Shown one piece after another: positions 1-64,000 of a stretch of DNA of 64,000 nt. The DNA is from Cryobacterium levicorallinum. GTDB lineage: Bacteria > Actinomycetota > Actinomycetes > Actinomycetales > Microbacteriaceae. A model generated the notes under the pieces. The model saw only the letters and a program-made list of their open reading frames with translations, did no database searches and had not been told where the DNA came from. The stretch spans positions 211,370-275,369 of the forward strand of contig NZ_SOFE01000001.1 in NCBI RefSeq assembly GCF_004402405.1, written 5' to 3'. The number at the start of each line of letters is the position of its first letter. Positions within the stretch are counted from its first letter, which is position 1. A program made the translations under genes and the position numbers.

Positions 1-368
1 CCGTTGTGGGTGACGAAATCCACGTCGATTTCACGCAGTTCGGGGCGCACAGCGCGAACCGTGTAGGTGCGAAACGGGTTGCGATCGGCGTCCGGCAGCG
101 CGCGCCAGCGGGCGTACCAGCTTCCGTCGGCGATGGTGGACTCGTCGTTTGCACCAATGTCGGACAGGCCACGGCCGAGCAGCGGCAACACGATCTTGAC
201 CCTCTGGTCGAGCCCGGCGGTACTGAAGGTGTCAAACTGCTCACCGAAGAAGGTCACCCGAGTGAAATGCTTACTCAGGGAACGGATGCCCACTACCGTG
301 GCCCGATAGGGTCGATAGGCCGGACGATCCAGGACCGCAGTCGCACTCTCGTTCGGTAAGGTAAGCAT
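1..368 (-). CDS. siderophore-interacting protein, N-terminal part (gene runs off the window)
   Basis: Translating the minus strand from an ATG at 368 gives 122 codons to the window edge without a stop. The reading contains YRPYRATVVGI, FTRVTFFG, WYARWRAL and RTYTVRAVRP, the pattern of the N-terminal FAD-binding half of ViuB/SIP-family ferric-siderophore reductases. Known members reduce siderophore-bound Fe(III) in the cytoplasm using NAD(P)H; the NAD(P)-binding half lies outside the window. Two iron-regulator-like boxes overlap the start codon, which fits an iron-repressed gene. AAGG a few bases before the ATG is a poorly spaced ribosome site, so the start is less sure than the family. Confidence 0.8.
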   Translation of the reverse strand, partial: MLTLPNESATAVLDRPAYRPYRATVVGIRSLSKHFTRVTFFGEQFDTFSTAGLDQRVKIVLPLLGRGLSDIGANDESTIADGSWYARWRALPDADRNPFRTYTVRAVRPELREIDVDFVTHN

Positions 369-391
369 TGCCTTAGTATGGCATGCCTTAG
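357..391. promoter_or_regulatory. two overlapping DtxR/IdeR-like iron boxes
   Basis: The stretch 357-375 (TAAGGTAAGCATTGCCTTA) matches the DtxR/IdeR consensus TWAGGTTAGSCTAACCTWA at 15 of 19 positions. A second, weaker copy at 373-391 matches at about 11 of 19. They cover the start codon and immediate upstream region of the siderophore-interacting gene, where a bound repressor would block transcription. Binding is inferred from the motif and the gene function. Confidence 0.5.
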
Positions 392-471
392 CTGGGGTTT
401 GTCCAGCACCGCAATTTTCGCGGTCAGCTGCCCGCCCCGGTTTTCAATCGGCCCCGCCGTAGACTGAAATC

Positions 472-1680
472 GTGAAAAGCTACTGGACCCTTCTGCGCAC
501 GCCCGGCGTATCCCGCCTTATCGCTGCGCAGTTGACGGCCCGTTTTCCCTTCGGAATGCTCTCCCTCGCTTTTCTCATTCACATTGAGCGGATCTTTGAT
601 TCCTACGGCGCGGCCGGACTGGTTCTCGGTGCCATGAGCATCGGTCAGGCCATCGCCGGGCCGCTCACCAGCCGACTGATGGGCCGACTCGGTATGCGCC
701 CGGTGATTATCGCCACCATGTTCATCTGCGCGGTGTCGATCATCGTGATGGCGCTGATTTCGCTGTCGGTGCTGAACCTCATGCTGATCGGATTCGTCGC
801 CGGCCTGTCCACCCCGCCGATTCAACCGGCCGTGCGCACGATTTACCCCAAAATCGTCAACTCCCGCCAGCTCACCCCGCTCTTCTCGCTGGATGCCTCG
901 GCGCAGGAGATCATCTGGGTGCTCGGCCCGGTGATCGCTACCTTCGTGGCGCTGCAGGTATCGACGACCGCGGGCATCCTGCTCGCCGCATTCTTCCTGG
1001 TCGCCGGCGGAATCTGGTTCGTCGCCCTGCCCGAGGTAGGCCGGGTGCGCATCCCGCGCAGCCGCCGCAAGCTCGGCGTTGTGCTCAAAAAACCCGAGGT
1101 TCTGCTCAGCACGGTCGTTGGTTTCACGCTCGTTGCCGCCTGCGCCGCGGTCGAAGCCGGTGTGGTTGCGGTGTTCGGCCACGGCAGCGCCGACGCCGGC
1201 TGGGTGCTCGGCATCTTCGCGATCGGTTCGCTCATCGGCGGCCTGGCACTCGGACACGCTCCGATCGGCCCTTGGGCCCTCGCCGCCCGCATGCTCATCG
1301 TCACCATCGGGTTAATTCTGGCCAGCCTGTGGCTCACCTTTTGGTGGCTCTCCCTCGCGCTGCTCCTGGCCGGGGTCGGCATCGCGCCCGCCTTCGCTGT
1401 TCTTTTCGGCATCGTCTCGGCGAGCGTGAAATTCAGCGACACCGCCGAAGCCTATGGCTGGGTCGGTACCGGCCAGCTGATCGGCGCAGCCATGGGCTCC
1501 GCCATCGCCGGGTTCTCGATCGACCATTCCGGCCCGGTGTCGGCGATCTACGTCGCCGCCGGTTTCGCGGGCCTCGGCTGCATCATCCCAGCGCTCGGCC
1601 GCCGCTGGCACCCGGACCTGCGCGGGCGCGATATCAGCCCCATTCCCGACACCGAGCCCATCCAGGTGCAGGTCTCGTAA
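472..1680 (+). CDS. MFS transporter
   Basis: 402-residue integral membrane protein with about twelve hydrophobic segments in two halves separated by a basic loop (RVRIPRSRRK, near residue 195). This is the normal size and shape of a major facilitator superfamily exporter. The GMRPVI sequence after TM2-TM3 resembles the cytoplasmic loop 2-3 motif. GTG start at 472. It is divergent from the siderophore-interacting gene and could export a siderophore or drug, but the substrate cannot be read from sequence. Confidence 0.8.
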   Translation: MKSYWTLLRTPGVSRLIAAQLTARFPFGMLSLAFLIHIERIFDSYGAAGLVLGAMSIGQAIAGPLTSRLMGRLGMRPVIIATMFICAVSIIVMALISLSVLNLMLIGFVAGLSTPPIQPAVRTIYPKIVNSRQLTPLFSLDASAQEIIWVLGPVIATFVALQVSTTAGILLAAFFLVAGGIWFVALPEVGRVRIPRSRRKLGVVLKKPEVLLSTVVGFTLVAACAAVEAGVVAVFGHGSADAGWVLGIFAIGSLIGGLALGHAPIGPWALAARMLIVTIGLILASLWLTFWWLSLALLLAGVGIAPAFAVLFGIVSASVKFSDTAEAYGWVGTGQLIGAAMGSAIAGFSIDHSGPVSAIYVAAGFAGLGCIIPALGRRWHPDLRGRDISPIPDTEPIQVQVS

Positions 1681-1689
1681 CATTGAGGG

Positions 1690-2505
1690 ATGACTTCCCT
1701 CAGGTTCAATGACGGCCACGTGATTCCGCAGCTCGGTCTCGGGGTGTACAAGGTAGCGGATGCCATCGCCGCCGACACCGTGCAGGTCGCGCTCGAGGCC
1801 GGGTACCGTCACGTCGACACCGCAGCACTCTATGAGAACGAGGTCGGCGTCGGGCAGGGGCTCGCGCGTTCCGGGGTGCCCCGGGAGGACGTGTTCGTCA
1901 CGACCAAGGTGTGGAATGACCGCCACGGCTACGACGAAACGATGAAGGCCTTCGACGAGAGTCTGGCCAAGCTGGGCCTGGACTACGTCGATCTGTACCT
2001 GATCCACTGGCCGGCACCGCAGCAGAACCGCTACGTCGAAACCTATCGCGCCCTCGAAGCCCTGCGCGCCGACGGCCGGGCCCACTCGATCGGGGTCTCG
2101 AATTTTCACCCGCACCACCTCGACCGACTCCTGGCCGAAACCGACGTCGTGCCGGTGCTCAACCAGGTGGAGTTGCACCCGTGGCTGCCGCAAACGGAGG
2201 TTCGCGCTTATGACGCGGCCCACGGCATCCGTACCGAAGCGTGGTCGCCTCTGGCCCGCGGGCGCGCAATCGGCAACCCGATCCTCGATGCGATCGGCGC
2301 CCGGCACGGCAAATCAGCCGCGCAGATCGTGATCGCCTGGCACCTCGCGCTCGGCAACATCGTCATTCCCAAGTCGGTCACCCCGGCGCGCATTCGCGCC
2401 AATATCGACGTGTTCGACATTGTGCTCGAGCCGGACGATCTTGCGCAGATTGCGGCGCTCGAAAGCGGCGAGCGCACCGGCACGGACCCCGACGACCTCG
2501 ACTGA
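1690..2505 (+). CDS. aldo/keto reductase (2,5-diketo-D-gluconate reductase-like)
   Basis: 271-residue soluble NADPH-dependent reductase with a TIM-barrel fold. The catalytic tetrad is complete: D43 and Y48 in HVDTAALYENE, K73 in VTTKVW and H106 in LYLIHWP. GVSNFHPHHL and the late IPKSVTPARI cofactor-binding segment are also present. Length and motifs match the DkgA/DkgB-type AKR5 group, which reduces diketogluconate, methylglyoxal and other aldehydes; the substrate here is unknown. It starts 9 nt after the MFS stop and may be co-transcribed with it. Confidence 0.88.
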   Translation: MTSLRFNDGHVIPQLGLGVYKVADAIAADTVQVALEAGYRHVDTAALYENEVGVGQGLARSGVPREDVFVTTKVWNDRHGYDETMKAFDESLAKLGLDYVDLYLIHWPAPQQNRYVETYRALEALRADGRAHSIGVSNFHPHHLDRLLAETDVVPVLNQVELHPWLPQTEVRAYDAAHGIRTEAWSPLARGRAIGNPILDAIGARHGKSAAQIVIAWHLALGNIVIPKSVTPARIRANIDVFDIVLEPDDLAQIAALESGERTGTDPDDLD

Positions 2506-2528
2506 ACTAGAGGTGATCGGCCGACGTA

Positions 2529-3515
2529 TTACCAGCGCGGGTGAATCTGCTCCCGCAGGAGCCGGTCATAGATGTCCTGAACGCCCTCGTTGAAGGCGAT
2601 GTCGAGCGGTTCGGCTACGCCAGCGGTCGCGTTTCCCTGCGCCTGGGCGACCGAGCGGGCTCCCGGAATGACGGCGCTCACCCCGTCGATCTGGGCTACC
2701 CAGGCCAGGGCGGCCTGGGCTGGCGTGAGGCCGACGGGGGCCAGGGCTGCGAACTCCGTGGCGGCCTGCAGGCCCACCTCGAAGTCGACGCCGGAGAAGG
2801 TCTCCCCGACGTCGAAGTGGCTGCCGTCCCGGTTGAAGTTGCGGTGGTCGCTCTCGGCGAAGACCGTGTCGGCGGTGTATTTGCCGGTCAGCAGCCCGCT
2901 GGCCAGCGGAACCCGGGCGATGATGCCCACCCCGGCGGCGCGTGCGGCCGGCAGCACCTCGTCGAGCGGTTTGAGGCGAAAAGCGTTCAGGATGATCTGC
3001 ACCGTGGCGATGCCGGGGTGGCTGATAGCGGCGAGGGCCTGGTCGCAGGTCTCGACGCTCACCCCGTAATTGGCGATGACGCCCTCGTCGACGAGGGTGT
3101 CGAGCGCGTCGTAGACCTCGCCGGAGTCGAACACCGCGCTCGGCGGGCAGTGCAGCTGCACCAGGTCGAGGGTGTCCATGCCGAGGTTGACCCTGGACCG
3201 ATCGGTCCACTCACGAAAGTTAGCGAGAACGAAGTTCTCCGGCACCTGTTGCGCGCGACGACCCATCTTCGTGGCGACCGTGATCTCTACGCCCGGGGCA
3301 TCATTCGCGAGAAAATTCCCGATCAGTCGCTCGCTGCGGCCGTCACCGTAGACATCCGCTGTGTCAAAAAAGGTGATGCCGGCATCAGCGGATGCAGCCA
3401 GCACGCCGGTCGCGTCGGCGTCAGAAACGGCGCCCCAGTCGGCGCCCAGCTGCCAGGTGCCCAGGCCGATCACGGAAACGGTGCGGCCGGTACGTCCAAG
3501 GGTGCGTTTTTGCAT
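2529..3515 (-). CDS. aldo/keto reductase (YajO/PdxI-like group)
   Basis: 328-residue oxidoreductase. It begins with RTLGRTGRTVSVIGLGTWQLG, and the tetrad residues are D51 and Y56 (FFDTADVYGDGRSE), K83 (VATKMG) and H122 (LVQLHCPP). The C-terminal VIPGARSVAQAQGNATA is the phosphate-binding part of the NADPH site. This marks the longer bacterial AKR subfamily, distinct from the neighbouring DkgA-like gene with which it converges. Substrate unknown. It reads away from the repeat-bearing gap 3516-3971, so its promoter should lie there. Confidence 0.87.
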   Translation of the reverse strand: MQKRTLGRTGRTVSVIGLGTWQLGADWGAVSDADATGVLAASADAGITFFDTADVYGDGRSERLIGNFLANDAPGVEITVATKMGRRAQQVPENFVLANFREWTDRSRVNLGMDTLDLVQLHCPPSAVFDSGEVYDALDTLVDEGVIANYGVSVETCDQALAAISHPGIATVQIILNAFRLKPLDEVLPAARAAGVGIIARVPLASGLLTGKYTADTVFAESDHRNFNRDGSHFDVGETFSGVDFEVGLQAATEFAALAPVGLTPAQAALAWVAQIDGVSAVIPGARSVAQAQGNATAGVAEPLDIAFNEGVQDIYDRLLREQIHPRW

Positions 3516-3971
3516 ATCCCTAGCTTAGGCACCCGCCGCACATCGCTGCCGCACCATTTGGCCGTAGCGAAGCAATGTGACGCGGTCACACGCGGTGCGC
3601 CACGACAACGCGAACCCTACGGGCGCCACCCCCTGGACCGCAGCGCCGCATGAACTGGCACCACGCCGAGATCGGCTCGAGCACCGGCAGCCCCGCCACG
3701 CTGCTCAATCCCGGAGGATTCGCCGCGCGGTGTCCGCTGACCCCGGCTGTTTGCAGAGTCCGATCCGCGTCAACCAACTGAGGTGCCACCTTCTGCCCCA
3801 TCGACCTCACCTCCCCACGCGAGGTGCCACCTTTAGCCCCATAAACGCTCGTCAAGGGGCTCGTCGAGGGGCCAATAGTGGCACCTCACAAAATACCAAG
3901 GGGCCAAAGATGGCACCTCACACCCTGAGACTCGTGTGGCGAGCCCCCCCATATGTGTCGAGCGGACGCTG
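3516..3971. other. 456-bp gene-free gap
   Basis: No convincing coding sequence was found on either strand. A 132-codon open frame on the plus strand (3577-3975) runs through the repeat block and has no recognisable protein features. The gap should contain the promoter of the reductase ending at 2529 and follows the stop of deoA. Its only clear structure is the four-copy repeat at 3780-3919. Confidence 0.6.
3780..3919. repeat. four copies of a 20-bp repeat, two direct then two inverted (possible relic IS ends)
   Basis: Copies lie at 3780-3799 (GAGGTGCCACCTTCTGCCCC) and 3821-3840, followed by two inverted copies at 3868-3887 and 3900-3919. They agree at 16 or more of 20 positions when oriented the same way. 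The outermost inverted copy continues into TGTGAGGTGCC when read inward on the minus strand. Two same-orientation repeats at each end, facing inward, is the arrangement of IS21-family termini, but only 27 bp separate the inner copies and no istA/istB remains. The IS assignment is an inference. Confidence 0.5.
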
Positions 3972-5276
3972 CTAGCGACTCCCGATCCGCTCCGCGATTA
4001 GCGAACCGCCATCCTGCACGGGCTCCCCCACGTCGCCGATGCGCCAGGCACCCTCAACGGCCTCGAGCGCACGGGCGAACCGGGCGGGCTCGTCGGCGCT
4101 CAGCGTGAACAGCGGCTGGCCCTTCACCACGGTGTCGCCGGGCTTGGCGTGCAGGTCGATTCCGGCGGCATGCTGCACCGGATCCTGCTTACGGGCGCGC
4201 CCGGCACCGAGTCGCCAGGCACCGATACCAAAAGGCAGCGCCTGCTGTTCCACCAGCACGCCGCTCCGCTCGGCGAGCACAACGTGAGTCTCGCGCGCGA
4301 CCGGCAACGCGGCATCCGGGTCGCCACCCTGCGCGCGAATCACGGCCCGCCATTTGTCCATGGCTCGGCCATCCTTCAGAGCCGCGCCCACATCGACACC
4401 GGTGATTCCGGCGAGCGAGAGCATCTCCTCGGCCAGCGCCACGGTGAGTTCAACCACGTCGGCGGGCCCGCCGCCGGCGAGCACCTCCACCGATTCGCGC
4501 ACCTCGTTGGCATTGCCGATGGCAAACCCAAGCGGAACGTTCATATTGGTCAGCATTGCGGATGTCGCCACCCCGGCATCCTCGCCCAGCTCGACCATCG
4601 TGCGGGCCAATTCCCGCGACCGCTCGATGTCCTGGAGAAAGGCGCCCGAGCCGAACTTAACGTCGAGTACGAGGGCCTGAGTACCCTCGGCGATCTTCTT
4701 CGACATGATCGACGATGCGATCAGCGGGATCGCCTCGACCGTTCCGGTGATGTCACGCAGGGCGTAGAGCTTGCCGTCGGCCGGCGCCAGGCCGCTGCCG
4801 GCCGCGCAGACCACGCCGCCGAGCTCCTGCAGCTGCTGAAGCATTTCGGCGTTGCTCAGGTTGGCGCGCCAGCCCGGAATCGACTCGAGCTTGTCGAGCG
4901 TTCCGCCCGTGTGACCGAGGCCACGGCCGGACAGCTGCGGCACGGCCGCGCCGAAGACGGCGACGAGCGGCATCAGGGGCAGCGTGATCTTGTCACCGAC
5001 GCCTCCGGTGGAGTGCTTATCGGTGGTCGGCTTGCCGAGGCCGTCGAAGCTCATCCGCTCACCGCTCGCGAGCATTGCCATGGTCAGAGCCCGAATCTCG
5101 CTGCGGCTCATGCCGTTCAGAAAGATCGCCATGGTCATGGCGGCCATCTGCTCGTCGCCGACGTAGCCACGGGTGTACGCGTCGATCAGCCAGTCAATTT
5201 GCGGTGTGGTCAGCTCGCCGCGGTCGCGCTTGGTGTGAATTAGGTCGACGGCGTCAAACGCTTCGATGGTGCTCAT
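3972..5276 (-). CDS. deoA: thymidine phosphorylase
   Basis: 434-residue enzyme that splits thymidine (or uridine, if it is a pyrimidine phosphorylase) with phosphate to the base and (deoxy)ribose-1-phosphate. The phosphate-binding signature KHSTGGVGDK is near residue 85, RGLGHTGGTLDKLE follows, and SSIMSKKIAEG and LDVKFGSGAF are conserved active-site segments. Full family length. AAGGAG sits 7 nt before the ATG. It is the last gene of the nucleoside operon, 67 nt after cdd, matching salvage of imported nucleosides. Confidence 0.95.
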   Translation of the reverse strand: MSTIEAFDAVDLIHTKRDRGELTTPQIDWLIDAYTRGYVGDEQMAAMTMAIFLNGMSRSEIRALTMAMLASGERMSFDGLGKPTTDKHSTGGVGDKITLPLMPLVAVFGAAVPQLSGRGLGHTGGTLDKLESIPGWRANLSNAEMLQQLQELGGVVCAAGSGLAPADGKLYALRDITGTVEAIPLIASSIMSKKIAEGTQALVLDVKFGSGAFLQDIERSRELARTMVELGEDAGVATSAMLTNMNVPLGFAIGNANEVRESVEVLAGGGPADVVELTVALAEEMLSLAGITGVDVGAALKDGRAMDKWRAVIRAQGGDPDAALPVARETHVVLAERSGVLVEQQALPFGIGAWRLGAGRARKQDPVQHAAGIDLHAKPGDTVVKGQPLFTLSADEPARFARALEAVEGAWRIGDVGEPVQDGGSLIAERIGSR

Positions 5277-5343
5277 GGTGCACTCCTTCAGAGCTGATTA
5301 CACAATGGAAAATCCTCACGACCGGGCTGAACGAGCCCAACGG

Positions 5344-5766
5344 CTACGACGAAGCTGCGCTGGCGCGATAGTCGGCGAGTTGGCGCGGCCCGAAGGCATC
5401 CGGCAGCACCTCGTCGATGGTTTTGACGCCGGAGACCGTTTCGAGCAGCATGCCCGGCGCGGAGTGTTCGTAGAGCAACTGGCGGCAGCGGCCGCACGGC
5501 ATGAGGATGCCGCCATTTCCGTCGACACAGGTGAACGCGACGAGCTGGCCGCCACCACTGAGGTGCAGCGCGGAGACCAGGCCGCACTCCGCGCAGAGGG
5601 TGAGGCCGTAGGAGGCATTCTCCACGTTGCATCCGCTGATCACTCGCCCGTCATCGACGAGCGCCGCGACGCCGACCGGAAACTTCGAGTACGGCACATA
5701 AGCTGTGGCCATAGCGGCGAGGGCTTGCGCGCGCAGCAGCGGCCAGTCGATGCTCACATCACTCAC
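5344..5766 (-). CDS. cdd: cytidine deaminase
   Basis: 140-residue tetrameric-type cytidine/deoxycytidine deaminase, giving uridine and ammonia. Zinc ligands C58, C91 and C94 and the catalytic E60 are all present (LCAEC and MPCGRC), preceded by CNVENASYG, which holds the ribose. The start overlaps the stop of the upstream permease by 4 nt, so translation is probably coupled. Its position between the transporter and deoA places it directly after uptake in pyrimidine salvage. Confidence 0.95.
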   Translation of the reverse strand: MSDVSIDWPLLRAQALAAMATAYVPYSKFPVGVAALVDDGRVISGCNVENASYGLTLCAECGLVSALHLSGGGQLVAFTCVDGNGGILMPCGRCRQLLYEHSAPGMLLETVSGVKTIDEVLPDAFGPRQLADYRASAASS

Positions 5767-7055
5767 TTGATGTACGGCTTTCCGTCAGCGGCGGGTGCCC
5801 TTGAGCGGCCGACGAACCCGGCAACGGCGAAGATCGTCACGACGTAGGGCAGCATGAGCATGAATTCGCTCGGTACCGGCGAGCCGATGATGCCCAGTAC
5901 GTTCTGCAGGTTCGTCGCGAATCCGAACAGAAGCGCTGCGAGGGTCGCCTTGATCGGATGCCACTGGCCGAAGATCACCGCGGCGAGGGCGATGAAGCCC
6001 ATGCCGTTGGTCATCTCCTTGTTGAACGCACCGACCGCGCCGAGGGTGAAGTACGCCCCGCCGAAGCCCGAGATGACACCGCCGAGGGTGACGGCAATGA
6101 AGCGAGTGCGGTTGACGTTGATGCCAACCGTATCGGCGGCCTGTGGATGTTCACCCACGGCGCGCACGCGCAGGCCCCACTTGGTGCGAAACAGGGCAAA
6201 GAACACGAGCGCGACCGCAACGTACATGGCGTAGACGATGATGGTCTGGCGAAACAGCACCGGGCCAATGATGGGGATTTCGCTGAGCAACGGAATGTTC
6301 AGCCGGGGAAAGACGTCCGGTGAGTTGAGGGTGGCGCTGGGTGCGAGCACCTGCGAGTACAAAAAGCTGGTGAGCCCGATCACGAGAACGTTGAGCACGA
6401 CACCGACGATGACCTGGTCGACGAGGTACTTGAGCGCGAACCCGGCCAGCACCATGGAGACGAGCGCCCCAGCCACCATCGCCGCAAGCAGGCCGAGGTA
6501 GGGGTTCCCCGTGGCGGATGCGACGACCGCGGAGCTGAAGGCTCCGGCCAGGAGCTGCGCCTCGATGGCCACATTGACGACGCCGGCGCGTTCGGACAGC
6601 ACCCCGCCGAGGGCACCGAAGATGAGTGGGGCGCTCAGGGTGACCGTTCCAATCAGCAGTCCGGGCACCGGAATGGTCGAACCCGATGCCGCCCAGGCCA
6701 GAAAGCCCACCAGGAATAGCAACGCGAACAGGATGGTCAAAACGATCGGGATCTTGGTGTGACGATAGACCAGCCAGGCCGACGCCACAGCCATGAGCAC
6801 GAGCGCGATGGCCACGAACACTCCGGTAGCCAAGGTTGGCAGGGCCACCTCTGGCAATTGGATCAGGTCGCGCGCTTCCGAGAGGCGGAACGTGCTCAGC
6901 TCACCGCGCTGGCCGCGTCCGAGGAACACGAACAGGATCAGCGACAGCGCGGCAAATCCGCCGAAGGTGATCGGAATCTTCCAGCTGCGAATCTGCGCCG
7001 TCAGCTTCACGATCGGGGCCGAAGCCGGAGTGGGGGTCTGTGTGATCGTGCTCAT
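5763..7055 (-). CDS. ABC transporter permease, nucleoside type (NupQ-like)
   Basis: 430-residue permease of the BPD_transp_2/RbsC-like family, with about ten to twelve membrane segments after a roughly 40-residue N-terminal tail rich in T, P and A. GALGGVLSERAGVVNVAIE is the characteristic segment of the smaller permease in BMP-type nucleoside importers, and GLRVRAVGEHPQAADTVGIN is the cytoplasmic coupling helix that contacts the ATPase. Four-nt overlaps on both sides tie it to cdd and the other permease. The nucleoside substrate is inferred from cdd and deoA in the operon. Confidence 0.88.
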   Translation of the reverse strand: MSTITQTPTPASAPIVKLTAQIRSWKIPITFGGFAALSLILFVFLGRGQRGELSTFRLSEARDLIQLPEVALPTLATGVFVAIALVLMAVASAWLVYRHTKIPIVLTILFALLFLVGFLAWAASGSTIPVPGLLIGTVTLSAPLIFGALGGVLSERAGVVNVAIEAQLLAGAFSSAVVASATGNPYLGLLAAMVAGALVSMVLAGFALKYLVDQVIVGVVLNVLVIGLTSFLYSQVLAPSATLNSPDVFPRLNIPLLSEIPIIGPVLFRQTIIVYAMYVAVALVFFALFRTKWGLRVRAVGEHPQAADTVGINVNRTRFIAVTLGGVISGFGGAYFTLGAVGAFNKEMTNGMGFIALAAVIFGQWHPIKATLAALLFGFATNLQNVLGIIGSPVPSEFMLMLPYVVTIFAVAGFVGRSRAPAADGKPYIK

Positions 7056-8323
7056 TTCGCCACCACCTCGTTGGTCTTGCGAATCCTGGGTTTCTTGGTG
7101 GTGCCCGGTGTCGGAAGGTGGAACATGGCACGCACCAGCGGCGGCGCGGCGATGAACAGCACGATCAGCGCCTGCACGACGACGACGATGTCGATTGGCA
7201 CACCCTCAGCCGCCTGCATGGCGAACCCGCCGGCCTTGAACGCACCAAAGAGAATGCCGGCGGCGAAGATACCCCAGGGCTTTGAACGACCGAGCAGGGC
7301 GACGGTGATGGCGTCGAAGCCGATGCCGGCGTCGATTCCGGAACTGAAGCCCGTGGTCAGGGTCCCCAGCACCTGGTTGACGCCGGCCAGGCCGACGAGC
7401 GCTCCCGAGATGGCCATGGCGTAGAAGTAGACGTTCTTCACGTTGATGCCGGCGACCCTGGCTGCGCCGGGGTTCTGCCCGACGGCACGAAACTGAAACC
7501 CGAGGTTTGAGCGGCTGAGTAGCCACCAGACGAAGATGGTGGCCGCGATGACGGTGAGAAAACCGGCGTGCAGGTTGTAGCGCGGCCCGAACAGATCGGG
7601 GAACACCGCGGTCGCTGCCATGGCCGGTGTCTTCGGGTTGTTACTGCCAGGCGCCTGCAGCGCACCGGGGGTGCGCAGCAGGAACTGAATCAGGTACAGC
7701 GCGACGAAGTTGAGCATGATCGTGACGATCACCTCGTGGGCACCGGTACGAGCCTTGAGCAAGCCCACGATGCCGCCCCAGATAGCCCCACCAAGCAGGC
7801 CGGCCAGAACGGCGACGATCAAGTGGATACCGGCTGGCAGCTCAACCGCGAAAGCGACCCAGCCAGCGGCCCCAGCGGCGATGAGCATCTGCCCACGACC
7901 ACCGATGTTAAACATGCCCACGCGAAAAGCGAGCCCCACACCGAGCCCGGCCGCGATCAGCGGCGTCGCAAAGGTGAGTGTCTCGGTCAGCGGGCGAATC
8001 GCGGTGAGAAAGCTGCTCGCCCGGAAGTTGTAGATTGCCCCCTGGAACAGCGCGGAATAGGCGCCCGCGACGGAGTCCCAGACAGCCTGCAGCAGGTCGG
8101 TCGGTCGGGAGAAGAAATATCCGGCCGTCTCCTGCACGCGTTCGTTGGTGAACGCGATCAGAATCGCCCCAACCACGAGAGCGACGAGGACGGCCAGTAC
8201 AGAGATCATGGCGCTGCCGCCGGTGATGTCGCGCAGGGTTTGGTTCCAGCGCTCGGACCCATCCTTCCTTCCCTCGCCGGACCCGGGAGCGACCGGAGCC
8301 GCCGGTACGGTGGCGTCGCTCAC
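7052..8323 (-). CDS. ABC transporter permease, nucleoside type (NupP-like)
   Basis: 423-residue permease, the longer partner of the pair. A charged N-terminal tail leads into the first membrane helix at about residue 38. FRVGMFNIGGRGQMLIAAG and FQFRAVGQNPGAARVAGIN are the conserved family segments, the latter being the coupling helix. About ten hydrophobic helices follow, ending in a lysine/arginine-rich tail (TTKKPRIRKTNEVVAK). It overlaps the ATPase and the second permease by 4 nt each, consistent with a stoichiometric heterodimer in the membrane. Confidence 0.88.
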   Translation of the reverse strand: MSDATVPAAPVAPGSGEGRKDGSERWNQTLRDITGGSAMISVLAVLVALVVGAILIAFTNERVQETAGYFFSRPTDLLQAVWDSVAGAYSALFQGAIYNFRASSFLTAIRPLTETLTFATPLIAAGLGVGLAFRVGMFNIGGRGQMLIAAGAAGWVAFAVELPAGIHLIVAVLAGLLGGAIWGGIVGLLKARTGAHEVIVTIMLNFVALYLIQFLLRTPGALQAPGSNNPKTPAMAATAVFPDLFGPRYNLHAGFLTVIAATIFVWWLLSRSNLGFQFRAVGQNPGAARVAGINVKNVYFYAMAISGALVGLAGVNQVLGTLTTGFSSGIDAGIGFDAITVALLGRSKPWGIFAAGILFGAFKAGGFAMQAAEGVPIDIVVVVQALIVLFIAAPPLVRAMFHLPTPGTTKKPRIRKTNEVVAK

Positions 8324-9840
8324 AGCGCGCCCTCCATCTCCGGAGCGTGCTCGCCGGCCATCATGAGGCCGAGCGTGGCGCGGGGGGTGTTGCCTGGCAC
8401 GATTCCAACGATCTCTCCTCGATACATCACCGCGATGCGGTCTGCGAGAGCGACGACCTCGTCGAGCTCGGTGGATACCACGATGACCGGAATTCCGGAG
8501 TCGCGAGTTTCGATAATGCGGGTGTGCACGAATTCGATCGAACCCACGTCAAGACCGCGGGTCGGCTGGGCCGCAACGAACAAACGCAGATCACGGCTCA
8601 GTTCACGAGCGAGCACGACCTTCTGCTGGTTACCACCCGAGAGCCGTCCGGCCTCCATATCGCTGCCCTGCGATCGAATGTCGAACTCCGCAATTTTCTC
8701 GGCGGCGAACCTCGCTCGAAACCCCAGCTGCAGGTTGCCCGCCTTCACGAACGGCGCTCCGGAGCTGCGGTCGAGCATGAGATTCTCGGCGATGCTGAAG
8801 TCGGCGATGAGGCCGTCTTCGGTGCGGTCTTCGGGCACGAAACCGACTCCGGAATCGAGGATGTGCCGCACGCTGTAGCCGCGCAACGGCTTGCCGTCGA
8901 GTTGGATCGACCCGGTGACGTGCTGCTGTAGTCCAAGCAGCGCTTCGGTGAGTTCGGTTTGGCCGTTGCCTTGGACGCCGGCGATGGCAAGTACTTCACC
9001 AGCCTGGACGTCGAAGCTCACGTTGTTGACGACGATCTGGTTGCGGGCATCGATCACCGAGAGGTTTTTCACCGACAGGGCGGTTCCACGCAACTCTGGC
9101 GCGTTCTTGTGTACGGTCAACTCGACAGCGCGCCCGACCATGAGCGAGGCCAACTCCGCGTTAGTCGCGGCCGGCGACGCCTCACCGACGACGGTTCCCA
9201 AGCGGATGACCGTGATACGGTCCGCGACGGCGCGCACCTCCCGCAGTTTGTGCGTGATGAACACGATCGAGGTGCCAGACTCGGCGAGCTGGCGCATGAT
9301 GGTCATGAGCTCATCGGTCTCCTGCGGGGTGAGCACCGCCGTCGGTTCGTCGAACACCAGCACCTTGGCGTCCTGGGACAGTGCCTTGATGATCTCGACG
9401 CGCTGCTGCACGCCGACCGGCAGGTCTTCAATGACGGCATCCGGGTCGATGTCGAAGCCGAACCGGTCAGAGATCTCCCGCACCTTGGCTCGGGCCGCAC
9501 TGAGGTCGAGGCGGCCGCCGAAGGTGGTCTGTTCGTGGCCGAGAACGACATTCTCAGCAACGGTGAACACCGGAACGAGCATGAAATGCTGGTGCACCAT
9601 ACCGATCCCGGCTTTCATGGCGTCGCCCGGCCCGGCGAATTTCTGCACCACGTTATCGAGCAGGACCTCGCCCTCTTCGGCGACGTACAGGCCATACAGC
9701 ACGTTCATGAGCGTGGACTTACCAGCGCCGTTCTCGCCCAGGAGGGCATGAATTTCACCCGACTCGACGACGAGCGAAATGTTGTTGTTGGCGACCAGCG
9801 CACCAAAGCGCTTTGTGATGCCTCGAAGTTCGAGCTTCAT
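8320..9840 (-). CDS. ABC transporter ATP-binding protein, two cassettes (NupO-like)
   Basis: 506 residues with two nucleotide-binding domains in tandem. The first has Walker A GENGAGKST (residues 35-43), LPVGVQQRVEIIKAL as a degenerate signature and VFDEPTAVLT as Walker B. The second, from about 255, has a degenerate Walker A (GVQGNGQTE), an intact LSGGNQQKVVLAREL signature and AAQPTRGLD in place of a normal Walker B. This asymmetry is usual in the RbsA/NupO/BmpB group. It energises the two permeases encoded downstream. Confidence 0.92.
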   Translation of the reverse strand: MKLELRGITKRFGALVANNNISLVVESGEIHALLGENGAGKSTLMNVLYGLYVAEEGEVLLDNVVQKFAGPGDAMKAGIGMVHQHFMLVPVFTVAENVVLGHEQTTFGGRLDLSAARAKVREISDRFGFDIDPDAVIEDLPVGVQQRVEIIKALSQDAKVLVFDEPTAVLTPQETDELMTIMRQLAESGTSIVFITHKLREVRAVADRITVIRLGTVVGEASPAATNAELASLMVGRAVELTVHKNAPELRGTALSVKNLSVIDARNQIVVNNVSFDVQAGEVLAIAGVQGNGQTELTEALLGLQQHVTGSIQLDGKPLRGYSVRHILDSGVGFVPEDRTEDGLIADFSIAENLMLDRSSGAPFVKAGNLQLGFRARFAAEKIAEFDIRSQGSDMEAGRLSGGNQQKVVLARELSRDLRLFVAAQPTRGLDVGSIEFVHTRIIETRDSGIPVIVVSTELDEVVALADRIAVMYRGEIVGIVPGNTPRATLGLMMAGEHAPEMEGAL

Positions 9841-9896
9841 TGATCCTGAATTCCTGGGTCGAGCGCGACGGGGGAAAAGCGCGGGGGAACTGAAAT

Positions 9897-9922
9897 GGGG
9901 AGGCCGACAATCCGGCCTCCCC
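9897..9922 (-). terminator. intercistronic hairpin between the BMP lipoprotein and ATPase genes
   Basis: A 10-bp perfect stem (9897-9906 with 9913-9922) closes a 6-nt loop just after the stop of the BMP gene at 9939. On the transcribed minus strand it is followed by ATTTCAG rather than a clear U-tract, so it is better read as an attenuator or 3'-end stabiliser. This would let the binding protein be made in excess over the transporter, as is common for solute-binding protein operons. Confidence 0.5.
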
Positions 9923-9938
9923 AGGTCACTACAGCGTA

Positions 9939-11045
9939 TTACTGCTTCGGCGAGGAAGGCGATTCGACCGTGATCGAACCGTCGATGATTCCTGCTCTGA
10001 TGGCGTCGAGCTCGTCGGCCAGGGTCGCGGGGACCTTGGATTCGAAGTCGTGGAACGAGGCAATGCCCACGCCGTCGTTGTCCAGAGTTCCGATGTACGG
10101 GGTGGCGTCGAAGGTGTCGTCGGCCGCGCCGGAAACGACGTCGAAGACGCTGACCTTGATCCCCTTGAGGATGCTGGTGAGGAACAGGCTCTTGTTCGTC
10201 GCGTCGGTCTCATAGAGGTCAGCGTCAACGCCCAACATGGCGATGTCCTTGCCCGAGCTCTTGATCGCTTCAATCGCGCTCAAAAAGATCGGTCCACCAA
10301 CGGGCAGCAGCACGTCGGCATTCTGGTCGATGAGGCCTTGCGCATTGGCAAGCGATTCGACGCCGGCGGCGAAGCCACCCGTGAAAGAACCGGTCTGCGA
10401 GGCGACGTCCCAGCCGATGGTCTTGACGGAGGTGCCGTTCTGCTCGTTGTAGTACGCAACGCCGTCAGCGAAGCCATCCATGAAGATGGTGACGGTCGGA
10501 AATTGCATTCCGCCGTAGGTTCCAACGACGCCGGTCTTGCTGTAGCCGGCTGCCGCATAGCCGGCCATGAAGGCGGCCGGGGCGGTGTCGAAGATGATCG
10601 GCTTGATGTTCGGGGCGTCGACCTTGCCGTCGAAGTCGAGGTCGGCATCATTGTCAATGATGGCGAAGTTGACTTCGGGGTTAGCCAAGGCAGACTCAAC
10701 GGTCGCCGCGGCGAGGTTGAATCCGACGGTCACGATGAGGTTGCAGCCCTGGTCGACAAGGTTCTGCACGTTGGACTGGTAGTCGGTCTCGGACGTTGAC
10801 TCCACGGTTTTCGGCGTCACACTGAGTTCGGCCGCAGCCTCAGTGAGGCCCTCGAAGCCGAGCTGGTTGAACGACTTGTCGTCGAATCCACCGGCGTCCG
10901 ACACCATGCAGGGCAGAAAGTCGCTCGCGGCGGCGGAGCTGGTGTCGTCGGTCGTTGCGGGTGCCTGAGCACAAGCGGCGAGCATCGCCACGGTACCGAA
11001 CATTGCAAGACCGGCAAGTACGGTCTTACGGGTCGAAATTGTCAA
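9939..11045 (-). CDS. BMP-family substrate-binding lipoprotein (proximal copy)
   Basis: 368-residue exported lipoprotein. A lysine/arginine N-terminus and hydrophobic stretch end in the lipobox MLAAC (C25), followed by a Thr/Ser/Ala linker. The mature part has SDAGGFDDKSFNQLGFEGL, the purine/nucleoside-binding BMP (PnrA/Med-like) signature, and INVDQGC/ILPVGGP-type segments. It should capture nucleosides outside the membrane for the NupOPQ-like importer. The start codon is probably TTG at 11045, since GGAGG lies about 5 nt upstream and no ATG is available in that spot. Confidence 0.88.
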   Translation of the reverse strand: MTISTRKTVLAGLAMFGTVAMLAACAQAPATTDDTSSAAASDFLPCMVSDAGGFDDKSFNQLGFEGLTEAAAELSVTPKTVESTSETDYQSNVQNLVDQGCNLIVTVGFNLAAATVESALANPEVNFAIIDNDADLDFDGKVDAPNIKPIIFDTAPAAFMAGYAAAGYSKTGVVGTYGGMQFPTVTIFMDGFADGVAYYNEQNGTSVKTIGWDVASQTGSFTGGFAAGVESLANAQGLIDQNADVLLPVGGPIFLSAIEAIKSSGKDIAMLGVDADLYETDATNKSLFLTSILKGIKVSVFDVVSGAADDTFDATPYIGTLDNDGVGIASFHDFESKVPATLADELDAIRAGIIDGSITVESPSSPKQ

Positions 11046-11072
11046 GATGACCTCCAGGGTGCTGCCCAGCGA

Positions 11073-11095
11073 GATCGCACGGGCGTGGTGCGATC
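11073..11095. repeat. inverted repeat in the leader of the BMP lipoprotein gene
   Basis: GATCGCAC at 11073-11080 is repeated inverted at 11088-11095 with a 7-nt spacer, 28 nt upstream of the TTG start of the proximal BMP gene. It could be an operator or a leader hairpin. The 141-nt space between the two BMP genes also contains TTGGTAACG and TTGGGTAACG on the minus strand, so a separate promoter here is possible. Confidence 0.35.
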
Positions 11096-11186
11096 CACGT
11101 TACCCAATGAGACGCTGCGCAGATGAGCATTGTGCGTGCGCGACCGAGTCGTTACCAAGCCGCGACATTGGCGAAACAAATTTTCC

Positions 11187-12248
11187 CTATTGGGGTGAAC
11201 TGGGGCCGGTCACTGTGATGATCCCCGCTATAATCGCGGCACGAATCTGTTCGAGTTCGTCCACCAATTCGGCTGAGACCAGGGCGGACTGATCGTGGAA
11301 ATCGGCGATCTCGACGCCGCCGTTCTTGAGCGTGCCGACGAAGGCCTCGTTGTCAAAGCTGCCCTCGAGGTCAGCCCCGATCGTCTCGACGACCGCCGCT
11401 GACGTGTTTTTCAGCACGCTGGTGAGCACGACCGACTGAAACTGGGCCGGCAGGGTGACATACCCGTCGCTGTCGACCCAGATGATCGATACGCCCGGGT
11501 TCTCGATGGCAGCGGCCGCCGCGCCCTGGCCGACCTGACCGGCCACCGGCAGAATGATGTCCGCGCCCTGATCGATCAGCGTCTGGGTCAACGACTTGCC
11601 CTTGTTCACGTCCTCAAAGTCGCCGGTGAAGGAGCCGTCCTGGGTGTCCTTGTTCCAGCCGAGTACCTCAACCGTCGTCTCGTGCTTGTCGTTGTACATG
11701 GCTACACCATCGACGAAACCGTCCATGAACAGCGTGACCGGTGGCTGGTTGCCGCCGCCGAATGTTCCAACCTTGCCGGTTTTGGTGACGCCGGCCGCGA
11801 GGTACCCGGCTAGGAACGAGGCCTGGGCGGTATCAAACACGATCGGCTTCACGTTCGGCGCGTCAACGAACTCGTCAACGATCGCAAAGTGCACGTCGGG
11901 ATTTTTGGTGGCTTCGGCGAGGGTCGCATCGGCGAGCTCGAAACCGACGGTGAGCACGAACTGGCATCCGGTCGCTACGGCCTGGCTCACGTTCGGTGCG
12001 AGGTCGGTCTCCGCCGTCGACACGATCGCGTCGGTGTCAATGTTGTACTTCGTCGCCGCTTCCTGCAGCCCCTCCCAGGTGGACTGGTTGAAGGAGCGGT
12101 CGTCGAGACCGCCCGAGTTTGTGACCATGCGCGCGCAGTACTCCGGCTCCGTCACATCCGGTGTCGCGGTCGGTGTCGGTGCGGGCGCGCAGCCGACCAG
12201 CAGCACAGCGGATGACACGAGGGCAAAAACGGCAATCAAGCGGCGCAT
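11187..12248 (-). CDS. BMP-family substrate-binding lipoprotein (distal copy)
   Basis: About 353 residues from the ATG at 12248, chosen because GAGGAA lies 6-7 nt upstream and the signal peptide MRRLIAVFALVSSAVLLVGC then ends in a lipobox cysteine (C20). A frame opening at 12266 adds only six residues and has no ribosome site. TNSGGLDDRSFNQSTWEGL marks the BMP family. It is clearly paralogous to the next gene in the same operon order but diverged along its length, so the pair may bind different nucleosides and share one transporter. It is the first gene of the nucleoside cluster. Confidence 0.87.
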   Translation of the reverse strand: MRRLIAVFALVSSAVLLVGCAPAPTPTATPDVTEPEYCARMVTNSGGLDDRSFNQSTWEGLQEAATKYNIDTDAIVSTAETDLAPNVSQAVATGCQFVLTVGFELADATLAEATKNPDVHFAIVDEFVDAPNVKPIVFDTAQASFLAGYLAAGVTKTGKVGTFGGGNQPPVTLFMDGFVDGVAMYNDKHETTVEVLGWNKDTQDGSFTGDFEDVNKGKSLTQTLIDQGADIILPVAGQVGQGAAAAAIENPGVSIIWVDSDGYVTLPAQFQSVVLTSVLKNTSAAVVETIGADLEGSFDNEAFVGTLKNGGVEIADFHDQSALVSAELVDELEQIRAAIIAGIITVTGPSSPQ

Positions 12249-12292
12249 AGACACTTCCTCTAGCATGAACTGGAATTCTAGTCAGGTTGGGC

Positions 12293-13414
12293 CTAGAGCA
12301 CGTCGCTCGAACCCGACAGCTTGAGCGCGTCGACGACCGCCTTGACCTTCTGGGCATTGGCACTCGTCGTCACCAGCAGGGCGTCGGGGGTGTCGACGAC
12401 GACGATGTCCTCGACGCCGATCAGCGCGATCATGCGCCCGGTGTGGCTGACCACGATGCCGCTCGACGAGTCGGCGAGCACCCGGGCACCCTCACCCAGG
12501 ATGGCGAGGTTGGCTTTGCGTCCGCCGGAGTGCAGCTTGGCGATCGAGGCGAAGTCGCCCACGTCGTCCCAGTCGAACTGGCCGGGAATGACGACGAGTT
12601 TGCCGGCGGCGGCGGCGGGTTCGGCCACCGAGTAGTCGATGGCGATCTTCTTCAGGCGTGGCCAGACCTGGTCGACGACGGCGCCGCGGGCCGGTGTGTC
12701 CCAGGCCTCGGCGAGTTGTATGAGGCCGGCGTGCAGTTCCGGCTCTGCCGCTTCGATTTCCGCGAGCAACCGGTCGGCGCGGGCAATGAAGATGCCGGCG
12801 TTCCAGAGGTAGTTGCCGTCGGCGAGATAGCCTTCGGCGATATAGGGGCTGGGCTTCTCCACGAAGGAGTCGACGGCGAGAGCGGTCGACGCACCTTCAA
12901 TATCGAGCGAGGCTGCGCTCTTGATATAGCCGAAGCCGATTGCAGCCTCGGTCGGCTGAATGCCGATGGTGACGATGTAACCGGCGTCCGCCGCGGCGAC
13001 AGCCTCGGTCACAGCCGACCGGAACTGGGCATCGCCCTTGATGACGTGGTCAGCCGGAAACGACCCGATGATGACGCCGGGTTCGCGCAGCTGCAAAATC
13101 GCGGCCGCGAGGCCGATCGCAGCGGTCGAGTCGCGCGGTTCGCTCTCCAGCACAACATTCGGGTCGGTCAGTTCGGGCAGCTGCAGCTCGACGGCGGCGC
13201 GGTGGGCGCGCCCGGTGACGACCATGATGCGCTGCTCCGTGGAGAGCGGAACGAGGCGATCCCAGGTATCGCGCAGCAGGGTATGACCGGAACCGGTGAG
13301 GTCATGCAGAAATTTCGGGGCATCCGCTCGTGACAGCGGCCAAAGCCGGGAACCGATGCCGCCGGCGGGGATCACGCTGTACAGGCGATCGAGGGGCTCA
13401 CTGGACGTAATCAT
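12293..13414 (-). CDS. manC: mannose-1-phosphate guanylyltransferase
   Basis: 373-residue nucleotidyltransferase making GDP-mannose from mannose-1-phosphate and GTP. The N-terminal IPAGGIGSRLWPLSRADAPK carries the GGxGxRLxPLS...PK activation loop and binding lysine, and FVEKPSPYIAEGYLADG is the conserved mid-protein FVEKP motif. There is no C-terminal isomerase domain, so it is the monofunctional actinobacterial type. It ends 45 nt downstream of the BMP start and is divergent from a GDP-mannose-using glycosyltransferase, forming a mannosylation pair. Confidence 0.92.
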   Translation of the reverse strand: MITSSEPLDRLYSVIPAGGIGSRLWPLSRADAPKFLHDLTGSGHTLLRDTWDRLVPLSTEQRIMVVTGRAHRAAVELQLPELTDPNVVLESEPRDSTAAIGLAAAILQLREPGVIIGSFPADHVIKGDAQFRSAVTEAVAAADAGYIVTIGIQPTEAAIGFGYIKSAASLDIEGASTALAVDSFVEKPSPYIAEGYLADGNYLWNAGIFIARADRLLAEIEAAEPELHAGLIQLAEAWDTPARGAVVDQVWPRLKKIAIDYSVAEPAAAAGKLVVIPGQFDWDDVGDFASIAKLHSGGRKANLAILGEGARVLADSSSGIVVSHTGRMIALIGVEDIVVVDTPDALLVTTSANAQKVKAVVDALKLSGSSDVL

Positions 13415-13496
13415 CGCCCCAGACTATCGCTGAGGTCGCTACGACTGTTCACCCACCGGCCACCCGACGGCAACGCCCGCGGCCTACTTTCGAACC

Positions 13497-14669
13497 ATGC
13501 GGATCGCAGTCATCAGCGAAAGTTTCCTCCCCACCATCAGCGGGGTGACCACGAGCGTCTGCAAGGTGCTCGAGCACCTCGCGGCCACCGGGCACGAGGC
13601 TATGGTGATCGCACCCTACGGCGCCCCGGCGGAATACGCGGGCTTTCCCGTGCACACCGTTTCAGCGCTCAACTACCGCCAGTTTCCGGTCGGTATCCCC
13701 AGTCCCCAGGTGCAGAAACTGCTCGCCGATTTTCGGCCGGACGTGCTGCACGCGGCCTCCCCCTTTCTGCTCGGAGCACAGGGCATCAGCGCCGCGAATC
13801 GGCTCGACATTCCCTCGGTCGCGATTTTTCAAACGGATGTCGCCGGTTACGCCCACCGCAATCACCTCGGCCCGGCCACCGCGCTCGCCTGGCGCTTCGT
13901 GAAGTGGGTGCACGAGGGCGCCACTCGAACTTTGGTGCCGTCGTCGTCGTCGATGGCCGCCCTGCTGCGGCTCGGCGTACCACGCCTGGCGATGTGGACC
14001 CGTGGCGTTGACCTCAACGGGTTCCACCCGAACGTCAAGAACGACCCGGCCGTCGCGGCGCTGCGCGAACGCATTTCGCCAACGCCCCCCATCGGCGCAC
14101 GGCGCGACGTGATCGTCGGCTACGTCGGTCGGATGGCTCCGGAGAAACAGGTCGAGCGGTTGCGCGCCCTGCGCGGGCTGCCGGGCATCCGTTTGGCGCT
14201 GGTCGGTGACGGGCCGAGCGTACCGTCTATAGGTCGAGCGCTGGCCGGCATGTCCGTGACCTGGCTGGGCCGGCTCTCGGGCGCAGAGCTGGCCGTTGCC
14301 TACGCGAGCTTCGACCTGTTCGTGCATGCCGGTACCGAAGAGACCTTCGGGCAAACCATCCAAGAGGCCCACGCCGCCGGGCTGCCGGTGGTCGCGCCCT
14401 ACGCCGGTGGGCCGATCGACCTGGTCGCCCACGGAGAAAACGGCTACCTGTTTCGGCCGGACGACGACCGGGACCTGAGACACTGGGTATCTCAGCTGGT
14501 CGGCGACCCGGCGCTGCGGGCGCGCATGGGGGAAGCCGGGCGCCGCGCCGTGCTCGGACGCTCCTGGCCGACGGTCTGCGCGGACCTGGTCGATTACTAC
14601 GAACAAGCCATTGACGAGCGTCGTGCGGTGCGGGCCCACACGCATGTACCCCCGTCTATGCAGCGTTAG
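13497..14669 (+). CDS. mgtA: GDP-mannose-dependent alpha-mannosyltransferase (GT4)
   Basis: 390-residue GT-B glycosyltransferase. The acceptor domain starts RIAVISESFLPTISGVTTSV. The donor domain has YVGRMAPEKQVERL and the GT4 EX7E element within GTEETFGQTIQEAHAAGLPV. Closest in pattern to MgtA/PimB-type enzymes that add mannose to glucuronosyl-diacylglycerol or phosphatidylinositol mannosides on the inner membrane face. It is divergent from manC, 82 nt apart, which supplies the donor. The exact acceptor is not determinable here. Confidence 0.8.
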   Translation: MRIAVISESFLPTISGVTTSVCKVLEHLAATGHEAMVIAPYGAPAEYAGFPVHTVSALNYRQFPVGIPSPQVQKLLADFRPDVLHAASPFLLGAQGISAANRLDIPSVAIFQTDVAGYAHRNHLGPATALAWRFVKWVHEGATRTLVPSSSSMAALLRLGVPRLAMWTRGVDLNGFHPNVKNDPAVAALRERISPTPPIGARRDVIVGYVGRMAPEKQVERLRALRGLPGIRLALVGDGPSVPSIGRALAGMSVTWLGRLSGAELAVAYASFDLFVHAGTEETFGQTIQEAHAAGLPVVAPYAGGPIDLVAHGENGYLFRPDDDRDLRHWVSQLVGDPALRARMGEAGRRAVLGRSWPTVCADLVDYYEQAIDERRAVRAHTHVPPSMQR

Positions 14670-14679
14670 GGTAACCTAA
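14661..14679. promoter_or_regulatory. DtxR/IdeR-like iron box upstream of sdhCDAB
   Basis: The palindromic core TTAGGGTAACCTAA (14666-14679) matches 13 of 14 positions of the right part of the DtxR/IdeR consensus, and the 19-mer matches about 15 of 19. It straddles the stop codon of the mannosyltransferase gene, about 100 nt before sdhC. Succinate dehydrogenase is iron-rich and is under iron control in other actinobacteria, so a functional site is plausible. Binding is an inference. Confidence 0.5.
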
Positions 14680-14779
14680 CCGGCACGATGTGGCGGCGCA
14701 CTTGTAGACTAACGCTATGTGCTCACAGCACATTCTCGGTCTCACTAAAGAGCCATAATTCAGCCAGGGAGGGTTGTTC

Positions 14780-15193
14780 ATGCCACAGAAGGCAGGAACC
14801 CTAGATTCTCAGCAGAAGACGACATCACGTCGCCCCGCCGGCACCCTGTATCGGGGTAACACGGGCATGTGGTCTTGGGTCTTACACCGCATCACCGGTG
14901 TCGCGATCTTCTTCTTTCTGCTCGTCCATATTCTCGACACGGCACTCGTGCGGGTCAGCCCCGAAGCGTACAACGCGGTCATCGGGCAGTACCAGACGCC
15001 GATCATGGGTCTCGGTGAGGTCGCACTCGTCGGCGCCATCGTGTTCCACGCCTTCAACGGGCTGCGCATCATTCTGATCGACTTCTGGAACGCCAAGTAC
15101 CAGCGCGTACTGTTCTACGTCGTCATCGGCCTGTGGGTCGTCACCATGCTGGCCTTCGTGCCGCGCCACCTCATCAACGTGTTCAGCCACTAG
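14780..15193 (+). CDS. sdhC: succinate dehydrogenase cytochrome b556 subunit
   Basis: 137-residue membrane anchor subunit with three transmembrane helices. GNTGMWSWVLHRITGV holds the quinone-site Ser/Arg-type residues and a heme-region histidine, LLVHILDTAL follows, and FHAFNGLRIILID is the conserved second-helix histidine motif. ATG at 14780 is chosen because GGGAGGG ends 6 nt upstream; the in-frame TTG at 14774 would sit directly on the ribosome site. First gene of sdhCDAB, complex II of the respiratory chain and TCA cycle. Confidence 0.93.
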   Translation: MPQKAGTLDSQQKTTSRRPAGTLYRGNTGMWSWVLHRITGVAIFFFLLVHILDTALVRVSPEAYNAVIGQYQTPIMGLGEVALVGAIVFHAFNGLRIILIDFWNAKYQRVLFYVVIGLWVVTMLAFVPRHLINVFSH

Positions 15194-15205
15194 GGGGCGA
15201 TCGAC

Positions 15206-15658
15206 ATGACTTCAACAATCGAAGCTCCCCGCAGCCCGTACACCCGTTCTACCAGGAAGAGCGGCGTCAACTGGGAAAAGTGGGGCTGGATCTACATGCG
15301 CGTTTCCGGCGTCGTGCTGGTCGTGCTCATCTTCGGCCACCTGTTCGTCAACCTCATGATCGGTGAGGGCGTCAGCGCCCTGAACTTCGCGTTCGTCGCC
15401 GGTAAACTGACCAACCCGTTCTGGATGGTCTGGGACATCATCATGCTGTGGCTCGCCCTAATTCACGGCGGCAACGGCATGCGCACCCTCGTCAATGACT
15501 ACGCGACGTCACGGATCAGCCGCGGCATCCTGAAAGTCGCGATCCTGGTCAGTGTTGTTTCGCTGATCGTGCTGGGCACCCTCGTGGTGTTCACCTTCGA
15601 TCCCTGCCCCGCCGGTGCGCCTGCCGACCTCGTGGCCTCGTTCTGTAAGTCCCTATAG
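15206..15658 (+). CDS. sdhD: succinate dehydrogenase hydrophobic membrane anchor subunit
   Basis: 150-residue protein with three transmembrane helices. The N-terminal cytoplasmic segment [17 protein letters not shown] and the [15 protein letters not shown] motif contain the conserved arginine and histidine of the quinone/heme region. It starts 13 nt after sdhC with a GGGG-rich ribosome site and is followed at 18 nt by sdhA. With SdhC it anchors the catalytic SdhAB dimer. Confidence 0.92.
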
Positions 15659-15675
15659 GAGCTGCACACAAAAAA

Positions 15676-17496
15676 ATGACATCCTCCACAGCACCCGCCG
15701 GCGCAAACCCGGAGTCCACCGTCGTAGACGGTGTGCACTACCACCAGCACGACATCGTCATTGTGGGAGCGGGTGGAGCTGGCATGCGCGCCGCCATCGA
15801 AGCCGGCCCCCATGCCAGCACGGCTGTCATCTCCAAGCTCTACCCGACGCGTTCGCACACCGGTGCGGCCCAGGGCGGCATGGCCGCGGCGCTGGCCAAC
15901 GTCGAGGAAGACAACTGGGAATGGCACACCTTCGACACGATCAAGGGTGGCGACTACCTGGTTGACCAGGATGCCGCCGAGATCCTGGCCAAGGAAGCCA
16001 TCGACGCGGTCATCGACCTCGAGAACATGGGCCTGCCGTTCAACCGCACCCCAGAGGGCAAGATCGACCAGCGGCGTTTCGGTGGCCACACCCGCGACCA
16101 CGGCAAGAGCCCGGTGCGCCGGGCCTGCTACGCCGCGGACCGCACCGGCCACATGATTCTGCAGACGCTGTACCAGAACTGCGTCAAGCGCGGCATCAAC
16201 TTCTTCAACGAGTACTACGTGCTGGACCTCGTCATGACCAACGTCGACGGCGTCGACCAGCCGTCGGCCGTGGTCGCCCTCGACCTGTCGAGCGGCGAGC
16301 TGCACGTGTTCCAGGGCAAGGCGTTCATTTTCGCCACCGGTGGTTTCGGAAAGATCTACAAAACCACCTCGAACGCCCACACCCTCACCGGTGACGGCGT
16401 CGGTATCGTCTGGCGCAAGGGCCTGCCGCTGGAGGACATGGAGTTCTTCCAGTTCCACCCGACCGGCCTGGCCGGGCTGGGCATCCTCCTTACCGAGGGC
16501 GCCCGCGGTGAGGGAGCAATCCTCCGCAACGCCTCCGGTGAACGCTTCATGGAACGCTACGCGCCGACCATCAAGGACCTCGCCCCGCGTGACATCGTCT
16601 CACGCTGTATGCTCAAGGAGGTCGCGGAGGGTCGCGGTGCCGGTCCGGAGAAGGACTACCTCTACCTGGATTGCACCCACCTCGGCAAGGAACTGCTCGA
16701 GACCAAGCTGCCCGACATCACCGAGTTCGCCCGCACGTACCTCGGCGTCGACCCGGTCACCGAGCCTGTCCCGGTCATGCCGACCGCGCACTACGCGATG
16801 GGCGGCATCCCGACCAATGTGAAGGCCGAAGTCTGGCGCAACAACGAGGTCGTCGTCCCCGGGCTGTACGCCGCCGGCGAATGCGCCTGCGTCTCGGTGC
16901 ACGGCTCCAACCGCCTCGGCACCAACTCGCTGCTAGACATCAACGTGTTCGGCAAGCGCGCCGGTATCAATGCGGTCGAGTATGTGAAGACGGCGTCATT
17001 CGTTCCGCTGCCGACAGACCCGGCCGGGGAAGTGCGCGAACTGCTGGAAGGCATCCGTTCATCGACCGGAACCGAACGCATCGCCGTGCTGCGCAAGATT
17101 CTGCAGGAGGAGATGGACAAGAAGGCTCAGGTGTTCCGCACCGACGAGTCCCTGGCCGAGGTCACCGAGACCATCCACCTGCTGCGTCAGCGCTACAAGA
17201 ACATCGGTGTGCAGGACAAGGGCCGCCGCTTCAATACCGACCTGCTCGAGGCCGTCGAACTCGGCTTTCTGCTCGACCTGGCCGAAGTTGTCGTCTATTC
17301 CGCCCGCAACCGCAAGGAAAGCCGCGGCGGCCACCAGCGTGAAGATTACCTCGTTCGCGATGACGAGAATTATCTGAAGCACACCATGGCGTACCTCAAG
17401 GGTGACGCGATGTCGGCGGACGCCGCCGACCACATCAAACTCGACTGGAAACCGGTTGTCATCACCCGTTACCAGCCGATGGAGAGGAAGTACTAG
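15676..17496 (+). CDS. sdhA: succinate dehydrogenase flavoprotein subunit
   Basis: 606-residue catalytic subunit oxidising succinate to fumarate. The dinucleotide-binding [12 protein letters not shown] lies at residues 29-40 and the covalent-FAD histidine H61 is in [28 protein letters not shown] and the active-site FHPTGLAG and AHYAMGGI segments follow. The C-terminal [13 protein letters not shown] is the helical capping region. It overlaps the GTG start of sdhB by one base (TAGTG). Full family length, no anomaly. Confidence 0.97.
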
Positions 17497-18257
17497 TGAG
17501 TACCGCCACGATCGACAACAAGCCCATCGTTCCCGAAGAGATCAAGTCGTTCACCGCCACGATAATCGTGCGTCGGTTCAACCCCGAGGTCGACGACGAA
17601 CCGCACTGGCAGGACTTCGACGTGCAGCTCTACCCGACCGACCGGGTGCTCGACGCGCTGCATAAGATCAAGTGGGAGCAGGATGGTTCACTGACCTTCC
17701 GTCGTTCCTGCGCGCACGGGGTCTGCGGTTCGGATGCGATGCGCATCAACGGCCGCAACCGCCTGGCCTGCAAGACGCTCATGAAGGACCTCGACGTCAC
17801 GAAGCCGATCTACGTGGAGGCCATCAAGGGCCTTCCGCTGGAGAAGGACCTCATCGTTGACATGGAGCCGTTCTTCGCGTCGTTCAAAGAGGTGCAGCCG
17901 TTCCTCATGAACAGCGTCACCCCGGTCAAGGGCAAGGAACGCATTCAGACCGTCGCCCAGCGCGCGCGCTTCGACGACACGACGAAATGTATTCTCTGCG
18001 CCGCCTGCACCTCGGCCTGCCCGGTGTTCTGGACCGACGGCCAGTACTTCGGCCCAGCCGCCATCGTGAACGCCCACCGCTTCATCTTCGATTCGCGGGA
18101 CGATGGCGCCCAGGTGCGCCTCGACATCCTCAATGACAAAGAGGGCGTGTGGCGTTGCCGCACGACCTTCAACTGCACGGATGCCTGCCCTCGCGGCATC
18201 CAGGTGACCCAGGCTATCGCCGAGGTCAAGCAGGCCATCATGCGCGGCAAGGCTTAA
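17496..18257 (+). CDS. sdhB: succinate dehydrogenase iron-sulfur subunit
   Basis: 253-residue electron-transfer subunit carrying three clusters. The [2Fe-2S] ligands lie in RRSCAHGVCGSDAMRING, and the ferredoxin-like part has CILCAACTSACP and NCTDACPRGIQVTQAI for the [4Fe-4S] and [3Fe-4S] centres. Starts at a GTG overlapping the sdhA stop, implying coupled translation. Last gene of the operon, followed by a strong hairpin terminator. Confidence 0.96.
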   Translation: MSTATIDNKPIVPEEIKSFTATIIVRRFNPEVDDEPHWQDFDVQLYPTDRVLDALHKIKWEQDGSLTFRRSCAHGVCGSDAMRINGRNRLACKTLMKDLDVTKPIYVEAIKGLPLEKDLIVDMEPFFASFKEVQPFLMNSVTPVKGKERIQTVAQRARFDDTTKCILCAACTSACPVFWTDGQYFGPAAIVNAHRFIFDSRDDGAQVRLDILNDKEGVWRCRTTFNCTDACPRGIQVTQAIAEVKQAIMRGKA

Positions 18258-18272
18258 CTGCCTTCTTATAGG

Positions 18273-18307
18273 AAAGACACCCCCGTCACTTCGACGGGGG
18301 TGTCTTT
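18273..18307 (+). terminator. rho-independent terminator of the sdh operon
   Basis: A perfect 15-bp stem (18273-18287 with 18293-18307) closes a 5-nt loop ACTTC, 15 nt after the sdhB stop. The stem itself ends in TTT. The following gene begins only 15 nt further on, so that gene's promoter must overlap the terminator, or it depends on readthrough. Confidence 0.85.
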
Positions 18308-18322
18308 GGTTAAGCTGACACT

Positions 18323-19396
18323 GTGAAAGAGCTTGTAGCCCGCATCCTCACCTGGCGACCCGTGCGGGTGGTGACCCACTTCAACAACGTGGGTGGCAGC
18401 ATCCTCGCCGCTGGAATGTCCTATCAGGCGATCTTCGCCATTTTCGCGGCTGTCTGGGTGGGCTTTTCGATTGCGGGGCTCTTTCTGACCGCGAATCAGG
18501 GTCTGCTGAACGCGCTCTACGCGATCATCAACCAGTCGATTCCGGGACTGATCGGCACCGACGGCATTATCGACCCCGAGCTACTCGCCACCGCCGGCAT
18601 TCTCACCTGGACCGGAGCAATCGCCCTGGTCGGACTGCTGCTGACCGCGCTCGGCTGGCTGTCGGCGACGGCGCAGGCGGTGCGCACCGTCTTTGACATG
18701 CCGCAGCAGACGACGTTCTTTTTGCTGGTCAAGCTGCGCGAGCTCGGCCTCGGGCTGGTCTTCGGCCTGGCCCTCGTGTTGTCGGCGATCGTCTCGCTCG
18801 CGAGCACCGCGCTGCTCGGCCTGCTCTTTGGCATCTTTCAGATACCGCAGGACTCGTTCTTCTACGAAGCCTCGGCCCGCGCCATCGGCCTGGCCGTCGT
18901 GCTCGTCATCGATACTTTCACCCTAGCGGCCCTGTTCCGGGTGTTGTCGCGGGTACGCATTCCGGTACGGCGGTTGTTCGCCGGCGCGCTGCTGGGCGGG
19001 TTGGCGCTCGGCCTACTCAAAATTCTCGGTGGTGCGCTACTCGGCGGCGCCAGCCGCAACCCGCTGCTGGCGACCTTTGCGGTAATCATCGGGCTACTGA
19101 TCTGGTTCAACCTGGTGAGCACGGTCACGTTGATCGCGGCGTCGTGGATTGCGGTGGGGATGGACGATGCGGGGATTCCGCCCCACACGCTCAGCGCCGA
19201 TGAGGCGGCGGAAGACCAAGCGCAGCGGATGCACGATGCCCTGAGGCTGACCGCGCAGGCCGAGCTCACCGCCGCCAGAGCGGATCTCGATGCCTCGCCC
19301 TGGTATGCCCGGTGGGGTGCCCGGCGGCGGCTCAGGGCTGCCGAAGCTGTCGTCGAAGGCTTTGCCCGGGCAGATGCGGCGGACACCCCAAACTAG
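18323..19396 (+). CDS. YihY/virulence factor BrkB family membrane protein
   Basis: 357 residues with about six transmembrane helices. SILAAGMSYQAIFAIFAAVW near residues 28-50 and FLLVKLRELGLGL match the conserved core of the YihY/BrkB family. The C-terminal roughly 75 residues are hydrophilic and rich in Ala, Glu and Arg. The function of the family is unsettled; earlier naming as ribonuclease BN is known to be wrong for this membrane group. GTG start at 18323. It is followed at 9 nt by exonuclease III. Confidence 0.82.
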   Translation: MKELVARILTWRPVRVVTHFNNVGGSILAAGMSYQAIFAIFAAVWVGFSIAGLFLTANQGLLNALYAIINQSIPGLIGTDGIIDPELLATAGILTWTGAIALVGLLLTALGWLSATAQAVRTVFDMPQQTTFFLLVKLRELGLGLVFGLALVLSAIVSLASTALLGLLFGIFQIPQDSFFYEASARAIGLAVVLVIDTFTLAALFRVLSRVRIPVRRLFAGALLGGLALGLLKILGGALLGGASRNPLLATFAVIIGLLIWFNLVSTVTLIAASWIAVGMDDAGIPPHTLSADEAAEDQAQRMHDALRLTAQAELTAARADLDASPWYARWGARRRLRAAEAVVEGFARADAADTPN

Positions 19397-19405
19397 ACTT
19401 GACCC

Positions 19406-20263
19406 ATGTCTGCAGCCAAACCTCTCCGCATTGCCAGCATCAACACGAACGGGGTACGAGCCGCGTACCGCAAGGGAATGGGCGACTGGCTGAATGCCCG
19501 TGACATCGACATTCTGGCCATCCAAGAGGTGCGTGCATCCACCGAAGACCTCGAGGGGCTGCTCGGCCCGGACTGGAATATTCTGCACGACGCCGCCACC
19601 GCCAAGGGCCGCGCCGGGGTTGCCCTGGCAAGCCGCGCGGGGGCATCCATTCATCGCGTTGCCCTCGGTGCTGAGGAATTCGACAGCGCCGGCCGCTGGC
19701 TCGAAGCCGACTACGAGGTCAACGGCCAGATCATCACCGTGGTGAGCACGTATGTGCACTCCGGCGAGACGGACACTCCCAAGCAGGTGGAGAAGTACAA
19801 GTTTCTGGACGCCATGATCGCTCGGCTGCCGGAGCTGAGCACGCACAGCCCGCTCGCGCTCGTGCTCGGCGATCTCAACGTCGGGCACCGCACGCTCGAC
19901 ATTAAGAACTGGCGCGGCAACAAGAAGCATGCCGGTTTTCTGCCGGAGGAGCGTGAGTATTTCGACCGTATTCTCGGCGCTGAAGGCGACGATTTGTACA
20001 ACGCGGGCGCCGGACTCGGCTGGGTGGACGTCGGACGCAAGTGGGCCGGCGAGGTTGAGGGTCCATACACCTGGTGGTCTCAGCGCGGCCAGGCATTCGA
20101 CAACGACACCGGATGGCGATTGGACTACCACCTGGCCAGCCCGGAGCTGGCGGCATCCGTGGTGTCGTATGCGGTCGACCGGGCCGCAGCGTACGACCAG
20201 CGTTGGAGCGACCACTCCCCCGTCGTTGTCGACTATGACCTTTCTGGAGCGTTGAACTCATGA
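19406..20263 (+). CDS. xthA: exodeoxyribonuclease III
   Basis: 285-residue AP endonuclease/3'-exonuclease of the EEP superfamily. The metal-binding N-terminus is [12 protein letters not shown] with the catalytic glutamate in [15 protein letters not shown] provides the Asp/Asn pair, GWVDVGRKW follows, and LDYHLAS...DHSPVVVDY carries the terminal Asp-His. It acts in base excision repair. Its stop overlaps the trpS start (ATGA), so the two are probably translated together. Confidence 0.93.
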
Positions 20264-21264
20264 CCAAACCCCGCCTCTATTCGGGCATGCAGCCCTCCGC
20301 CGAGTCCCTGCAGATCGGCAACTACATTGGCGCGCTGCTGAACTGGAAGTCGCTGCAGCAGACCCACGACGCATTCTTCAGCATCGTCGACCTGCACGCG
20401 ATCACCGTCGCGCAGGAGCCTTTGAAGCTGCGGGAGAACACCCGCGGCACGGCGGCGCAATACATTGCGGCCGGGATCGACCCGTCGGCGTCGACGCTGT
20501 ATGTGCAGTCGCATGTCGCGGCGCACGCGCAGCTGGCCTGGGTACTGAACACCATCACCGGGTTCGGTGAGGCCAGCCGCATGACCCAGTTCAAGGACAA
20601 GTCCGCGCGGCACGGCGCCGACGCGACGACGGTGGGCCTGTTCGCCTACCCGACACTGATGGCGGCGGATATTCTGCTCTACCAGACCACGGTGGTGCCG
20701 GTCGGAGAGGACCAGCGCCAGCACGTTGAACTCACCCGCGACCTCGCGCTGCGCTTCAACTCACGGTTCGGCGACACCTTCACGATTCCCGAGGTGGCGA
20801 TCGTGAAGGAGACCGCGAAGATCTACGACCTGCAGAATCCCACGTCGAAAATGTCGAAGTCGGCCGAGTCGCACGCCGGAGTGATCTGGCTGCTCGACGA
20901 GCCCGGGGTCACCAGGAAGAAGATCATGCGGGCCGTGACGGATGCCGACGGCGGCGTGGTCTTCGACCGCGAGAACAAGCCGGGCGTGGCGAACCTGCTC
21001 ACGATTTACTCCGTGTTGGCCTCCCGCACGATCGAGTCGCTGGAGAACGAGTACGCCGGGCGAGGCTACGGCGATCTGAAGAAAAGTCTCGTCGAAGTTG
21101 TACTCGGCACCTTCGACCCGATTCGCGAGCGCGTCGCCGAGCTGCTCGGCGACCCGGCCGAACTCGACCGGGTGCTGGCGTCGAACGCCGCCCGGGCTGA
21201 CGCTGTAGCGAACGAAACCCTGGCCACCGTCTACGACCGCGTCGGCTTCCTCCCCCGCCGCTGA
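20260..21264 (+). CDS. trpS: tryptophanyl-tRNA synthetase
   Basis: 334-residue class I aminoacyl-tRNA synthetase charging tRNA-Trp. The HIGH-equivalent is [10 protein letters not shown] near residues 17-26 and the KMSKS loop is seen exactly as TSKMSKS near residue 200. DLHAITV and [21 protein letters not shown] form the tryptophan and ATP pocket. Full length for the bacterial type. The stop overlaps a possible ATG of the following HAD frame (CTGATG). Confidence 0.96.
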
Positions 21265-21292
21265 TGCCCGTCCCGAGCTCTGCGCCTGCTGG

Positions 21293-21349
21293 CGAGAGCG
21301 CAAAAAGTGCCCGATTGGACCCGTCAAACGGGCACTTTTTGCGCTCTCG
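21293..21349. repeat. palindromic hairpin repeat, copy A
   Basis: A perfect 21-bp stem (21293-21313 with 21329-21349) encloses a 15-nt loop. The arm reads CGAGAGCGCAAAAAGTGCCC plus G. It lies 28 nt after the trpS stop and directly before the phosphatase gene. The arms are shared with copies at 22056-22116 and 37885-37945. A U-rich run is built into the right arm, so it may terminate transcription in either direction. Confidence 0.8.
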
Positions 21350-21359
21350 GCGACCTGGG

Positions 21360-22055
21360 GTGGTGCTGTTCGACCTCGACGATACCCTGTTCGAGCACCG
21401 CGGAGCTGTGGCAGCGGGAATCCTGCTGCACCTCGACCGGATCGGCGGTGCATTCGCGACCGGCGACCGCAATGCAGCAATCGTGCTCTGGGACGCGCTC
21501 GAGGAGGAGCATTACCACTCCTACCTCGCCGGCGCTCTGGACTTTGCCGGCCAGCGGCGCGCCCGGGCCCAGGACTTCGCCGCATCGTTCGACATCTCGC
21601 TGACCGACGCCGAGGCCGACGCCTGGTTTGACGAGTACTTTCTGAGCTACCGGGCCAGTTGGCGGCTGCACGACGACGCGCTCCCCTGCCTCGACGCGCT
21701 GGCGGAGGTTCTGCCCGGGGTGCGCTTTGGCCTCATCACGAACGGCGACCCGGTGTTTCAGGGCGAGAAGATTCGGCGGGTCGGGCTGACCCACCGGTTC
21801 GAGCACGTCGTCACCTCCGGTGCTCTCGGCTTCGCCAAGCCGGACGCGCGCATCTTTCAGCACGCCTGCGCGCTGTTCGACATTCCGGTGGAGGGGGCGG
21901 TGTACGTGGGCGATCGGCTTCGCACGGATGCCGTGGGCGCGGCCGCTGCGGGGCTGACGGGTGTCTGGCTGGACCGCGCCGGCGCATCCGCTGCCCCCGT
22001 TGGAATCCTCCGTATCGAATCCCTCCACGACCTTCCGCCCCTATTGGCACAGTAA
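21360..22055 (+). CDS. HAD-superfamily hydrolase (phosphatase)
   Basis: About 231 residues from the GTG at 21360. Motif I is VVLFDLDDTLFEHR (nucleophile and acid Asp), motif II LITNGDP, motif III the lysine in GFAKPDARIF, and motif IV YVGDRLRTDAVGA. An alpha-helical cap between motifs I and II makes it a YjjG/YfnB-like phosphatase of small metabolites; the substrate is unknown. An ATG at 21264 overlapping the trpS stop would add 32 residues encoded by the palindromic repeat, with no family similarity, so the later start is preferred. Confidence 0.83.
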   Translation: MVLFDLDDTLFEHRGAVAAGILLHLDRIGGAFATGDRNAAIVLWDALEEEHYHSYLAGALDFAGQRRARAQDFAASFDISLTDAEADAWFDEYFLSYRASWRLHDDALPCLDALAEVLPGVRFGLITNGDPVFQGEKIRRVGLTHRFEHVVTSGALGFAKPDARIFQHACALFDIPVEGAVYVGDRLRTDAVGAAAAGLTGVWLDRAGASAAPVGILRIESLHDLPPLLAQ

Positions 22056-22116
22056 CGCGAGAGCGCAAAAAGAGCCCGATTGGATAGTCCAATCGGGCAC
22101 TTTTTGCGCTCTCGCG
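22056..22116. terminator. palindromic hairpin repeat, copy B (bidirectional terminator)
   Basis: Arms 22056-22084 and 22088-22116 pair over 29 bp with a single mismatch and a 3-nt loop. It begins the base after the phosphatase stop and ends 8 nt before the glpK stop, between convergent genes. The right arm holds TTTTT. The arms are nearly identical to copies A and C. Position and symmetry argue for termination in both directions. Confidence 0.82.
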
Positions 22117-22123
22117 AGAAGAG

Positions 22124-23638
22124 CTAGCGCACGTCTTCGTCTACCCAGTCGAGGGTCTTCGTTACGGCCTTCTTCCAGTTGCGCAGGAGGCGATCGGCCT
22201 CGTCCTTGTCCATGGACGGCTCCCAGCGGGAGTCCTCCTGCCAGTTGGCGCGGAGGTCGTCGAGGCCACTCCAGAAGCCGACGGCCAGGCCGGCCGCATA
22301 CGCGGCGCCCAGGGCGGTGGTCTCGGCGACGACCGGGCGCACGACGGGCACGCCAATAATGTCGGCCTGGAACTGCATGAGCAGGTCGTTGGCCGTGGCA
22401 CCACCGTCGACCTTGAGTTCGGTCAGCGGAACCCCGGAGTCGGCGTTGACCGCATCGAGCACCTCCCGCGTCTGGTACGCGATGGCCTCGAGCGCGGCGC
22501 GGGCGATGTGGCCCTTGTTCACGTAGCGGGTGAGACCGACCAGGGCGCCACGGGCATCCGACCGCCAGTACGGTGCGAACAGACCCGAGAAGGCCGGCAC
22601 GAAGTACGCCCCGCCGTTGTCCTTGACCGTCTTGGCGAGGTCTTCGATCTCGGAGGCGTTCTTGATGATGCCGAGCTGGTCCCGCATCCACTGCACGAGC
22701 GAACCGGTCACGGCGATCGATCCCTCGAGCGCGTAATGCACGGGGGCGTCGCCGAGCTTGTAGCCCACGGTCGTGAGCAGGCCGTTCTTGGAGTGGATGA
22801 TCTCGGTGCCGGTGTTGAAGATCAGAAAGTTTCCGGTGCCGTAGGTGTTCTTGGCCTCGCCCTGGTCGAACGCGGCCTGGCCGAAGGTCGCGGCCTGCTG
22901 GTCACCCAGGATGCCCGCAATCGGCACCTCGCGCAGCAGGCTGTGCCCGCTCGCGATGCCGTAGACCTCGGACGAGCTCTTGATCTCGGGCAGCATCGAC
23001 TTGGGCACGTCGAAGATGGCCAGGATCTCGTCGTTCCACTGCAGGGTTTCGAGGTCCATGAACATCGTGCGGCTGGCGTTGGTGACGTCGGTCGCGTGCA
23101 CGCCACCCTCGATGCCGCCGGTCAGGTTCCAGAGGACCCAGGAGTCGGTGGTACCGAACAGGAGGTCGCCGGCATCCGCTTTCGCGCGGGCGCCCTCGAC
23201 GTTCTCGAGGATCCAGACGATCTTGGTGCCGGAAAAATAGGTGGCCAGCGGCAAGCCGACCTTCTGCTTGAAACGCTCGACACCGCCGTCGGCCGCGAGG
23301 CGGTCGACGATTGCCTGGGTGCGGGTGTCCTGCCAGACGATGGCGTTGTAGACGGGCACGCCGGTGTTCTTGTCCCAGACGACAGCGGTTTCGCGCTGAT
23401 TGGTGATGCCGATGGCCTCGATGTCGTGCCGGGTGATGTTCGCTTTGGACAGCGCCTGGCCGATGGCCTCACGGGTGTTGTCCCAGATTTCTTTCGGGTC
23501 GTGCTCGACCCAGCCGGCCTGCGGCAGAATCTGCTCGTGCTCAAGCTGACCGGTCGAAATGATCGACCCGGCCTTGTCGAAGATGATCGCGCGGGAACTC
23601 GTGGTTCCCTGGTCGATGGCGAGAACGTACTTGGCCAT
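22124..23638 (-). CDS. glpK: glycerol kinase
   Basis: 504-residue FGGY-family kinase phosphorylating glycerol to sn-glycerol-3-phosphate. The N-terminal [16 protein letters not shown] binds phosphate, [27 protein letters not shown] is the substrate region (given here in parts), and [15 protein letters not shown] and [11 protein letters not shown] are the C-terminal ATP-site signatures. AAAGGAG precedes the ATG. It follows glpF by 71 nt and ends against the copy B hairpin. Confidence 0.96.
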
Positions 23639-23709
23639 TTGTAACTCCTTTGTTGTTCCAGGTGGGATGAATCAGTTTAAAGCGGATGCTGCAGAATGCG
23701 TCGACAGGG

Positions 23710-24468
23710 TTAGCCCAGGATGGGCAGCAGCACACCAGAGGAGGCACCGGCGAGCACGCCGCCGATGATCGGGCCGACGACGGGTACCCAGGAATACGAC
23801 CAGTCGCTTGAGCCCTTGCCCTTGATCGGCAGCAGGAAGTGCGCGATGCGGGGGCCGAGGTCACGCGCCGGGTTGATGGCGTAGCCGGTGGGCCCACCGA
23901 GCGAGGCGCCGATCGCGATCACGAGCAGGGCCACCGGCAGTGCACCGAGGGCCGCGAGCCCGCCGCCGTCGCCGTTGCGGCCGAAGCCGATGACGACGAA
24001 AACCAGCACGAAGGTGCCGATGATTTCGGTGACCAGGTTCCAACCGTAGGAGCGGATGGCCGGCCCGGTCGAGAAGACACCGAGCTTGTTGGCGGCTTCC
24101 GGCTCCTGATCGAAGTGCTGCTTGTAGGCAAGCCAGACCACGACAGCACCGAGGATCGCGCCGATCATCTGCGCGCCGATATAGGTCATGATCGACACGA
24201 AGTTGACCGGAACGCCGGAGCCGAACGTGTCGGCGCCGCTCGCGACAAGGCCGAGCGTGACGGCCGGGTTCAGGTGCGCGCCCGAGTTGTACGCGGCGAT
24301 GACACCGGCGTAGACCGCGAGGCCCCAGCCGATGGTGACCATGAGAAAACCGCCGCCAAAGCCCTTGTTCTTGGCGAGCGCGACGTTGGCGACCACGCCA
24401 CAGCCGAGGAGTACGAGGATGGCCGTTCCCACGACCTCTGACATAAATACGACACCGAGATTGTCCAC
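23710..24468 (-). CDS. glpF: glycerol uptake facilitator (MIP/aquaporin family)
   Basis: 252-residue channel with six transmembrane helices and the two half-helix NPA motifs, AHLNPAVTLG near residue 68 and GYAINPARDLGPR near residue 205. The aspartate after the second NPA (NPARD) marks a glyceroporin rather than a water-selective aquaporin. GTG start at 24468 with GAAAGG upstream. It lies between glpD and glpK and supplies intracellular glycerol. Confidence 0.93.
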   Translation of the reverse strand: MDNLGVVFMSEVVGTAILVLLGCGVVANVALAKNKGFGGGFLMVTIGWGLAVYAGVIAAYNSGAHLNPAVTLGLVASGADTFGSGVPVNFVSIMTYIGAQMIGAILGAVVVWLAYKQHFDQEPEAANKLGVFSTGPAIRSYGWNLVTEIIGTFVLVFVVIGFGRNGDGGGLAALGALPVALLVIAIGASLGGPTGYAINPARDLGPRIAHFLLPIKGKGSSDWSYSWVPVVGPIIGGVLAGASSGVLLPILG

Positions 24469-24633
24469 ATTGACCTTTCAGATGGGGTGCTGCCGACTGA
24501 CCTAATTGTCGAGTGCGACGGTCGTGCTGTTTGTTACCTGTGTAAAAACGTATCGGCGCCCGGCCCGGCGATGGTCGCTTTGAGCTGCACGTTTGTGCAG
24601 ATTGTCGGCAATCGCCGGCCAGGGCCGAACGCG

Positions 24634-26376
24634 TCAGGCGACGCGAATGGGAGTTTGGCTGACCGGGGCCAGCGTGACCCCGTGCACGTCGCTCAGGATG
24701 CTGCGGGCCAGCTCGATCTCTTCGGCCAGCCGCCCAGCATCCCACCCCAAAACCGGGGCGACGACACCGCTGAGCTCCTCGATCAGCGGCGTGGTGACGT
24801 ATCCGACGAAGGCCATGCTGGTGCGACGCAGCAGCACGTCGATCAGGCGCACGACACTCTCGGTTGAGGCCAAAAACTCGATCTCGCGCCGGCTATAGGC
24901 GGAGTTTTGTACGAGCGGGGCATCCGCTGGAGCGGTCGGGTCGGTGAGAAAGTCGATGACCTCGCTCGCGCGGGTGCCGTACCGGGCGAGCAGGGCTGCG
25001 GCGCGGTCTGCGCCCACTTCGTCACCGTGGGCGGTGACCCAGACCTGGTGGGCGGCATCCGTTGCAGGGAAGTTGCGTCCGCCGCCGATGGCCAGGCCCT
25101 CGGTGGAGACGGTGCGCGGCAGGCCGAGCAGCTTCAGGATGTCGGTACTCAGGTGCTCGGCCAGGGCGCGGAAGGTGGTCCATTTGCCGCCGACCAGGCT
25201 GAGCAGGGTGCCGTCTTCGGTACCGGCGCGGGGCAGCGGACGCGACTCGATGCGGTAGTCGCGGGAGACGAATCCGGGGGCTTCTTCGTCGTGGCGCGGG
25301 AGCGGGCGTACGCCGGCGAAGCGGAACACGATGTGCGAACGGTCGACCTTCACGGTTGGGAAAACGTGCGCGACCAGGTCGAAGAAGTAGTCGATCTCGT
25401 CTTCGGTGCAGCGAATCGGCTTGCTCATGTCGTGTTCGAGGTCGGTGGTGCCGACCAGAACGCGGCCCTTGAGCGGGTAGATCAGCACGATGCGGCCGTC
25501 TTCGTGTTCGAAGAAGATCTCGCGGCCACCGGTCGCCGCGAGCAGCTCCGGGTTGTCGAGGACGATATGGGAGCCCTTGGTGCCGCCCATGAACGTGCTC
25601 GGCTGCCCGAGAGCGGTGTTGGTCAGGTCGGTCCATGGCCCGCTCGTGTTGACGACGACATCTGCTGTGAAGGTGAACTCTTCGCCGGTGATGCTGTTGC
25701 GCAGCAGCACGCCGTTCTCACTCATGCCCGCGGCTTCGACGTAGTTGGCGGCGCGAGCATGCGGGCCAGCGTCGAGGCCGTCGCGCAGCACGTCGAGGGC
25801 GAGGCGCTCAGGGTCGTGCATCGCGGCGTCGTAGTACGTTGCCGTGTACTTGAGGCCGGGGTTCAGCAGCGGCAGAGCGGCGAGCGCCTGACCGCGACCC
25901 TTGAACTCGTGACGCGGCACCGAACCGCCGTCGCGGGAGAAGGCGTCGTAGATCATCATGCCGAGTTTGATCAGCAGGGCGCCACGCTCCACGTGCTTGG
26001 AACCCTGCTTGTGGGTGAGGAAACGCAGCGGCGCGGCCATCACTCCGGAGAAGGTGGAAAAGATGGGGATGGTGGTCTGCAGCGGCTTGACGTAGTGCGG
26101 CGCGATCTTGAGCAGGCCGTTGCGCTCGGTCACCGACTCCTTGACCAGGCGGAACTCGCCGTTTTCGAGATAGCGCACCCCGCCGTGGATCATGTGCGAG
26201 CTCGCCGACGAGGCGCCGGAGACGAAGTCGTTCTTCTCGACGATGACCACGTCAACGCCCTGCAGGGCCAGATCGCGGAAGGTTGCGATGCCATTGATGC
26301 CGGCGCCGATAATGAGCACCTGGGCGTTGGGACGATCGTTGAGTGCCGACGAAGTTTGTGAGTTTAAGAACGACAT
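24634..26376 (-). CDS. glpD: aerobic glycerol-3-phosphate dehydrogenase
   Basis: 580-residue FAD enzyme oxidising glycerol-3-phosphate to DHAP at the membrane. The FAD fold is VLIIGAGINGIATFRDLAL, followed by SGASSASSHMIHGGVRYLE, the GlpA/GlpD signature. The C-terminal DAO_C domain ends with the SRREIEFLAST segment. Start at 26376 is set by AGAGGTGA 7 nt upstream; a longer open frame reaching 26739 runs into the divergent regulator and is rejected. First gene of glpD-glpF-glpK, 165 nt before glpF. Confidence 0.94.
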   Translation of the reverse strand: MSFLNSQTSSALNDRPNAQVLIIGAGINGIATFRDLALQGVDVVIVEKNDFVSGASSASSHMIHGGVRYLENGEFRLVKESVTERNGLLKIAPHYVKPLQTTIPIFSTFSGVMAAPLRFLTHKQGSKHVERGALLIKLGMMIYDAFSRDGGSVPRHEFKGRGQALAALPLLNPGLKYTATYYDAAMHDPERLALDVLRDGLDAGPHARAANYVEAAGMSENGVLLRNSITGEEFTFTADVVVNTSGPWTDLTNTALGQPSTFMGGTKGSHIVLDNPELLAATGGREIFFEHEDGRIVLIYPLKGRVLVGTTDLEHDMSKPIRCTEDEIDYFFDLVAHVFPTVKVDRSHIVFRFAGVRPLPRHDEEAPGFVSRDYRIESRPLPRAGTEDGTLLSLVGGKWTTFRALAEHLSTDILKLLGLPRTVSTEGLAIGGGRNFPATDAAHQVWVTAHGDEVGADRAAALLARYGTRASEVIDFLTDPTAPADAPLVQNSAYSRREIEFLASTESVVRLIDVLLRRTSMAFVGYVTTPLIEELSGVVAPVLGWDAGRLAEEIELARSILSDVHGVTLAPVSQTPIRVA

Positions 26377-26430
26377 TGTTGTCACCTCTGTCTGGGGCTT
26401 GCATTGCGACAAGCCATATGAATAAATACA

Positions 26431-26446
26431 GTCTGACAGTCCGACA
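26431..26446. promoter_or_regulatory. direct repeat in the glpD/regulator divergent region
   Basis: Two adjacent octamers GTCTGACA and GTCCGACA stand in the 111-bp space between glpD and the SorC-type regulator. The surrounding sequence is AT-rich for this genome (CATATGAATAAATACA just upstream), marking the likely divergent promoters. The octamers are candidates for the regulator's operator. Confidence 0.35.
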
Positions 26447-26487
26447 CAATTTCTCAACCGGATTGAACATACGTGCAAGGAGCCGTT

Positions 26488-27462
26488 GTGACCCTCGATA
26501 TTGATCCCGTGCAGTCCGATCGCAGCCGCGACGCCCTCACCGCGGCGCACCTGTACTATCTGCAGGACCTCACCATGGATGCCATCGCTCGGGAGCTGCA
26601 CACCTCCCGCTCCTCCGTCTCTCGCCTGCTCAGCCATGCTCGGGAGACCGGCTTGGTCGACATCCAAATCAAGTCGCCATTGGATGCCCCGAGTCACCTC
26701 GAGCAGCAGCTCGAGGCTCGATTTCGGATCGAAGCGCACGTCGTTCCGGTGCCAGACAGCGCGAGCGACGTCGATCGCCTAGAGCGCGTGGCCCTGTCTG
26801 TTGCACGGATTCTCGGTCAATACTTCGACTCGAACATGACCATGGGCATCGCCTGGGGCTCCACCATGAACGCGATCAGCCGACACGTGACGCCCAAACA
26901 AACCCACAACTCGCAGATCGTGCAGCTCAACGGTGCCGGAAACATGCGCACGACCGGCCTCGGCTACGCGAGTGAAATTCTCGGACGCTTCGGCACGGCG
27001 TTCGGCGCACACATTCAACAGTTTCCGGTGCCGGCGTTCTTCGACGACCCGGCCACCAAGAAGGCGCTGTGGCGGGAGCGCAGCATAAGCCGCCTGATCG
27101 ACATGCAAGCCACCATGGATATCGCCCTGTTCGGCCTCGGCTCTCCGTTTTCCGGTGTGATCAGCCGTGTCTACGCCGGTGGCTACCTGGAAAAAGCCGA
27201 ATTCGATGCACTCAGCGCCGCTCAGGTGGTCGGCGACGTGGCCACCGTGTTTTACCGCGCCGACGGTTCGACAGACGGCATTGCTCTGAACGAGCGTTCA
27301 ACCGGCCCGGAATTCACCGTATTGCGCCGCACCCCGCGCCGCATCTGCGTCGTGGCCGGCCGCTCCAAGCTCGCGAGCCTGCGCGGGGCCCTCGCCGCCC
27401 GGCTGATCACCGACTTGTTCGTCGACGAAAGCACGGCCCGGGCCCTGGTCGAGGCCTCCTGA
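26488..27462 (+). CDS. SorC/DeoR-like sugar-binding transcriptional regulator
   Basis: 324 residues from a GTG at 26488 preceded by AAGGAG; an upstream in-frame GTG at 26473 lies before that site. The N-terminal HTH spans about 20-50 (AIARELHTSRSSVSRLLSHA). The rest is the SorC-family sugar-phosphate-binding domain, with GIAWGSTMNAI and LFGLGSPFSG as phosphate-contacting segments. Divergent from glpDFK, it is the natural candidate to regulate it with glycerol-3-phosphate or DHAP as effector. This would be a different family from the usual GlpR. Confidence 0.85.
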   Translation: MTLDIDPVQSDRSRDALTAAHLYYLQDLTMDAIARELHTSRSSVSRLLSHARETGLVDIQIKSPLDAPSHLEQQLEARFRIEAHVVPVPDSASDVDRLERVALSVARILGQYFDSNMTMGIAWGSTMNAISRHVTPKQTHNSQIVQLNGAGNMRTTGLGYASEILGRFGTAFGAHIQQFPVPAFFDDPATKKALWRERSISRLIDMQATMDIALFGLGSPFSGVISRVYAGGYLEKAEFDALSAAQVVGDVATVFYRADGSTDGIALNERSTGPEFTVLRRTPRRICVVAGRSKLASLRGALAARLITDLFVDESTARALVEAS

Positions 27463-27520
27463 GCCCCTGACCGGAACAGCGGATGTCGCCGGGAATAGTA
27501 CTGCGCGCGGACTGTTGCAC

Positions 27521-27526
27521 TATAAC
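27521..27526 (+). promoter_or_regulatory. possible -10 element of the riboflavin operon
   Basis: TATAAC lies about 16 nt before the conserved start of the FMN riboswitch, where a transcript containing the whole aptamer should begin. No good -35 hexamer is seen at 17 nt. Weak support. Confidence 0.3.
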
Positions 27527-27541
27527 TAGAAGTAGTACACG

Positions 27542-27668
27542 TGCTCCGGGGTCGGTGTGATTCCGAACCGGCGGTTAAAGTCCGCGACCCGTTAGCCCCT
27601 TGAGAGAGAGGCGAAACGGTTGAGCTGGTGAAACTCCAGCACCGACGGTCAAAGTCCGGACGGGAGGC
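27542..27668 (+). ncRNA. FMN riboswitch (RFN element)
   Basis: The conserved RFN blocks appear in order: GCTCCGGGGTCGGTGTGA, GAACCGGCGGTTAAAGTCC, GCGACCCG, then after a variable stem GAGCTGGTGAAACTCCAGC and ACCGACGGTCAAAGTCCGGA, ending GGGAGGCGC. It sits about 95 nt upstream of ribD, first gene of the riboflavin operon. FMN binding should shut off expression, by termination or, as often in actinobacteria, by hiding the ribosome site; no clear terminator was located before ribD, which favours translational control. Confidence 0.95.
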
Positions 27669-27762
27669 GCACGAGTCGGTTGGCCCCTACGGTCGACCGG
27701 CGGGTTTGTGCAGGTCTGCACCCCCATACCCCCGGAGCTCGTCCAATACGGATGAGGGCGGG

Positions 27763-28794
27763 ATGACCAACAACGCGGCAGTGCACACCCTGCACAGCGC
27801 CATGCGTCGCGCGCTCGAACTTGCCGCCCAGGGTCCGTCCACCGGCGTCAACCCCCGGGTCGGCTGCGTCATTGTGAACGCTGAGGGCGACACCCTCGCC
27901 GAAGGCTGGCACCGCGGAGCCGGCAGCAAGCACGCCGAGGTCGACGCGCTGTCCCAGCTCGCCCCCGGCGCTGCGCGCGGCAGCACCGTCGTGGTCACCC
28001 TGGAACCCTGTAACCATGTCGGCCGCACGGGACCCTGCGCCGAGGCCCTGATCGAGGCCGGCGTCGCTCGCGTCGTTTACTCGGTGACCGACTCCGGCGA
28101 ACGTTCCTGCGGCGGAGCCGACCGGCTGCGCGCTGCCGGAGTCGACGTGCAGGGCACCCTGCTCGTGGCGGAGGGCGAAGAATTCCTGGGCGACTGGCTC
28201 GTTGCCGCCCGCCTCGGGCGCCCGTTCGTCACGCTCAAGTGGGCGTCGAGCCTCGACGGTCGTGCGGCAGCGGCCGACGGCTCCAGCCGTTGGATCACCG
28301 GCGGCGCAGCCCGCGTCGACGTGCACCAACGGCGTGGTGCCGCCGCCGCGATCCTGGTCGGCACCGGGACCGTGCTCGCCGACGATCCGGCCCTGACCGC
28401 GCGCGACGCCGATGGCGCGCTGCTCAAGCAGCAACCGGTGCCCGTGGTGCTGGGCCGACGTCCGCTGCCGGCATCCACTGCCCTGATCAACCACCCGCAG
28501 TCACCGCTGTTTTTTGACGGACGCGACCTTCCCGGCGTTCTCGCCGACCTGCACGGCCGAGGTCTGCGCAGCGTGTTCATCGAGGGTGGACCGACCGTGG
28601 CGAGCGCCTTCGTCGCCGCCGGGCTGGTCGACGAATACCTCATCTACCTGGCTCCGACGCTCATCGGCGGCCCCCGGCTCGCCCTCACCGACATCGGTGT
28701 GGCCGCGATCGGTGAGCAGCGCCGCCTCGCCATTCTTTCCCTCGACCGCCTCGGTGACGATGTTCTCATCGTCGCCCGACCGCAGACTAACTAA
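27763..28794 (+). CDS. ribD: bifunctional diaminohydroxyphosphoribosylaminopyrimidine deaminase / 5-amino-6-(5-phosphoribosylamino)uracil reductase
   Basis: 343 residues from the ATG at 27763 (GAGGGCGGG just upstream). The deaminase half has the zinc ligands in SKHAEVDAL and EPCNHVGRTGPCAEAL, with VNPRVGCVIVN before them. The reductase half from about residue 145 has TLKWASSLDGRAAAADG, ITGGAARVDVH and FIEGGPTVASAF. It catalyses steps two and three of riboflavin synthesis. The reading frame is open further upstream through the riboswitch, but that is not coding. Confidence 0.94.
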   Translation: MTNNAAVHTLHSAMRRALELAAQGPSTGVNPRVGCVIVNAEGDTLAEGWHRGAGSKHAEVDALSQLAPGAARGSTVVVTLEPCNHVGRTGPCAEALIEAGVARVVYSVTDSGERSCGGADRLRAAGVDVQGTLLVAEGEEFLGDWLVAARLGRPFVTLKWASSLDGRAAAADGSSRWITGGAARVDVHQRRGAAAAILVGTGTVLADDPALTARDADGALLKQQPVPVVLGRRPLPASTALINHPQSPLFFDGRDLPGVLADLHGRGLRSVFIEGGPTVASAFVAAGLVDEYLIYLAPTLIGGPRLALTDIGVAAIGEQRRLAILSLDRLGDDVLIVARPQTN

Positions 28795-28801
28795 GGAACC
28801 C

Positions 28802-29452
28802 ATGTTCACCGGAATCATCGAGGAGCTCGGCCAAATCGTGCGCATCGAGCAGACAGCGGATGCCGCCCGCCTCACCATCCGCGGCCCGCTCGTGATCGAC
28901 GGCGCGCTGCGAGGCGACTCCATCGCCGTGCAGGGCGTCTGTCTCACCGTGGTCGAGCGCACCGCCGAAACCTTCACCGCCGACGTGATGGCGCAGACCC
29001 TGTCGATGTCGACACTGTCCGCGGCCCTCGTCGGCTCCCCGGTCAACCTCGAACGCGCCGCCCTCGTCGGTGGACGCCTCGGCGGCCACATCGTGCAGGG
29101 CCACATTGACGGCACCAGCACGGTGCTTAGCCTCACGCCCGGTGATGCCTGGCGAGTGCTGCGGTTCAGCCTCAGCGCCGAACTCGCGCCGCTCGTCGTC
29201 GGCAAGGGTTCGATCGCCATCGACGGCGTCTCCCTCACGGTGAGCAACATCAGCCCCGCCACCGAGACGGATCAGTGGTTTGAGGTGTCGCTCATTCCCG
29301 AGACCCTCACGGTGACCACCCTCGGCGAGCGCGCCGTCGGCGACCGAGTCAACATTGAGACGGACATTCTGGCCCGCCACGTTGAACGGATGCTCGCCCT
29401 GACGGCGACCCACAATTCCCAGCACGTCACCACCCCAAGGAGCGCATCATGA
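28802..29452 (+). CDS. ribE: riboflavin synthase alpha chain
   Basis: 216-residue enzyme dismutating two 6,7-dimethyl-8-ribityllumazine into riboflavin. It begins with the diagnostic MFTGIIEELG. Two homologous lumazine-binding barrels follow: the first holds GDSIAVQGVCLTV and GHIVQGHIDGT, the second KGSIAIDGVSLTV. Starts 7 nt after the ribD stop. Its stop overlaps the ribBA start (ATGA). Confidence 0.95.
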   Translation: MFTGIIEELGQIVRIEQTADAARLTIRGPLVIDGALRGDSIAVQGVCLTVVERTAETFTADVMAQTLSMSTLSAALVGSPVNLERAALVGGRLGGHIVQGHIDGTSTVLSLTPGDAWRVLRFSLSAELAPLVVGKGSIAIDGVSLTVSNISPATETDQWFEVSLIPETLTVTTLGERAVGDRVNIETDILARHVERMLALTATHNSQHVTTPRSAS

Positions 29453-30708
29453 GCCTCGCCGATATTCCCTCCGCACTCGACGCCCTACGCCTCGGTCGAC
29501 CGGTCATCGTCGCCGACGACGAGGGCCGCGAAAACGAGGGAGACGTCATCATCTCGGCCCAGCTCGCCACGCAGGAGTGGATCGCCTGGACCGTGCGCTA
29601 CTCTTCCGGCTTCATCTGCGCGCCGATGACGAATGAGATCGCTGACCAGCTCGACCTGCCGGTGATGGTCTTGAACAACGAAGACCCGCTCGGTACCAAC
29701 TACACCGTGAGCGTCGACGCGGCCGATCGGCTGTCGACCGGGATCAGCGCCGCCGACCGGGCCCACACCTTGCGAGTTCTGGCCGATCCGGCGTCGGCAC
29801 CGGCCAGCCTGCACCGCCCCGGCCACATCCTGCCGCTGCGCGCCCGCGACGGCGGTGTGCGCGAGCGCAGCGGCCACACCGAAGCCGGCGTCGACCTGAT
29901 GAAACTAGCCGGTCTGGTTCCGGTCGCGGCGATCGCTGAGATCGTCGCCGAAGACGGCGAGATGATGCGACTGCCCGGCCTGCTCGAACTCGGCGAGCGC
30001 GAGGGGCTGCACGTCATCACGATTAAAGACCTGATCAGCTACCTCGACGAGTTCCACCCCAACGCAGCGCTGCCGACGATCGCGCCACTGATCGAGGCGC
30101 CGCGGGTCGACTTCGAGGTGGAGACCACCGTCCCCACCCGGCACGGCCTCTTTCGGGTGCGCGCCTACCGAGACCGTTCCACCGGCGCCGACCACGTCGC
30201 CTTCGTCGCCGGCAACCCGGCCAATGGCGCCATCGTGCGGGTTCACTCCGAGTGCCTCACCGGCGAAGCGTTCGGCTCACTCAAGTGCGAGTGCGGACCA
30301 CAGCTCGACGCCTCACTCGACATCATCCAGGAGGAAGGCGGCGTGGTCGTCTACCTGCGCGGCCAGGAGGGGCGCGGCATCGGCCTTATCAATAAGCTGC
30401 GCGCCTACGAGCTGCAGGAAGACGGCCTCGACACCCTCGACGCCAACGTGGCGCTGGGTTTGCCCGTCGATAGCCGCGAGTACGGCGCGGCCACCAGCAT
30501 CCTGCACCAACTAGGGTTGAGTTCGGTGCGGCTGCTCACCAACAACCCCGAGAAGGTACGTCAACTCGAACTGCACGGCGTCGCTGTGACCGAGCGCGTG
30601 CCACTCGTCGTGGGGATCGGCGAATACAACGAGGAATACCTCGCCACCAAGCGCGACCGCATGGGGCACCACATCACCGACACCGAAATCATGAACGGAA
30701 TCGCCTAA
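29449..30708 (+). CDS. ribBA: 3,4-dihydroxy-2-butanone 4-phosphate synthase / GTP cyclohydrolase II
   Basis: 419-residue fusion feeding both precursors of riboflavin. The N-terminal RibB half shows [17 protein letters not shown] and [16 protein letters not shown]. The C-terminal RibA half shows the zinc site [18 protein letters not shown] and [16 protein letters not shown]. Both sets of catalytic residues look complete. It overlaps ribE by 4 nt and ribH by 1 nt. Confidence 0.96.
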
Positions 30709-31175
30709 TGGCCGGCACAGGACCCACCCTCAGCGTTGACGGCACCGGCTTGCGCGTCGTCATCGTCGCGGGCCTCTGGCACGACGTGATCACCGACGGC
30801 CTCATCGCCGGCGCAACCCGCGTGCTCGAAGCGAGCGGAGCCTCCTGGTCGCTCGTGCGCGTACCGGGCAGCTTCGAACTGCCCGTTGCCTGCAAGGTCG
30901 CGCTCGAAAACGGGGCCGACGCGGCCGTCGCCCTCGGCGTGATCATCCGGGGCGGCACTCCACACTTCGAGTTCGTCTCCAATGCGGCAACGGATGGTCT
31001 CACTCGCGTTGCGCTCGACACCGGCAAGCCCGTGGGCTTCGGCGTGCTGACCCTCGACGACGAACAGCAGGGCCTCGACCGGGCCGGACTGCCCGGATCG
31101 AAGGAAGACAAGGGCGAGGAGGCGGCATCCGCTGCCCTGGCCACCGCAATTCTGCTGCGCGAGCTGCGCAGCTAG
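30708..31175 (+). CDS. ribH: 6,7-dimethyl-8-ribityllumazine synthase
   Basis: 155-residue subunit of the lumazine synthase shell. [13 protein letters not shown] is the conserved phosphate/substrate segment, [16 protein letters not shown] carries the catalytic histidine, and [16 protein letters not shown] follows. It condenses the RibA/RibD product with the RibB product. Last gene of the riboflavin operon; the start overlaps the ribBA stop (TAATG). Confidence 0.95.
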
Positions 31176-31209
31176 CTTGTAGCGCATCGTCGTCACCTAG
31201 GCTGAACGC

Positions 31210-31566
31210 ATGGACCTTCTGCGCAATATTCTGCTCATTCTGCACTTCGTCGGCCTCGCCTCGCTACTCGGCGGCTTTCTGGTGCAGATCAAGGCGATCA
31301 TTGCCGGCAAGGGCACGATCGTCGCCGCCATGTTCCACGGTGCGCTGACCCAGCTGGTCACCGGCCTGCTCCTCGTCGGCGTCATCCAGGTGGGTACCCT
31401 CGGTCACATCGACAACACCAAAATCGGCATCAAGCTGCTCGTGCTCATCGTGATCACCGTGCTGGTCATCGTGAACCGCAAGAAGCCGAGCGTCTCATCG
31501 CTCGTGCTCTGGGCCATTGGAGCCCTCACCCTGGTCAACGTGGTCATCGCGGTACTCTGGAAATAG
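31210..31566 (+). CDS. small integral membrane protein of unknown function
   Basis: 118 residues with four predicted membrane helices and few charged residues; short basic turns (VNRKKPS) orient it. No motif that names a function was recognised. It starts 35 nt after ribH on the same strand and may be part of that transcript. A role in flavin transport would be speculation. The GC-rich third positions and clean frame support a real gene. Confidence 0.65.
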   Translation: MDLLRNILLILHFVGLASLLGGFLVQIKAIIAGKGTIVAAMFHGALTQLVTGLLLVGVIQVGTLGHIDNTKIGIKLLVLIVITVLVIVNRKKPSVSSLVLWAIGALTLVNVVIAVLWK

Positions 31567-31771
31567 CTTTTTCTCCGCGAAAGTCGGCACACCAGTGCTT
31601 CACGCGTAGTATCCGCTGTCGCGCGTTGACCCAGACCCCCCGGGGGTAGGGTAATTGGTGACCTCTACACGCGGCCACACCATCATTCGTGCGTAAACGC
31701 TACCGCGGGAAGTCCGATCGACTTGCGGGTTTCGTTGGCGCTCAGCCATCACACCGGAGCGTTCCACCCCC

Positions 31772-33124
31772 ATGTCAACAACCACAGCGTCAATTCCGAC
31801 GCCGACCACACCGCTCAATCCGAAGAGCCGCGTCATCATGGCGAGCCTCATCGGCACGACCATTGAGTTCTACGACTTCTACGTTTACGCCACCGCCGCC
31901 GTCCTCGTGTTTCCGCACCTGTTCTTTCCCACCGGCAACGAGACCACCGCGTTGCTCGCCTCCTTCGCCGTGTTCGGCGCCGCCATGGTCGCCCGCCCGA
32001 TCGGCGCCCTGTTCTTCGGCCACTTCGGTGACCGCAAGGGACGCAAGGCCACCCTTGTCGGTGCACTGCTCACCATGGGCATCGCGACGTTTTTGATCGG
32101 CCTACTGCCGACCTACGACATGATCGGCTGGTGGGCACCGTTCATGCTCGTCATTCTGCGCCTGGCCCAGGGCTTCGCCCTCGGCGGGGAATGGAGCGGC
32201 GCTGCACTCGTGGCAACCGAAAACGCCCCGGTCGGCAAGCGTGCCTGGTACGGCACCTTCCCCCAGGTCGGCGCCCCGCTCGGCTTCATCATCGCCAACA
32301 GCCTATTTCTCGGCCTCGCGCTCGCACTGCCGTCGACCGACCCGACCCGCCCGTCCGAGGCATTCCTCGAATGGGCCTGGCGCATCCCCTTCCTGTTCTC
32401 GGCCGTCATGGTCATCGTCGGACTCTGGGTGCGTCTGCGCCTGGTCGAAAGCGAGGTCTTCACGAAGGTCGTCCAGGCCAAGCGTGTCGAGAAGCTGCCG
32501 CTCGCTGCGGTATTCAAGTCGAACTGGCGCGAACTCATCCTCGGCACGTTCATCATGCTCGCCACCTACGTGCTGTTCTATCTGATGACCACGTTCACTC
32601 TCAGTTACGGCCGTGCCGCAACGGATGCCGCGCTGCCGGGGCTCGGATTCAGCTACAACACCTTCATCCTCATGATGATTCTCGGCGTGGTGTTCTTCGG
32701 AATTTTCACCCTCGCCTCCGGCCCGTGGGCCGACAAGCACGGGCGCCGCAAGACGCTCATCATCGTGACCATGTTCATCATCGTGTTCGGGTTTCTCTTC
32801 GTGCCCCTGCTCGGTGCCGGCGACCTCAGCGTCATGCTGTTCCTCATCGTCGGATTCTCACTCATGGGCATGACCTTCGGGCCGATGGGCGCGCTGCTGC
32901 CCGAGCTGTTCCCGACCAGCGTGCGCTACACCGGCTCCGCGTTCGCCTACAACATGAGCTCCATTCTCGGCGCGGCCGTCGCCCCGTTCATCGCCGTCTG
33001 GCTGTGGACAATCGGCGAGGGCAGCCCGTTCTGGGTCGGCATCTACCTCTCGATCATGGGCACCATCACCCTGATCGCGCTGATCCTGAGCCGCGAAACG
33101 AAGGACCTCGACCTGCACCGGTAG
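31772..33124 (+). CDS. MFS transporter, metabolite:H+ symporter (MHS) type
   Basis: 450-residue twelve-helix transporter. IGTTIEFYDFYVYATAAVLVF at the first helix, GHFGDRKGRKATL in the loop 2-3 and RLAQGFALGGEWSGA are typical of the ShiA/ProP/PcaK-like MHS group that imports organic acids, betaines or aromatic acids with protons. GPWADKHGRRKTL repeats the loop motif in the second half. Substrate unknown. A 205-bp gap precedes it and a symmetric terminator follows. Confidence 0.87.
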   Translation: MSTTTASIPTPTTPLNPKSRVIMASLIGTTIEFYDFYVYATAAVLVFPHLFFPTGNETTALLASFAVFGAAMVARPIGALFFGHFGDRKGRKATLVGALLTMGIATFLIGLLPTYDMIGWWAPFMLVILRLAQGFALGGEWSGAALVATENAPVGKRAWYGTFPQVGAPLGFIIANSLFLGLALALPSTDPTRPSEAFLEWAWRIPFLFSAVMVIVGLWVRLRLVESEVFTKVVQAKRVEKLPLAAVFKSNWRELILGTFIMLATYVLFYLMTTFTLSYGRAATDAALPGLGFSYNTFILMMILGVVFFGIFTLASGPWADKHGRRKTLIIVTMFIIVFGFLFVPLLGAGDLSVMLFLIVGFSLMGMTFGPMGALLPELFPTSVRYTGSAFAYNMSSILGAAVAPFIAVWLWTIGEGSPFWVGIYLSIMGTITLIALILSRETKDLDLHR

Positions 33125-33143
33125 GTCCAGCCGCACCAGCATC

Positions 33144-33174
33144 CGCTCCCCCTTGCCGCTTGCGAGGGGGAGCG
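33144..33174. terminator. bidirectional hairpin between convergent genes
   Basis: A 10-bp perfect stem (33144-33153 with 33165-33174) lies between the MHS transporter stop at 33124 and the ABC permease stop at 33179. TTGTCT follows it on the plus strand. The sequence is unrelated to the palindromic repeat family of copies A to C. Confidence 0.6.
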
Positions 33175-33178
33175 TTGT

Positions 33179-34021
33179 CTATGTCAGGAACAGGGCCGTC
33201 AGGCGACGGGTGGTCATGACCACGCCGATCACGATCATGACGGCGTAGTAGAGCACGTGCCAGAGCAGGCCAGCATCCACCTGGCCGGTGGTCAGGCCGC
33301 GCACGAGCTCGACACCATGCCAGAGCGGCAGCGCCTGAATCACATACTGAACGCCCGGCGGATACACGCTCAGCGGGTAGAACGTGGCCGAGAACAAAAA
33401 CATCGGTAGCAGCACGAAGGTGATCCAGTCCATCTGCTGGAACGTCTTCATATAACTGGTCACCGCCATGCCGACGGATGCGAATCCAAACGCGATCAGC
33501 AGCACCGCCGGCAGCGCGAGCAGCGCCCACCAGGACAGGTTCAGGCCGAGCGCCTGCATCACGAGCAGGAATCCGGTCGCGTAGAGCAGCCCCCGCGCCA
33601 GGGCGAGCGAGATCTCGCCGAGGGCCACGTCGAGCGGGCCAAGCGAGGTGGCCAGCATCCCCTCGTAGAGTTTGGCGAATTGCATCTTGAAGAAGACGTT
33701 CCAGGTCGAATCGTAGATGGCACCGTTCATCGCGGCGACGGCGAGCAGCGCCGGGGCGATGAAAGCGGCGTACGGCACGCTCTGGCCGTCGTCGGTCTGT
33801 ACCTGGCCGATCAGCGCCTCCAGGCCGAGGCCCATCGACAGCAGGTAGAAGATCGGCTCGACCATTCCGCTGAGCACAACGAGCGAGTTGGTGCTGCGCG
33901 TCGCACGCCAGCCGCGCGCCATCACGCTGCGCGCATTACCGGCGTAATACTTACCGACACCACGGCTTCCGAACAGCCGTGGCGGGCGAGCAGCAGTGAC
34001 GAGCGTCGACGAAAACCGCAT
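33179..34021 (-). CDS. ABC-2 type exporter permease (DrrB-like, second)
   Basis: 280-residue permease with six membrane helices: PIFYLLSMGLGLEALI near residue 55, then LLVMQALGLNLSW and FLFSATFYPLSVYPPGVQ, the ABC-2 signature around helix five. ATG at 34021 is taken as the start because the protein then aligns with a normal DrrB-like N-terminus; an open frame continues to 34531 inside the previous gene. It overlaps that gene by 100 nt, unusually long for such operons. It forms a heterodimer with the other permease and the ATPase. Confidence 0.85.
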   Translation of the reverse strand: MRFSSTLVTAARPPRLFGSRGVGKYYAGNARSVMARGWRATRSTNSLVVLSGMVEPIFYLLSMGLGLEALIGQVQTDDGQSVPYAAFIAPALLAVAAMNGAIYDSTWNVFFKMQFAKLYEGMLATSLGPLDVALGEISLALARGLLYATGFLLVMQALGLNLSWWALLALPAVLLIAFGFASVGMAVTSYMKTFQQMDWITFVLLPMFLFSATFYPLSVYPPGVQYVIQALPLWHGVELVRGLTTGQVDAGLLWHVLYYAVMIVIGVVMTTRRLTALFLT

Positions 34022-34902
34022 TTGTTCAACCTCGCGGCCGTGAGGCGACGCGCCCAGATCCAGCCGACAGCGAGCAGGGCGGCCAGATAGAGCGCGTGCA
34101 GGACGCTCAGCCAGATCGGTTCCGGTCGGCCATAGGCGAAGACGCGGGACAGTTCGGTGCCGTGCCAGAGCGGTGAGATCCAGCCGAGCCACTGCAGGTA
34201 GGTCGGCAGCACGTCGAGCGGAAAGAACGTGCCGGAGAACAGCGTCATCGGCAGAATCACGAAGCGCTGCACCATGGCGAGCTGGCCGGTGTCGTCCTTG
34301 AGGGTGGCCGTGTACGCCATCAGGAGCGCGCCGAACGAGAGGCCGGTGAGTAGCGCCACGAGCACCGCCACGGCACCGAGCGGGCCAGGAACCGCACCAA
34401 AAATGAGCATGAAGACAGAGAAGATGGCGCAGGTGAGCAGCATGCGTGCCGCTACCGAGATGACGATGCCGTTGATGATCTGACCGGGTTGAATCGAACT
34501 CGCGTTCATACCGAAGAAGGTCGGGTTCCATTTGAAGCCGAGCATGATCGGGTAGCTGAACTCCTCGGAGGCGACTGCAATCGCGCTGCTCGCGAGCAGC
34601 GCCGGTGCGAGAAATTCAAGGTAGCTGACCCCGTTGACGGCGTTGTCGCCGAGATTGCCGTCGACCAGGCTGGCCAGGCCAACGCCCATCGCGTAGAGGT
34701 AGACGAGCGAGCTGCCGATCGCGGTGAACAGCACCGTCTGCGCGTACGACCGCATGACCCGAAACCGGTGCTCGGCCACATACCAGGAGCCGTAGCGGCG
34801 GGTGCGGGCGGCCGAGACGACAGCCGCCGCGACTGCCTGCGAACGGATGCTGTCGGTCGCCCCGCCAGCATCCCGAGCGTTGTCGAAATCGCCCGCGCTC
34901 AT
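33922..34902 (-). CDS. ABC-2 type exporter permease (DrrB-like, first), with extended C-terminus
   Basis: 326 residues, six membrane helices; LFSGTFFPLDVLPTYLQWLGW is the ABC-2 motif region. The family-like part ends at RRLTAARLNK (residue 294). The next codon, TGC at 34018-34020, sits where a TGA would give the common ATGA overlap with the next permease start. Reading through adds 32 residues (CGFRRRSSLLL...) with no recognisable family character. The extension is therefore probably recent. ATGA overlap joins it to the upstream ATPase. Confidence 0.85.
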   Translation of the reverse strand: MSAGDFDNARDAGGATDSIRSQAVAAAVVSAARTRRYGSWYVAEHRFRVMRSYAQTVLFTAIGSSLVYLYAMGVGLASLVDGNLGDNAVNGVSYLEFLAPALLASSAIAVASEEFSYPIMLGFKWNPTFFGMNASSIQPGQIINGIVISVAARMLLTCAIFSVFMLIFGAVPGPLGAVAVLVALLTGLSFGALLMAYTATLKDDTGQLAMVQRFVILPMTLFSGTFFPLDVLPTYLQWLGWISPLWHGTELSRVFAYGRPEPIWLSVLHALYLAALLAVGWIWARRLTAARLNKCGFRRRSSLLLARHGCSEAVVSVSITPVMRAA

Positions 34903-35855
34903 TCGATCAGGTTTCGGCCGGTGAGACGGAGGAACACGTCCTCGAGGCTGGAACGGCGTACCAGGCTCGTGATCGGGTGCAGGCCGGCCGCGGTCATCCG
35001 CTCTAATTCTCGCTCGCCGCTATCGCTGTAGACCAGAATGCGGTCGGGCAGCACGTCGACCCGTTCGCCGAAACCGCTCCCGCCGAAGCTTTGAAGGCGG
35101 TCGGCGACCTCGGCATTCTGGGCTGAGCCGAAGCGCACCTCGAGGACCTCGCGGGAGGAATACCGGCGGATCAGGTCGGCCGGAGAACCCTCGGCCATGA
35201 TGCGGCCCTTGTCGACGACGATGAGGCGGTCGCAGAGCTGCTCGGCTTCGTCCATGTAGTGGGTGGTGACGAGCAGCGTCGTGCCCTGTTCCTTGAGTCG
35301 AAACAGGCGGTCCCAGAGAATGTGGCGTGCCTGCGGGTCGAGTCCGGTGGTCGGCTCGTCGAGCAGCAGGATGCGCGGGTCGTTAATAAGCGCCCGGGCG
35401 ATGGTGAGGCGCCGTTTCATGCCACCGGAGAGGTCGTCGACCTTGGCTGTGGCCTTGTCCTGGAGCTGGGCGAACTCGAGCAGTTCGTCGGCCCGGCGGG
35501 CGACTCGGGCGCGCGGCAGCCCGAAGTAGCGGCCGTAGACCAGCAGATTTTCCCGCACCTTCAGCTCGAGGTCGAGGTTATTCTCCTGCGGCACCACGCC
35601 GAGTTGGGAACGAATCTCGGGACCGTACCGGTTCGGGTCGAGGCCGAGCACCGTGAGGTCGCCACTCGTGCGGGTGGACACCGCGCCGATCAAGCGCATC
35701 GTCGTGGATTTTCCGGCGCCGTTGGGGCCGAGCAACCCGAAGGACTCCCCCGGGGCCACTTCGAAACTGATCCCGTCGACGGCGACGAAGTTTTTCGAGC
35801 CGTTGACGGAATAGCTCTTGACGAGATTTCGGGTGACAATGACAGGTTCCGGCAC
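34899..35855 (-). CDS. ABC transporter ATP-binding protein (DrrA-like)
   Basis: 318 residues from a GTG at 35855. Walker A is GPNGAGKST, the Q-loop VPQEN, signature DLSGGMKRRLTIARAL, Walker B ILLLDEPTTGLD, and the switch histidine follows in VTTHYMDEAEQL. The C-terminal roughly 80 residues match the DrrA-family regulatory extension (LEDVFLRLTGRNL). It drives an exporter of unknown substrate together with the two permeases downstream. An open frame to 35954 overlaps the divergent exporter and is not used. Confidence 0.88.
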   Translation of the reverse strand: MPEPVIVTRNLVKSYSVNGSKNFVAVDGISFEVAPGESFGLLGPNGAGKSTTMRLIGAVSTRTSGDLTVLGLDPNRYGPEIRSQLGVVPQENNLDLELKVRENLLVYGRYFGLPRARVARRADELLEFAQLQDKATAKVDDLSGGMKRRLTIARALINDPRILLLDEPTTGLDPQARHILWDRLFRLKEQGTTLLVTTHYMDEAEQLCDRLIVVDKGRIMAEGSPADLIRRYSSREVLEVRFGSAQNAEVADRLQSFGGSGFGERVDVLPDRILVYSDSGERELERMTAAGLHPITSLVRRSSLEDVFLRLTGRNLIE

Positions 35856-35923
35856 AGTGCCCCACTGTAGACCGATGGCGGGATTGCGGGGAGGCTCGGA
35901 CGCCGAACGGTTAAGATGAATCA

Positions 35924-37879
35924 GTGACCACCGCAACCCGCACGCCCGATTCATCCGCTGCCCAGAAGGCCGTCAAGCCGCCGCGCGGCCGACGCGGCCG
36001 GCCAGCCCCGACCGGTCCGCGCGCGAAGTTCAGCCAGCTGCTGCCCTACCTCTTCGAGCACAAAAAGGTGCTCGGCGTCGTCATCGTCCTGAGCGTGCTC
36101 GGTGCGGCCGCGAGCCTGGCCCAGCCGCTGCTGGTGAGTCAGGTCATCACGATCGTGCAGGCCGGTGACCCGCTCGGTTCGCTGGTTGGAGTACTCATTG
36201 CGCTCGTGGTAATTTCGGGCCTGATCAGCGGGTACCAGCACTACCTACTTCAGCGCACCGGTGAGGGAGTCGTGCTCTCCAGCCGCCGCAAGCTGGTCGG
36301 ACGCCTGCTGCGCCTGCCGATCAGCGAATTCGATGCGCGCCGCACCGGCGACCTCGTCTCCCGCGTCGGCAGCGATACCACCCTGCTGCGCGCGGTGCTC
36401 ACGCAGGGGTTGGTCGAAGCGATCGGCGGCTCGCTCACCTTCATCGGCGCGCTCGTGGCCATGCTCATTATCGACCCGGTTCTGCTCGGGCTGACCGTGC
36501 TCGTGATCGCGGTGTCGGTGGTCACCGTCACCCTGTTGTCCCGGCGCATCCGCACCGCGAGCCAGGCCGCGCAGGCGAAGGTCGGTGACCTCGCCGCGAG
36601 CGTCGAGCGTGCCATCAGTGCCATTCGCACCGTGCGCGCCGCGAACGCGACCGAGCGTGAGACGTCCGTGATCGAAGAAGACGCCCGCGGCGCCTGGCGC
36701 ATGGGTATCAAGGTCGCCAAGATCAGTGCCCTCGTCGTGCCGATCGCCGGCATCGCCATGCAGGTGTCTTTCCTGGTCGTGCTGGGCGTCGGCGGTTTTC
36801 GCGTTGCGAGCGACGCCATCACCGTGGCCAACCTGGTCGCGTTCATTCTGTTCTTGTTCATGATGATCATGCCGCTCGGCCAGTTCTTCGGCGCGATCAC
36901 CTCGGTCAACTCGGCTCTCGGAGCGCTCGGCCGCATCCAGGAGATCATCGACCTGCCCACCGAGGATCAATTCGACCGCGACATCGCGCCGCTCGCCATG
37001 ACCGTCGGCGCCGCCAACGACAAAGTCAACCCGGAAGCCGCCGCGATCAGCTTCGAGAACGTGCACTTCGGCTACGCGGTGGCTCCGGCTGAGGTCGCCG
37101 CTGGTTCAGACGCTGCGCCGACAACGGATACTGCCGGCTCGGCCGAAACGGAGGCTGATCTCGACGCCGATTCCATCGGGGAGTCTTCCCTGGGCCCGCG
37201 CCCGGTGCTCAAGGGAGTCTCGTTCAGCGCTCCGCGCGGGCTGCGCACCGCGCTCGTCGGGCCCAGCGGCGCTGGCAAGAGCACCATCCTCGCCCTGATC
37301 GAGCGGTTCTACGATGTCTCGGACGGCACCGTGCGGCTCGGTGGGCTGGATATTCGTTCGCTGGATCGCACCGCGCTGCGCGCGCAGATCGGCTACGTCG
37401 AGCAGGACGCCCCGGTCCTGGCCGGTTCGCTGCGCGACAATCTCACGCTCGCCACCCCCGATGCCACCGATGAGGACTGCATCAAGGTGCTGCAGGCGGT
37501 CAATCTGGGTGAAGTGCTCGACCGCGACCCAGCCGGGCTCGGCGCGGCGGTCGGCGAATCGGGTGTGAAACTCTCCGGCGGAGAACGCCAGCGGCTCGCA
37601 ATCGCCCGGGCGCTGCTCGCGGCCCCGCCGATTCTTCTGCTCGATGAATCTACTTCCAGCCTCGACGGCAAGAACGAGCAGATGATGCGCGAAGCCATCG
37701 ACGCCGTCGCGGTGGACCGCACGCTCATCGTGATCGCGCACCGCCTGTCCACCGTGGTCGACAGCGACCAAATCGTGGTGCTCGACCACGGCGAGGTCGT
37801 CGGCGTCGGCACCCACTCCGAACTCGTCGTCTCCACCCCGCTGTACCGCGACCTGGCCAAGCACCAGCTGCTGGTCTAA
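35924..37879 (+). CDS. ABC exporter, fused membrane and ATPase domains
   Basis: 651-residue type IV half-transporter. A basic N-terminal tail leads into six membrane helices (residues about 40-330) and an ATPase domain with GPSGAGKST, IGYVEQDAPVL, KLSGGERQRLAIARALL, ILLLDESTSSLD and the H-loop IAHRLSTV. It probably acts as a homodimeric lipid or drug exporter. An acidic, Ala/Thr/Asp-rich insert of about 40 residues (near 388-425) separates the aromatic A-loop FGYAV from the PVLKGVSF strand; this insert is not a standard element. Confidence 0.9.
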   Translation: MTTATRTPDSSAAQKAVKPPRGRRGRPAPTGPRAKFSQLLPYLFEHKKVLGVVIVLSVLGAAASLAQPLLVSQVITIVQAGDPLGSLVGVLIALVVISGLISGYQHYLLQRTGEGVVLSSRRKLVGRLLRLPISEFDARRTGDLVSRVGSDTTLLRAVLTQGLVEAIGGSLTFIGALVAMLIIDPVLLGLTVLVIAVSVVTVTLLSRRIRTASQAAQAKVGDLAASVERAISAIRTVRAANATERETSVIEEDARGAWRMGIKVAKISALVVPIAGIAMQVSFLVVLGVGGFRVASDAITVANLVAFILFLFMMIMPLGQFFGAITSVNSALGALGRIQEIIDLPTEDQFDRDIAPLAMTVGAANDKVNPEAAAISFENVHFGYAVAPAEVAAGSDAAPTTDTAGSAETEADLDADSIGESSLGPRPVLKGVSFSAPRGLRTALVGPSGAGKSTILALIERFYDVSDGTVRLGGLDIRSLDRTALRAQIGYVEQDAPVLAGSLRDNLTLATPDATDEDCIKVLQAVNLGEVLDRDPAGLGAAVGESGVKLSGGERQRLAIARALLAAPPILLLDESTSSLDGKNEQMMREAIDAVAVDRTLIVIAHRLSTVVDSDQIVVLDHGEVVGVGTHSELVVSTPLYRDLAKHQLLV

Positions 37880-37884
37880 CACCC

Positions 37885-37945
37885 CGCGAGAGCGCAAAAA
37901 GTGCCCGATTGGAACTCTCAATCGGGCACTTTTTGCGCTCTCGCG
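37885..37945. terminator. palindromic hairpin repeat, copy C (bidirectional terminator)
   Basis: A perfect 26-bp stem (37885-37910 with 37920-37945) closes a 9-nt loop. It starts 6 nt after the exporter stop and ends 2 nt before the mannosidase stop, again between convergent genes. The arm sequence is the same as copies A and B although the genes are unrelated and 16 kb away. Confidence 0.83.
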
Positions 37946-37946
37946 T

Positions 37947-40900
37947 TCAATGGATGGAAGGGTAGCGCAGCGTCACGAGCTGGAAGGGGCGCAATTCCAG
38001 GGTCAGGACGGCGTCATCCGTCGCAATGATGGCGGCCGGTGCGACTGGGCGCTCGAGCAGGTCCGTCTCGTGTGCTTCGGCTGCGGCGAATGAGCGGATG
38101 ACCCGGGCCCGGGACCGGGTCCCGTGCGCCTCGTAGATCCGCACGATCACGTCGCCACTGCCGTCTTCGGCGAGCTTGACCGCCTCGATGACCACGGCAG
38201 GGTTGTCGACCGTGAAGAGCGGCTCGATCGGCGTAGAGCCGATGCCCGCGACGGTGCGCAGCGGTAGGTTCAGCCGGTAGCCCTCATATACCGCGTCGGG
38301 AATACTCGCGCCGACGCGGAGGGCGACGCGGAATTCGTGCTCGCCCTGATCGGCGGTCGGGTCGGGATAGACGGCGGCCCGTAGCAGAGTCAGTGCAACG
38401 GTAGTGCCGATGCGGGCCGCCGCTGCGGGCGGGGCCGTATCCGTCACCCGGTCGGGGCTGGCGGTGCTGCCGACGCGGACTTCTCCGTCACGGCTGGAAC
38501 CCTGGCTGACGCTGGCATCCTCGCCGGGGCTGGAATACCCAGCTGCGTTCGCGTCCTGCCCGGTGCCGGGGTCACGCCGTGGAGCATCCGTTTCGCCTGG
38601 AGCAAACGCGGTGCGGATGATCGCGTGGCCATAGGTGGAGTCGTTGGCAACCGCGACGCCGAAACCCGGTTCGCCGACGTGGACCCAGCGGTGGGCGACG
38701 GTTTCGAAACGGGCAGCATCCCAGGAGGTGTTCGCATGCGTCGGGCGGAATATGTGCCCGAACTGGATCTCGGAGGAGGCCCGGTCAGCCTTGACGTCGA
38801 GCGGAAAGTTCAGTCGCAGCAGCTTCTGCCGCTCATGCCAGTCGATTTTGACGTGCAGGTCGATCGCGCTTGAATCCGACGCGAGAGTCACATCTTCGAC
38901 GACCGAAGACTCGCCAAATCGTCGTGTGACGCGCACGCCGACCTGGCCGACCGGACGCTGGTCGAACTGCTCAACCGAGTCGGCATCGGTGAGTGCCTCG
39001 AACAGGCGCGCGTGCGGGGTGTCGATGTCCCAGGCATCCCACTGAGTGGGGGTGTCCCGGTGCAGGGTGAGCAGGTTGGCTCGCGCTCCGGCCGGCACGA
39101 CCTGGCGGTCAACGTGCCGATCGTAAACCGAGGTGAACAGTCCGTCGTCGTCGATCGTGACGGAGACGTGCTCGTTCGTCAGGACCCAGCCGGCCGGAGT
39201 GCGTGAGATTATGGCCCCGGCGTGCGCGGCGGCAGCGTCCCCCACCGCAGTCGCGGAAGCGCGCACGGGAGCAGTCTCCCCAGCATCCCGGCCCGTACCC
39301 TCCGCGCTCGTCGCCTCGTCACCCGCAGCACCGGCGGCGAGAGCATCGACACCCTGAGTATCGGCGCTCGCGCTGCCGCCGAGCGCCGGCACGCCCGCCC
39401 GCGCATAGGGCCCCGCATTGAGCACGACCGCGCCATCGCCCGGCCCGACGAGCGCACGAACGGATGCCACAATCACCCCATCGAGCACGCCAGCGACCCG
39501 CACATACTCGCGCTCGGCCTGCGCGTGCACCCAAGCGATCGATGACCCCGGAAGGATGTCGTGAAATTGTTGCAGCAACACCGTCTGCCACGCGTTCTCG
39601 AGTGCCGCCCGCGGATACTGCGCCCCCACGCGCACGGCGGCCGTCGTCGCCCACAGTTCCGCCTCCCGCAGCAGGTGCTCGCAGCGCCGATTCCCCTGCT
39701 TGGTGCGAGCCTGGGAGGTGAGCGTGCCGCGGTGAAACTCCAGATACAACTCGCCCGACCACACCGGCGGCGCCGCATACTCGGCCTCCGCCGCTTCAAA
39801 GAACCGCCGCGGGCTGGACAGTTCGACCGTCGGCGATCCCTCAAGCGACGCGGTACGGTGGGCAGCGGCGATCATCTCCTCGGTCGGACCGCCGCCACCG
39901 TCGCCCCAACCGAACGGCACGAGCGAGGTATTGGCCACGCCCTTCTCCGCGAACAACCGCTCGGCCCTGGCCAGTTCCAGACCGGAGAGCTGCGCGTTGT
40001 AGTCGGCAACCGGTGGAAAGTGCGTGAAGACGCGGCTGCCGTCGAGCCCCTCCCAGAGAAAGCTGTGGTGCGGAAACAGATTCGTGTCGTTCCAGGACAG
40101 CTTCTGGGTGAGAAACCAGCGACTGCCGGCGGCACACACGATTTGAGGAAGTGCCGCGGAGTAGCCGAACGAGTCGGGCAGCCAGACTTCGAGCGGTTCC
40201 ACCCCGAACTCGCGCAGAAAGAACCCCTTGCCGGCCACGAATTGCCGGGCCAGGGCCTCGCCGCCGGGCATATTCGTGTCGGATTCAACCCACATCCCTC
40301 CGACCGGAACGAAGTTGCCGGCCGCGACGGCTTTACGCACGCGTTCGAACAGCTCCGGGTAGAACTGCTGGAGCCAGGCATACTGCTGCGCCGACGAGGC
40401 CGCGAACACAAAGTCGGGGTGCCGGTCGATCAGGTCGAGCACGTTGGACCAGGTGCGTGCGACCTTGCGCACGGTCTCACGTACCGGCCAGAGCCACGCG
40501 CTGTCGATGTGCGCGTGGCCAACCGCGTGCACCCGGTGCGCGCTGGCGTTGGCTGGGCTGGCGAGCACCGGAGCCAGGGCGGCGCGTCCGGCTTCCGCGG
40601 TGCCGCCCACATCGTTGGGGTCGAGCAGATCGAGGCAGCGTTCCAGGGCGCGTAGAATGTTCGCCCGCCGCGGCGATGCGGCCGAAAGCTCGCGGCGCAG
40701 TCCGTCGAGTGTGAACACGTCCTGGGCGAGCTGCCAGACCTGCGTGTCGCGCTGGGCGACATCCGCTTGGCGAAGCAGGTAGAGCGGTGTGCTGCCGGCG
40801 GTGCCAAGATCGCCGAGCAGGGTGGGAGTGAAGCTGAAGTCGGCGGCGATATTAGGGTTGGCGGCGGCCTCGATATAGAGGTCAATGGTGTCGCCGACCA

Positions 40901-41288
40901 CCGTCACGGTGCGATTTAACGATTCCACGCCCTTGAGGACCCGGCCATTCGAGCTATAGGCGGTGCCCTCGGCCTGGAAGCCCGGCACAGCGACGGTGAA
41001 CCCGAGGTCGACGACGACCTCGATGCGGGTATCGGCCAGGCCGGCCCATTTGGACGGTACCACTCCGGTGAGATGAAACCAGACAGTGCCCCACGGCCTT
41101 CCCCACGACTCGCCGACGACGAATGGTTCAAACGGATGCGAGACCGCCTCGGCAAACGAGACCGGCTCCCCCGGCGCGACCCAGGCGGTGACCGTGAGCG
41201 GCGCGGTGGCCCGGTAGATCGCTGGCTGCAACCGTTCGCGAACAAAACGGTTCAGCCGGGCCTCGACCAGTGCGCTGTCGTCATGCAT
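37947..41288 (-). CDS. alpha-mannosidase, glycoside hydrolase family 38
   Basis: 1113 residues, somewhat long for GH38. The catalytic domain has GHAHIDSAWLWPVRET (zinc-binding His/Asp) and the nucleophile region WLPDSFGYSAALPQI, plus GDGGGGPTEEMI. Beta-sandwich domains follow, ending LELRPFQLVTLRYPSIH. No signal peptide is visible, so it should act on mannosides in the cytosol. Two low-complexity inserts interrupt the C-terminal half: an Ala/Gly/Asp/Thr run around residues 635-685 and an Asp/Gly/Ser/Pro run around 900-955. These probably lie in surface loops. Confidence 0.9.
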   Translation of the reverse strand: MHDDSALVEARLNRFVRERLQPAIYRATAPLTVTAWVAPGEPVSFAEAVSHPFEPFVVGESWGRPWGTVWFHLTGVVPSKWAGLADTRIEVVVDLGFTVAVPGFQAEGTAYSSNGRVLKGVESLNRTVTVVGDTIDLYIEAAANPNIAADFSFTPTLLGDLGTAGSTPLYLLRQADVAQRDTQVWQLAQDVFTLDGLRRELSAASPRRANILRALERCLDLLDPNDVGGTAEAGRAALAPVLASPANASAHRVHAVGHAHIDSAWLWPVRETVRKVARTWSNVLDLIDRHPDFVFAASSAQQYAWLQQFYPELFERVRKAVAAGNFVPVGGMWVESDTNMPGGEALARQFVAGKGFFLREFGVEPLEVWLPDSFGYSAALPQIVCAAGSRWFLTQKLSWNDTNLFPHHSFLWEGLDGSRVFTHFPPVADYNAQLSGLELARAERLFAEKGVANTSLVPFGWGDGGGGPTEEMIAAAHRTASLEGSPTVELSSPRRFFEAAEAEYAAPPVWSGELYLEFHRGTLTSQARTKQGNRRCEHLLREAELWATTAAVRVGAQYPRAALENAWQTVLLQQFHDILPGSSIAWVHAQAEREYVRVAGVLDGVIVASVRALVGPGDGAVVLNAGPYARAGVPALGGSASADTQGVDALAAGAAGDEATSAEGTGRDAGETAPVRASATAVGDAAAAHAGAIISRTPAGWVLTNEHVSVTIDDDGLFTSVYDRHVDRQVVPAGARANLLTLHRDTPTQWDAWDIDTPHARLFEALTDADSVEQFDQRPVGQVGVRVTRRFGESSVVEDVTLASDSSAIDLHVKIDWHERQKLLRLNFPLDVKADRASSEIQFGHIFRPTHANTSWDAARFETVAHRWVHVGEPGFGVAVANDSTYGHAIIRTAFAPGETDAPRRDPGTGQDANAAGYSSPGEDASVSQGSSRDGEVRVGSTASPDRVTDTAPPAAAARIGTTVALTLLRAAVYPDPTADQGEHEFRVALRVGASIPDAVYEGYRLNLPLRTVAGIGSTPIEPLFTVDNPAVVIEAVKLAEDGSGDVIVRIYEAHGTRSRARVIRSFAAAEAHETDLLERPVAPAAIIATDDAVLTLELRPFQLVTLRYPSIH

Positions 41289-41370
41289 GCTGGCATCCTA
41301 CGACCGCCGCGCGCGGGCCGTTCGGCCGGTTCCCGGCGGGTTCCTGCGCGATGCCGGTCTATGAGGCCCT

Positions 41371-41427
41371 GGGCCCACCTTGTGACACCCGGCCCACGAT
41401 AGATCATGGGCCCGCTTTCCGGGCCCG
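41371..41427. repeat. GGGCCC-rich palindromic element, copy 1
   Basis: GGGCCCACCTT at 41371-41381 is followed by an imperfect inverted pair around 41390-41414 (GGCCCACGAT and ATCATGGGCCCG) and then CTTTCCGGGCCCGG. The same blocks in the same order occur inverted at 62871-62933, and the GGGCCCACCTT block again near 61717-61727. It lies between the start of the mannosidase gene and the end of pckG. Confidence 0.65.
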
Positions 41428-41501
41428 GAAAGTAATGCACGCACGGGAGGAACACGAACGGCCCCGCCACCTGCGTGACGGGGTCGTTCGCACTGCAGGA
41501 A

Positions 41502-43352
41502 CTAGTCCTTGAGGTGGTAGCGCACGCTTGCGAGTTCGGCGCGCAGTGCCGGCGGAACCTTGTCGCCGAACTTGTCGAAGTATTCCTCGGTCAGGTCGCA
41601 CTCGGCGAGCCAGCTGGTCTGGTCGATCGCAAACAGCTGGTCAACGGATTCCTTGGACAGGTCGAGACCGTCCAGGTTCAGCGCACCTTCGGCCGGCAGC
41701 AGTCCGATCGGGGTGTCGACGGCGTCGGCGCTGCCCTCGATGCGACGAATCATCCATTCGAGAACCCGCGAGTTCTCGCCGAATCCGGGCCAGATGAAGT
41801 CGCCGTCCGGGCCCTTGCGGAACCAGTTCACCTGGAAGATCGCCGGGGCGTTGGTGCCGAGTTCCTTGCCGACCTTGAGCCAGTGGCCCCAGTAGTCGGC
41901 CATGTTGTAGCCGCAGAACGGCAGCATCGCGAACGGGTCCCGACGCAGCTCGCCGACGATGCCGTCAGCGGCCGCGGTCTTCTCGGAGGAGATCGTCGCT
42001 CCCATGAAGACGCCGTGCTTCCAACTGCGGGCCTGGGCGACCAGCGGAACGTTGGTCGCCCGACGGCCGCCGAAGACGATGGCGTCGATCGGCACGCCGC
42101 CGGCCGCTTCCCAGTCGTCGGCGATCGACGGGCACTGGGCGGCCGCAACGGTGAAGCGCGAGTTCGGGTGGGCGGCGGTTCGACCGGAGTCGGGCGTCCA
42201 GTCCTTACCCTGCCAGTCGATCAGGTGATCGGGAGCCTTGTCGGTGAGCCCTTCCCACCAGACATCTCCGTCGTCACGCAGGGCGACGTTGGTGAAGATC
42301 GTGTTGCCCCACATGGTGGAGACGGCGGTCGGGTTGGTGGTTTCACCGGTTCCGGGGGCGACTCCGAAGAAGCCGGCTTCCGGATTGATCGCCCAGAGGC
42401 GTCCGTCTTCGCCCTGGCGCAGCCACGCGATGTCGTCGCCGATGGTCTCGACCTTCCATCCGGGAATGGTCGGGCGCAGCATCGACAGGTTCGTCTTGCC
42501 ACAGGCGGAGGGGAAGGCAGCGGCCACGTGGAACACGCCACCCTCGGGTGAGATCAGCTTGATGATCAGCATGTGCTCGGCCAGCCAGCCCTGATCGCGG
42601 CCCATCACCGACGCGATGCGCAGCGCAAAGGACTTCTTGGAGAGCAGGGCGTTTCCGCCGTAGCCGGAGCCGTAGGACCAGACCTCGCGGGTATCGGGGA
42701 ACTGCACGATGTACTTGTCATCGTTGCAGGGCCATTCCACATCGGGACGGGTGATTCCCGATGCGTCGACGAGCGGGTACCCGACGCTGTGCACGGTGTG
42801 CACCCACGGGTCGCCGGCTTCGATCATAGTCAGCACGGTCTCGCCCATCCGCGTCATAATGCCCATGTTGAGCACGACATAGGGGGAATCGGTGATCTCA
42901 ACGCCCAGCTGCGAGATGGGTCCGCCGAGCGGGCCCATCGAGAACGGCACGATGTACATTGTCCGACCGCGCATGCTGCCGGCGAAGACACCACGCAGTT
43001 CGGCGCGCATCTTGACCGGTGCGGCCCAGTTATTGGTGGGGCCGGCATCCGCTTCATCGTTGGAGCAGATGAAGGTGCGGTTTTCGACGCGGGCAACGTC
43101 TTTCGGGTTGGTGCGGGCGAGAAAGCTGTTGGGGCGCCATTCCGGGTTTAGGCGGATGAGCTGGCCGGAGGCGACGAGCAGTTTGGAGAGCTCGTTGGCC
43201 TCGCGCTTGGAGCCGTCGCACCAGACGATCGCGTCGGGCTCGGTCAGGCGGGCAATCTCATCAACCCAGGCCTGCAGGTTGGGGTCGGTGCTGCCCGTGC
43301 GCGTCGGGTACGAATCCCCGTTGGTCTGGAGGGAAGATTTGGTGAGAGTCAT
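41502..43352 (-). CDS. pckG: phosphoenolpyruvate carboxykinase (GTP)
   Basis: 616-residue enzyme making PEP from oxaloacetate with GTP. The P-loop with the catalytic cysteine is [13 protein letters not shown], kinase-2 is [10 protein letters not shown], and [20 protein letters not shown] is the PEPCK signature. The C-terminal [14 protein letters not shown] closes the nucleotide site. GAAAGG lies 7 nt before the ATG. It is divergent from ramB, a regulator of acetate and gluconeogenic metabolism in relatives, across 189 bp. Confidence 0.96.
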
Positions 43353-43494
43353 ATGCTGGCCTTTCCGGTCGCCGGGTATCGAGAAAAAGTTGCGAAGTGG
43401 TCAAAAACGTCGGGCCCCGTTGCTGTCAGACGCTCTGCAAAACCATAATTTCGTCTTACACACCAACAATGGCCCTGCTTTGAGCCCCAAACCT

Positions 43495-43504
43495 GCAATA
43501 TTGC
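43495..43504. promoter_or_regulatory. GCAATATTGC palindrome in the pckG-ramB divergent region
   Basis: A perfect 10-bp palindrome 38 nt before the ramB start, in an AT-rich stretch that also contains TCTGCAAAA (43434-43442). RamB in corynebacteria recognises TTTGCAAA-like sites, and TGCAA occurs in both places. A candidate operator only. Confidence 0.35.
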
Positions 43505-43541
43505 TACTTAAGAAATGCAGTTCTTTAGATATCGTTAAGGA

Positions 43542-44984
43542 ATGTCGCCTCAAGCCTCCGATCTGATCCTGCTCGGCCATCGCATCCGTCACTTTCGGGG
43601 GGAGCGCGGTCTCACCCTCGACCAACTGGGTGCGCTCGTTCACCTCGCCGGCAGTCAGCTGTCGCTGATCGAGAACGGCCGCCGCGAGCCGAAGCTGTCG
43701 ACCCTGCAGGATCTCGCGACGGCCCTCGCTGTAGACCTGGCCGAGCTGCTGCGCCGCGAAGCTCCAAACAATCGGGCGGCGCTCGAGATCGAACTGGACC
43801 GTGCCCAGAAAAATCCGCTCTACGGGGCGCTCGGCCTGCCCGTCGTAAAAGTCACTAAGGGGATGCCGCTGCCCGCCATCGAATCGCTGCTCGGCCTGCA
43901 CCGGGAGCTGTCCCGCCGGGCCAGCGAAGCCATCGCGACGCCGGAAGAGGCGCGGCGAGCCAACACCGAACTGCGCGAGCGGATGCGGGAACAGGGCAAC
44001 TATTTGCCGGCCATCGAGGAACTGGTCGAGGAACGGGTGCGCGCGAGCGGCCACGTCTCAGGCGCACTCACCCACCGCGAGGTCAGCGTCATGGCCGATC
44101 AGCTCGGATTCAGCCTGATCTACGTGAACGATCTGCCCAACTCCACCCGCTCGGTGACAGACCTGGCCAATGGGCGCATCTACCTGCCGCCCGCGTCGAT
44201 TCCCGGCGGGCACGGCCTGCGGTCGATGGCCCTGCAGGCGATGGGGCACCGGCTGCTCGGGCACGAACGGCCCGGCAGCTACGCGGAGTTCCTCTGGCAG
44301 CGGCTCGAGATCAACTACTTCGCGGCGGCCTGTTTGATGCCGCGCGAGGCATCCGTCGCCTTTCTGTCGAATGCCAAGCAGGAGCGCGAGCTGTCGGTGG
44401 AGGACTTTCGCGACACCTTCGGCGTGACCCATGAGGCTGCAGCGTTGCGACTGACCAACCTCGCCACCTCGCACCTCGATATGACCCTGCACTTTCTGCG
44501 CGTCAACGGCGACGGCGCTCTGCAGAAGGGGTACGAGAACGACGATCTGCCGTTTCCGGTGGACGTGACCGGGTCGATCGAGGGCCAGTACGTCTGCAAG
44601 CAGTGGAGCGCCCGCAGCGCCTTCACCCACACCAACCGCACCACCGAGTACTACCAGTACACCGACACCCCGGCCGGTACGTTTTGGTCGGCGACGCAGA
44701 CCGGGTCAACGGATGCCGGTGAGTTTTCGATCAGCGTCGGCGTGCCGTTTGCGCAGGCGAAGTGGTTTCGCGGGCGGGAGACCACGCAGCGTACGGTGTC
44801 GCGCTGTCCCGATGAGTCGTGCTGTCGTCGGCCGAACTCGGATGCGGCCGCGCGCTGGGCCGGCCGGGCCTGGCCGAGCGCCCGGCTGCACGCACACGTG
44901 CTGTCGCCGCTGCCGTCCGGCACGTTTCCCGGGGTCGACGACTCCGAGGTCTATGCGTTTTTGGAGGCGCACGCGGCAAAGTAG
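43542..44984 (+). CDS. ramB: RamB-type XRE transcriptional regulator
   Basis: 480 residues. The N-terminal HTH covers about 10-65 (LTLDQLGALVHLAGSQLSLIE and NGRREPKLSTLQDLA). The middle resembles the IrrE/ImmA peptidase-like domain, but its expected HExxH is MGHRLLGH, so it is probably not catalytic; RamB proteins share this. A C-terminal short-chain fatty acyl regulator domain has a cysteine group RCPDESCC. Homologues control acetate and glyoxylate genes. Divergent from pckG, it may regulate it. AAGGA is almost in contact with the ATG, so the start or a leaderless mRNA is open. Confidence 0.87.
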   Translation: MSPQASDLILLGHRIRHFRGERGLTLDQLGALVHLAGSQLSLIENGRREPKLSTLQDLATALAVDLAELLRREAPNNRAALEIELDRAQKNPLYGALGLPVVKVTKGMPLPAIESLLGLHRELSRRASEAIATPEEARRANTELRERMREQGNYLPAIEELVEERVRASGHVSGALTHREVSVMADQLGFSLIYVNDLPNSTRSVTDLANGRIYLPPASIPGGHGLRSMALQAMGHRLLGHERPGSYAEFLWQRLEINYFAAACLMPREASVAFLSNAKQERELSVEDFRDTFGVTHEAAALRLTNLATSHLDMTLHFLRVNGDGALQKGYENDDLPFPVDVTGSIEGQYVCKQWSARSAFTHTNRTTEYYQYTDTPAGTFWSATQTGSTDAGEFSISVGVPFAQAKWFRGRETTQRTVSRCPDESCCRRPNSDAAARWAGRAWPSARLHAHVLSPLPSGTFPGVDDSEVYAFLEAHAAK

Positions 44985-45039
44985 CCGGGTTATATAGATT
45001 GGGATCAGGTTTGATCGCCAATAATACCCAGGAGACCGC

Positions 45040-46011
45040 ATGAGACTGATCGAGGCCCCGATTAGCCCCGCCTCGCCCACCCGGGTGCGCGAGCCCGACC
45101 GGACTCCCCTGCGCGTCGGTCTCGTGCAGCATCGCTGGCACGCGGACGACGCGACGCTCGAGGCGGAGCTGGCCGAGGGCATCCGTTTGGCGGCTGAGGC
45201 TGGCGCCCGCATCGTGTTTCTGCCGGAACTGACCCTTAGCAAATACCCCGGCAATGTACGAGCCACCGGCATTCCCAAAGCGGATGCCGAGCAGCTCCTG
45301 GGCGGCCCCACCTTCGCTTTCGCGGCCGAACAGGCACGGCTGCACAGCGTCATCCTGCACGCCTCGCTGTTCGAGCAGCCGGCTGAAGCCGACGAACCGA
45401 ACGACCCACGCGGTTACAACACGGCCATTCTGGTGTCGCCGGCCGGCGAACTCCTCGGTCGCACGCGCAAAATGCACATCCCGGTCACGGCCGGGTATTA
45501 CGAGGACACCTACTTTCGGCCGGGGAGGGCCGAGGACGCGTACCCGGTCTACCACGTGGCCGGTGCGCGCCTGGGGCTACCCACCTGCTGGGACGAGTGG
45601 TTTCCCGAGGTCTCCCGGCTGTACGGGCTCGGCGGCGCCGAAATTCTCGCCTACCCGACCGCGATCGGATCTGAACCGCTGTTTCCGAACTTCGACACCC
45701 AGCCGATCTGGCAGCAGGTCATCGTGGCCAACGGCATCACGAGCGGACTGTTCGTGGTCGTGCCGAACCGGCACGGCGACGAGGGCGACCTCACCTTTTA
45801 CGGCTCGTCGTTCATCTCCGACCCGTTCGGACGGGTGCTCGTGCAGGCGCCTCGCGGCGAGTCGGTGGCGCTCGTGGCCGACCTGGACCTGACCCAGCGC
45901 GAGGAGTGGCTCGCCCTGTTTCCCTTCCTGATGACTCGACGCCCGGACAGTTATGCCGGGCTGGTCGCGCCGGTCGACCCGGCGCATCCGTTTGGATCGG
46001 CGATCGCATGA
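45040..46011 (+). CDS. aguB: carbon-nitrogen hydrolase, probable N-carbamoylputrescine amidase
   Basis: 323-residue nitrilase-superfamily amidase. The Glu-Lys-Cys triad is visible in VFLPELTLSKYPG, RTRKMHIP and GLPTCWDEWFPE. WDEWFPE and the YYEDTYFRPG sequence fit the carbamoylputrescine amidase branch. GGAGACC precedes the ATG. Its stop overlaps the start of the agmatine deiminase gene (ATGA); together they convert agmatine to carbamoylputrescine and then putrescine, CO2 and ammonia. A small N-terminal extension (about 25 residues) precedes the hydrolase fold. Confidence 0.88.
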   Translation: MRLIEAPISPASPTRVREPDRTPLRVGLVQHRWHADDATLEAELAEGIRLAAEAGARIVFLPELTLSKYPGNVRATGIPKADAEQLLGGPTFAFAAEQARLHSVILHASLFEQPAEADEPNDPRGYNTAILVSPAGELLGRTRKMHIPVTAGYYEDTYFRPGRAEDAYPVYHVAGARLGLPTCWDEWFPEVSRLYGLGGAEILAYPTAIGSEPLFPNFDTQPIWQQVIVANGITSGLFVVVPNRHGDEGDLTFYGSSFISDPFGRVLVQAPRGESVALVADLDLTQREEWLALFPFLMTRRPDSYAGLVAPVDPAHPFGSAIA

Positions 46012-47042
46012 CCTGGTGCATGCCGGCCGAAACCGCGCCGCAGGACCGTGTGTGGATGGCGTTTCCGGTGGGCGGCTACACCCTCGGCTACACTGCGACT
46101 GAAGCCCACGAAGCCCACCGCACCTGGGCCGCCGTCGCCCACGCCGTGGCCGAATTCGAACCCGTGCGCATGGTCGTCGACCCCGCCGAGCGCGCCGTAG
46201 CCCGGCGCTATCTGTCGGCCGAGATCGAGGTGCTCGAGGCTCCGCTGAACGACAGCTGGATGCGCGACATCGGCCCGAGTTTCGTGCACGACGACACCGG
46301 CCGGCTCGGCGCCGTCGACTGGACCTTCAACGGCTGGGGCGGCCAGGACTGGGCCACCTGGGACCACGATTCGAAGATCAGCCGATTCGTAGCAAATGCC
46401 GCCGGTGCGGCAGTCGTGTCGTCCGCGCTCGTGAACGAGGGCGGCGGAATCCACGTCGACGGCGCAGGAACCGTGCTGGCGACGGAGAGCGTGCAACTCG
46501 ATTCGGGTCGCAACCCCGGCGCCACGCGCGCCTCGGTCGAGGAGGAGCTTCGCCGCACGATCGGCGCGGAGCACGTCGTCTGGCTGCCACGCGGCCTCAC
46601 CCGCGACCACGAGCGATTCGGCACCCGTGGGCACATCGATATGGTCGCCGCGCTGCCATCGCCGGGCACGATTTTGCTGCACGCCCAGAACGATCCGGGT
46701 CACCCCGACTACCCGCTCACCCGCGAATTTCGCGGTCTGCTGGCCGGCGCGCACGACGCGGCCGGGCGATCGTTCACAATCATCGACCTGCCGGCGCCCG
46801 CTGTGCTGCGCGACGACGAGGGGTTCGTGGACTACAACTACGTCAATCATCTCGTCGTCAACGGCGGCGTCATCGCCTGCAGCTTCGGCGAGGAGCGGTC
46901 CGATTCCCTGGCCCGCGACGTGCTCGCGGCCGCCTATCCCGGGCGCCGCTTGATGTCGGTCGACGCGCGGCCGCTGTTTGCGCGGGGCGGCGGCATCCAC
47001 TGCATTACGCAGCAGCAGCCGTCTACGCCGCTGCCAGCCTGA
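46008..47042 (+). CDS. aguA: agmatine deiminase
   Basis: 344-residue member of the peptidyl-arginine deiminase-like guanidino hydrolase family. Conserved NDSWMRDIGPSFV holds substrate-binding Asp/Arg, FNGWGGQDWATWDHD follows, HIDMVAAL carries the catalytic histidine, and the nucleophilic cysteine is in GGGIHCITQQQP near the C-terminus. The ATG at 46008 overlaps the aguB stop. It ends exactly where the convergent membrane-protein gene ends, leaving no spacer. Confidence 0.93.
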   Translation: MTWCMPAETAPQDRVWMAFPVGGYTLGYTATEAHEAHRTWAAVAHAVAEFEPVRMVVDPAERAVARRYLSAEIEVLEAPLNDSWMRDIGPSFVHDDTGRLGAVDWTFNGWGGQDWATWDHDSKISRFVANAAGAAVVSSALVNEGGGIHVDGAGTVLATESVQLDSGRNPGATRASVEEELRRTIGAEHVVWLPRGLTRDHERFGTRGHIDMVAALPSPGTILLHAQNDPGHPDYPLTREFRGLLAGAHDAAGRSFTIIDLPAPAVLRDDEGFVDYNYVNHLVVNGGVIACSFGEERSDSLARDVLAAAYPGRRLMSVDARPLFARGGGIHCITQQQPSTPLPA

Positions 47043-47336
47043 TCAGGCTTCGACCGGTCGGCGCCTGTTGCGCCACAGGGCGAAGATCAACGGCAGAACG
47101 ACGACGATTCCGAACATGAGATAGGCCACAGTGCCCAGCTCGTTGTGCAGTAGCTGGACGCCGAAAACCAGTAGGCCGACGTGGAGAATTCTCCAGCCCA
47201 GCATGGGCAGCTTCTGGCGAACCGTGGGATTCACATAGTTTCCCGAGCCTCGATTCTGCCCCGATATTCTCGCAGCTCCTGCCAGACCGAGGGCGGTCGA
47301 GATGGCGACGAGAACGGTGCCCAGCAGAAGCTCCAT
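47043..47336 (-). CDS. small membrane protein of unknown function (second of tandem pair)
   Basis: 97 residues with three hydrophobic segments (about 3-20, 50-66, 70-88) and a basic end RNRRRP. It shares layout with the upstream 101-residue protein, which it overlaps by one base: a first helix, a polar loop with PT near 37-40, two close helices and a basic tail. No family was recognised. Confidence 0.6.
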   Translation of the reverse strand: MELLLGTVLVAISTALGLAGAARISGQNRGSGNYVNPTVRQKLPMLGWRILHVGLLVFGVQLLHNELGTVAYLMFGIVVVLPLIFALWRNRRRPVEA

Positions 47337-47641
47337 CAGCGCTGTGACCCTCGGGCGACCCGCCCATTGTGCCAGGCGCGAATCACGATGAACGGTCCCA
47401 GCACGGCAATGGTGAGCAGCACGAAAGCCCAGGCACCGATCTCCGGCGTCATGAGGTTCGCGCCCCAGATCACCAGCGCGACGGCTCCGACATTCAACAA
47501 AACGGATGCCCGTGGCCGGCTCGGTGCGCTGGTGAACATGGGCAGCGGCGTCGTTGGGTTCGCCCAGGCCACGAGCAGTACTCCGTAGACGGCACAGGCG
47601 AACCCGGCCAGAACGAGGATCGTGCCGAATATCACTGCCAT
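47336..47641 (-). CDS. small membrane protein of unknown function (first of tandem pair)
   Basis: 101 residues, three hydrophobic segments, with a polar loop SAPSRPRAS between the first and second and a basic C-terminus HNGRVARGSQR. The next gene begins on its stop codon, and the two proteins have the same topology, suggesting duplication or a heteromeric pair. It is transcribed in the same direction as the SDR/thiolase genes' strand but is downstream of them. Confidence 0.6.
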   Translation of the reverse strand: MAVIFGTILVLAGFACAVYGVLLVAWANPTTPLPMFTSAPSRPRASVLLNVGAVALVIWGANLMTPEIGAWAFVLLTIAVLGPFIVIRAWHNGRVARGSQR

Positions 47642-47683
47642 ACGAGGGTTCCCCTAAAGAGTCGTTCCTTCGAACCTACAGCT

Positions 47684-48466
47684 CTACTTCGGCTGCATCC
47701 GAATCGCCCCGTCAAGTCGGATAGTTTCTCCGTTGAGCATGGGATTTTCGATGATATGCCGAACCAGGAATGCGAACTCCTGAGGGTCACCGAGCCGGGA
47801 CGGATGCGGCACCTGGGCTCCGAGAGAATCCCGCACCGGCTGCGGCAGCCCCTGCAGCATGGGCGTGTCGAAGATGCCGGGCGCAATCGACATCACTCGA
47901 ATCAGGCTCTGCGCGAATTCGCGGGCGAGCGGAAGCGTCATCGCGGCGACGCCGCCCTTGGACGCGGCATAGGCGGCCTGCCCGATTTGCCCGTCGAAAG
48001 CAGCGACCGAGGCGGTGTTGACGATGACGCCGCGTTCGGCGCCGCCCTGGCGGCCCGGGTCTCCGACGGGTTCGGTGAGCTGCATCGCGGCGGCAGCCAG
48101 CCGCACGACGTTGAAGGTTCCGATCAGGTTGATGCGAATCGCCCGCTCAAAATCTTCAAGCGGCAGCGGGCCGTCGCGGCCGACCGTGCGGGCGCCGGGC
48201 GCGATGCCGGCGCAATTGATCACGATGCGAAGCGGCGCTTGGGCCACCGCCGCGTCGACGGCGGCCTGCACGTCGCCGGCGCTCGTCACGTCGCCCGCCA
48301 CGAAGCGGGCCCGGTCGCCGAGCTCGGCGGCAATTGCGTCGCCGGGAGCGCCGGGGAGATCCAGCAATACGACGGATGCGCCGGCTTCGTGCAGGGTGCG
48401 AACGCAGGCCAGGCCGAGGCCGGAGGCGCCTCCGGTAATGAGGGCGGAGCATCCGTCAATCTGCAT
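47684..48466 (-). CDS. short-chain dehydrogenase (3-hydroxyacyl-CoA dehydrogenase type 2-like)
   Basis: 260-residue SDR. The cofactor site is [14 protein letters not shown] with an acidic residue after beta-2 (LLDLPG), favouring NAD. The catalytic residues are in [23 protein letters not shown] (Ser, Tyr, Lys; quoted as parts of the usual SxnYxxxK). [10 protein letters not shown] is typical of HSD10/FadB2-like enzymes. It follows the thiolase with a 1-nt overlap, so the pair could run the last two steps of a beta-oxidation-like cycle. Confidence 0.85.
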
Positions 48467-49650
48467 CAGAGCCTCTCAATCAAGGTGGCGTTGGCCATGC
48501 CGCCGCCCTCGCACATGGCCTGCAGGCCCCAGCGACCGCCGGTCATTTCGAGGTGATTGAGCAGCGTGCCGAGCAGGCGCGTGCCCGAGGAACCGAGCGC
48601 GTGGCCGAGGGCGATGGCGCCGCCGCGCGGGTTGAGGCAATCGGGGTCGGCGTGAAGTTCGCGCAGCCAGGCCAGCGGCACGCTCGCGAAGGCCTCGTTG
48701 ATCTCGTAGGCGTCGATATCGTCGATGCCGAGGCCGGCCCGCCAGAGGATGCGCTGGGTCGCCGGAATCACGCCGGTCAGCATGAGCATAGGGTCGCTTC
48801 CCATCACGGTGAAGCTGTGAAACCGGGCGCGGGGGTTCAGACCGAGCTGCGCGGCCCTCTTGGCGCTCATGATCAGGGTCGCCGAGGCGCCATCGGTGAG
48901 CGGTGAGGAGTTACCGGCCGTGACGTGCCAGCCGAGCTTCGGAAAGCGTTCCGCGAGCGTGTCGGTACGAAAGGCGGGGCGCAGTCCGGCGAGTGAAGCA
49001 TGCGAGGTGCCCGGGCGGATGGTCTCGTCCTCGCTGATCACGCTGCCGTCCGGCCGGGTGACGGCCACGATTTCGCCGACGAAATCACCCCGGTCAGCCG
49101 CCGCTGCGGCGAGCCGGTGCGAGCGGGCCGCGTAGTTGTCGAGGGCGTCGCGGCCCAGGTTCCACTTCTGATTGATGAGCTCGGCCGACACCCCCTGGTT
49201 GACCAGGCCGTCGGGGTAACGCTCGTGCATGAGCGTGCCGAACGGGTCCTGCCCGCCGGCCGTAGACCCGAGGGGTACCCGACTCATCGACTCGACGCCG
49301 CAGGCGATGACCACGTCGGCGTTGCCGCTCATCACGGCCTGGGCGGCGAAAGTGGCGGCCTGCTGGCTCGAGCCGCACTGCCGATCGATCGTCGTACCGG
49401 GCACGGTGTGCGGAAAGCCGGCACTCAACAGGGCGGTGCGGGTCACGTTATTGCCTTGCTCGCCGGCCTGGCTGACACAGCCGCCGATCACGTCATCGAT
49501 CAGTGCCGGGTCGAGGTTGTTGCGGCTGACCAACTCACGCAGCACCGTGGCCAGGAGGTCGGCCGGATGGATGCCGTCCAGGGCTCCACCGGGTTTGCCC
49601 CGGCCCGACGGGGTGCGCAGAACGTCGATGATGACAGCTTCATTGCTCAT
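48466..49650 (-). CDS. acetyl-CoA C-acyltransferase (thiolase)
   Basis: 394-residue thiolase. The acyl-accepting cysteine is in [14 protein letters not shown] (near residue 90), the histidine in [16 protein letters not shown], and the second cysteine in [15 protein letters not shown] near the end. [11 protein letters not shown] is the conserved NEAF motif. It degrades 3-ketoacyl-CoA or condenses acetyl-CoA; the coupled SDR favours degradation. A homotetrameric cytosolic enzyme. Confidence 0.92.
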
Positions 49651-49691
49651 GCCCCCAGCCTAGGCCCGACGGGCTCGGGTGGCAGAAGGGG

Positions 49692-50498
49692 TTACCCGGA
49701 CAGCGCCCACATCGCGACGGCACTCGCGGCGGCGACGTTGAGGGAGTCGATGCCGTGCTTCATCGGAATCTGCACGACGGTGTCCGATGCGGCGAGCGCC
49801 TTGGGGGTGAGTCCCTCGCCCTCGGCGCCGAGCAACAGGGCCAGACGTTCGTGTGCGGTACCGTCAAAATCGCGCAGGCTGACTGCATCCGGCGTCAGCG
49901 CGAGGGCCGCCACATGAAAGCCGTGCCGGGTGAGTAGGGCGCGGGTCTCGGTCCAGTCGCCGGCCCGGGTCCACGGCACCTGCAGCACCGTGCCCATCGA
50001 GACCCGGATGGCGCGACGGTAGAACGGGTCGGAACAGCGCGGCGTGACCAGAATGGCATCCGCTCCGATGGCGCCGGCCGAGCGAAAGATGGCGCCGACG
50101 TTGGTCGGGTCGGCCACGTTTTCGAGGATGACGATGCGACGCGCATCGGCCAGCAGGCTGTCGGCGCTCGGCAGTTCGGGTCGGTGCATCGAGGCGATCA
50201 AGCCGCGGTGCAGAATGTAGCCGGTGAGGTCGGCGAGCATTTCGCCGGGGCCGACAAAGACGGGCACCTCGGCCGCGTAATCGCCGAGCACCGCGAGCGC
50301 CTCATCGGCTGTGTTGCCGAGCGCGAGCACGGATCGTGGAATGTGCCCGGCGCGCAGGGCCCGCTCCAAAACCAGGGCTGATTCGGCGATGTACAACCCG
50401 TGTTTGGTGCCGCGGACCTTCTTGAGGGCCACGTCGGTGAGGTGGGCATAGTCGACCAGTCGCGGGTCGCTCAGGTCGTTGATCGCGATCAGGGGCAT
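49692..50498 (-). CDS. TrmH/SpoU-family RNA 2'-O-ribose methyltransferase
   Basis: 268 residues from the ATG at 50498; a TTG at 50504 adds two. The N-terminal 100 residues resemble the substrate-binding extension of TsnR/RlmB-like enzymes (HGLYIAESALVLERAL). The SPOUT knot follows, with ILENVADPTNVGAIFRSA, LVTPRCSDPFYRRAIRVSMG and LLLGAEGEGL, ending IPMKHGIDSLNVAAASAVAM. Target nucleotide in rRNA or tRNA unknown. Confidence 0.9.
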   Translation of the reverse strand: MPLIAINDLSDPRLVDYAHLTDVALKKVRGTKHGLYIAESALVLERALRAGHIPRSVLALGNTADEALAVLGDYAAEVPVFVGPGEMLADLTGYILHRGLIASMHRPELPSADSLLADARRIVILENVADPTNVGAIFRSAGAIGADAILVTPRCSDPFYRRAIRVSMGTVLQVPWTRAGDWTETRALLTRHGFHVAALALTPDAVSLRDFDGTAHERLALLLGAEGEGLTPKALAASDTVVQIPMKHGIDSLNVAAASAVAMWALSG

Positions 50499-50538
50499 CC
50501 GCAAAGTCTAGCCAGCGGCGCGGTGCACCCGGCTCGAG

Positions 50539-50634
50539 CGGCATAACTCCTGCAATTTCACGGACCCGGCCGCGCGGGCCCCGGAAATCCGGGGCCCGCG
50601 CCGGGTCGACGCTCAGATTGCAGGAGTTATGCCG
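50539..50634. terminator. long compound hairpin after the DUF4397 gene
   Basis: An outer perfect 18-bp pair, 50539-50556 (CGGCATAACTCCTGCAAT) with 50617-50634, encloses a second GC-rich stem in which GACCCGGC and GCGGGCCCCGG pair with their complements around AAAT near 50586. The whole folds into one hairpin of about 96 nt. It begins 7 nt beyond the DUF4397 stop on the minus strand and precedes the methyltransferase start. Terminator or mobile palindromic unit. Confidence 0.6.
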
Positions 50635-50641
50635 GACGAAG

Positions 50642-51361
50642 CTACTTCGTGGACACCGTCTGCACAGCCAGGGCGAGCGTGCCGTCAGCGAGGCTGCCCC
50701 AGGCGTAGACGATGGTGTTGGTGCGCGGGGCGATCGTGACTTCCGCCGGGCCGAGCAGCGGCGCGGTCGTTCCGGCGGCGGCCACGACGGCGCTGATCGT
50801 GCCGACCGGCAGATCGAGCACGGCCTGCGACGGATTGGTCAGGCCGGCGACGGCAACGGCGCCGTTGGCGAGAACGTCAACGGCCGGAGCGGCCGCAACG
50901 TGGCGCACGGTGAGGCGGCCCTGTCCGGCGGCCAGCGGCTTGGTGTCATCGTTGCACAGGGTGGCGGCGGGAAGGCCGGCATCCGTGAGGTGGGCAACCG
51001 CCGTGAAACTGCGATTGGCCGTGACCGTGACTGTCGTCGAGCCGCTCACGGCGATCGACGGAAGTGGCGAGCCGTTGGCGCTGCCGCCGACTTCGAGGGA
51101 ATCTGCCGCGGAGATTCCGACGGTGTGGGTGCCGGCCGTGAGCTTCAGCGGGCCGAGCAGGGTTCCAGGCATGAAATCGGCGACGACGACGCGACCGTCG
51201 ACCGAGATGTCGAGGGTCAGTCCGGGAATGGCGTGCAGCACCGACACGGATGCCATACCCGGTGAAGCGGATGCCGCGGTAACGGCCGCCTGCGCCGGCG
51301 CGAGCCCGGCGAGTGCGACGAGAAGGCCGGCGGAAATTCCGACGGCGATGGACTTGCGCAT
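50642..51361 (-). CDS. secreted DUF4397 domain protein
   Basis: 239 residues. A signal peptide (RKSIAVGISAGLLVALAGLAPAQAA) is cut near residue 26. The mature protein has the DUF4397 pattern SVLHAIPGLTLDISVDGR followed by LKLTAGTHTVGIS, and a second related segment VRHVAAAPAVDVLANG. No lipobox or sortase motif is seen, so it should be freely secreted. The same gene order (DUF4397, anti-sigma, sigma) makes it a likely target of the neighbouring ECF sigma factor. Confidence 0.82.
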   Translation of the reverse strand: MRKSIAVGISAGLLVALAGLAPAQAAVTAASASPGMASVSVLHAIPGLTLDISVDGRVVVADFMPGTLLGPLKLTAGTHTVGISAADSLEVGGSANGSPLPSIAVSGSTTVTVTANRSFTAVAHLTDAGLPAATLCNDDTKPLAAGQGRLTVRHVAAAPAVDVLANGAVAVAGLTNPSQAVLDLPVGTISAVVAAAGTTAPLLGPAEVTIAPRTNTIVYAWGSLADGTLALAVQTVSTK

Positions 51362-51470
51362 TGCTACCTCCAGGTTGGTCGTTACGGAAGGCGGCTGTGC
51401 CTCCCTGGTAACAACTTCTCCGGTCGGGCGCGTTTCGGATGCACCACGGCGACTTATTTAGAGAAACGAC

Positions 51471-52291
51471 TCAGAGCGGGTGTAATTCGCCGCGCACGAT
51501 TGAGTCGCCGGAGTGTGCCGGGTCGCCGTCGGCGGGTTCGGCGGACACGTCCACCAGTGGGTATTGGGCGAGGTCGACGCTCGCGGGGATAGTGAAACGA
51601 CCGAAGGAACCGTCGAGGAATCCGATGCTGACCAGGCCGGACGCATCCGCTTTGAGCAGCCAGACCTCGCGCAGGCCGGTGCCCGGCGGATTCGGCGCGT
51701 CGAGGTCGACGACGACCGCGCGGCGGCCGTCGGCGGCTTGCTCGACCCGGACCGACCCGCTCGCGGTTCATCCCGGCAGGGCGTCGAGGGCGCCTTCGGC
51801 CACGACTTGCTCGGGTGGCGGGCCGGCGGTGCTCGCCACGCCGATGGCGATGCCGCCGATCATGCCGGCGGCTGCCGCGAACGGGACCCAGCGGCGGAGG
51901 GACAGCAGACGCACGGGTGCTGGTTCGACCGACGACTCGGCCGTCGGTTCGGCCGCCGCCGGGTCGGCGACCGGCGAAGCAGGTGCCTGGGGCGGGGCCG
52001 CAGCATCCGTCGCGTCAGAGGTTTTCGTGAAGGGGGGGGTGGTGTGTGCACCGCGTTGCTCAGCCCGAGTTCGGCCTGGATGCCTGCCCAGACGCCCGCA
52101 GGCGGGGTGAGCCGCGAATCGAACCCGACGGAACGACCGAGTTGCACGACCTGCCACAGGGCGAGGTATTCCCCAGGGCACTCGGCGCAGGCGGCGAGGT
52201 GGGCCCGTTCCGCCGCGCTCGCGTCGACCTCGGCCAGCGCGAGCAGGTGCAGGTCGTCCGCGGCGATGTGGGTGCCATCAAGAGGAGTCAT
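51471..52291 (-). pseudogene. anti-sigma factor (RskA-like), broken by a frameshift and an in-frame stop
   Basis: The N-terminal reading from 52291 has the zinc-anti-sigma-type helix region (HLLALAEVDASAAERAHLAACAECPGEY). At the C8 tract (52032-52039) the frame must shift to continue into APVRLLSLRRWVPFAAAAGMI, the single membrane helix. A TGA at 51768-51770 then follows LDALPG, after which the same frame runs on as TASGSVRVEQAADGRRAVVV...REVWLLKAD...GELHPL, the normal extracytoplasmic RskA domain. TGG to TGA and loss of one C restore a 273-residue protein. Start overlaps the sigma gene stop. Confidence 0.85.
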
Positions 52292-52832
52292 CGGACACCT
52301 CCAACCGGGTGCGGAGGCGGGTCAGGCTGCGCCGCATGTGGCTCTTGACCGTGCCGAGCCCCAGCCCCAGGCTATCGGCGATCTGCACCTGGGTGAGATC
52401 GTCGAAGAAGGCGAGGCGCATCACCTGTCGGGGCACGGGTTCGAGTCGGTCGATTTCGTCGCCGACCAGCACCCGGTTGACGACACTCAAACTGTCATCG
52501 ACGCGGTGTGCCGGGATGGTCGCGGCGAGTGAGTCTTCGAGCCGCCGCTGGCGACTGCGTGCCTCGTGGGTGTCGGCAATCACGTGCCTCGTAATGCCGA
52601 TCAGCCACGCCAGCAGCCGGGAACGGGCCGGGTCGAACCCACCGCGCCCCCGCCAGGCGGCAATGAAAACCTTCTGGGTGACGTCTTCGGCGTCGGACGC
52701 ATTGGCGAGCGAGCGCACGGCGATCGTAAATACCAACGGTGACCAGCGGTCATACGCCGCGGCCAGGGCGCGCTCATCACCGTCCTGAAAGGCGCGGTCG
52801 AGGGACGCGTCATCGTCGGTAGGTGCGCTCAC
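52278..52832 (-). CDS. ECF RNA polymerase sigma factor (SigK-like)
   Basis: 184 residues from the GTG at 52832 (VSAPTDDDASLDRAF). Region 2 is DGDERALAAAYDRWSPLVF to DAEDVTQKVFIAAWRG; region 4 is VPRQVMRLAFFDDLTQVQIADSLGLGLGTVKSHMRRSL. The frame is open further upstream to 53027, with cysteine- and arginine-rich residues unlike any sigma factor. It overlaps the disrupted anti-sigma gene by 14 nt, the order of sigK-rskA pairs. Without a working anti-sigma the factor may be constitutively active. Confidence 0.88.
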   Translation of the reverse strand: MSAPTDDDASLDRAFQDGDERALAAAYDRWSPLVFTIAVRSLANASDAEDVTQKVFIAAWRGRGGFDPARSRLLAWLIGITRHVIADTHEARSRQRRLEDSLAATIPAHRVDDSLSVVNRVLVGDEIDRLEPVPRQVMRLAFFDDLTQVQIADSLGLGLGTVKSHMRRSLTRLRTRLEVSDDSS

Positions 52833-53065
52833 GTGAGGGTGGGTCCTTCGGGCCGAAACACATACCGGGCAGGGGCACGGTGATCGCACTGTGAGAGTGA
52901 CAACCTCCGCGCGCACCAGCATAGTGAGTTTCCTTCGACTCGGTTGCAGTTCCCCCTGCCAGCAGAAGGGGCCACAGCAGCAAACCCGACGTCGCGTGCT
53001 GCGGCCCTCCCCTGGGCGGGAAACCACTTACTTATCTATTTCTCTCCTCGAGGGCGAAACGGATG

Positions 53066-53095
53066 CGCCCTGCGGCAATTTGCCGCTTTAGGGCG
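53066..53095 (-). terminator. hairpin at the end of gabD
   Basis: Nested pairs: CGCCCT (53066-53071) with AGGGCG (53090-53095), and GCGGCA (53072-53077) with TGCCGC (53081-53086). It overlaps the last codons and stop of gabD. There is no U-tract on the minus strand, so its role as terminator is uncertain. Confidence 0.35.
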
Positions 53096-54569
53096 TCGGC
53101 GTGAGTGTGTACTTCGTCGACAGATACTCGTGAATGCCCTCGAGCCCGCCCTCGCGACCGAGGCCGGACTGCTTGACGCCGCCGAACGGTGCGGCCGCGT
53201 TGGAGACAACGCCGGTATTCAGGCCCATCATGCCGGTCTGCAGCTTGTCGATCATGCGCTGGCCACGGGCCAGATCGGTCGTGAACACGTAGCTGATCAG
53301 GCCGAACTCGGTGTCGTTGGCGAGGCGCACGGCATCCGCTTCGTCGGTGAAGGTACTGATCGCGAGCACCGGGCCGAAGATTTCGTCGCGCAGAATGTCG
53401 CTGCCGGCCTTGACGTCGGTGAGCACGGTGGGTGCGTAGAAGGTGCCCTCGCGCTCGATTGCGGCGCCGCCGGTGAGCAGGGTCGCGCCGCGGGTGAGCG
53501 CATCTTGTACGAGCGAGTCAGCCTTGGCGACGGCTTTGCCGTCGATCAGCGGGCCGATGGTGATGCCAGCCTCTGTGCCGCGGCCGATCTGGAACGCTTC
53601 GACCCGCTCGGTGACCCGGCGGGCGAATTCTGCGGCGATGGACTCGTGCACAATGAAGCGGTTGGCGGCGGTGCAGGCCTGCCCGATGTTGCGGAACTTG
53701 GCGATGAGCGCGCCGTCGACAGCCTTGTCGAGGTCGGCGTCGGCGAACACGACGAACGGGGCGTTACCACCAAGTTCCATCGAGGTGCGCAGCACGTTCT
53801 CGGCGGAGAGCTTGATGAGCGACTTGCCGACCGCGGTCGACCCGGTGAAGCTGAGTTTGCGGAGGCGTCGGTCGGCGATGATCGGCTCGGAGACCGCGCC
53901 GGACTGCGACGTCGTGATGACGTTGACGACGCCGGCGGGCAGGCCGGCCTCTTCGAGCAGGGCCACGAAGTGCAGGGTGGTCAGCGGGGTGAGCGCGGCC
54001 GGCTTGACGACGACGGTGCAGCCCGCGGCGAGCGCCGGGGCGATCTTGCGGGTCGCCATGGCGAGCGGAAAGTTCCACGGGGTGATCAGAAAGCAGGGTC
54101 CGACCGGCTGCTGGGTGACGATCATGCGACCGGTGCCCTCGGGGTTGGCACCGTAGCGGCCGCTGATGCGCACGGCTTCTTCGCTGAACCAACGCAGGAA
54201 CTCGCCGCCGTAGGCGACTTCGCCGAGCGCCTCGGGCAGCGGCTTGCCCATTTCGATGGTCATCAACAGGGCAAACTCCTGCTTGCGTTCCTGCAGCAGA
54301 TCGAATGCGCGGCGCAGAATTTCGCCCCGCACGCGAGCCGGGGTCGCCGCCCAGTCGGCCTGGGCAGCGTCGGCCGCATCGAGGGCAGCGGTACCGTCGG
54401 CCACGCTCGCATCGGCGATGGTCTTGATGACGCGGCCGGTGGCCGGGTCTGTGACATCGAGGGTGCGGCCGCCGGTGGCGGCAACCCACTTGCCGTTGAT
54501 GTAGAGCTGGTTCGGCACGCGAGCGAGCAGCTCGGCTTCGTTCGTGTTCGTGTCTGTAACAACCGTCAT
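53088..54569 (-). CDS. gabD: succinate-semialdehyde dehydrogenase, NAD(P)-dependent
   Basis: 493-residue aldehyde dehydrogenase. FLITPWNFPLAMATRKIAPAL and the catalytic glutamate in MELGGNAPFVVFADADLDKA precede the nucleophile in NIGQACTAANRF. PFGGVKQSGLGREGGLEGI is typical of GabD. GGGGAGA precedes the ATG. It turns succinic semialdehyde into succinate. That aldehyde is also an end product of homoprotocatechuate cleavage, for which genes lie 2.5-10 kb away. Divergent from an IclR regulator. Confidence 0.88.
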   Translation of the reverse strand: MTVVTDTNTNEAELLARVPNQLYINGKWVAATGGRTLDVTDPATGRVIKTIADASVADGTAALDAADAAQADWAATPARVRGEILRRAFDLLQERKQEFALLMTIEMGKPLPEALGEVAYGGEFLRWFSEEAVRISGRYGANPEGTGRMIVTQQPVGPCFLITPWNFPLAMATRKIAPALAAGCTVVVKPAALTPLTTLHFVALLEEAGLPAGVVNVITTSQSGAVSEPIIADRRLRKLSFTGSTAVGKSLIKLSAENVLRTSMELGGNAPFVVFADADLDKAVDGALIAKFRNIGQACTAANRFIVHESIAAEFARRVTERVEAFQIGRGTEAGITIGPLIDGKAVAKADSLVQDALTRGATLLTGGAAIEREGTFYAPTVLTDVKAGSDILRDEIFGPVLAISTFTDEADAVRLANDTEFGLISYVFTTDLARGQRMIDKLQTGMMGLNTGVVSNAAAPFGGVKQSGLGREGGLEGIHEYLSTKYTLTPTP

Positions 54570-54681
54570 TGGTTCTCCCCTACTTTGCCTGCCCGTCGAT
54601 CTGACGGTATTAGCCTAGCTGCGCCCGCCGACAGGGCGGCTGGCTAACCGAGAGGACCTGGCCGAGTGCGAGAATACCAGC

Positions 54682-55407
54682 GTGTCGATTCCAGAATTCG
54701 CGGACCCCAAGGCTGCACCCGCCCACTCGCAAACCCTGTCGCGCGGCATCCGCATGCTGGAGATTCTCGCCGACACCGACAAACCCATGACGATCGTCGA
54801 ACTCGCCGCCGCCCTCGACGTGCACCGCTCGATCGCCTATCGCATTCTGCGCACCCTGGAAGATCACGGTCTCGTTGTTCGCGACCCGGCGGGACTGGTA
54901 CGGCTCGGCGCGCGACTGGCTGCCCTGGCGCGCGGGGTGTCCCGCGATCTGCAGGCCACTACCCGGCCTGTGCTCACCCGCATCGCCAACGAGCTCGGCA
55001 TGACCGCCTTCGTCGCGGTACTCGACCAGGGCGAGATCTTCACGCTCGTGAGTATCGAGCCGCGGCAGGCCCACGCGACGGTCGCACAGCAGCCTGGCAC
55101 GCGGCATCCGCTGCACATGGGTGCACCGGGAATCGCGATCCAGTCAGGCCTGAGCGCGGCGCAATGGGCCGCGCTTGGCCACCCGGAAACCCGCCGCAGC
55201 GAGGCCGGGGAGGTCGTTGCTCTCGGCTACGCCTCGAGCCACAACGAGGTCATTCCGGGCCTGTCGTCGATTGCCGTTCCGTTGCTCGTGCCCGGGGAAT
55301 CACCCGCCTCCCTCGCCGTCGTGTACATCTCGAGCCTGCACTCCCCCACCGACATCGGTGCTGTGCTCACCGCGGCCGCCCGCACGATCGTCGCAGAGCT
55401 CAGCTAG
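54682..55407 (+). CDS. IclR-family transcriptional regulator
   Basis: 241 residues, GTG start. The winged HTH is at about 15-75 (SRGIRMLEILADTDKPMTI, AAALDVHRSIAYRILRTLED). The effector domain follows with FTLVSIEPRQAHATVAQQPG, RHPLHMGAPGIAIQSGL and GYASSHNEVIPGLSSIAVPL. IclR proteins near catabolic genes usually respond to aromatic intermediates or glyoxylate. It is divergent from gabD and 155 nt upstream of an MHS transporter; either may be its target. Confidence 0.88.
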   Translation: MSIPEFADPKAAPAHSQTLSRGIRMLEILADTDKPMTIVELAAALDVHRSIAYRILRTLEDHGLVVRDPAGLVRLGARLAALARGVSRDLQATTRPVLTRIANELGMTAFVAVLDQGEIFTLVSIEPRQAHATVAQQPGTRHPLHMGAPGIAIQSGLSAAQWAALGHPETRRSEAGEVVALGYASSHNEVIPGLSSIAVPLLVPGESPASLAVVYISSLHSPTDIGAVLTAAARTIVAELS

Positions 55408-55562
55408 TCACCCCGCGACCGGAAAAACAACAATACTGACCAAAAGGTAGGTAATCGTAAAAAATCCTGCCATACTGCCGCAGTGCCGGTTTTCTCCGCA
55501 CGATCCACAGACTTTGCAGCACCACCCGCCCAGCACCGCAGTGAGATACGAGGGAGTATTCC

Positions 55563-56909
55563 ATGGCTATTACGACCGAGCGCACGCCAACGGCCAGCGC
55601 CAAACGCAGTGAGGAACGGCGGGTTCTCGCCGGCACCATGGTGGGTACCACCATCGAGTGGTACGACTTCTTCATCTACGCCCAGGCCGCCGGACTCGTG
55701 CTTGCCGGCCTGTTCTTCGCCCCGCTCGCCGGCGAGAACGCTCCGCTGGCCCAGCTGATCGCCTGGGCCTCGCTCGGCATCAGCTTTCTGTTTCGCCCGC
55801 TCGGCGCTATCGTCGCCGGACACCTCGGGGACCGCCTGGGCCGCAAGGCGATGCTGGTCTTCACGCTCGTCATGATGGGCGCCGCCACAGCGCTCATAGG
55901 TCTGCTGCCCACCTTTGACCAGATCGGCGTCTGGGCACCGATCCTGTTGATCGTGCTGCGCATCCTTCAGGGCTTCTCTGCCGGCGGCGAATGGGGCGGT
56001 GCGGCACTGATGAGCGTCGAGCACGCACCGATCAAAAAGCGCGGCTTCTTCGGTGCCTACCCGCAGATCGGCGTTCCGGTCGGCCTCATTCTCGCCACCG
56101 GAGTCATGATCGCCGTGACCACCTCAATGAGCCCGGAGGACTTCCTCGCCTGGGGCTGGCGAATCCCGTTCCTCGTCTCCGTGCTGCTCATCGTCGTCGG
56201 CTGGGTCATCCGCCGCGCGGTCGCCGAGAGCCCCGTCTTCAAGGAGATGCAGACGCGCAAGAAGGAATCTGCGGCACCGCTCAAGCTACTGTTCAAGAAC
56301 CACTCGCGCCAGGTCATCCTCACCGCACTCATCTTCATCGCCAACAACGCGGCCGGCTACATGCTTATCGCGTTCTTCAACTCCTACGCCACCAAGCCCG
56401 CTGAAGCTGGCGGACTCGGCATGGAGCGCACCCCGGTGCTCATCGCGAGCACCGTCGCCGCGTTCTTCTGGCTGGCATCGACGATGATGGGGGGCATCCT
56501 CTCCGACAAAATCGGTCGCGTGCGCACATTCCAGCTCGGCTACGCCTTCCTGTTCCTCTGGGCCATTCCGATGTTCCTGCTGATCGACACCGGCGACATC
56601 GTCTGGTTCTCGACGGCCCTCATCGTGCTGGCGGCCGGGCTCGGCTTCTCCTACGGCCCGCAGGCCGCGCTCTACGCCGAGATGTTCCCGGCCCAGGTGC
56701 GCTACTCGGGCGTGTCCATCGGCTACGCCCTCGGCGCTATTCTCGGTGGCGCCTTCGCCCCGCTCATCGCCCAGCTGCTGCTCGATGAGACCGGATCCAC
56801 CACCTCAATCGGCATCTACCTCATGGGCCTCGCCGCGATTTCCTTCGTCGCGGTCACCCTCGTGAAGGAGACCCGCGGAATTCCGCTGGGCATCAGCACC
56901 CACGAGTAG
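55563..56909 (+). CDS. MFS transporter, metabolite:H+ symporter (MHS) type
   Basis: 448 residues, twelve helices. GTTIEWYDFFIYAQAAGLVL, GHLGDRLGRKAML and ILQGFSAGGEWGGAALM are MHS-group signatures; GILSDKIGRVRTFQLG repeats the loop motif. It resembles the 31772-33124 transporter but is clearly distinct. GAGGGAGTA precedes the ATG. Its position between the IclR gene and the aromatic cluster suggests uptake of an aromatic acid or a related carboxylate, which is an inference. Confidence 0.87.
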   Translation: MAITTERTPTASAKRSEERRVLAGTMVGTTIEWYDFFIYAQAAGLVLAGLFFAPLAGENAPLAQLIAWASLGISFLFRPLGAIVAGHLGDRLGRKAMLVFTLVMMGAATALIGLLPTFDQIGVWAPILLIVLRILQGFSAGGEWGGAALMSVEHAPIKKRGFFGAYPQIGVPVGLILATGVMIAVTTSMSPEDFLAWGWRIPFLVSVLLIVVGWVIRRAVAESPVFKEMQTRKKESAAPLKLLFKNHSRQVILTALIFIANNAAGYMLIAFFNSYATKPAEAGGLGMERTPVLIASTVAAFFWLASTMMGGILSDKIGRVRTFQLGYAFLFLWAIPMFLLIDTGDIVWFSTALIVLAAGLGFSYGPQAALYAEMFPAQVRYSGVSIGYALGAILGGAFAPLIAQLLLDETGSTTSIGIYLMGLAAISFVAVTLVKETRGIPLGISTHE

Positions 56910-56924
56910 GCAGTTCAGTTTCAG

Positions 56925-56960
56925 ACCGTGCCGCCCGAGTTTCGACCCGGGCGGCACGGT
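56925..56960 (+). terminator. rho-independent terminator
   Basis: A 13-bp perfect stem (56925-56937 with 56948-56960) is followed directly by TTTTCT, 15 nt after the transporter stop. It isolates the transporter from the catabolic operon starting at 57061. Confidence 0.88.
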
Positions 56961-57013
56961 TTTTCTCTGCCCATCTCAGGCAAAACGAACCCTCGACATC
57001 CGCTCTCGAATCG

Positions 57014-57029
57014 TATATGGTTTCATATA
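57014..57029. promoter_or_regulatory. TATATG-N4-CATATA inverted repeat, candidate GntR operator
   Basis: The pair 57014-57019 and 57024-57029 is separated by GTTT, 31 nt before the first gene of the catabolic operon. It is strikingly AT-rich here. The operon's second gene is a GntR/FCD regulator, and such proteins bind short palindromes near their own promoters. It could also overlap a promoter -10 element. Function inferred. Confidence 0.5.
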
Positions 57030-57060
57030 TAACCACCTGCAACGACGCGATTGGACGCTT

Positions 57061-58521
57061 ATGACTCCCGAATCCCTGCCCGAACTGGGCCGGCCCGGCA
57101 AAGTGATCGCCGTGCACATCAATTACCCGTCCCGGGCCGCCCAGCGCGGGCGCACCCCCGAGCAGCCGTCCTACTTTCTCAAGCCCTCGACCAGCGTCGC
57201 GGCCAGCGGCGACACCATCGTTCGTCCAAGCGGATGCGAACTGCTCGCCTTCGAAGGCGAAATCGCGCTGGTCATCGGTCGCCGGCTGCGCGGCGTCAGT
57301 GTCGAGGAGGGTTGGGCCGGCGTCGCCGGGGTCACTGCCGCGAACGACTTCGGCGTCTACGACCTCCGTTACGCCGACAAGGGCTCCAACCTCAAGTCCA
57401 AGGGCGGAGACGGCTTCACCCCGCTCGGCCCGCGAGTCCTTGCCGCCGAGACCGTCGACCCGGCCAACCTGCGCATCCGCACCTGGGTCAACTCCGAGCT
57501 CGTGCAGAGCGATACCAGTGCTGACCTGCTCTTTAACTTCGGTCGCCTCGTCGCCGACCTCTCCCAGCTGATGACGCTCGAGCGCGGCGATGTCATTCTC
57601 ACCGGAACACCGGCCGGCGCCTCCGTCGTCGGGCCGGGCGACACTGTCGAGGTCGAGGTTGACGCCCCGACCATGCCCGGCGCGCCGACCACAGGCCGCC
57701 TGATCACCCGGGTCGCCGAGGGCACCCAGAAGTTCGGCACGTTCGGCTCCGGCCCGAAGGTGGACGACTTGCAACGGGCCGAAGCCTGGGGCTCGGCCGA
57801 AGAGGCCGGCCTCGAACCGGCGTTCGTGCTCACCGATGAACTGAAGGCCCGCATCAACAGCGTCGGCACCGCCACCCTGAGCGCCCAGCTGCGCAAACGC
57901 GGCCTGAACAACGTGTCGATCGATGGCCTGCACTCGACCCGCCCGAACGCCCGGCTGGTTGGCCGGGCTCGCACCCTGCGCTTCATTCCCAATCGCGAAG
58001 ACCTGTTCGATGCTGCCGGCGGCGGCCACAACGCCCAGAAGCGCGCCTTCGACAGCCTCGGCGTCGACGACGTGCTCGTGATCGAAGCCCGCGGAGAAAC
58101 CGGCACCGGCACCGTCGGCGATATCCTCGCACTGCGCGCCCAGGTGCGCGGCGCCGCCGGCATCGTCACCGACGGCGGAGTGCGCGACCTCGCCGCGGTC
58201 AGCGCCCTCGATATGCCCACCTATCACCACGGCGGCCACCCGGCGGTGCTCGGCCGGCGCCACGTTCCGTGGGACTTAGGCCTCACGATCGCCTGTGGCG
58301 GGGCATCCGTCCAGCCCGGCGACGTGATCGTCGGCGACGCCGACGGGCTGCTCGTCATTCCGCCGCACCTCATCGATCAGCTCGTCACCGACAGCATCGA
58401 GCAGGAACGCGAAGAAACCTTCATCGCCGAGATGGTCGGCGAAGGCTTCAGCGTCGACGGCCTCTACCCGATGAACCCCGCCTGGAAGGAGAGGTACCGC
58501 GCATGGCTCGCCAGTCGATAG
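57061..58521 (+). CDS. FAH-family isomerase/decarboxylase fused to an RraA-like aldolase domain
   Basis: 486 residues with two full domains. Residues about 14-220 are a fumarylacetoacetase-fold enzyme: metal ligands E65, E67 and D96 (AFEGEIALVIG, NDFGVYDLR) and TGTPAGASVVGPGD at 181-194, as in HpaG/HpcE, the decarboxylase-isomerase of homoprotocatechuate breakdown. Residues about 265-470 are RraA-like, with GDILALRA and TDGGVRDL (R375, D376), the site of 4-hydroxy-4-methyl-2-oxoglutarate-type aldolases. First gene of the operon. Confidence 0.85.
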   Translation: MTPESLPELGRPGKVIAVHINYPSRAAQRGRTPEQPSYFLKPSTSVAASGDTIVRPSGCELLAFEGEIALVIGRRLRGVSVEEGWAGVAGVTAANDFGVYDLRYADKGSNLKSKGGDGFTPLGPRVLAAETVDPANLRIRTWVNSELVQSDTSADLLFNFGRLVADLSQLMTLERGDVILTGTPAGASVVGPGDTVEVEVDAPTMPGAPTTGRLITRVAEGTQKFGTFGSGPKVDDLQRAEAWGSAEEAGLEPAFVLTDELKARINSVGTATLSAQLRKRGLNNVSIDGLHSTRPNARLVGRARTLRFIPNREDLFDAAGGGHNAQKRAFDSLGVDDVLVIEARGETGTGTVGDILALRAQVRGAAGIVTDGGVRDLAAVSALDMPTYHHGGHPAVLGRRHVPWDLGLTIACGGASVQPGDVIVGDADGLLVIPPHLIDQLVTDSIEQEREETFIAEMVGEGFSVDGLYPMNPAWKERYRAWLASR

Positions 58522-59192
58522 TGGATGCCGCCCCGCCGACCATCGGCAAGGCCCAGTTCGCCTACGACTGGCTGAAAACCCGCATCAACGATGGCACCTT
58601 CGGCCCCGGTTTTCGACTGGTCCTCGACCAGATCGCCCGGGATACATCGATGAGTCCCGTTCCCGTGCGGGAAGCCATCCGCCGCCTCGAAGCCGAGGGT
58701 CTGGTGACCTTCGCCCGCAACGTCGGGGCGCAGGTGGCGATGCTCGACCCCACCGAGTACCAGCACACCATGCAGACCCTCGGCCTGGTCGAGGGCGCGG
58801 CCACCGCGCTTTCGGCGCCGACGCTGAGCCCGGCAGCGATAGCGCGCGCCCGGCAGATCAACGCGCAGATGCGCGACACGCTGCGCCACTTCGACCCGAC
58901 CAGATTCACGTCGCTCAACCGTGACTTTCACTCCGAGCTGTACAGCACCTGCCCCAACCCGCACATTCTCGACCTCGTTCACCGCGGCTGGAACCGGTTG
59001 TCGGTGCTGCGCGAATCCACCTTCGGCTTCGTGCCGGGGCGCGCGGCCGAATCGGTCGCGGAGCACGACCATATTCTCGACCTGATTGAGCAGCACGCCT
59101 CGGCTGCAGAAATCGAACACGCGGCCCGCGACCACCGGCTGGCCACCCTGAACGCGTTTCTTTCATCTCGCAATAAGGAAGGCATTTCATGA
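58503..59192 (+). CDS. GntR-family transcriptional regulator (FCD subfamily)
   Basis: 229 residues. The N-terminal winged helix covers about 20-75 (LDQIARDTSMSPVPVREAIR). The C-terminal all-helical FCD domain has metal/ligand residues in LNRDFHSELY and ESVAEHDHILDLIEQ. GGAGAGG precedes the ATG, which lies 19 nt inside the end of the previous gene; its stop overlaps the aldolase start. Embedded in the operon, it probably controls it in response to a pathway acid. Confidence 0.88.
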   Translation: MARQSIVDAAPPTIGKAQFAYDWLKTRINDGTFGPGFRLVLDQIARDTSMSPVPVREAIRRLEAEGLVTFARNVGAQVAMLDPTEYQHTMQTLGLVEGAATALSAPTLSPAAIARARQINAQMRDTLRHFDPTRFTSLNRDFHSELYSTCPNPHILDLVHRGWNRLSVLRESTFGFVPGRAAESVAEHDHILDLIEQHASAAEIEHAARDHRLATLNAFLSSRNKEGIS

Positions 59193-60139
59193 AGTTCCGC
59201 AGCAACCCGAGCCAGATTCGCGGATCCATCGCCGCACTGATGACCCCGTTTACCGAAGGCGGCGCCGTCGACCATGCGGGCCTGACCAACCTGGTCAACT
59301 GGCAGATCGCCTCCGGCTCGCACGGCATCTCGATCGGCGGCTCGACCGGCGAGCCCAGCTCGCAGACCATCGCCGAACGCGCCGCCGCCATTCGCACCGT
59401 TGCGACCGCCATCAACGAGCGCGTGCATTTCATGGCCGGAACCGGTTCCACCAAGCTCGACGAGACCCTCGAGCTAACCGCGGCCGGCCGCGACGCCGGC
59501 ATCGACGCCGCGCTCATCATCACGCCGTACTACGCCCGCCCCACCCAGGAGGCGCTCTACGTCTGGTACAAAACCGTCTGTGAAGAGTTCCCGGATCTGC
59601 CGATCGTGGCCTACAACGTGCCGAGCCGGACCGCCGTCGACATCGCGCCCGACACCGTGTACCGCCTCTACCGTGATTTCGATAACTTTGTCGGCGTGAA
59701 GGAAACCACGAAGGACTTCGAGCATTTCTCCCGCGTGCTGCACCTCTGCGGCCCGGACCTGCTGGTCTGGAGCGGCCTCGAACTGCTCTGCCTGCCGCTC
59801 ATGGCCCTCGGCGGCGCCGGCTTCGTCAGCGCCACGAGCAATATCGCGCCTGCCGCCGTCGCGCAGATGTTTGAGGCCTGGGAACAAGGCGATTTCGCCA
59901 CCGCCCGCAAGATTCACTATGGCCTGCACCCGCTCGTCGACCTGCTATTCGTGGAGACCAACCCGGCGCCGGGCAAGTGGGTCATGGCCCAGCGCGGCCT
60001 GATCGAGAGCGGCTTTGTGCGTCCGCCGCTGATCGAACCGACCCCCGGAGGCCTCACCAAGATGCGCATTTTGATGGATGCCGGCTCCGAGTACCTGACA
60101 TCGACCGCCGGCTTCACCCTGACCGGGGCCTCCAAATAA
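59189..60139 (+). CDS. DapA-family class I pyruvate aldolase/lyase
   Basis: 316-residue member of the dihydrodipicolinate synthase/N-acetylneuraminate lyase family. GGSTGEPSSQT (residues 50-60) is the pyruvate carboxylate-binding motif, Y142 is in VAYNVPSRTAVDI, and the Schiff-base lysine is K171 in VGVKETTKD. Its setting in an aromatic operon argues for cleavage of a 2-oxo-4-hydroxy acid or a related reaction rather than lysine synthesis. It could replace the usual HpaI. Overlaps the GntR gene by 4 nt and hpaE by 1 nt. Confidence 0.85.
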   Translation: MKFRSNPSQIRGSIAALMTPFTEGGAVDHAGLTNLVNWQIASGSHGISIGGSTGEPSSQTIAERAAAIRTVATAINERVHFMAGTGSTKLDETLELTAAGRDAGIDAALIITPYYARPTQEALYVWYKTVCEEFPDLPIVAYNVPSRTAVDIAPDTVYRLYRDFDNFVGVKETTKDFEHFSRVLHLCGPDLLVWSGLELLCLPLMALGGAGFVSATSNIAPAAVAQMFEAWEQGDFATARKIHYGLHPLVDLLFVETNPAPGKWVMAQRGLIESGFVRPPLIEPTPGGLTKMRILMDAGSEYLTSTAGFTLTGASK

Positions 60140-61632
60140 TGACTCATTACGTGCCCGCGGGCCTGCCCACCAGCATCCGTCATTTCATCGGTGGAGAATT
60201 TGTCGACAGTGTCGGTGGGGAGACCTTCGATGTGCTCGATCCGGTGTCGAACCAGACCTACGCCACCGCAGCCGCCGGCCAGCAGGCCGACATCGACCTG
60301 GCCGTCGCCGCCGCGAAAGAAGCATTCGATCACGGACCCTGGCCGCGCCTGCTGCCCCGCGCCCGGGCCCGGGTGCTGCACCGCATCGCCGATGCCGTCG
60401 AGGCCCAGGACGCCCGGCTCGCCGAGCTCGAAACCTTCGACACCGGACTGCCGATCACGCAGGCGCTCGGCCAGGCGCAGCGCGCGGCCGAGAATTTTCG
60501 CTTCTTCGCCGACCTGATCGTGGCGCAGGCGGACGACACCTACAAGGTGCCCGGCAAGCAAATCAACTACGTCAATCGCAAGCCGGTCGGGGTGGCCGGG
60601 CTGATCACCCCATGGAACACCCCGTTCATGCTCGAGAGCTGGAAGCTCGCTCCCGCGCTGGCCTCGGGCTGCACCGTCGTGTTGAAGCCGGCCGAATTCA
60701 CGCCGTTGTCGGCGAGCCTGTGGGCGGAGATCTTCGCCGCCGCGGGGGTGCCCGACGGCGTGTTCAACCTGGTCAACGGTATCGGTGAGGAGGCCGGCGA
60801 TGCGCTGGTCAAGCATCCGGATGTGCCGCTCATCTCGTTCACCGGCGAGACCACGACCGGCCAGACGATCTACCGCAACTGTGCCGCGAACCTCAAGGGC
60901 ATGTCGATGGAGCTCGGCGGCAAGTCACCCGCCGTGGTCTTCGCCGACGCCGACCTCGACGCCGCGATCGATTCGACCCTGTTCGGTGTGTTCTCGCTCA
61001 ACGGCGAGCGCTGCACGGCATCGAGCCGCATCCTGGTCGAACGCTCGATCTACGACGACTTCTGCGCCCGTTACGCCGCCCGCGCCGCGAGCATCGTGGT
61101 CGGCGATCCGCACGACCCGGCGACCGAGGTCGGCGCCCTCGTGCACCCCGAGCACTACGCGAAGGTCATGAGCTACGTCGAAATCGGCAAGTCCGAGGGG
61201 CGTCTGCTTGCCGGCGGCGGCCGCCCATCCGGCCTGCCGGAGGGTAACTACGTCTCTCCCACCGTCTTCGCCGACGTCGCCCCGACCGCCCGCATCTTTC
61301 AGGAGGAGATCTTCGGCCCGGTCGTGGCCATCACCCCCTTCGAAACGGATGCCGACGCGCTCGCGTTGGCCAACGGGGTCAAGTACGGGCTGGCCGCCTA
61401 CATCTGGACCACCGACCTGACCCGCGCCCACAACTTCGCCCAGTCCGTCGATGCCGGCATGGTCTGGCTGAACTCGCACAACGTGCGAGACCTGCGCACC
61501 CCGTTCGGTGGCGTCAAGGCGTCCGGCCTCGGCCACGAGGGCGGCTACCGGTCGATCGACTTCTACACCGACTCCCAGGCCGTGCACATCACCCTCGCCC
61601 CCGTGTACACCCCCCGCTTCGGAGCCCACTAG
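60139..61632 (+). CDS. hpaE: 5-carboxymethyl-2-hydroxymuconate semialdehyde dehydrogenase
   Basis: 497-residue NAD-dependent aldehyde dehydrogenase. The substrate-pocket and catalytic segments VAGLITPWNTPFMLESWKLA, MELGGKSPAVVFADADLD (Glu) and NGERCTASSRI (Cys) match HpaE/HpcC, and HNVRDLRTPFGGVKASGLGH near the C-terminus is characteristic of that clade. It oxidises the ring-cleavage product of HpaD. The ATG at 60139 overlaps the previous stop (TAATG), although the frame is open for another 54 codons upstream. Confidence 0.92.
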   Translation: MTHYVPAGLPTSIRHFIGGEFVDSVGGETFDVLDPVSNQTYATAAAGQQADIDLAVAAAKEAFDHGPWPRLLPRARARVLHRIADAVEAQDARLAELETFDTGLPITQALGQAQRAAENFRFFADLIVAQADDTYKVPGKQINYVNRKPVGVAGLITPWNTPFMLESWKLAPALASGCTVVLKPAEFTPLSASLWAEIFAAAGVPDGVFNLVNGIGEEAGDALVKHPDVPLISFTGETTTGQTIYRNCAANLKGMSMELGGKSPAVVFADADLDAAIDSTLFGVFSLNGERCTASSRILVERSIYDDFCARYAARAASIVVGDPHDPATEVGALVHPEHYAKVMSYVEIGKSEGRLLAGGGRPSGLPEGNYVSPTVFADVAPTARIFQEEIFGPVVAITPFETDADALALANGVKYGLAAYIWTTDLTRAHNFAQSVDAGMVWLNSHNVRDLRTPFGGVKASGLGHEGGYRSIDFYTDSQAVHITLAPVYTPRFGAH

Positions 61633-61643
61633 CTCGCCCCTTT

Positions 61644-61730
61644 GGGGACGGGGCCTGGGCCCCGTCCCCGGGCCCCGTCCCCGGGCCCCGTTTAGAAACT
61701 GAGCCCAGGTTCATAAGGTGGGCCCAGCCG
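61644..61730. repeat. GGGCCC-rich element, copy 2, with inverted and tandem 13-mers
   Basis: A 12-bp inverted pair (61644-61655 and 61658-61669) with a 2-nt loop follows the hpaE stop by 11 nt and may end transcription. GGGCCCCGTCCCC then repeats at 61657-61669 and 61670-61682, with a third partial unit at 61683-61690. The block AAGGTGGGCCC at 61715-61725 is shared, in the same orientation, with the element at 62871-62933 and inverted with that at 41371-41427. Confidence 0.65.
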
Positions 61731-61801
61731 CACCGCCCACCGACTCTTGCGGCCTCGAGAACCAGCCGTACGCATCCGCTTGACTCAATGAGGAGAACCC
61801 C

Positions 61802-62863
61802 ATGACAATCCCCACCGCCACCCCGCCCGACATCCTGCGCTGCGCCTACATGGACATCGTCGTGACCGACCTGGCGAAGTCGCGCGAGTTCTACGTCGAC
61901 ATTCTCGGCCTCGTCGTCACCGAAGAGAGCGACACCGAGATCTACCTGCGCAGCTTCGAAGAATTCATTCACCACAACCTCGTGCTGCGTCAGGGGCCGA
62001 TTGCTGCCGTCGCCGCGATGGCTTTTCGGGTGCGCAGCCCCGAAGACGTCGACCTCGCCGAGGCCTACTATAAGGAGCTCGGCTGCCGCACCGAACGTCG
62101 CACCGAGGGCTTCGTGACGGGCATCGGCGACAGCGTGCGCGTCGAAGATCCGCTGGGTTTTCCGTACGAGTTCTTCTACGCCACCACCCACGTTGAACGC
62201 CTCGCCTGGCGCTACGACCTGCAGGGCCCGGGCGCGCTCGTGCGGCTCGACCACTTCAACCAGGTCACCCCCGATGTCGGCCGTGGTCGCAAATACCTCG
62301 AGGACCTGGGCTTTCGCGTTACCGAAGACATTCAGGACTCCGACGGCGTCACCTACGCGGCCTGGATGCGGCGCAAAGACACCGTGCACGACACCGCCCT
62401 CACCGGCGGCAATGGCCCGCGCATGCACCACATCGCGTTCTCGACCCACGAGAAGCACAACATCATCTACATCTGCGACAAGCTCGGCGCCCTACGCAAG
62501 AGCGATCTGATCGAGCGGGGACCTGGCCGCCACGGCGTCTCGAACGCGTTCTACCTCTACCTGCGCGACCCCGACGGGCACCGCATCGAGATCTACACAC
62601 AGGACTATTACACCGGCGACCCCGACAACCCCGTCGTCACCTGGGACGTGCATGACAACCAGCGCCGCGACTGGTGGGGCAACCCCGTCGTACCCAGCTG
62701 GTACACCGACGCCTCACTCGTGCTCGACCTCGACGGCAACCCGCAGCCGGTGATCGAGCGCACCGAGCCTCGCGAAATGGCCGTGACCGTCGGCGCCGAC
62801 GGCTTCTCCTACACCCGCAAGGACGACGCCCTGGCTGGCTTCAAGCTCGGCACGACCCTCTGA
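61802..62863 (+). CDS. hpaD: 3,4-dihydroxyphenylacetate (homoprotocatechuate) 2,3-dioxygenase
   Basis: 353-residue VOC-fold extradiol dioxygenase. The metal ligands are H151 (RLDHFNQ), H210 (MHHIAF) and E263 (HRIEIYTQDYY), each four residues lower than H155, H214 and E267 of the Brevibacterium fuscum enzyme. The second-sphere residues also line up: N153, W188, H196 and Y253 for N157, W192, H200 and Y257. It opens the ring next to the hydroxyls to give the HpaE substrate. GAGGAG lies 7 nt before the ATG. It is separated from hpaE by 169 bp containing repeats. Confidence 0.95.
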   Translation: MTIPTATPPDILRCAYMDIVVTDLAKSREFYVDILGLVVTEESDTEIYLRSFEEFIHHNLVLRQGPIAAVAAMAFRVRSPEDVDLAEAYYKELGCRTERRTEGFVTGIGDSVRVEDPLGFPYEFFYATTHVERLAWRYDLQGPGALVRLDHFNQVTPDVGRGRKYLEDLGFRVTEDIQDSDGVTYAAWMRRKDTVHDTALTGGNGPRMHHIAFSTHEKHNIIYICDKLGALRKSDLIERGPGRHGVSNAFYLYLRDPDGHRIEIYTQDYYTGDPDNPVVTWDVHDNQRRDWWGNPVVPSWYTDASLVLDLDGNPQPVIERTEPREMAVTVGADGFSYTRKDDALAGFKLGTTL

Positions 62864-62870
62864 TTCCGAC

Positions 62871-62933
62871 CGGGCCCGGGCCCGGAAAGCGGGCCCATGA
62901 TTGATCATGGGCCCGCTTCCTTAAGGTGGGCCC
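62871..62933. repeat. GGGCCC-rich palindromic element, copy 3
   Basis: An inner perfect 14-bp stem (AAGCGGGCCCATGA at 62887-62900 with TCATGGGCCCGCTT at 62905-62918) has the loop TTGA. It is preceded by CGGGCCCGGGCCCGG and followed by AAGGTGGGCCC. Reversed, the whole follows the same block order as 41371-41427. It begins 8 nt after the hpaD stop and could end its transcript. Confidence 0.7.
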
Positions 62934-63039
62934 GCTCCGCCCAGATGGCCCGAGGTCCGCACGGTGGCGGATTCAGGATGGAGGTCGTGGCCGGGACGAT
63001 ACCGCCGCGTGTTTTCGCGGGGTGGGCGCACGCATCCGT

Positions 63040-63165
63040 TCTCGTTACCTGAATTCGCCACCGACCGGTGAGGAAACCGACACCGGAATGGGCCCCGCCG
63101 AAGCGAGAACCCGTGCCCGAAGACCCCACACCGCCGAACGGGGCATTGGCCTCGTCGGCAACGGT
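63040..63165 (-). pseudogene. relic of an aldehyde dehydrogenase C-terminus
   Basis: One minus-strand frame reads TVADEANAPFGGVGSSGTGS followed by RFGGAH, then a diverging FLTGRWRIQV. This is the C-terminal signature of benzaldehyde/vanillin-type aldehyde dehydrogenases (usually ADEPNAPFGGVGASGTGSRFGG). In frame, a TAG stands directly upstream and nothing before it resembles the family, so only about 40 codons remain. The rest of the space 62934-63181 shows no other gene. Confidence 0.65.
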
Positions 63166-63181
63166 CTACGCAGGTCGCGGC

Positions 63182-63913
63182 TCAGACCAGAAACTCCAGC
63201 GCGGCCTGCTTGAACGCACGCGCACTCAGCGCGTTCAGGTGGGTGCAACCGGGCAGCTCGAGGTACTGCGCGCCGCGTTCGGCAGCGAGAGCCGCCACCC
63301 CGGCCGGAATCGAGTCGGCACCACCGGCTACAAACAGCTGCGGGATGCCCGCGGGCACGTCGAGCGTGCAGCCCGCGACCCCCTGCACGCACGCCAACAG
63401 CGCCTGGCGGTCGGCACCGGCGGCGATGGAGGGGCCGAGCACCCCGGCAATAGTCGGATCTGCGGGAAGCGCGCCCGAAACGACGAACCGGTTGACCTCG
63501 TCAAGGTCCCAGGTCTCGAACAGCTCGACCGGACCGGCCCCGCCGAGCACGAGCCGCCGTACCCGTTCGGGCGCCAGCCGAGCCAGGGCTGCCACGACCC
63601 GCGACCCCATGGAGTAGCCGATCACGTCGACCCGTTCCAGTTCGAGGGTGTCCAGCACGGCCACGAGGTCGGCGGCCAGCTGGCGCGGGGCGTAGTCGGC
63701 CGCCCGATGCGGCTTGTCACTCTGGCCGTGGCCACGCAGGTCGGGCGTGATCGCGCCGCGCCCAACCTCGGCGAATGCTCGCACCCAGCCGGATCCGCCC
63801 CAGGTCACCGCGGCGGTCGACGCAAAACCATGCACGAACAGCACCGGTCGCTCCCCCGGCGTGGCCTCGAAGGCGATGCGTATCCCGTCGAGACGCCGAG
63901 CGAACCGGGTCAT
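63182..63913 (-). CDS. alpha/beta-fold hydrolase
   Basis: 243 residues. VLFVHGFAS gives the oxyanion region, PDLRGHGQSDKP the conserved DLRGxGxS loop, and the nucleophile elbow is VIGYSMGSR (S101). The acid is probably in AGGADSIP and the histidine in GCTHLNAL. It resembles 3-oxoadipate enol-lactonase/meta-cleavage hydrolase-like enzymes, but the substrate is not fixed. ATGA overlap with the gene upstream places it second or later in a separate minus-strand operon converging on hpaD. Confidence 0.83.
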   Translation of the reverse strand: MTRFARRLDGIRIAFEATPGERPVLFVHGFASTAAVTWGGSGWVRAFAEVGRGAITPDLRGHGQSDKPHRAADYAPRQLAADLVAVLDTLELERVDVIGYSMGSRVVAALARLAPERVRRLVLGGAGPVELFETWDLDEVNRFVVSGALPADPTIAGVLGPSIAAGADRQALLACVQGVAGCTLDVPAGIPQLFVAGGADSIPAGVAALAAERGAQYLELPGCTHLNALSARAFKQAALEFLV

Positions 63914-64000
63914 TCGACGGCGTCGCTCGCGGCGAACACCGCGCCGGCGTGCGCCATCTCGGCGAGGGCGGTCTCGGTCGATTGCGCGGCGACTCCGGCG
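63910..64000 (-). CDS. C-terminal end of an unidentified gene (runs off the window)
   Basis: A minus-strand frame open from the window edge ends in a TGA that overlaps the hydrolase start (ATGA). The 29 visible residues are Ala-rich (ALAEMAHAGAVFAASDAVE) and too few to assign. The overlap and third-position GC indicate a real upstream gene of the same operon. Confidence 0.6.
   Translation of the reverse strand, partial: AGVAAQSTETALAEMAHAGAVFAASDAVE

Follow-up and report, generated by a model that had tools for sequence, protein, structure and literature searches.

A disrupted RskA-type anti-sigma gene beside an intact ECF sigma factor gene in Cryobacterium levicorallinum and three of its relatives

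What becomes of an ECF sigma factor when the gene for its anti-sigma factor is broken? The question is raised by a locus of Cryobacterium levicorallinum lying within the 64,000-nucleotide stretch of DNA analysed here (from here: the window). According to an initial annotation, this locus combines an intact sigma gene with an RskA-like gene carrying two lesions, the loss of the anti-sigma factor would free the sigma factor, and an adjacent secreted DUF4397 protein is its likely target. Here we address the reality of the lesions, their recurrence among relatives, the identity of the target and the probable state of the sigma factor.

The sigma gene and what remains of the anti-sigma gene

The ECF sigma factor gene lies on the reverse strand (52278..52832) and is intact, as annotated: it is open from a GTG at 52832 to the stop at 52278 and encodes 184 amino acids carrying only sigma regions 2 and 4 (PF04542, 5.7e-16; PF04545, 2e-12). 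Its closest solved relative is SigK (4nqw, 9.7e-19, top of 23). We name it SigK-like rather than SigK because it stays below the NCBIfam SigK cut-off (102 of the required 226 bits) and because PRK12519, likewise below its own cut-off, scores it higher (114.9). Translation may start further upstream, at an ATG at 52922, 90 bases before the GTG (CTATGCTG). An in-frame ATG upstream of the GTG occurs in 29 of 30 Cryobacterium loci, within the sequence TATGCTG in 26 of the 30; the in-frame TATGCTG is missing in the two related genomes G033 and G037. The extension that would result (52833-52922) holds three cysteines.

The 184 residues themselves contain no cysteine, and the positions aligned with Cys133 and Cys183 of SigK are occupied by E and R. 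In PMC7509140, both cysteines are reported for 94% of ECF18 and 56% of ECF19 members, and SigK proteins lacking them are described as more often paired with an abnormal RskA. Judged by residue numbers, a cysteine occurs at either position in 0 of 92 loci, nearly all of which keep RskA, so that the cysteine rule of that source predicts little here.

The RskA-type anti-sigma gene (51471..52291, reverse strand) begins with an ATG at 52291 that overlaps the end of the sigma gene by 14 bases, an arrangement found in 30 of 30 loci. It is disrupted, as recognized by a frame change, a TGA and an RskA_C match. Its native frame runs for 84 codons to a C8 tract (52032..52039), after which 59 off-frame residues complete a residual ORF of 143 amino acids (51860..52291), in which hydropathy shows no transmembrane helix. 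The RskA-like remainder continues in a different frame and is interrupted by a TGA (51768..51770), where each of the 11 aligned intact relatives has Trp. The piece following the TGA (51471..51767) matches the extracytoplasmic RskA_C domain (PF10099, 1.2e-12); in the window no single product can contain both this piece and the N-terminal domain. The membrane helix and outer domain, uninterrupted in 26 of the 30 Cryobacterium loci, are thus separated here from the anti-sigma domain.

Both lesions had been placed at the correct coordinates. The lesion in the C8 tract had been described as a one-base loss; the frame change itself stands, and a two-base gain is an equally possible reading of it. 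In the alignment with the nearest relatives the change is a net +2, the same modulo 3 as a one-base loss, and variation in the linker prevents the direction of the indel from being established. The tract had further been proposed to be phase-variable. It is the window's longest G/C run and lies exactly at the break, which speaks for a switch; it is the only run of at least 8 in the window (observed 1; shuffle mean 4.57). A switch, or a recoded gene, is nevertheless very improbable, because the TGA further along the gene would prevent full-length translation at any tract length; moreover, the other 29 loci have no G/C run of 8 within the anti-sigma gene.

The surviving N-terminal domain (52040..52291) contains the zinc-type motif H31-x3-C35-x2-C38. 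It retains H8, H31, C35, C38 and W68, which are invariant over 21 aligned domains (window included); the motif HxxxCxxC is present in 21/21, G033 and G037 standing outside this alignment. At nearly invariant positions the window departs in two of 12 cases (A55, H72). An AlphaFold model consists of four helices (mean pLDDT 79.6), for which the best solved structural match is a weak one to the anti-sigma factor RslA (Z 5.2); Foldseek alone gave an E value of 7.3. Profile matches were obtained with the anti-sigma factors DdvA (0.0026) and, weakly, RsiW (0.086), as well as with a CHAT-domain protein (0.017) through the same zinc-type motif. No RskA chain was found by profile or structure searches with the domain, and the window's own N-terminal fragment gave no Pfam match.

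Probably genuine lesions and repeated loss in one clade

The window derives from a draft genome (3.75 Mb, 36 contigs, 100% complete), and errors are common in homopolymers, which could mean that both lesions are sequencing or assembly errors in an intact gene. Frame by frame, we compared the window and 74 kb of chromosomal sequence from C. flavum. Six of 52 conserved C. flavum frames and four of 51 window frames were flagged and, judged by position, represent opposite-strand shadows, start extensions, one small frame with poor coverage and a genuinely shorter DUF4397 gene. The anti-sigma gene is covered by an opposite-strand shadow frame and was therefore left out of the filtered selection of frames. 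In the unfiltered list its frame shows a frame change together with an internal stop; the other frames flagged for both were judged to be shadow frames. A stray sequencing slip is thus unlikely, since the anti-sigma gene is the sole shared gene in which both lesion types are not explained by a shadow or a start extension.

The dN/dS of the RskA_C piece is 0.15-0.29 against three relatives, compared with 0.13-0.24 in four intact pairs. As the piece evolves like intact copies, the lesions are either young or not real, and the absence of relaxed selection fits an error as well. The collections searched hold one genome per species, and a second strain was not found in them. Against an error stand two lesions of different type in one gene, the finding that no other of the approximately 50 genes compared across the window is clearly broken, and the fact that C. 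luteum and G033/G037 carry breaks of their own in this gene. We therefore consider an error unlikely; the initial view that two lesions indicate real loss rather than a slip is supported by both the C. flavum comparison and the loci of relatives.

Among 57 Cryobacterium genomes searched for the sigma factor at E 1e-20, 43 were positive. The best 30 of these loci comprise 26 with an uninterrupted anti-sigma gene (262-330 aa) and four with a broken one, which belong to the genome of the window, C. luteum (G019), G033 (strain Y57) and G037. The break in C. luteum leaves the N-terminal domain intact, as in the window, and G033 and G037 retain some 38 codons, up to a deletion junction common to both. 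For the other 13 sigma-bearing genomes, the anti-sigma gene was called as one frame in 12, from a single match or from equal open-frame lengths of the pieces, and it is split in G008, a single contig of 83% completeness. The split frame at locus L049, C. breve ERMR7:08 (by position the same record as G008), probably reflects an error in a noisy assembly.

A clade of 12 genomes, defined as the window plus the genomes with 85-94% sigma identity, contains all four clear breaks, and among the remaining 31 sigma-bearing Cryobacterium genomes a split occurs only in that one noisy assembly. In a tree of three neighbouring genes this genome groups with C. flavum and G047; C. luteum joins G050, and G033 joins G037. 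Although its details differ, the sigma tree also separates the three broken lineages, and we therefore count three loss events. The enrichment (4/12 against 0/31, G008 counted as unbroken) has a p value of 0.004, or 0.018 if three events are counted instead of four genomes, in tests that ignore relatedness.

A profile examination that included the genome_contigs loci covered 92 distinct loci and flagged seven, comprising the four broken ones, L049, and L070 and L087 at contig ends. One further RskA_C protein is encoded elsewhere in each of six genomes; a search with the complete C. flavum protein at E 0.001 revealed no such paralogue in G000, G019, G033 or G037. A lone C-terminal anti-sigma remnant, with neither sigma factor nor DUF4397, is present at L189 (G001:C51).

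The DUF4397 protein as the proposed target

The proposed target is a DUF4397 protein of 239 amino acids with a hydrophobic N-terminus (50642..51361, reverse strand). The motif GCATCC-N16-GAGAA precedes both the sigma gene (53040..53066, reverse strand) and the DUF4397 gene (51416..51442, reverse strand). In the form GCATCC-N16-GRGAA it was found upstream of sigma in 11 and upstream of DUF4397 in 12 of the 12 clade genomes, and both copies are kept in all four broken genomes. Counting both strands, only one additional match occurs in 312 kb around the loci. There is no fixed T before GCATCC; a pattern requiring it missed the sigma promoter of this genome. The mycobacterial SigK motif starts with CCATCC. 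In each of eight genomes the pattern matched 5-11 times, cassette sites included, and the backwards pattern 1-5 times. Eleven of 12 other matches inspected sit inside an open frame of at least 100 codons on one strand, an observation that carries little weight in GC-rich DNA. The matches at L164 and perhaps at L178, just ahead of a long frame, may be further promoters; a wider regulon is conceivable, and no target beyond the cassette is claimed.

By hand count, 43 of the 57 genomes have both sigma and DUF4397, 13 have neither and one has DUF4397 alone (p 5.7e-12). In this last genome, G029 (L188, G029:C36:9000-18000), a deletion fuses the start of a sortase gene to approximately residue 30 of the anti-sigma factor and removes sigma. 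A same-strand DUF4397 gene lies within 5 kb of 72 of 80 sigma loci in genome_contigs, downstream in nine, which are the clade's own, and upstream in the other 63. Beyond the clade the genes are usually arranged as DUF4397-sortase-sigma-RskA, the intervening gene being a sortase in 4/4 cases tested (PF04203). From the 63 loci, 58 entered the set of upstream regions and six gave no start codon; GCATCC is present in 51 of 52 such DUF4397 regions, compared with five after shuffling. Co-occurrence and the common promoter motif thus support the annotated DUF4397 gene as the likely target of the sigma factor.

The clade differs from this general pattern. Its 12 genomes have a non-hydrophobic DUF4397 C-terminus, in place of the hydrophobic tail seen in 15/15 proteins examined outside it, and 11 of the 12 lack the cassette-type sortase. 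The exception, G045, has the sortase beside a second cassette, so that both cassette types stand about 12 kb apart (G045:C98:10482-27086). Outside the clade, G021 is exceptional in having DUF4397 downstream and no cassette sortase. The DUF4397-sortase-sigma-RskA cassette with a GCATCC promoter (L041-L111) extends through Microbacteriaceae and some neighbouring families, and in the window (50642-53066) it is rearranged, with the sortase missing, as in the clade. In the open-licence literature we found no paper combining DUF4397 with "sigma factor" or "sortase", nor a report of a DUF4397-sortase cassette or of stepwise, repeated anti-sigma loss in one clade.

The DUF4397 protein of the window is one domain shorter than those of its 11 closest relatives, which have 433-437 amino acids and two DUF4397 regions. 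An in-frame junction connects the front of domain 1 with the last part of domain 2, which looks like in-frame recombination between the two repeats; a collapse of the assembly across the repeat is possible. A near-palindrome with 52-nt arms (50534-50639) lies between the DUF4397 gene and a methyltransferase gene, and its 17-nt arm has no other copy in the genome.

A held or a freed sigma factor

Because the break lies in the linker that joins the cytosolic anti-sigma domain to the membrane helix, only the soluble domain with its foreign tail can be produced, and the membrane helix and outer sensor domain are lost. According to PMC7509140, the N-terminal part of RskA alone (1-85 of Yersinia, 1-81 of Nocardia) inhibits SigK; the remnant in Nocardia is still inhibitory, even though it is often listed as a pseudogene. 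Loss of the outer parts hence does not in itself free a sigma factor. The annotated claim that anti-sigma loss frees sigma is not established here, as the N-terminal domain survives and comparable pieces inhibit SigK; by this precedent, constitutive sigma activity would be a less likely state than a held sigma factor.

The reading that we tentatively prefer, giving it nearly even weight, is a genuine recent loss allele in which the soluble fragment wholly or partly holds the sigma factor. Sigma would then be severed from the envelope signal and off or low rather than freed; the proposed secreted DUF4397 target retains its sigma-type promoter. The lesions, the surviving domain, the repeated loss, the common promoter motif and the gene pairing are read directly from the sequences; we infer the stability of the fragment, its inhibitory action and the resulting off or low state. 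Several features count against a held sigma factor: the foreign, arginine-rich tail may destabilise the fragment, the domain departs from the consensus at two nearly invariant positions, and published tests concern domains to which this zinc-type domain is only remotely related.

The closest parallel is the sigK/rskA pair of Nocardia described in PMC7509140. There, too, an early rskA break (81 codons) leaves approximately the N-terminal domain beside an intact sigma gene; the break comes directly after this domain in both cases (84 native residues here), and both conserved cysteines are missing from sigma. In contrast to Nocardia, the break here consists of a frame change with a later TGA and leaves a foreign tail and the zinc-type motif HxxxCxxC; the target, DUF4397, is retained, MPT83 being absent in Nocardia; and the loss is confined to few species, while most Nocardia have theirs in common.

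Alternatively, the fragment may be unstable or inactive, leaving sigma free and DUF4397 constitutive. We regard this as possible, though less likely. It accords with an open sigma gene and with the motif retained at both promoters, and Nocardia SigK, which lacks the cysteines, is strongly active alone in the account of PMC7509140, which also reports that RskA can activate SigK. The surviving anti-sigma domain argues against a freed sigma factor in the window, as does the mere "low-on" state described in that account for SigK alone. Sigma looks truly free in the deletion genomes G033 and G037, which lost most of the domain and kept sigma, indicating that a freed sigma factor is tolerated in the group. 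Between these two genomes sigma differs by 22 synonymous and 13 nonsynonymous changes (dN/dS 0.19) and DUF4397 has a dN/dS of 0.25, ratios that indicate purifying selection. They are the highest among the pairs compared for those genes, and some relaxation is possible; both genes remain constrained, and no other finding speaks as strongly for a sigma factor that works in the absence of its anti-sigma factor.

Natural breakage of RskA is already known. The rskA mutants of M. bovis and M. orygis that drive MPB70/MPB83 (PMC7509140) resemble the present case in their naturally repeated rskA changes with sigma intact, and in a target that is a secreted or surface protein. They differ in that an altered RskA activates SigK there, while the membrane and outer parts could not be made here. 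The mpt83-sigK-rskA cassette of the same source is similar in its adjoining target, sigma and anti-sigma genes and conserved sigma-binding site; DUF4397 and a sortase replace MPT83 here, and the clade of the window has its target downstream and lacks the sortase.

A wider scenario, which we put forward as conceivable rather than probable, is that Microbacteriaceae possess a DUF4397-sortase-sigma-RskA surface cassette switched by its dedicated sigma factor via GCATCC. In one Cryobacterium clade the protein would have come to lack its membrane tail, the sortase to be missing, and the anti-sigma factor to be erased stepwise, first to a soluble remnant and then by deletion, three times independently. 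By this route an ECF sigma factor gated by a signal would become one that drives a secreted protein on its own. Intact, soluble-remnant and deleted states in close relatives provide a natural series for testing an ECF sigma factor as its anti-sigma factor shrinks, and a regulator and a promoter are proposed for DUF4397, a domain of unknown function.

On the branch leading to this genome, sigma has accumulated 11.5 nonsynonymous to 28 synonymous changes, compared with 3 to 25.5 in C. flavum (p 0.076, not significant), and may be under less constraint. It carries three private changes at otherwise invariant sites, including P74L and P158G; the intact genomes G049 and G050 exceed it with five and six, respectively.
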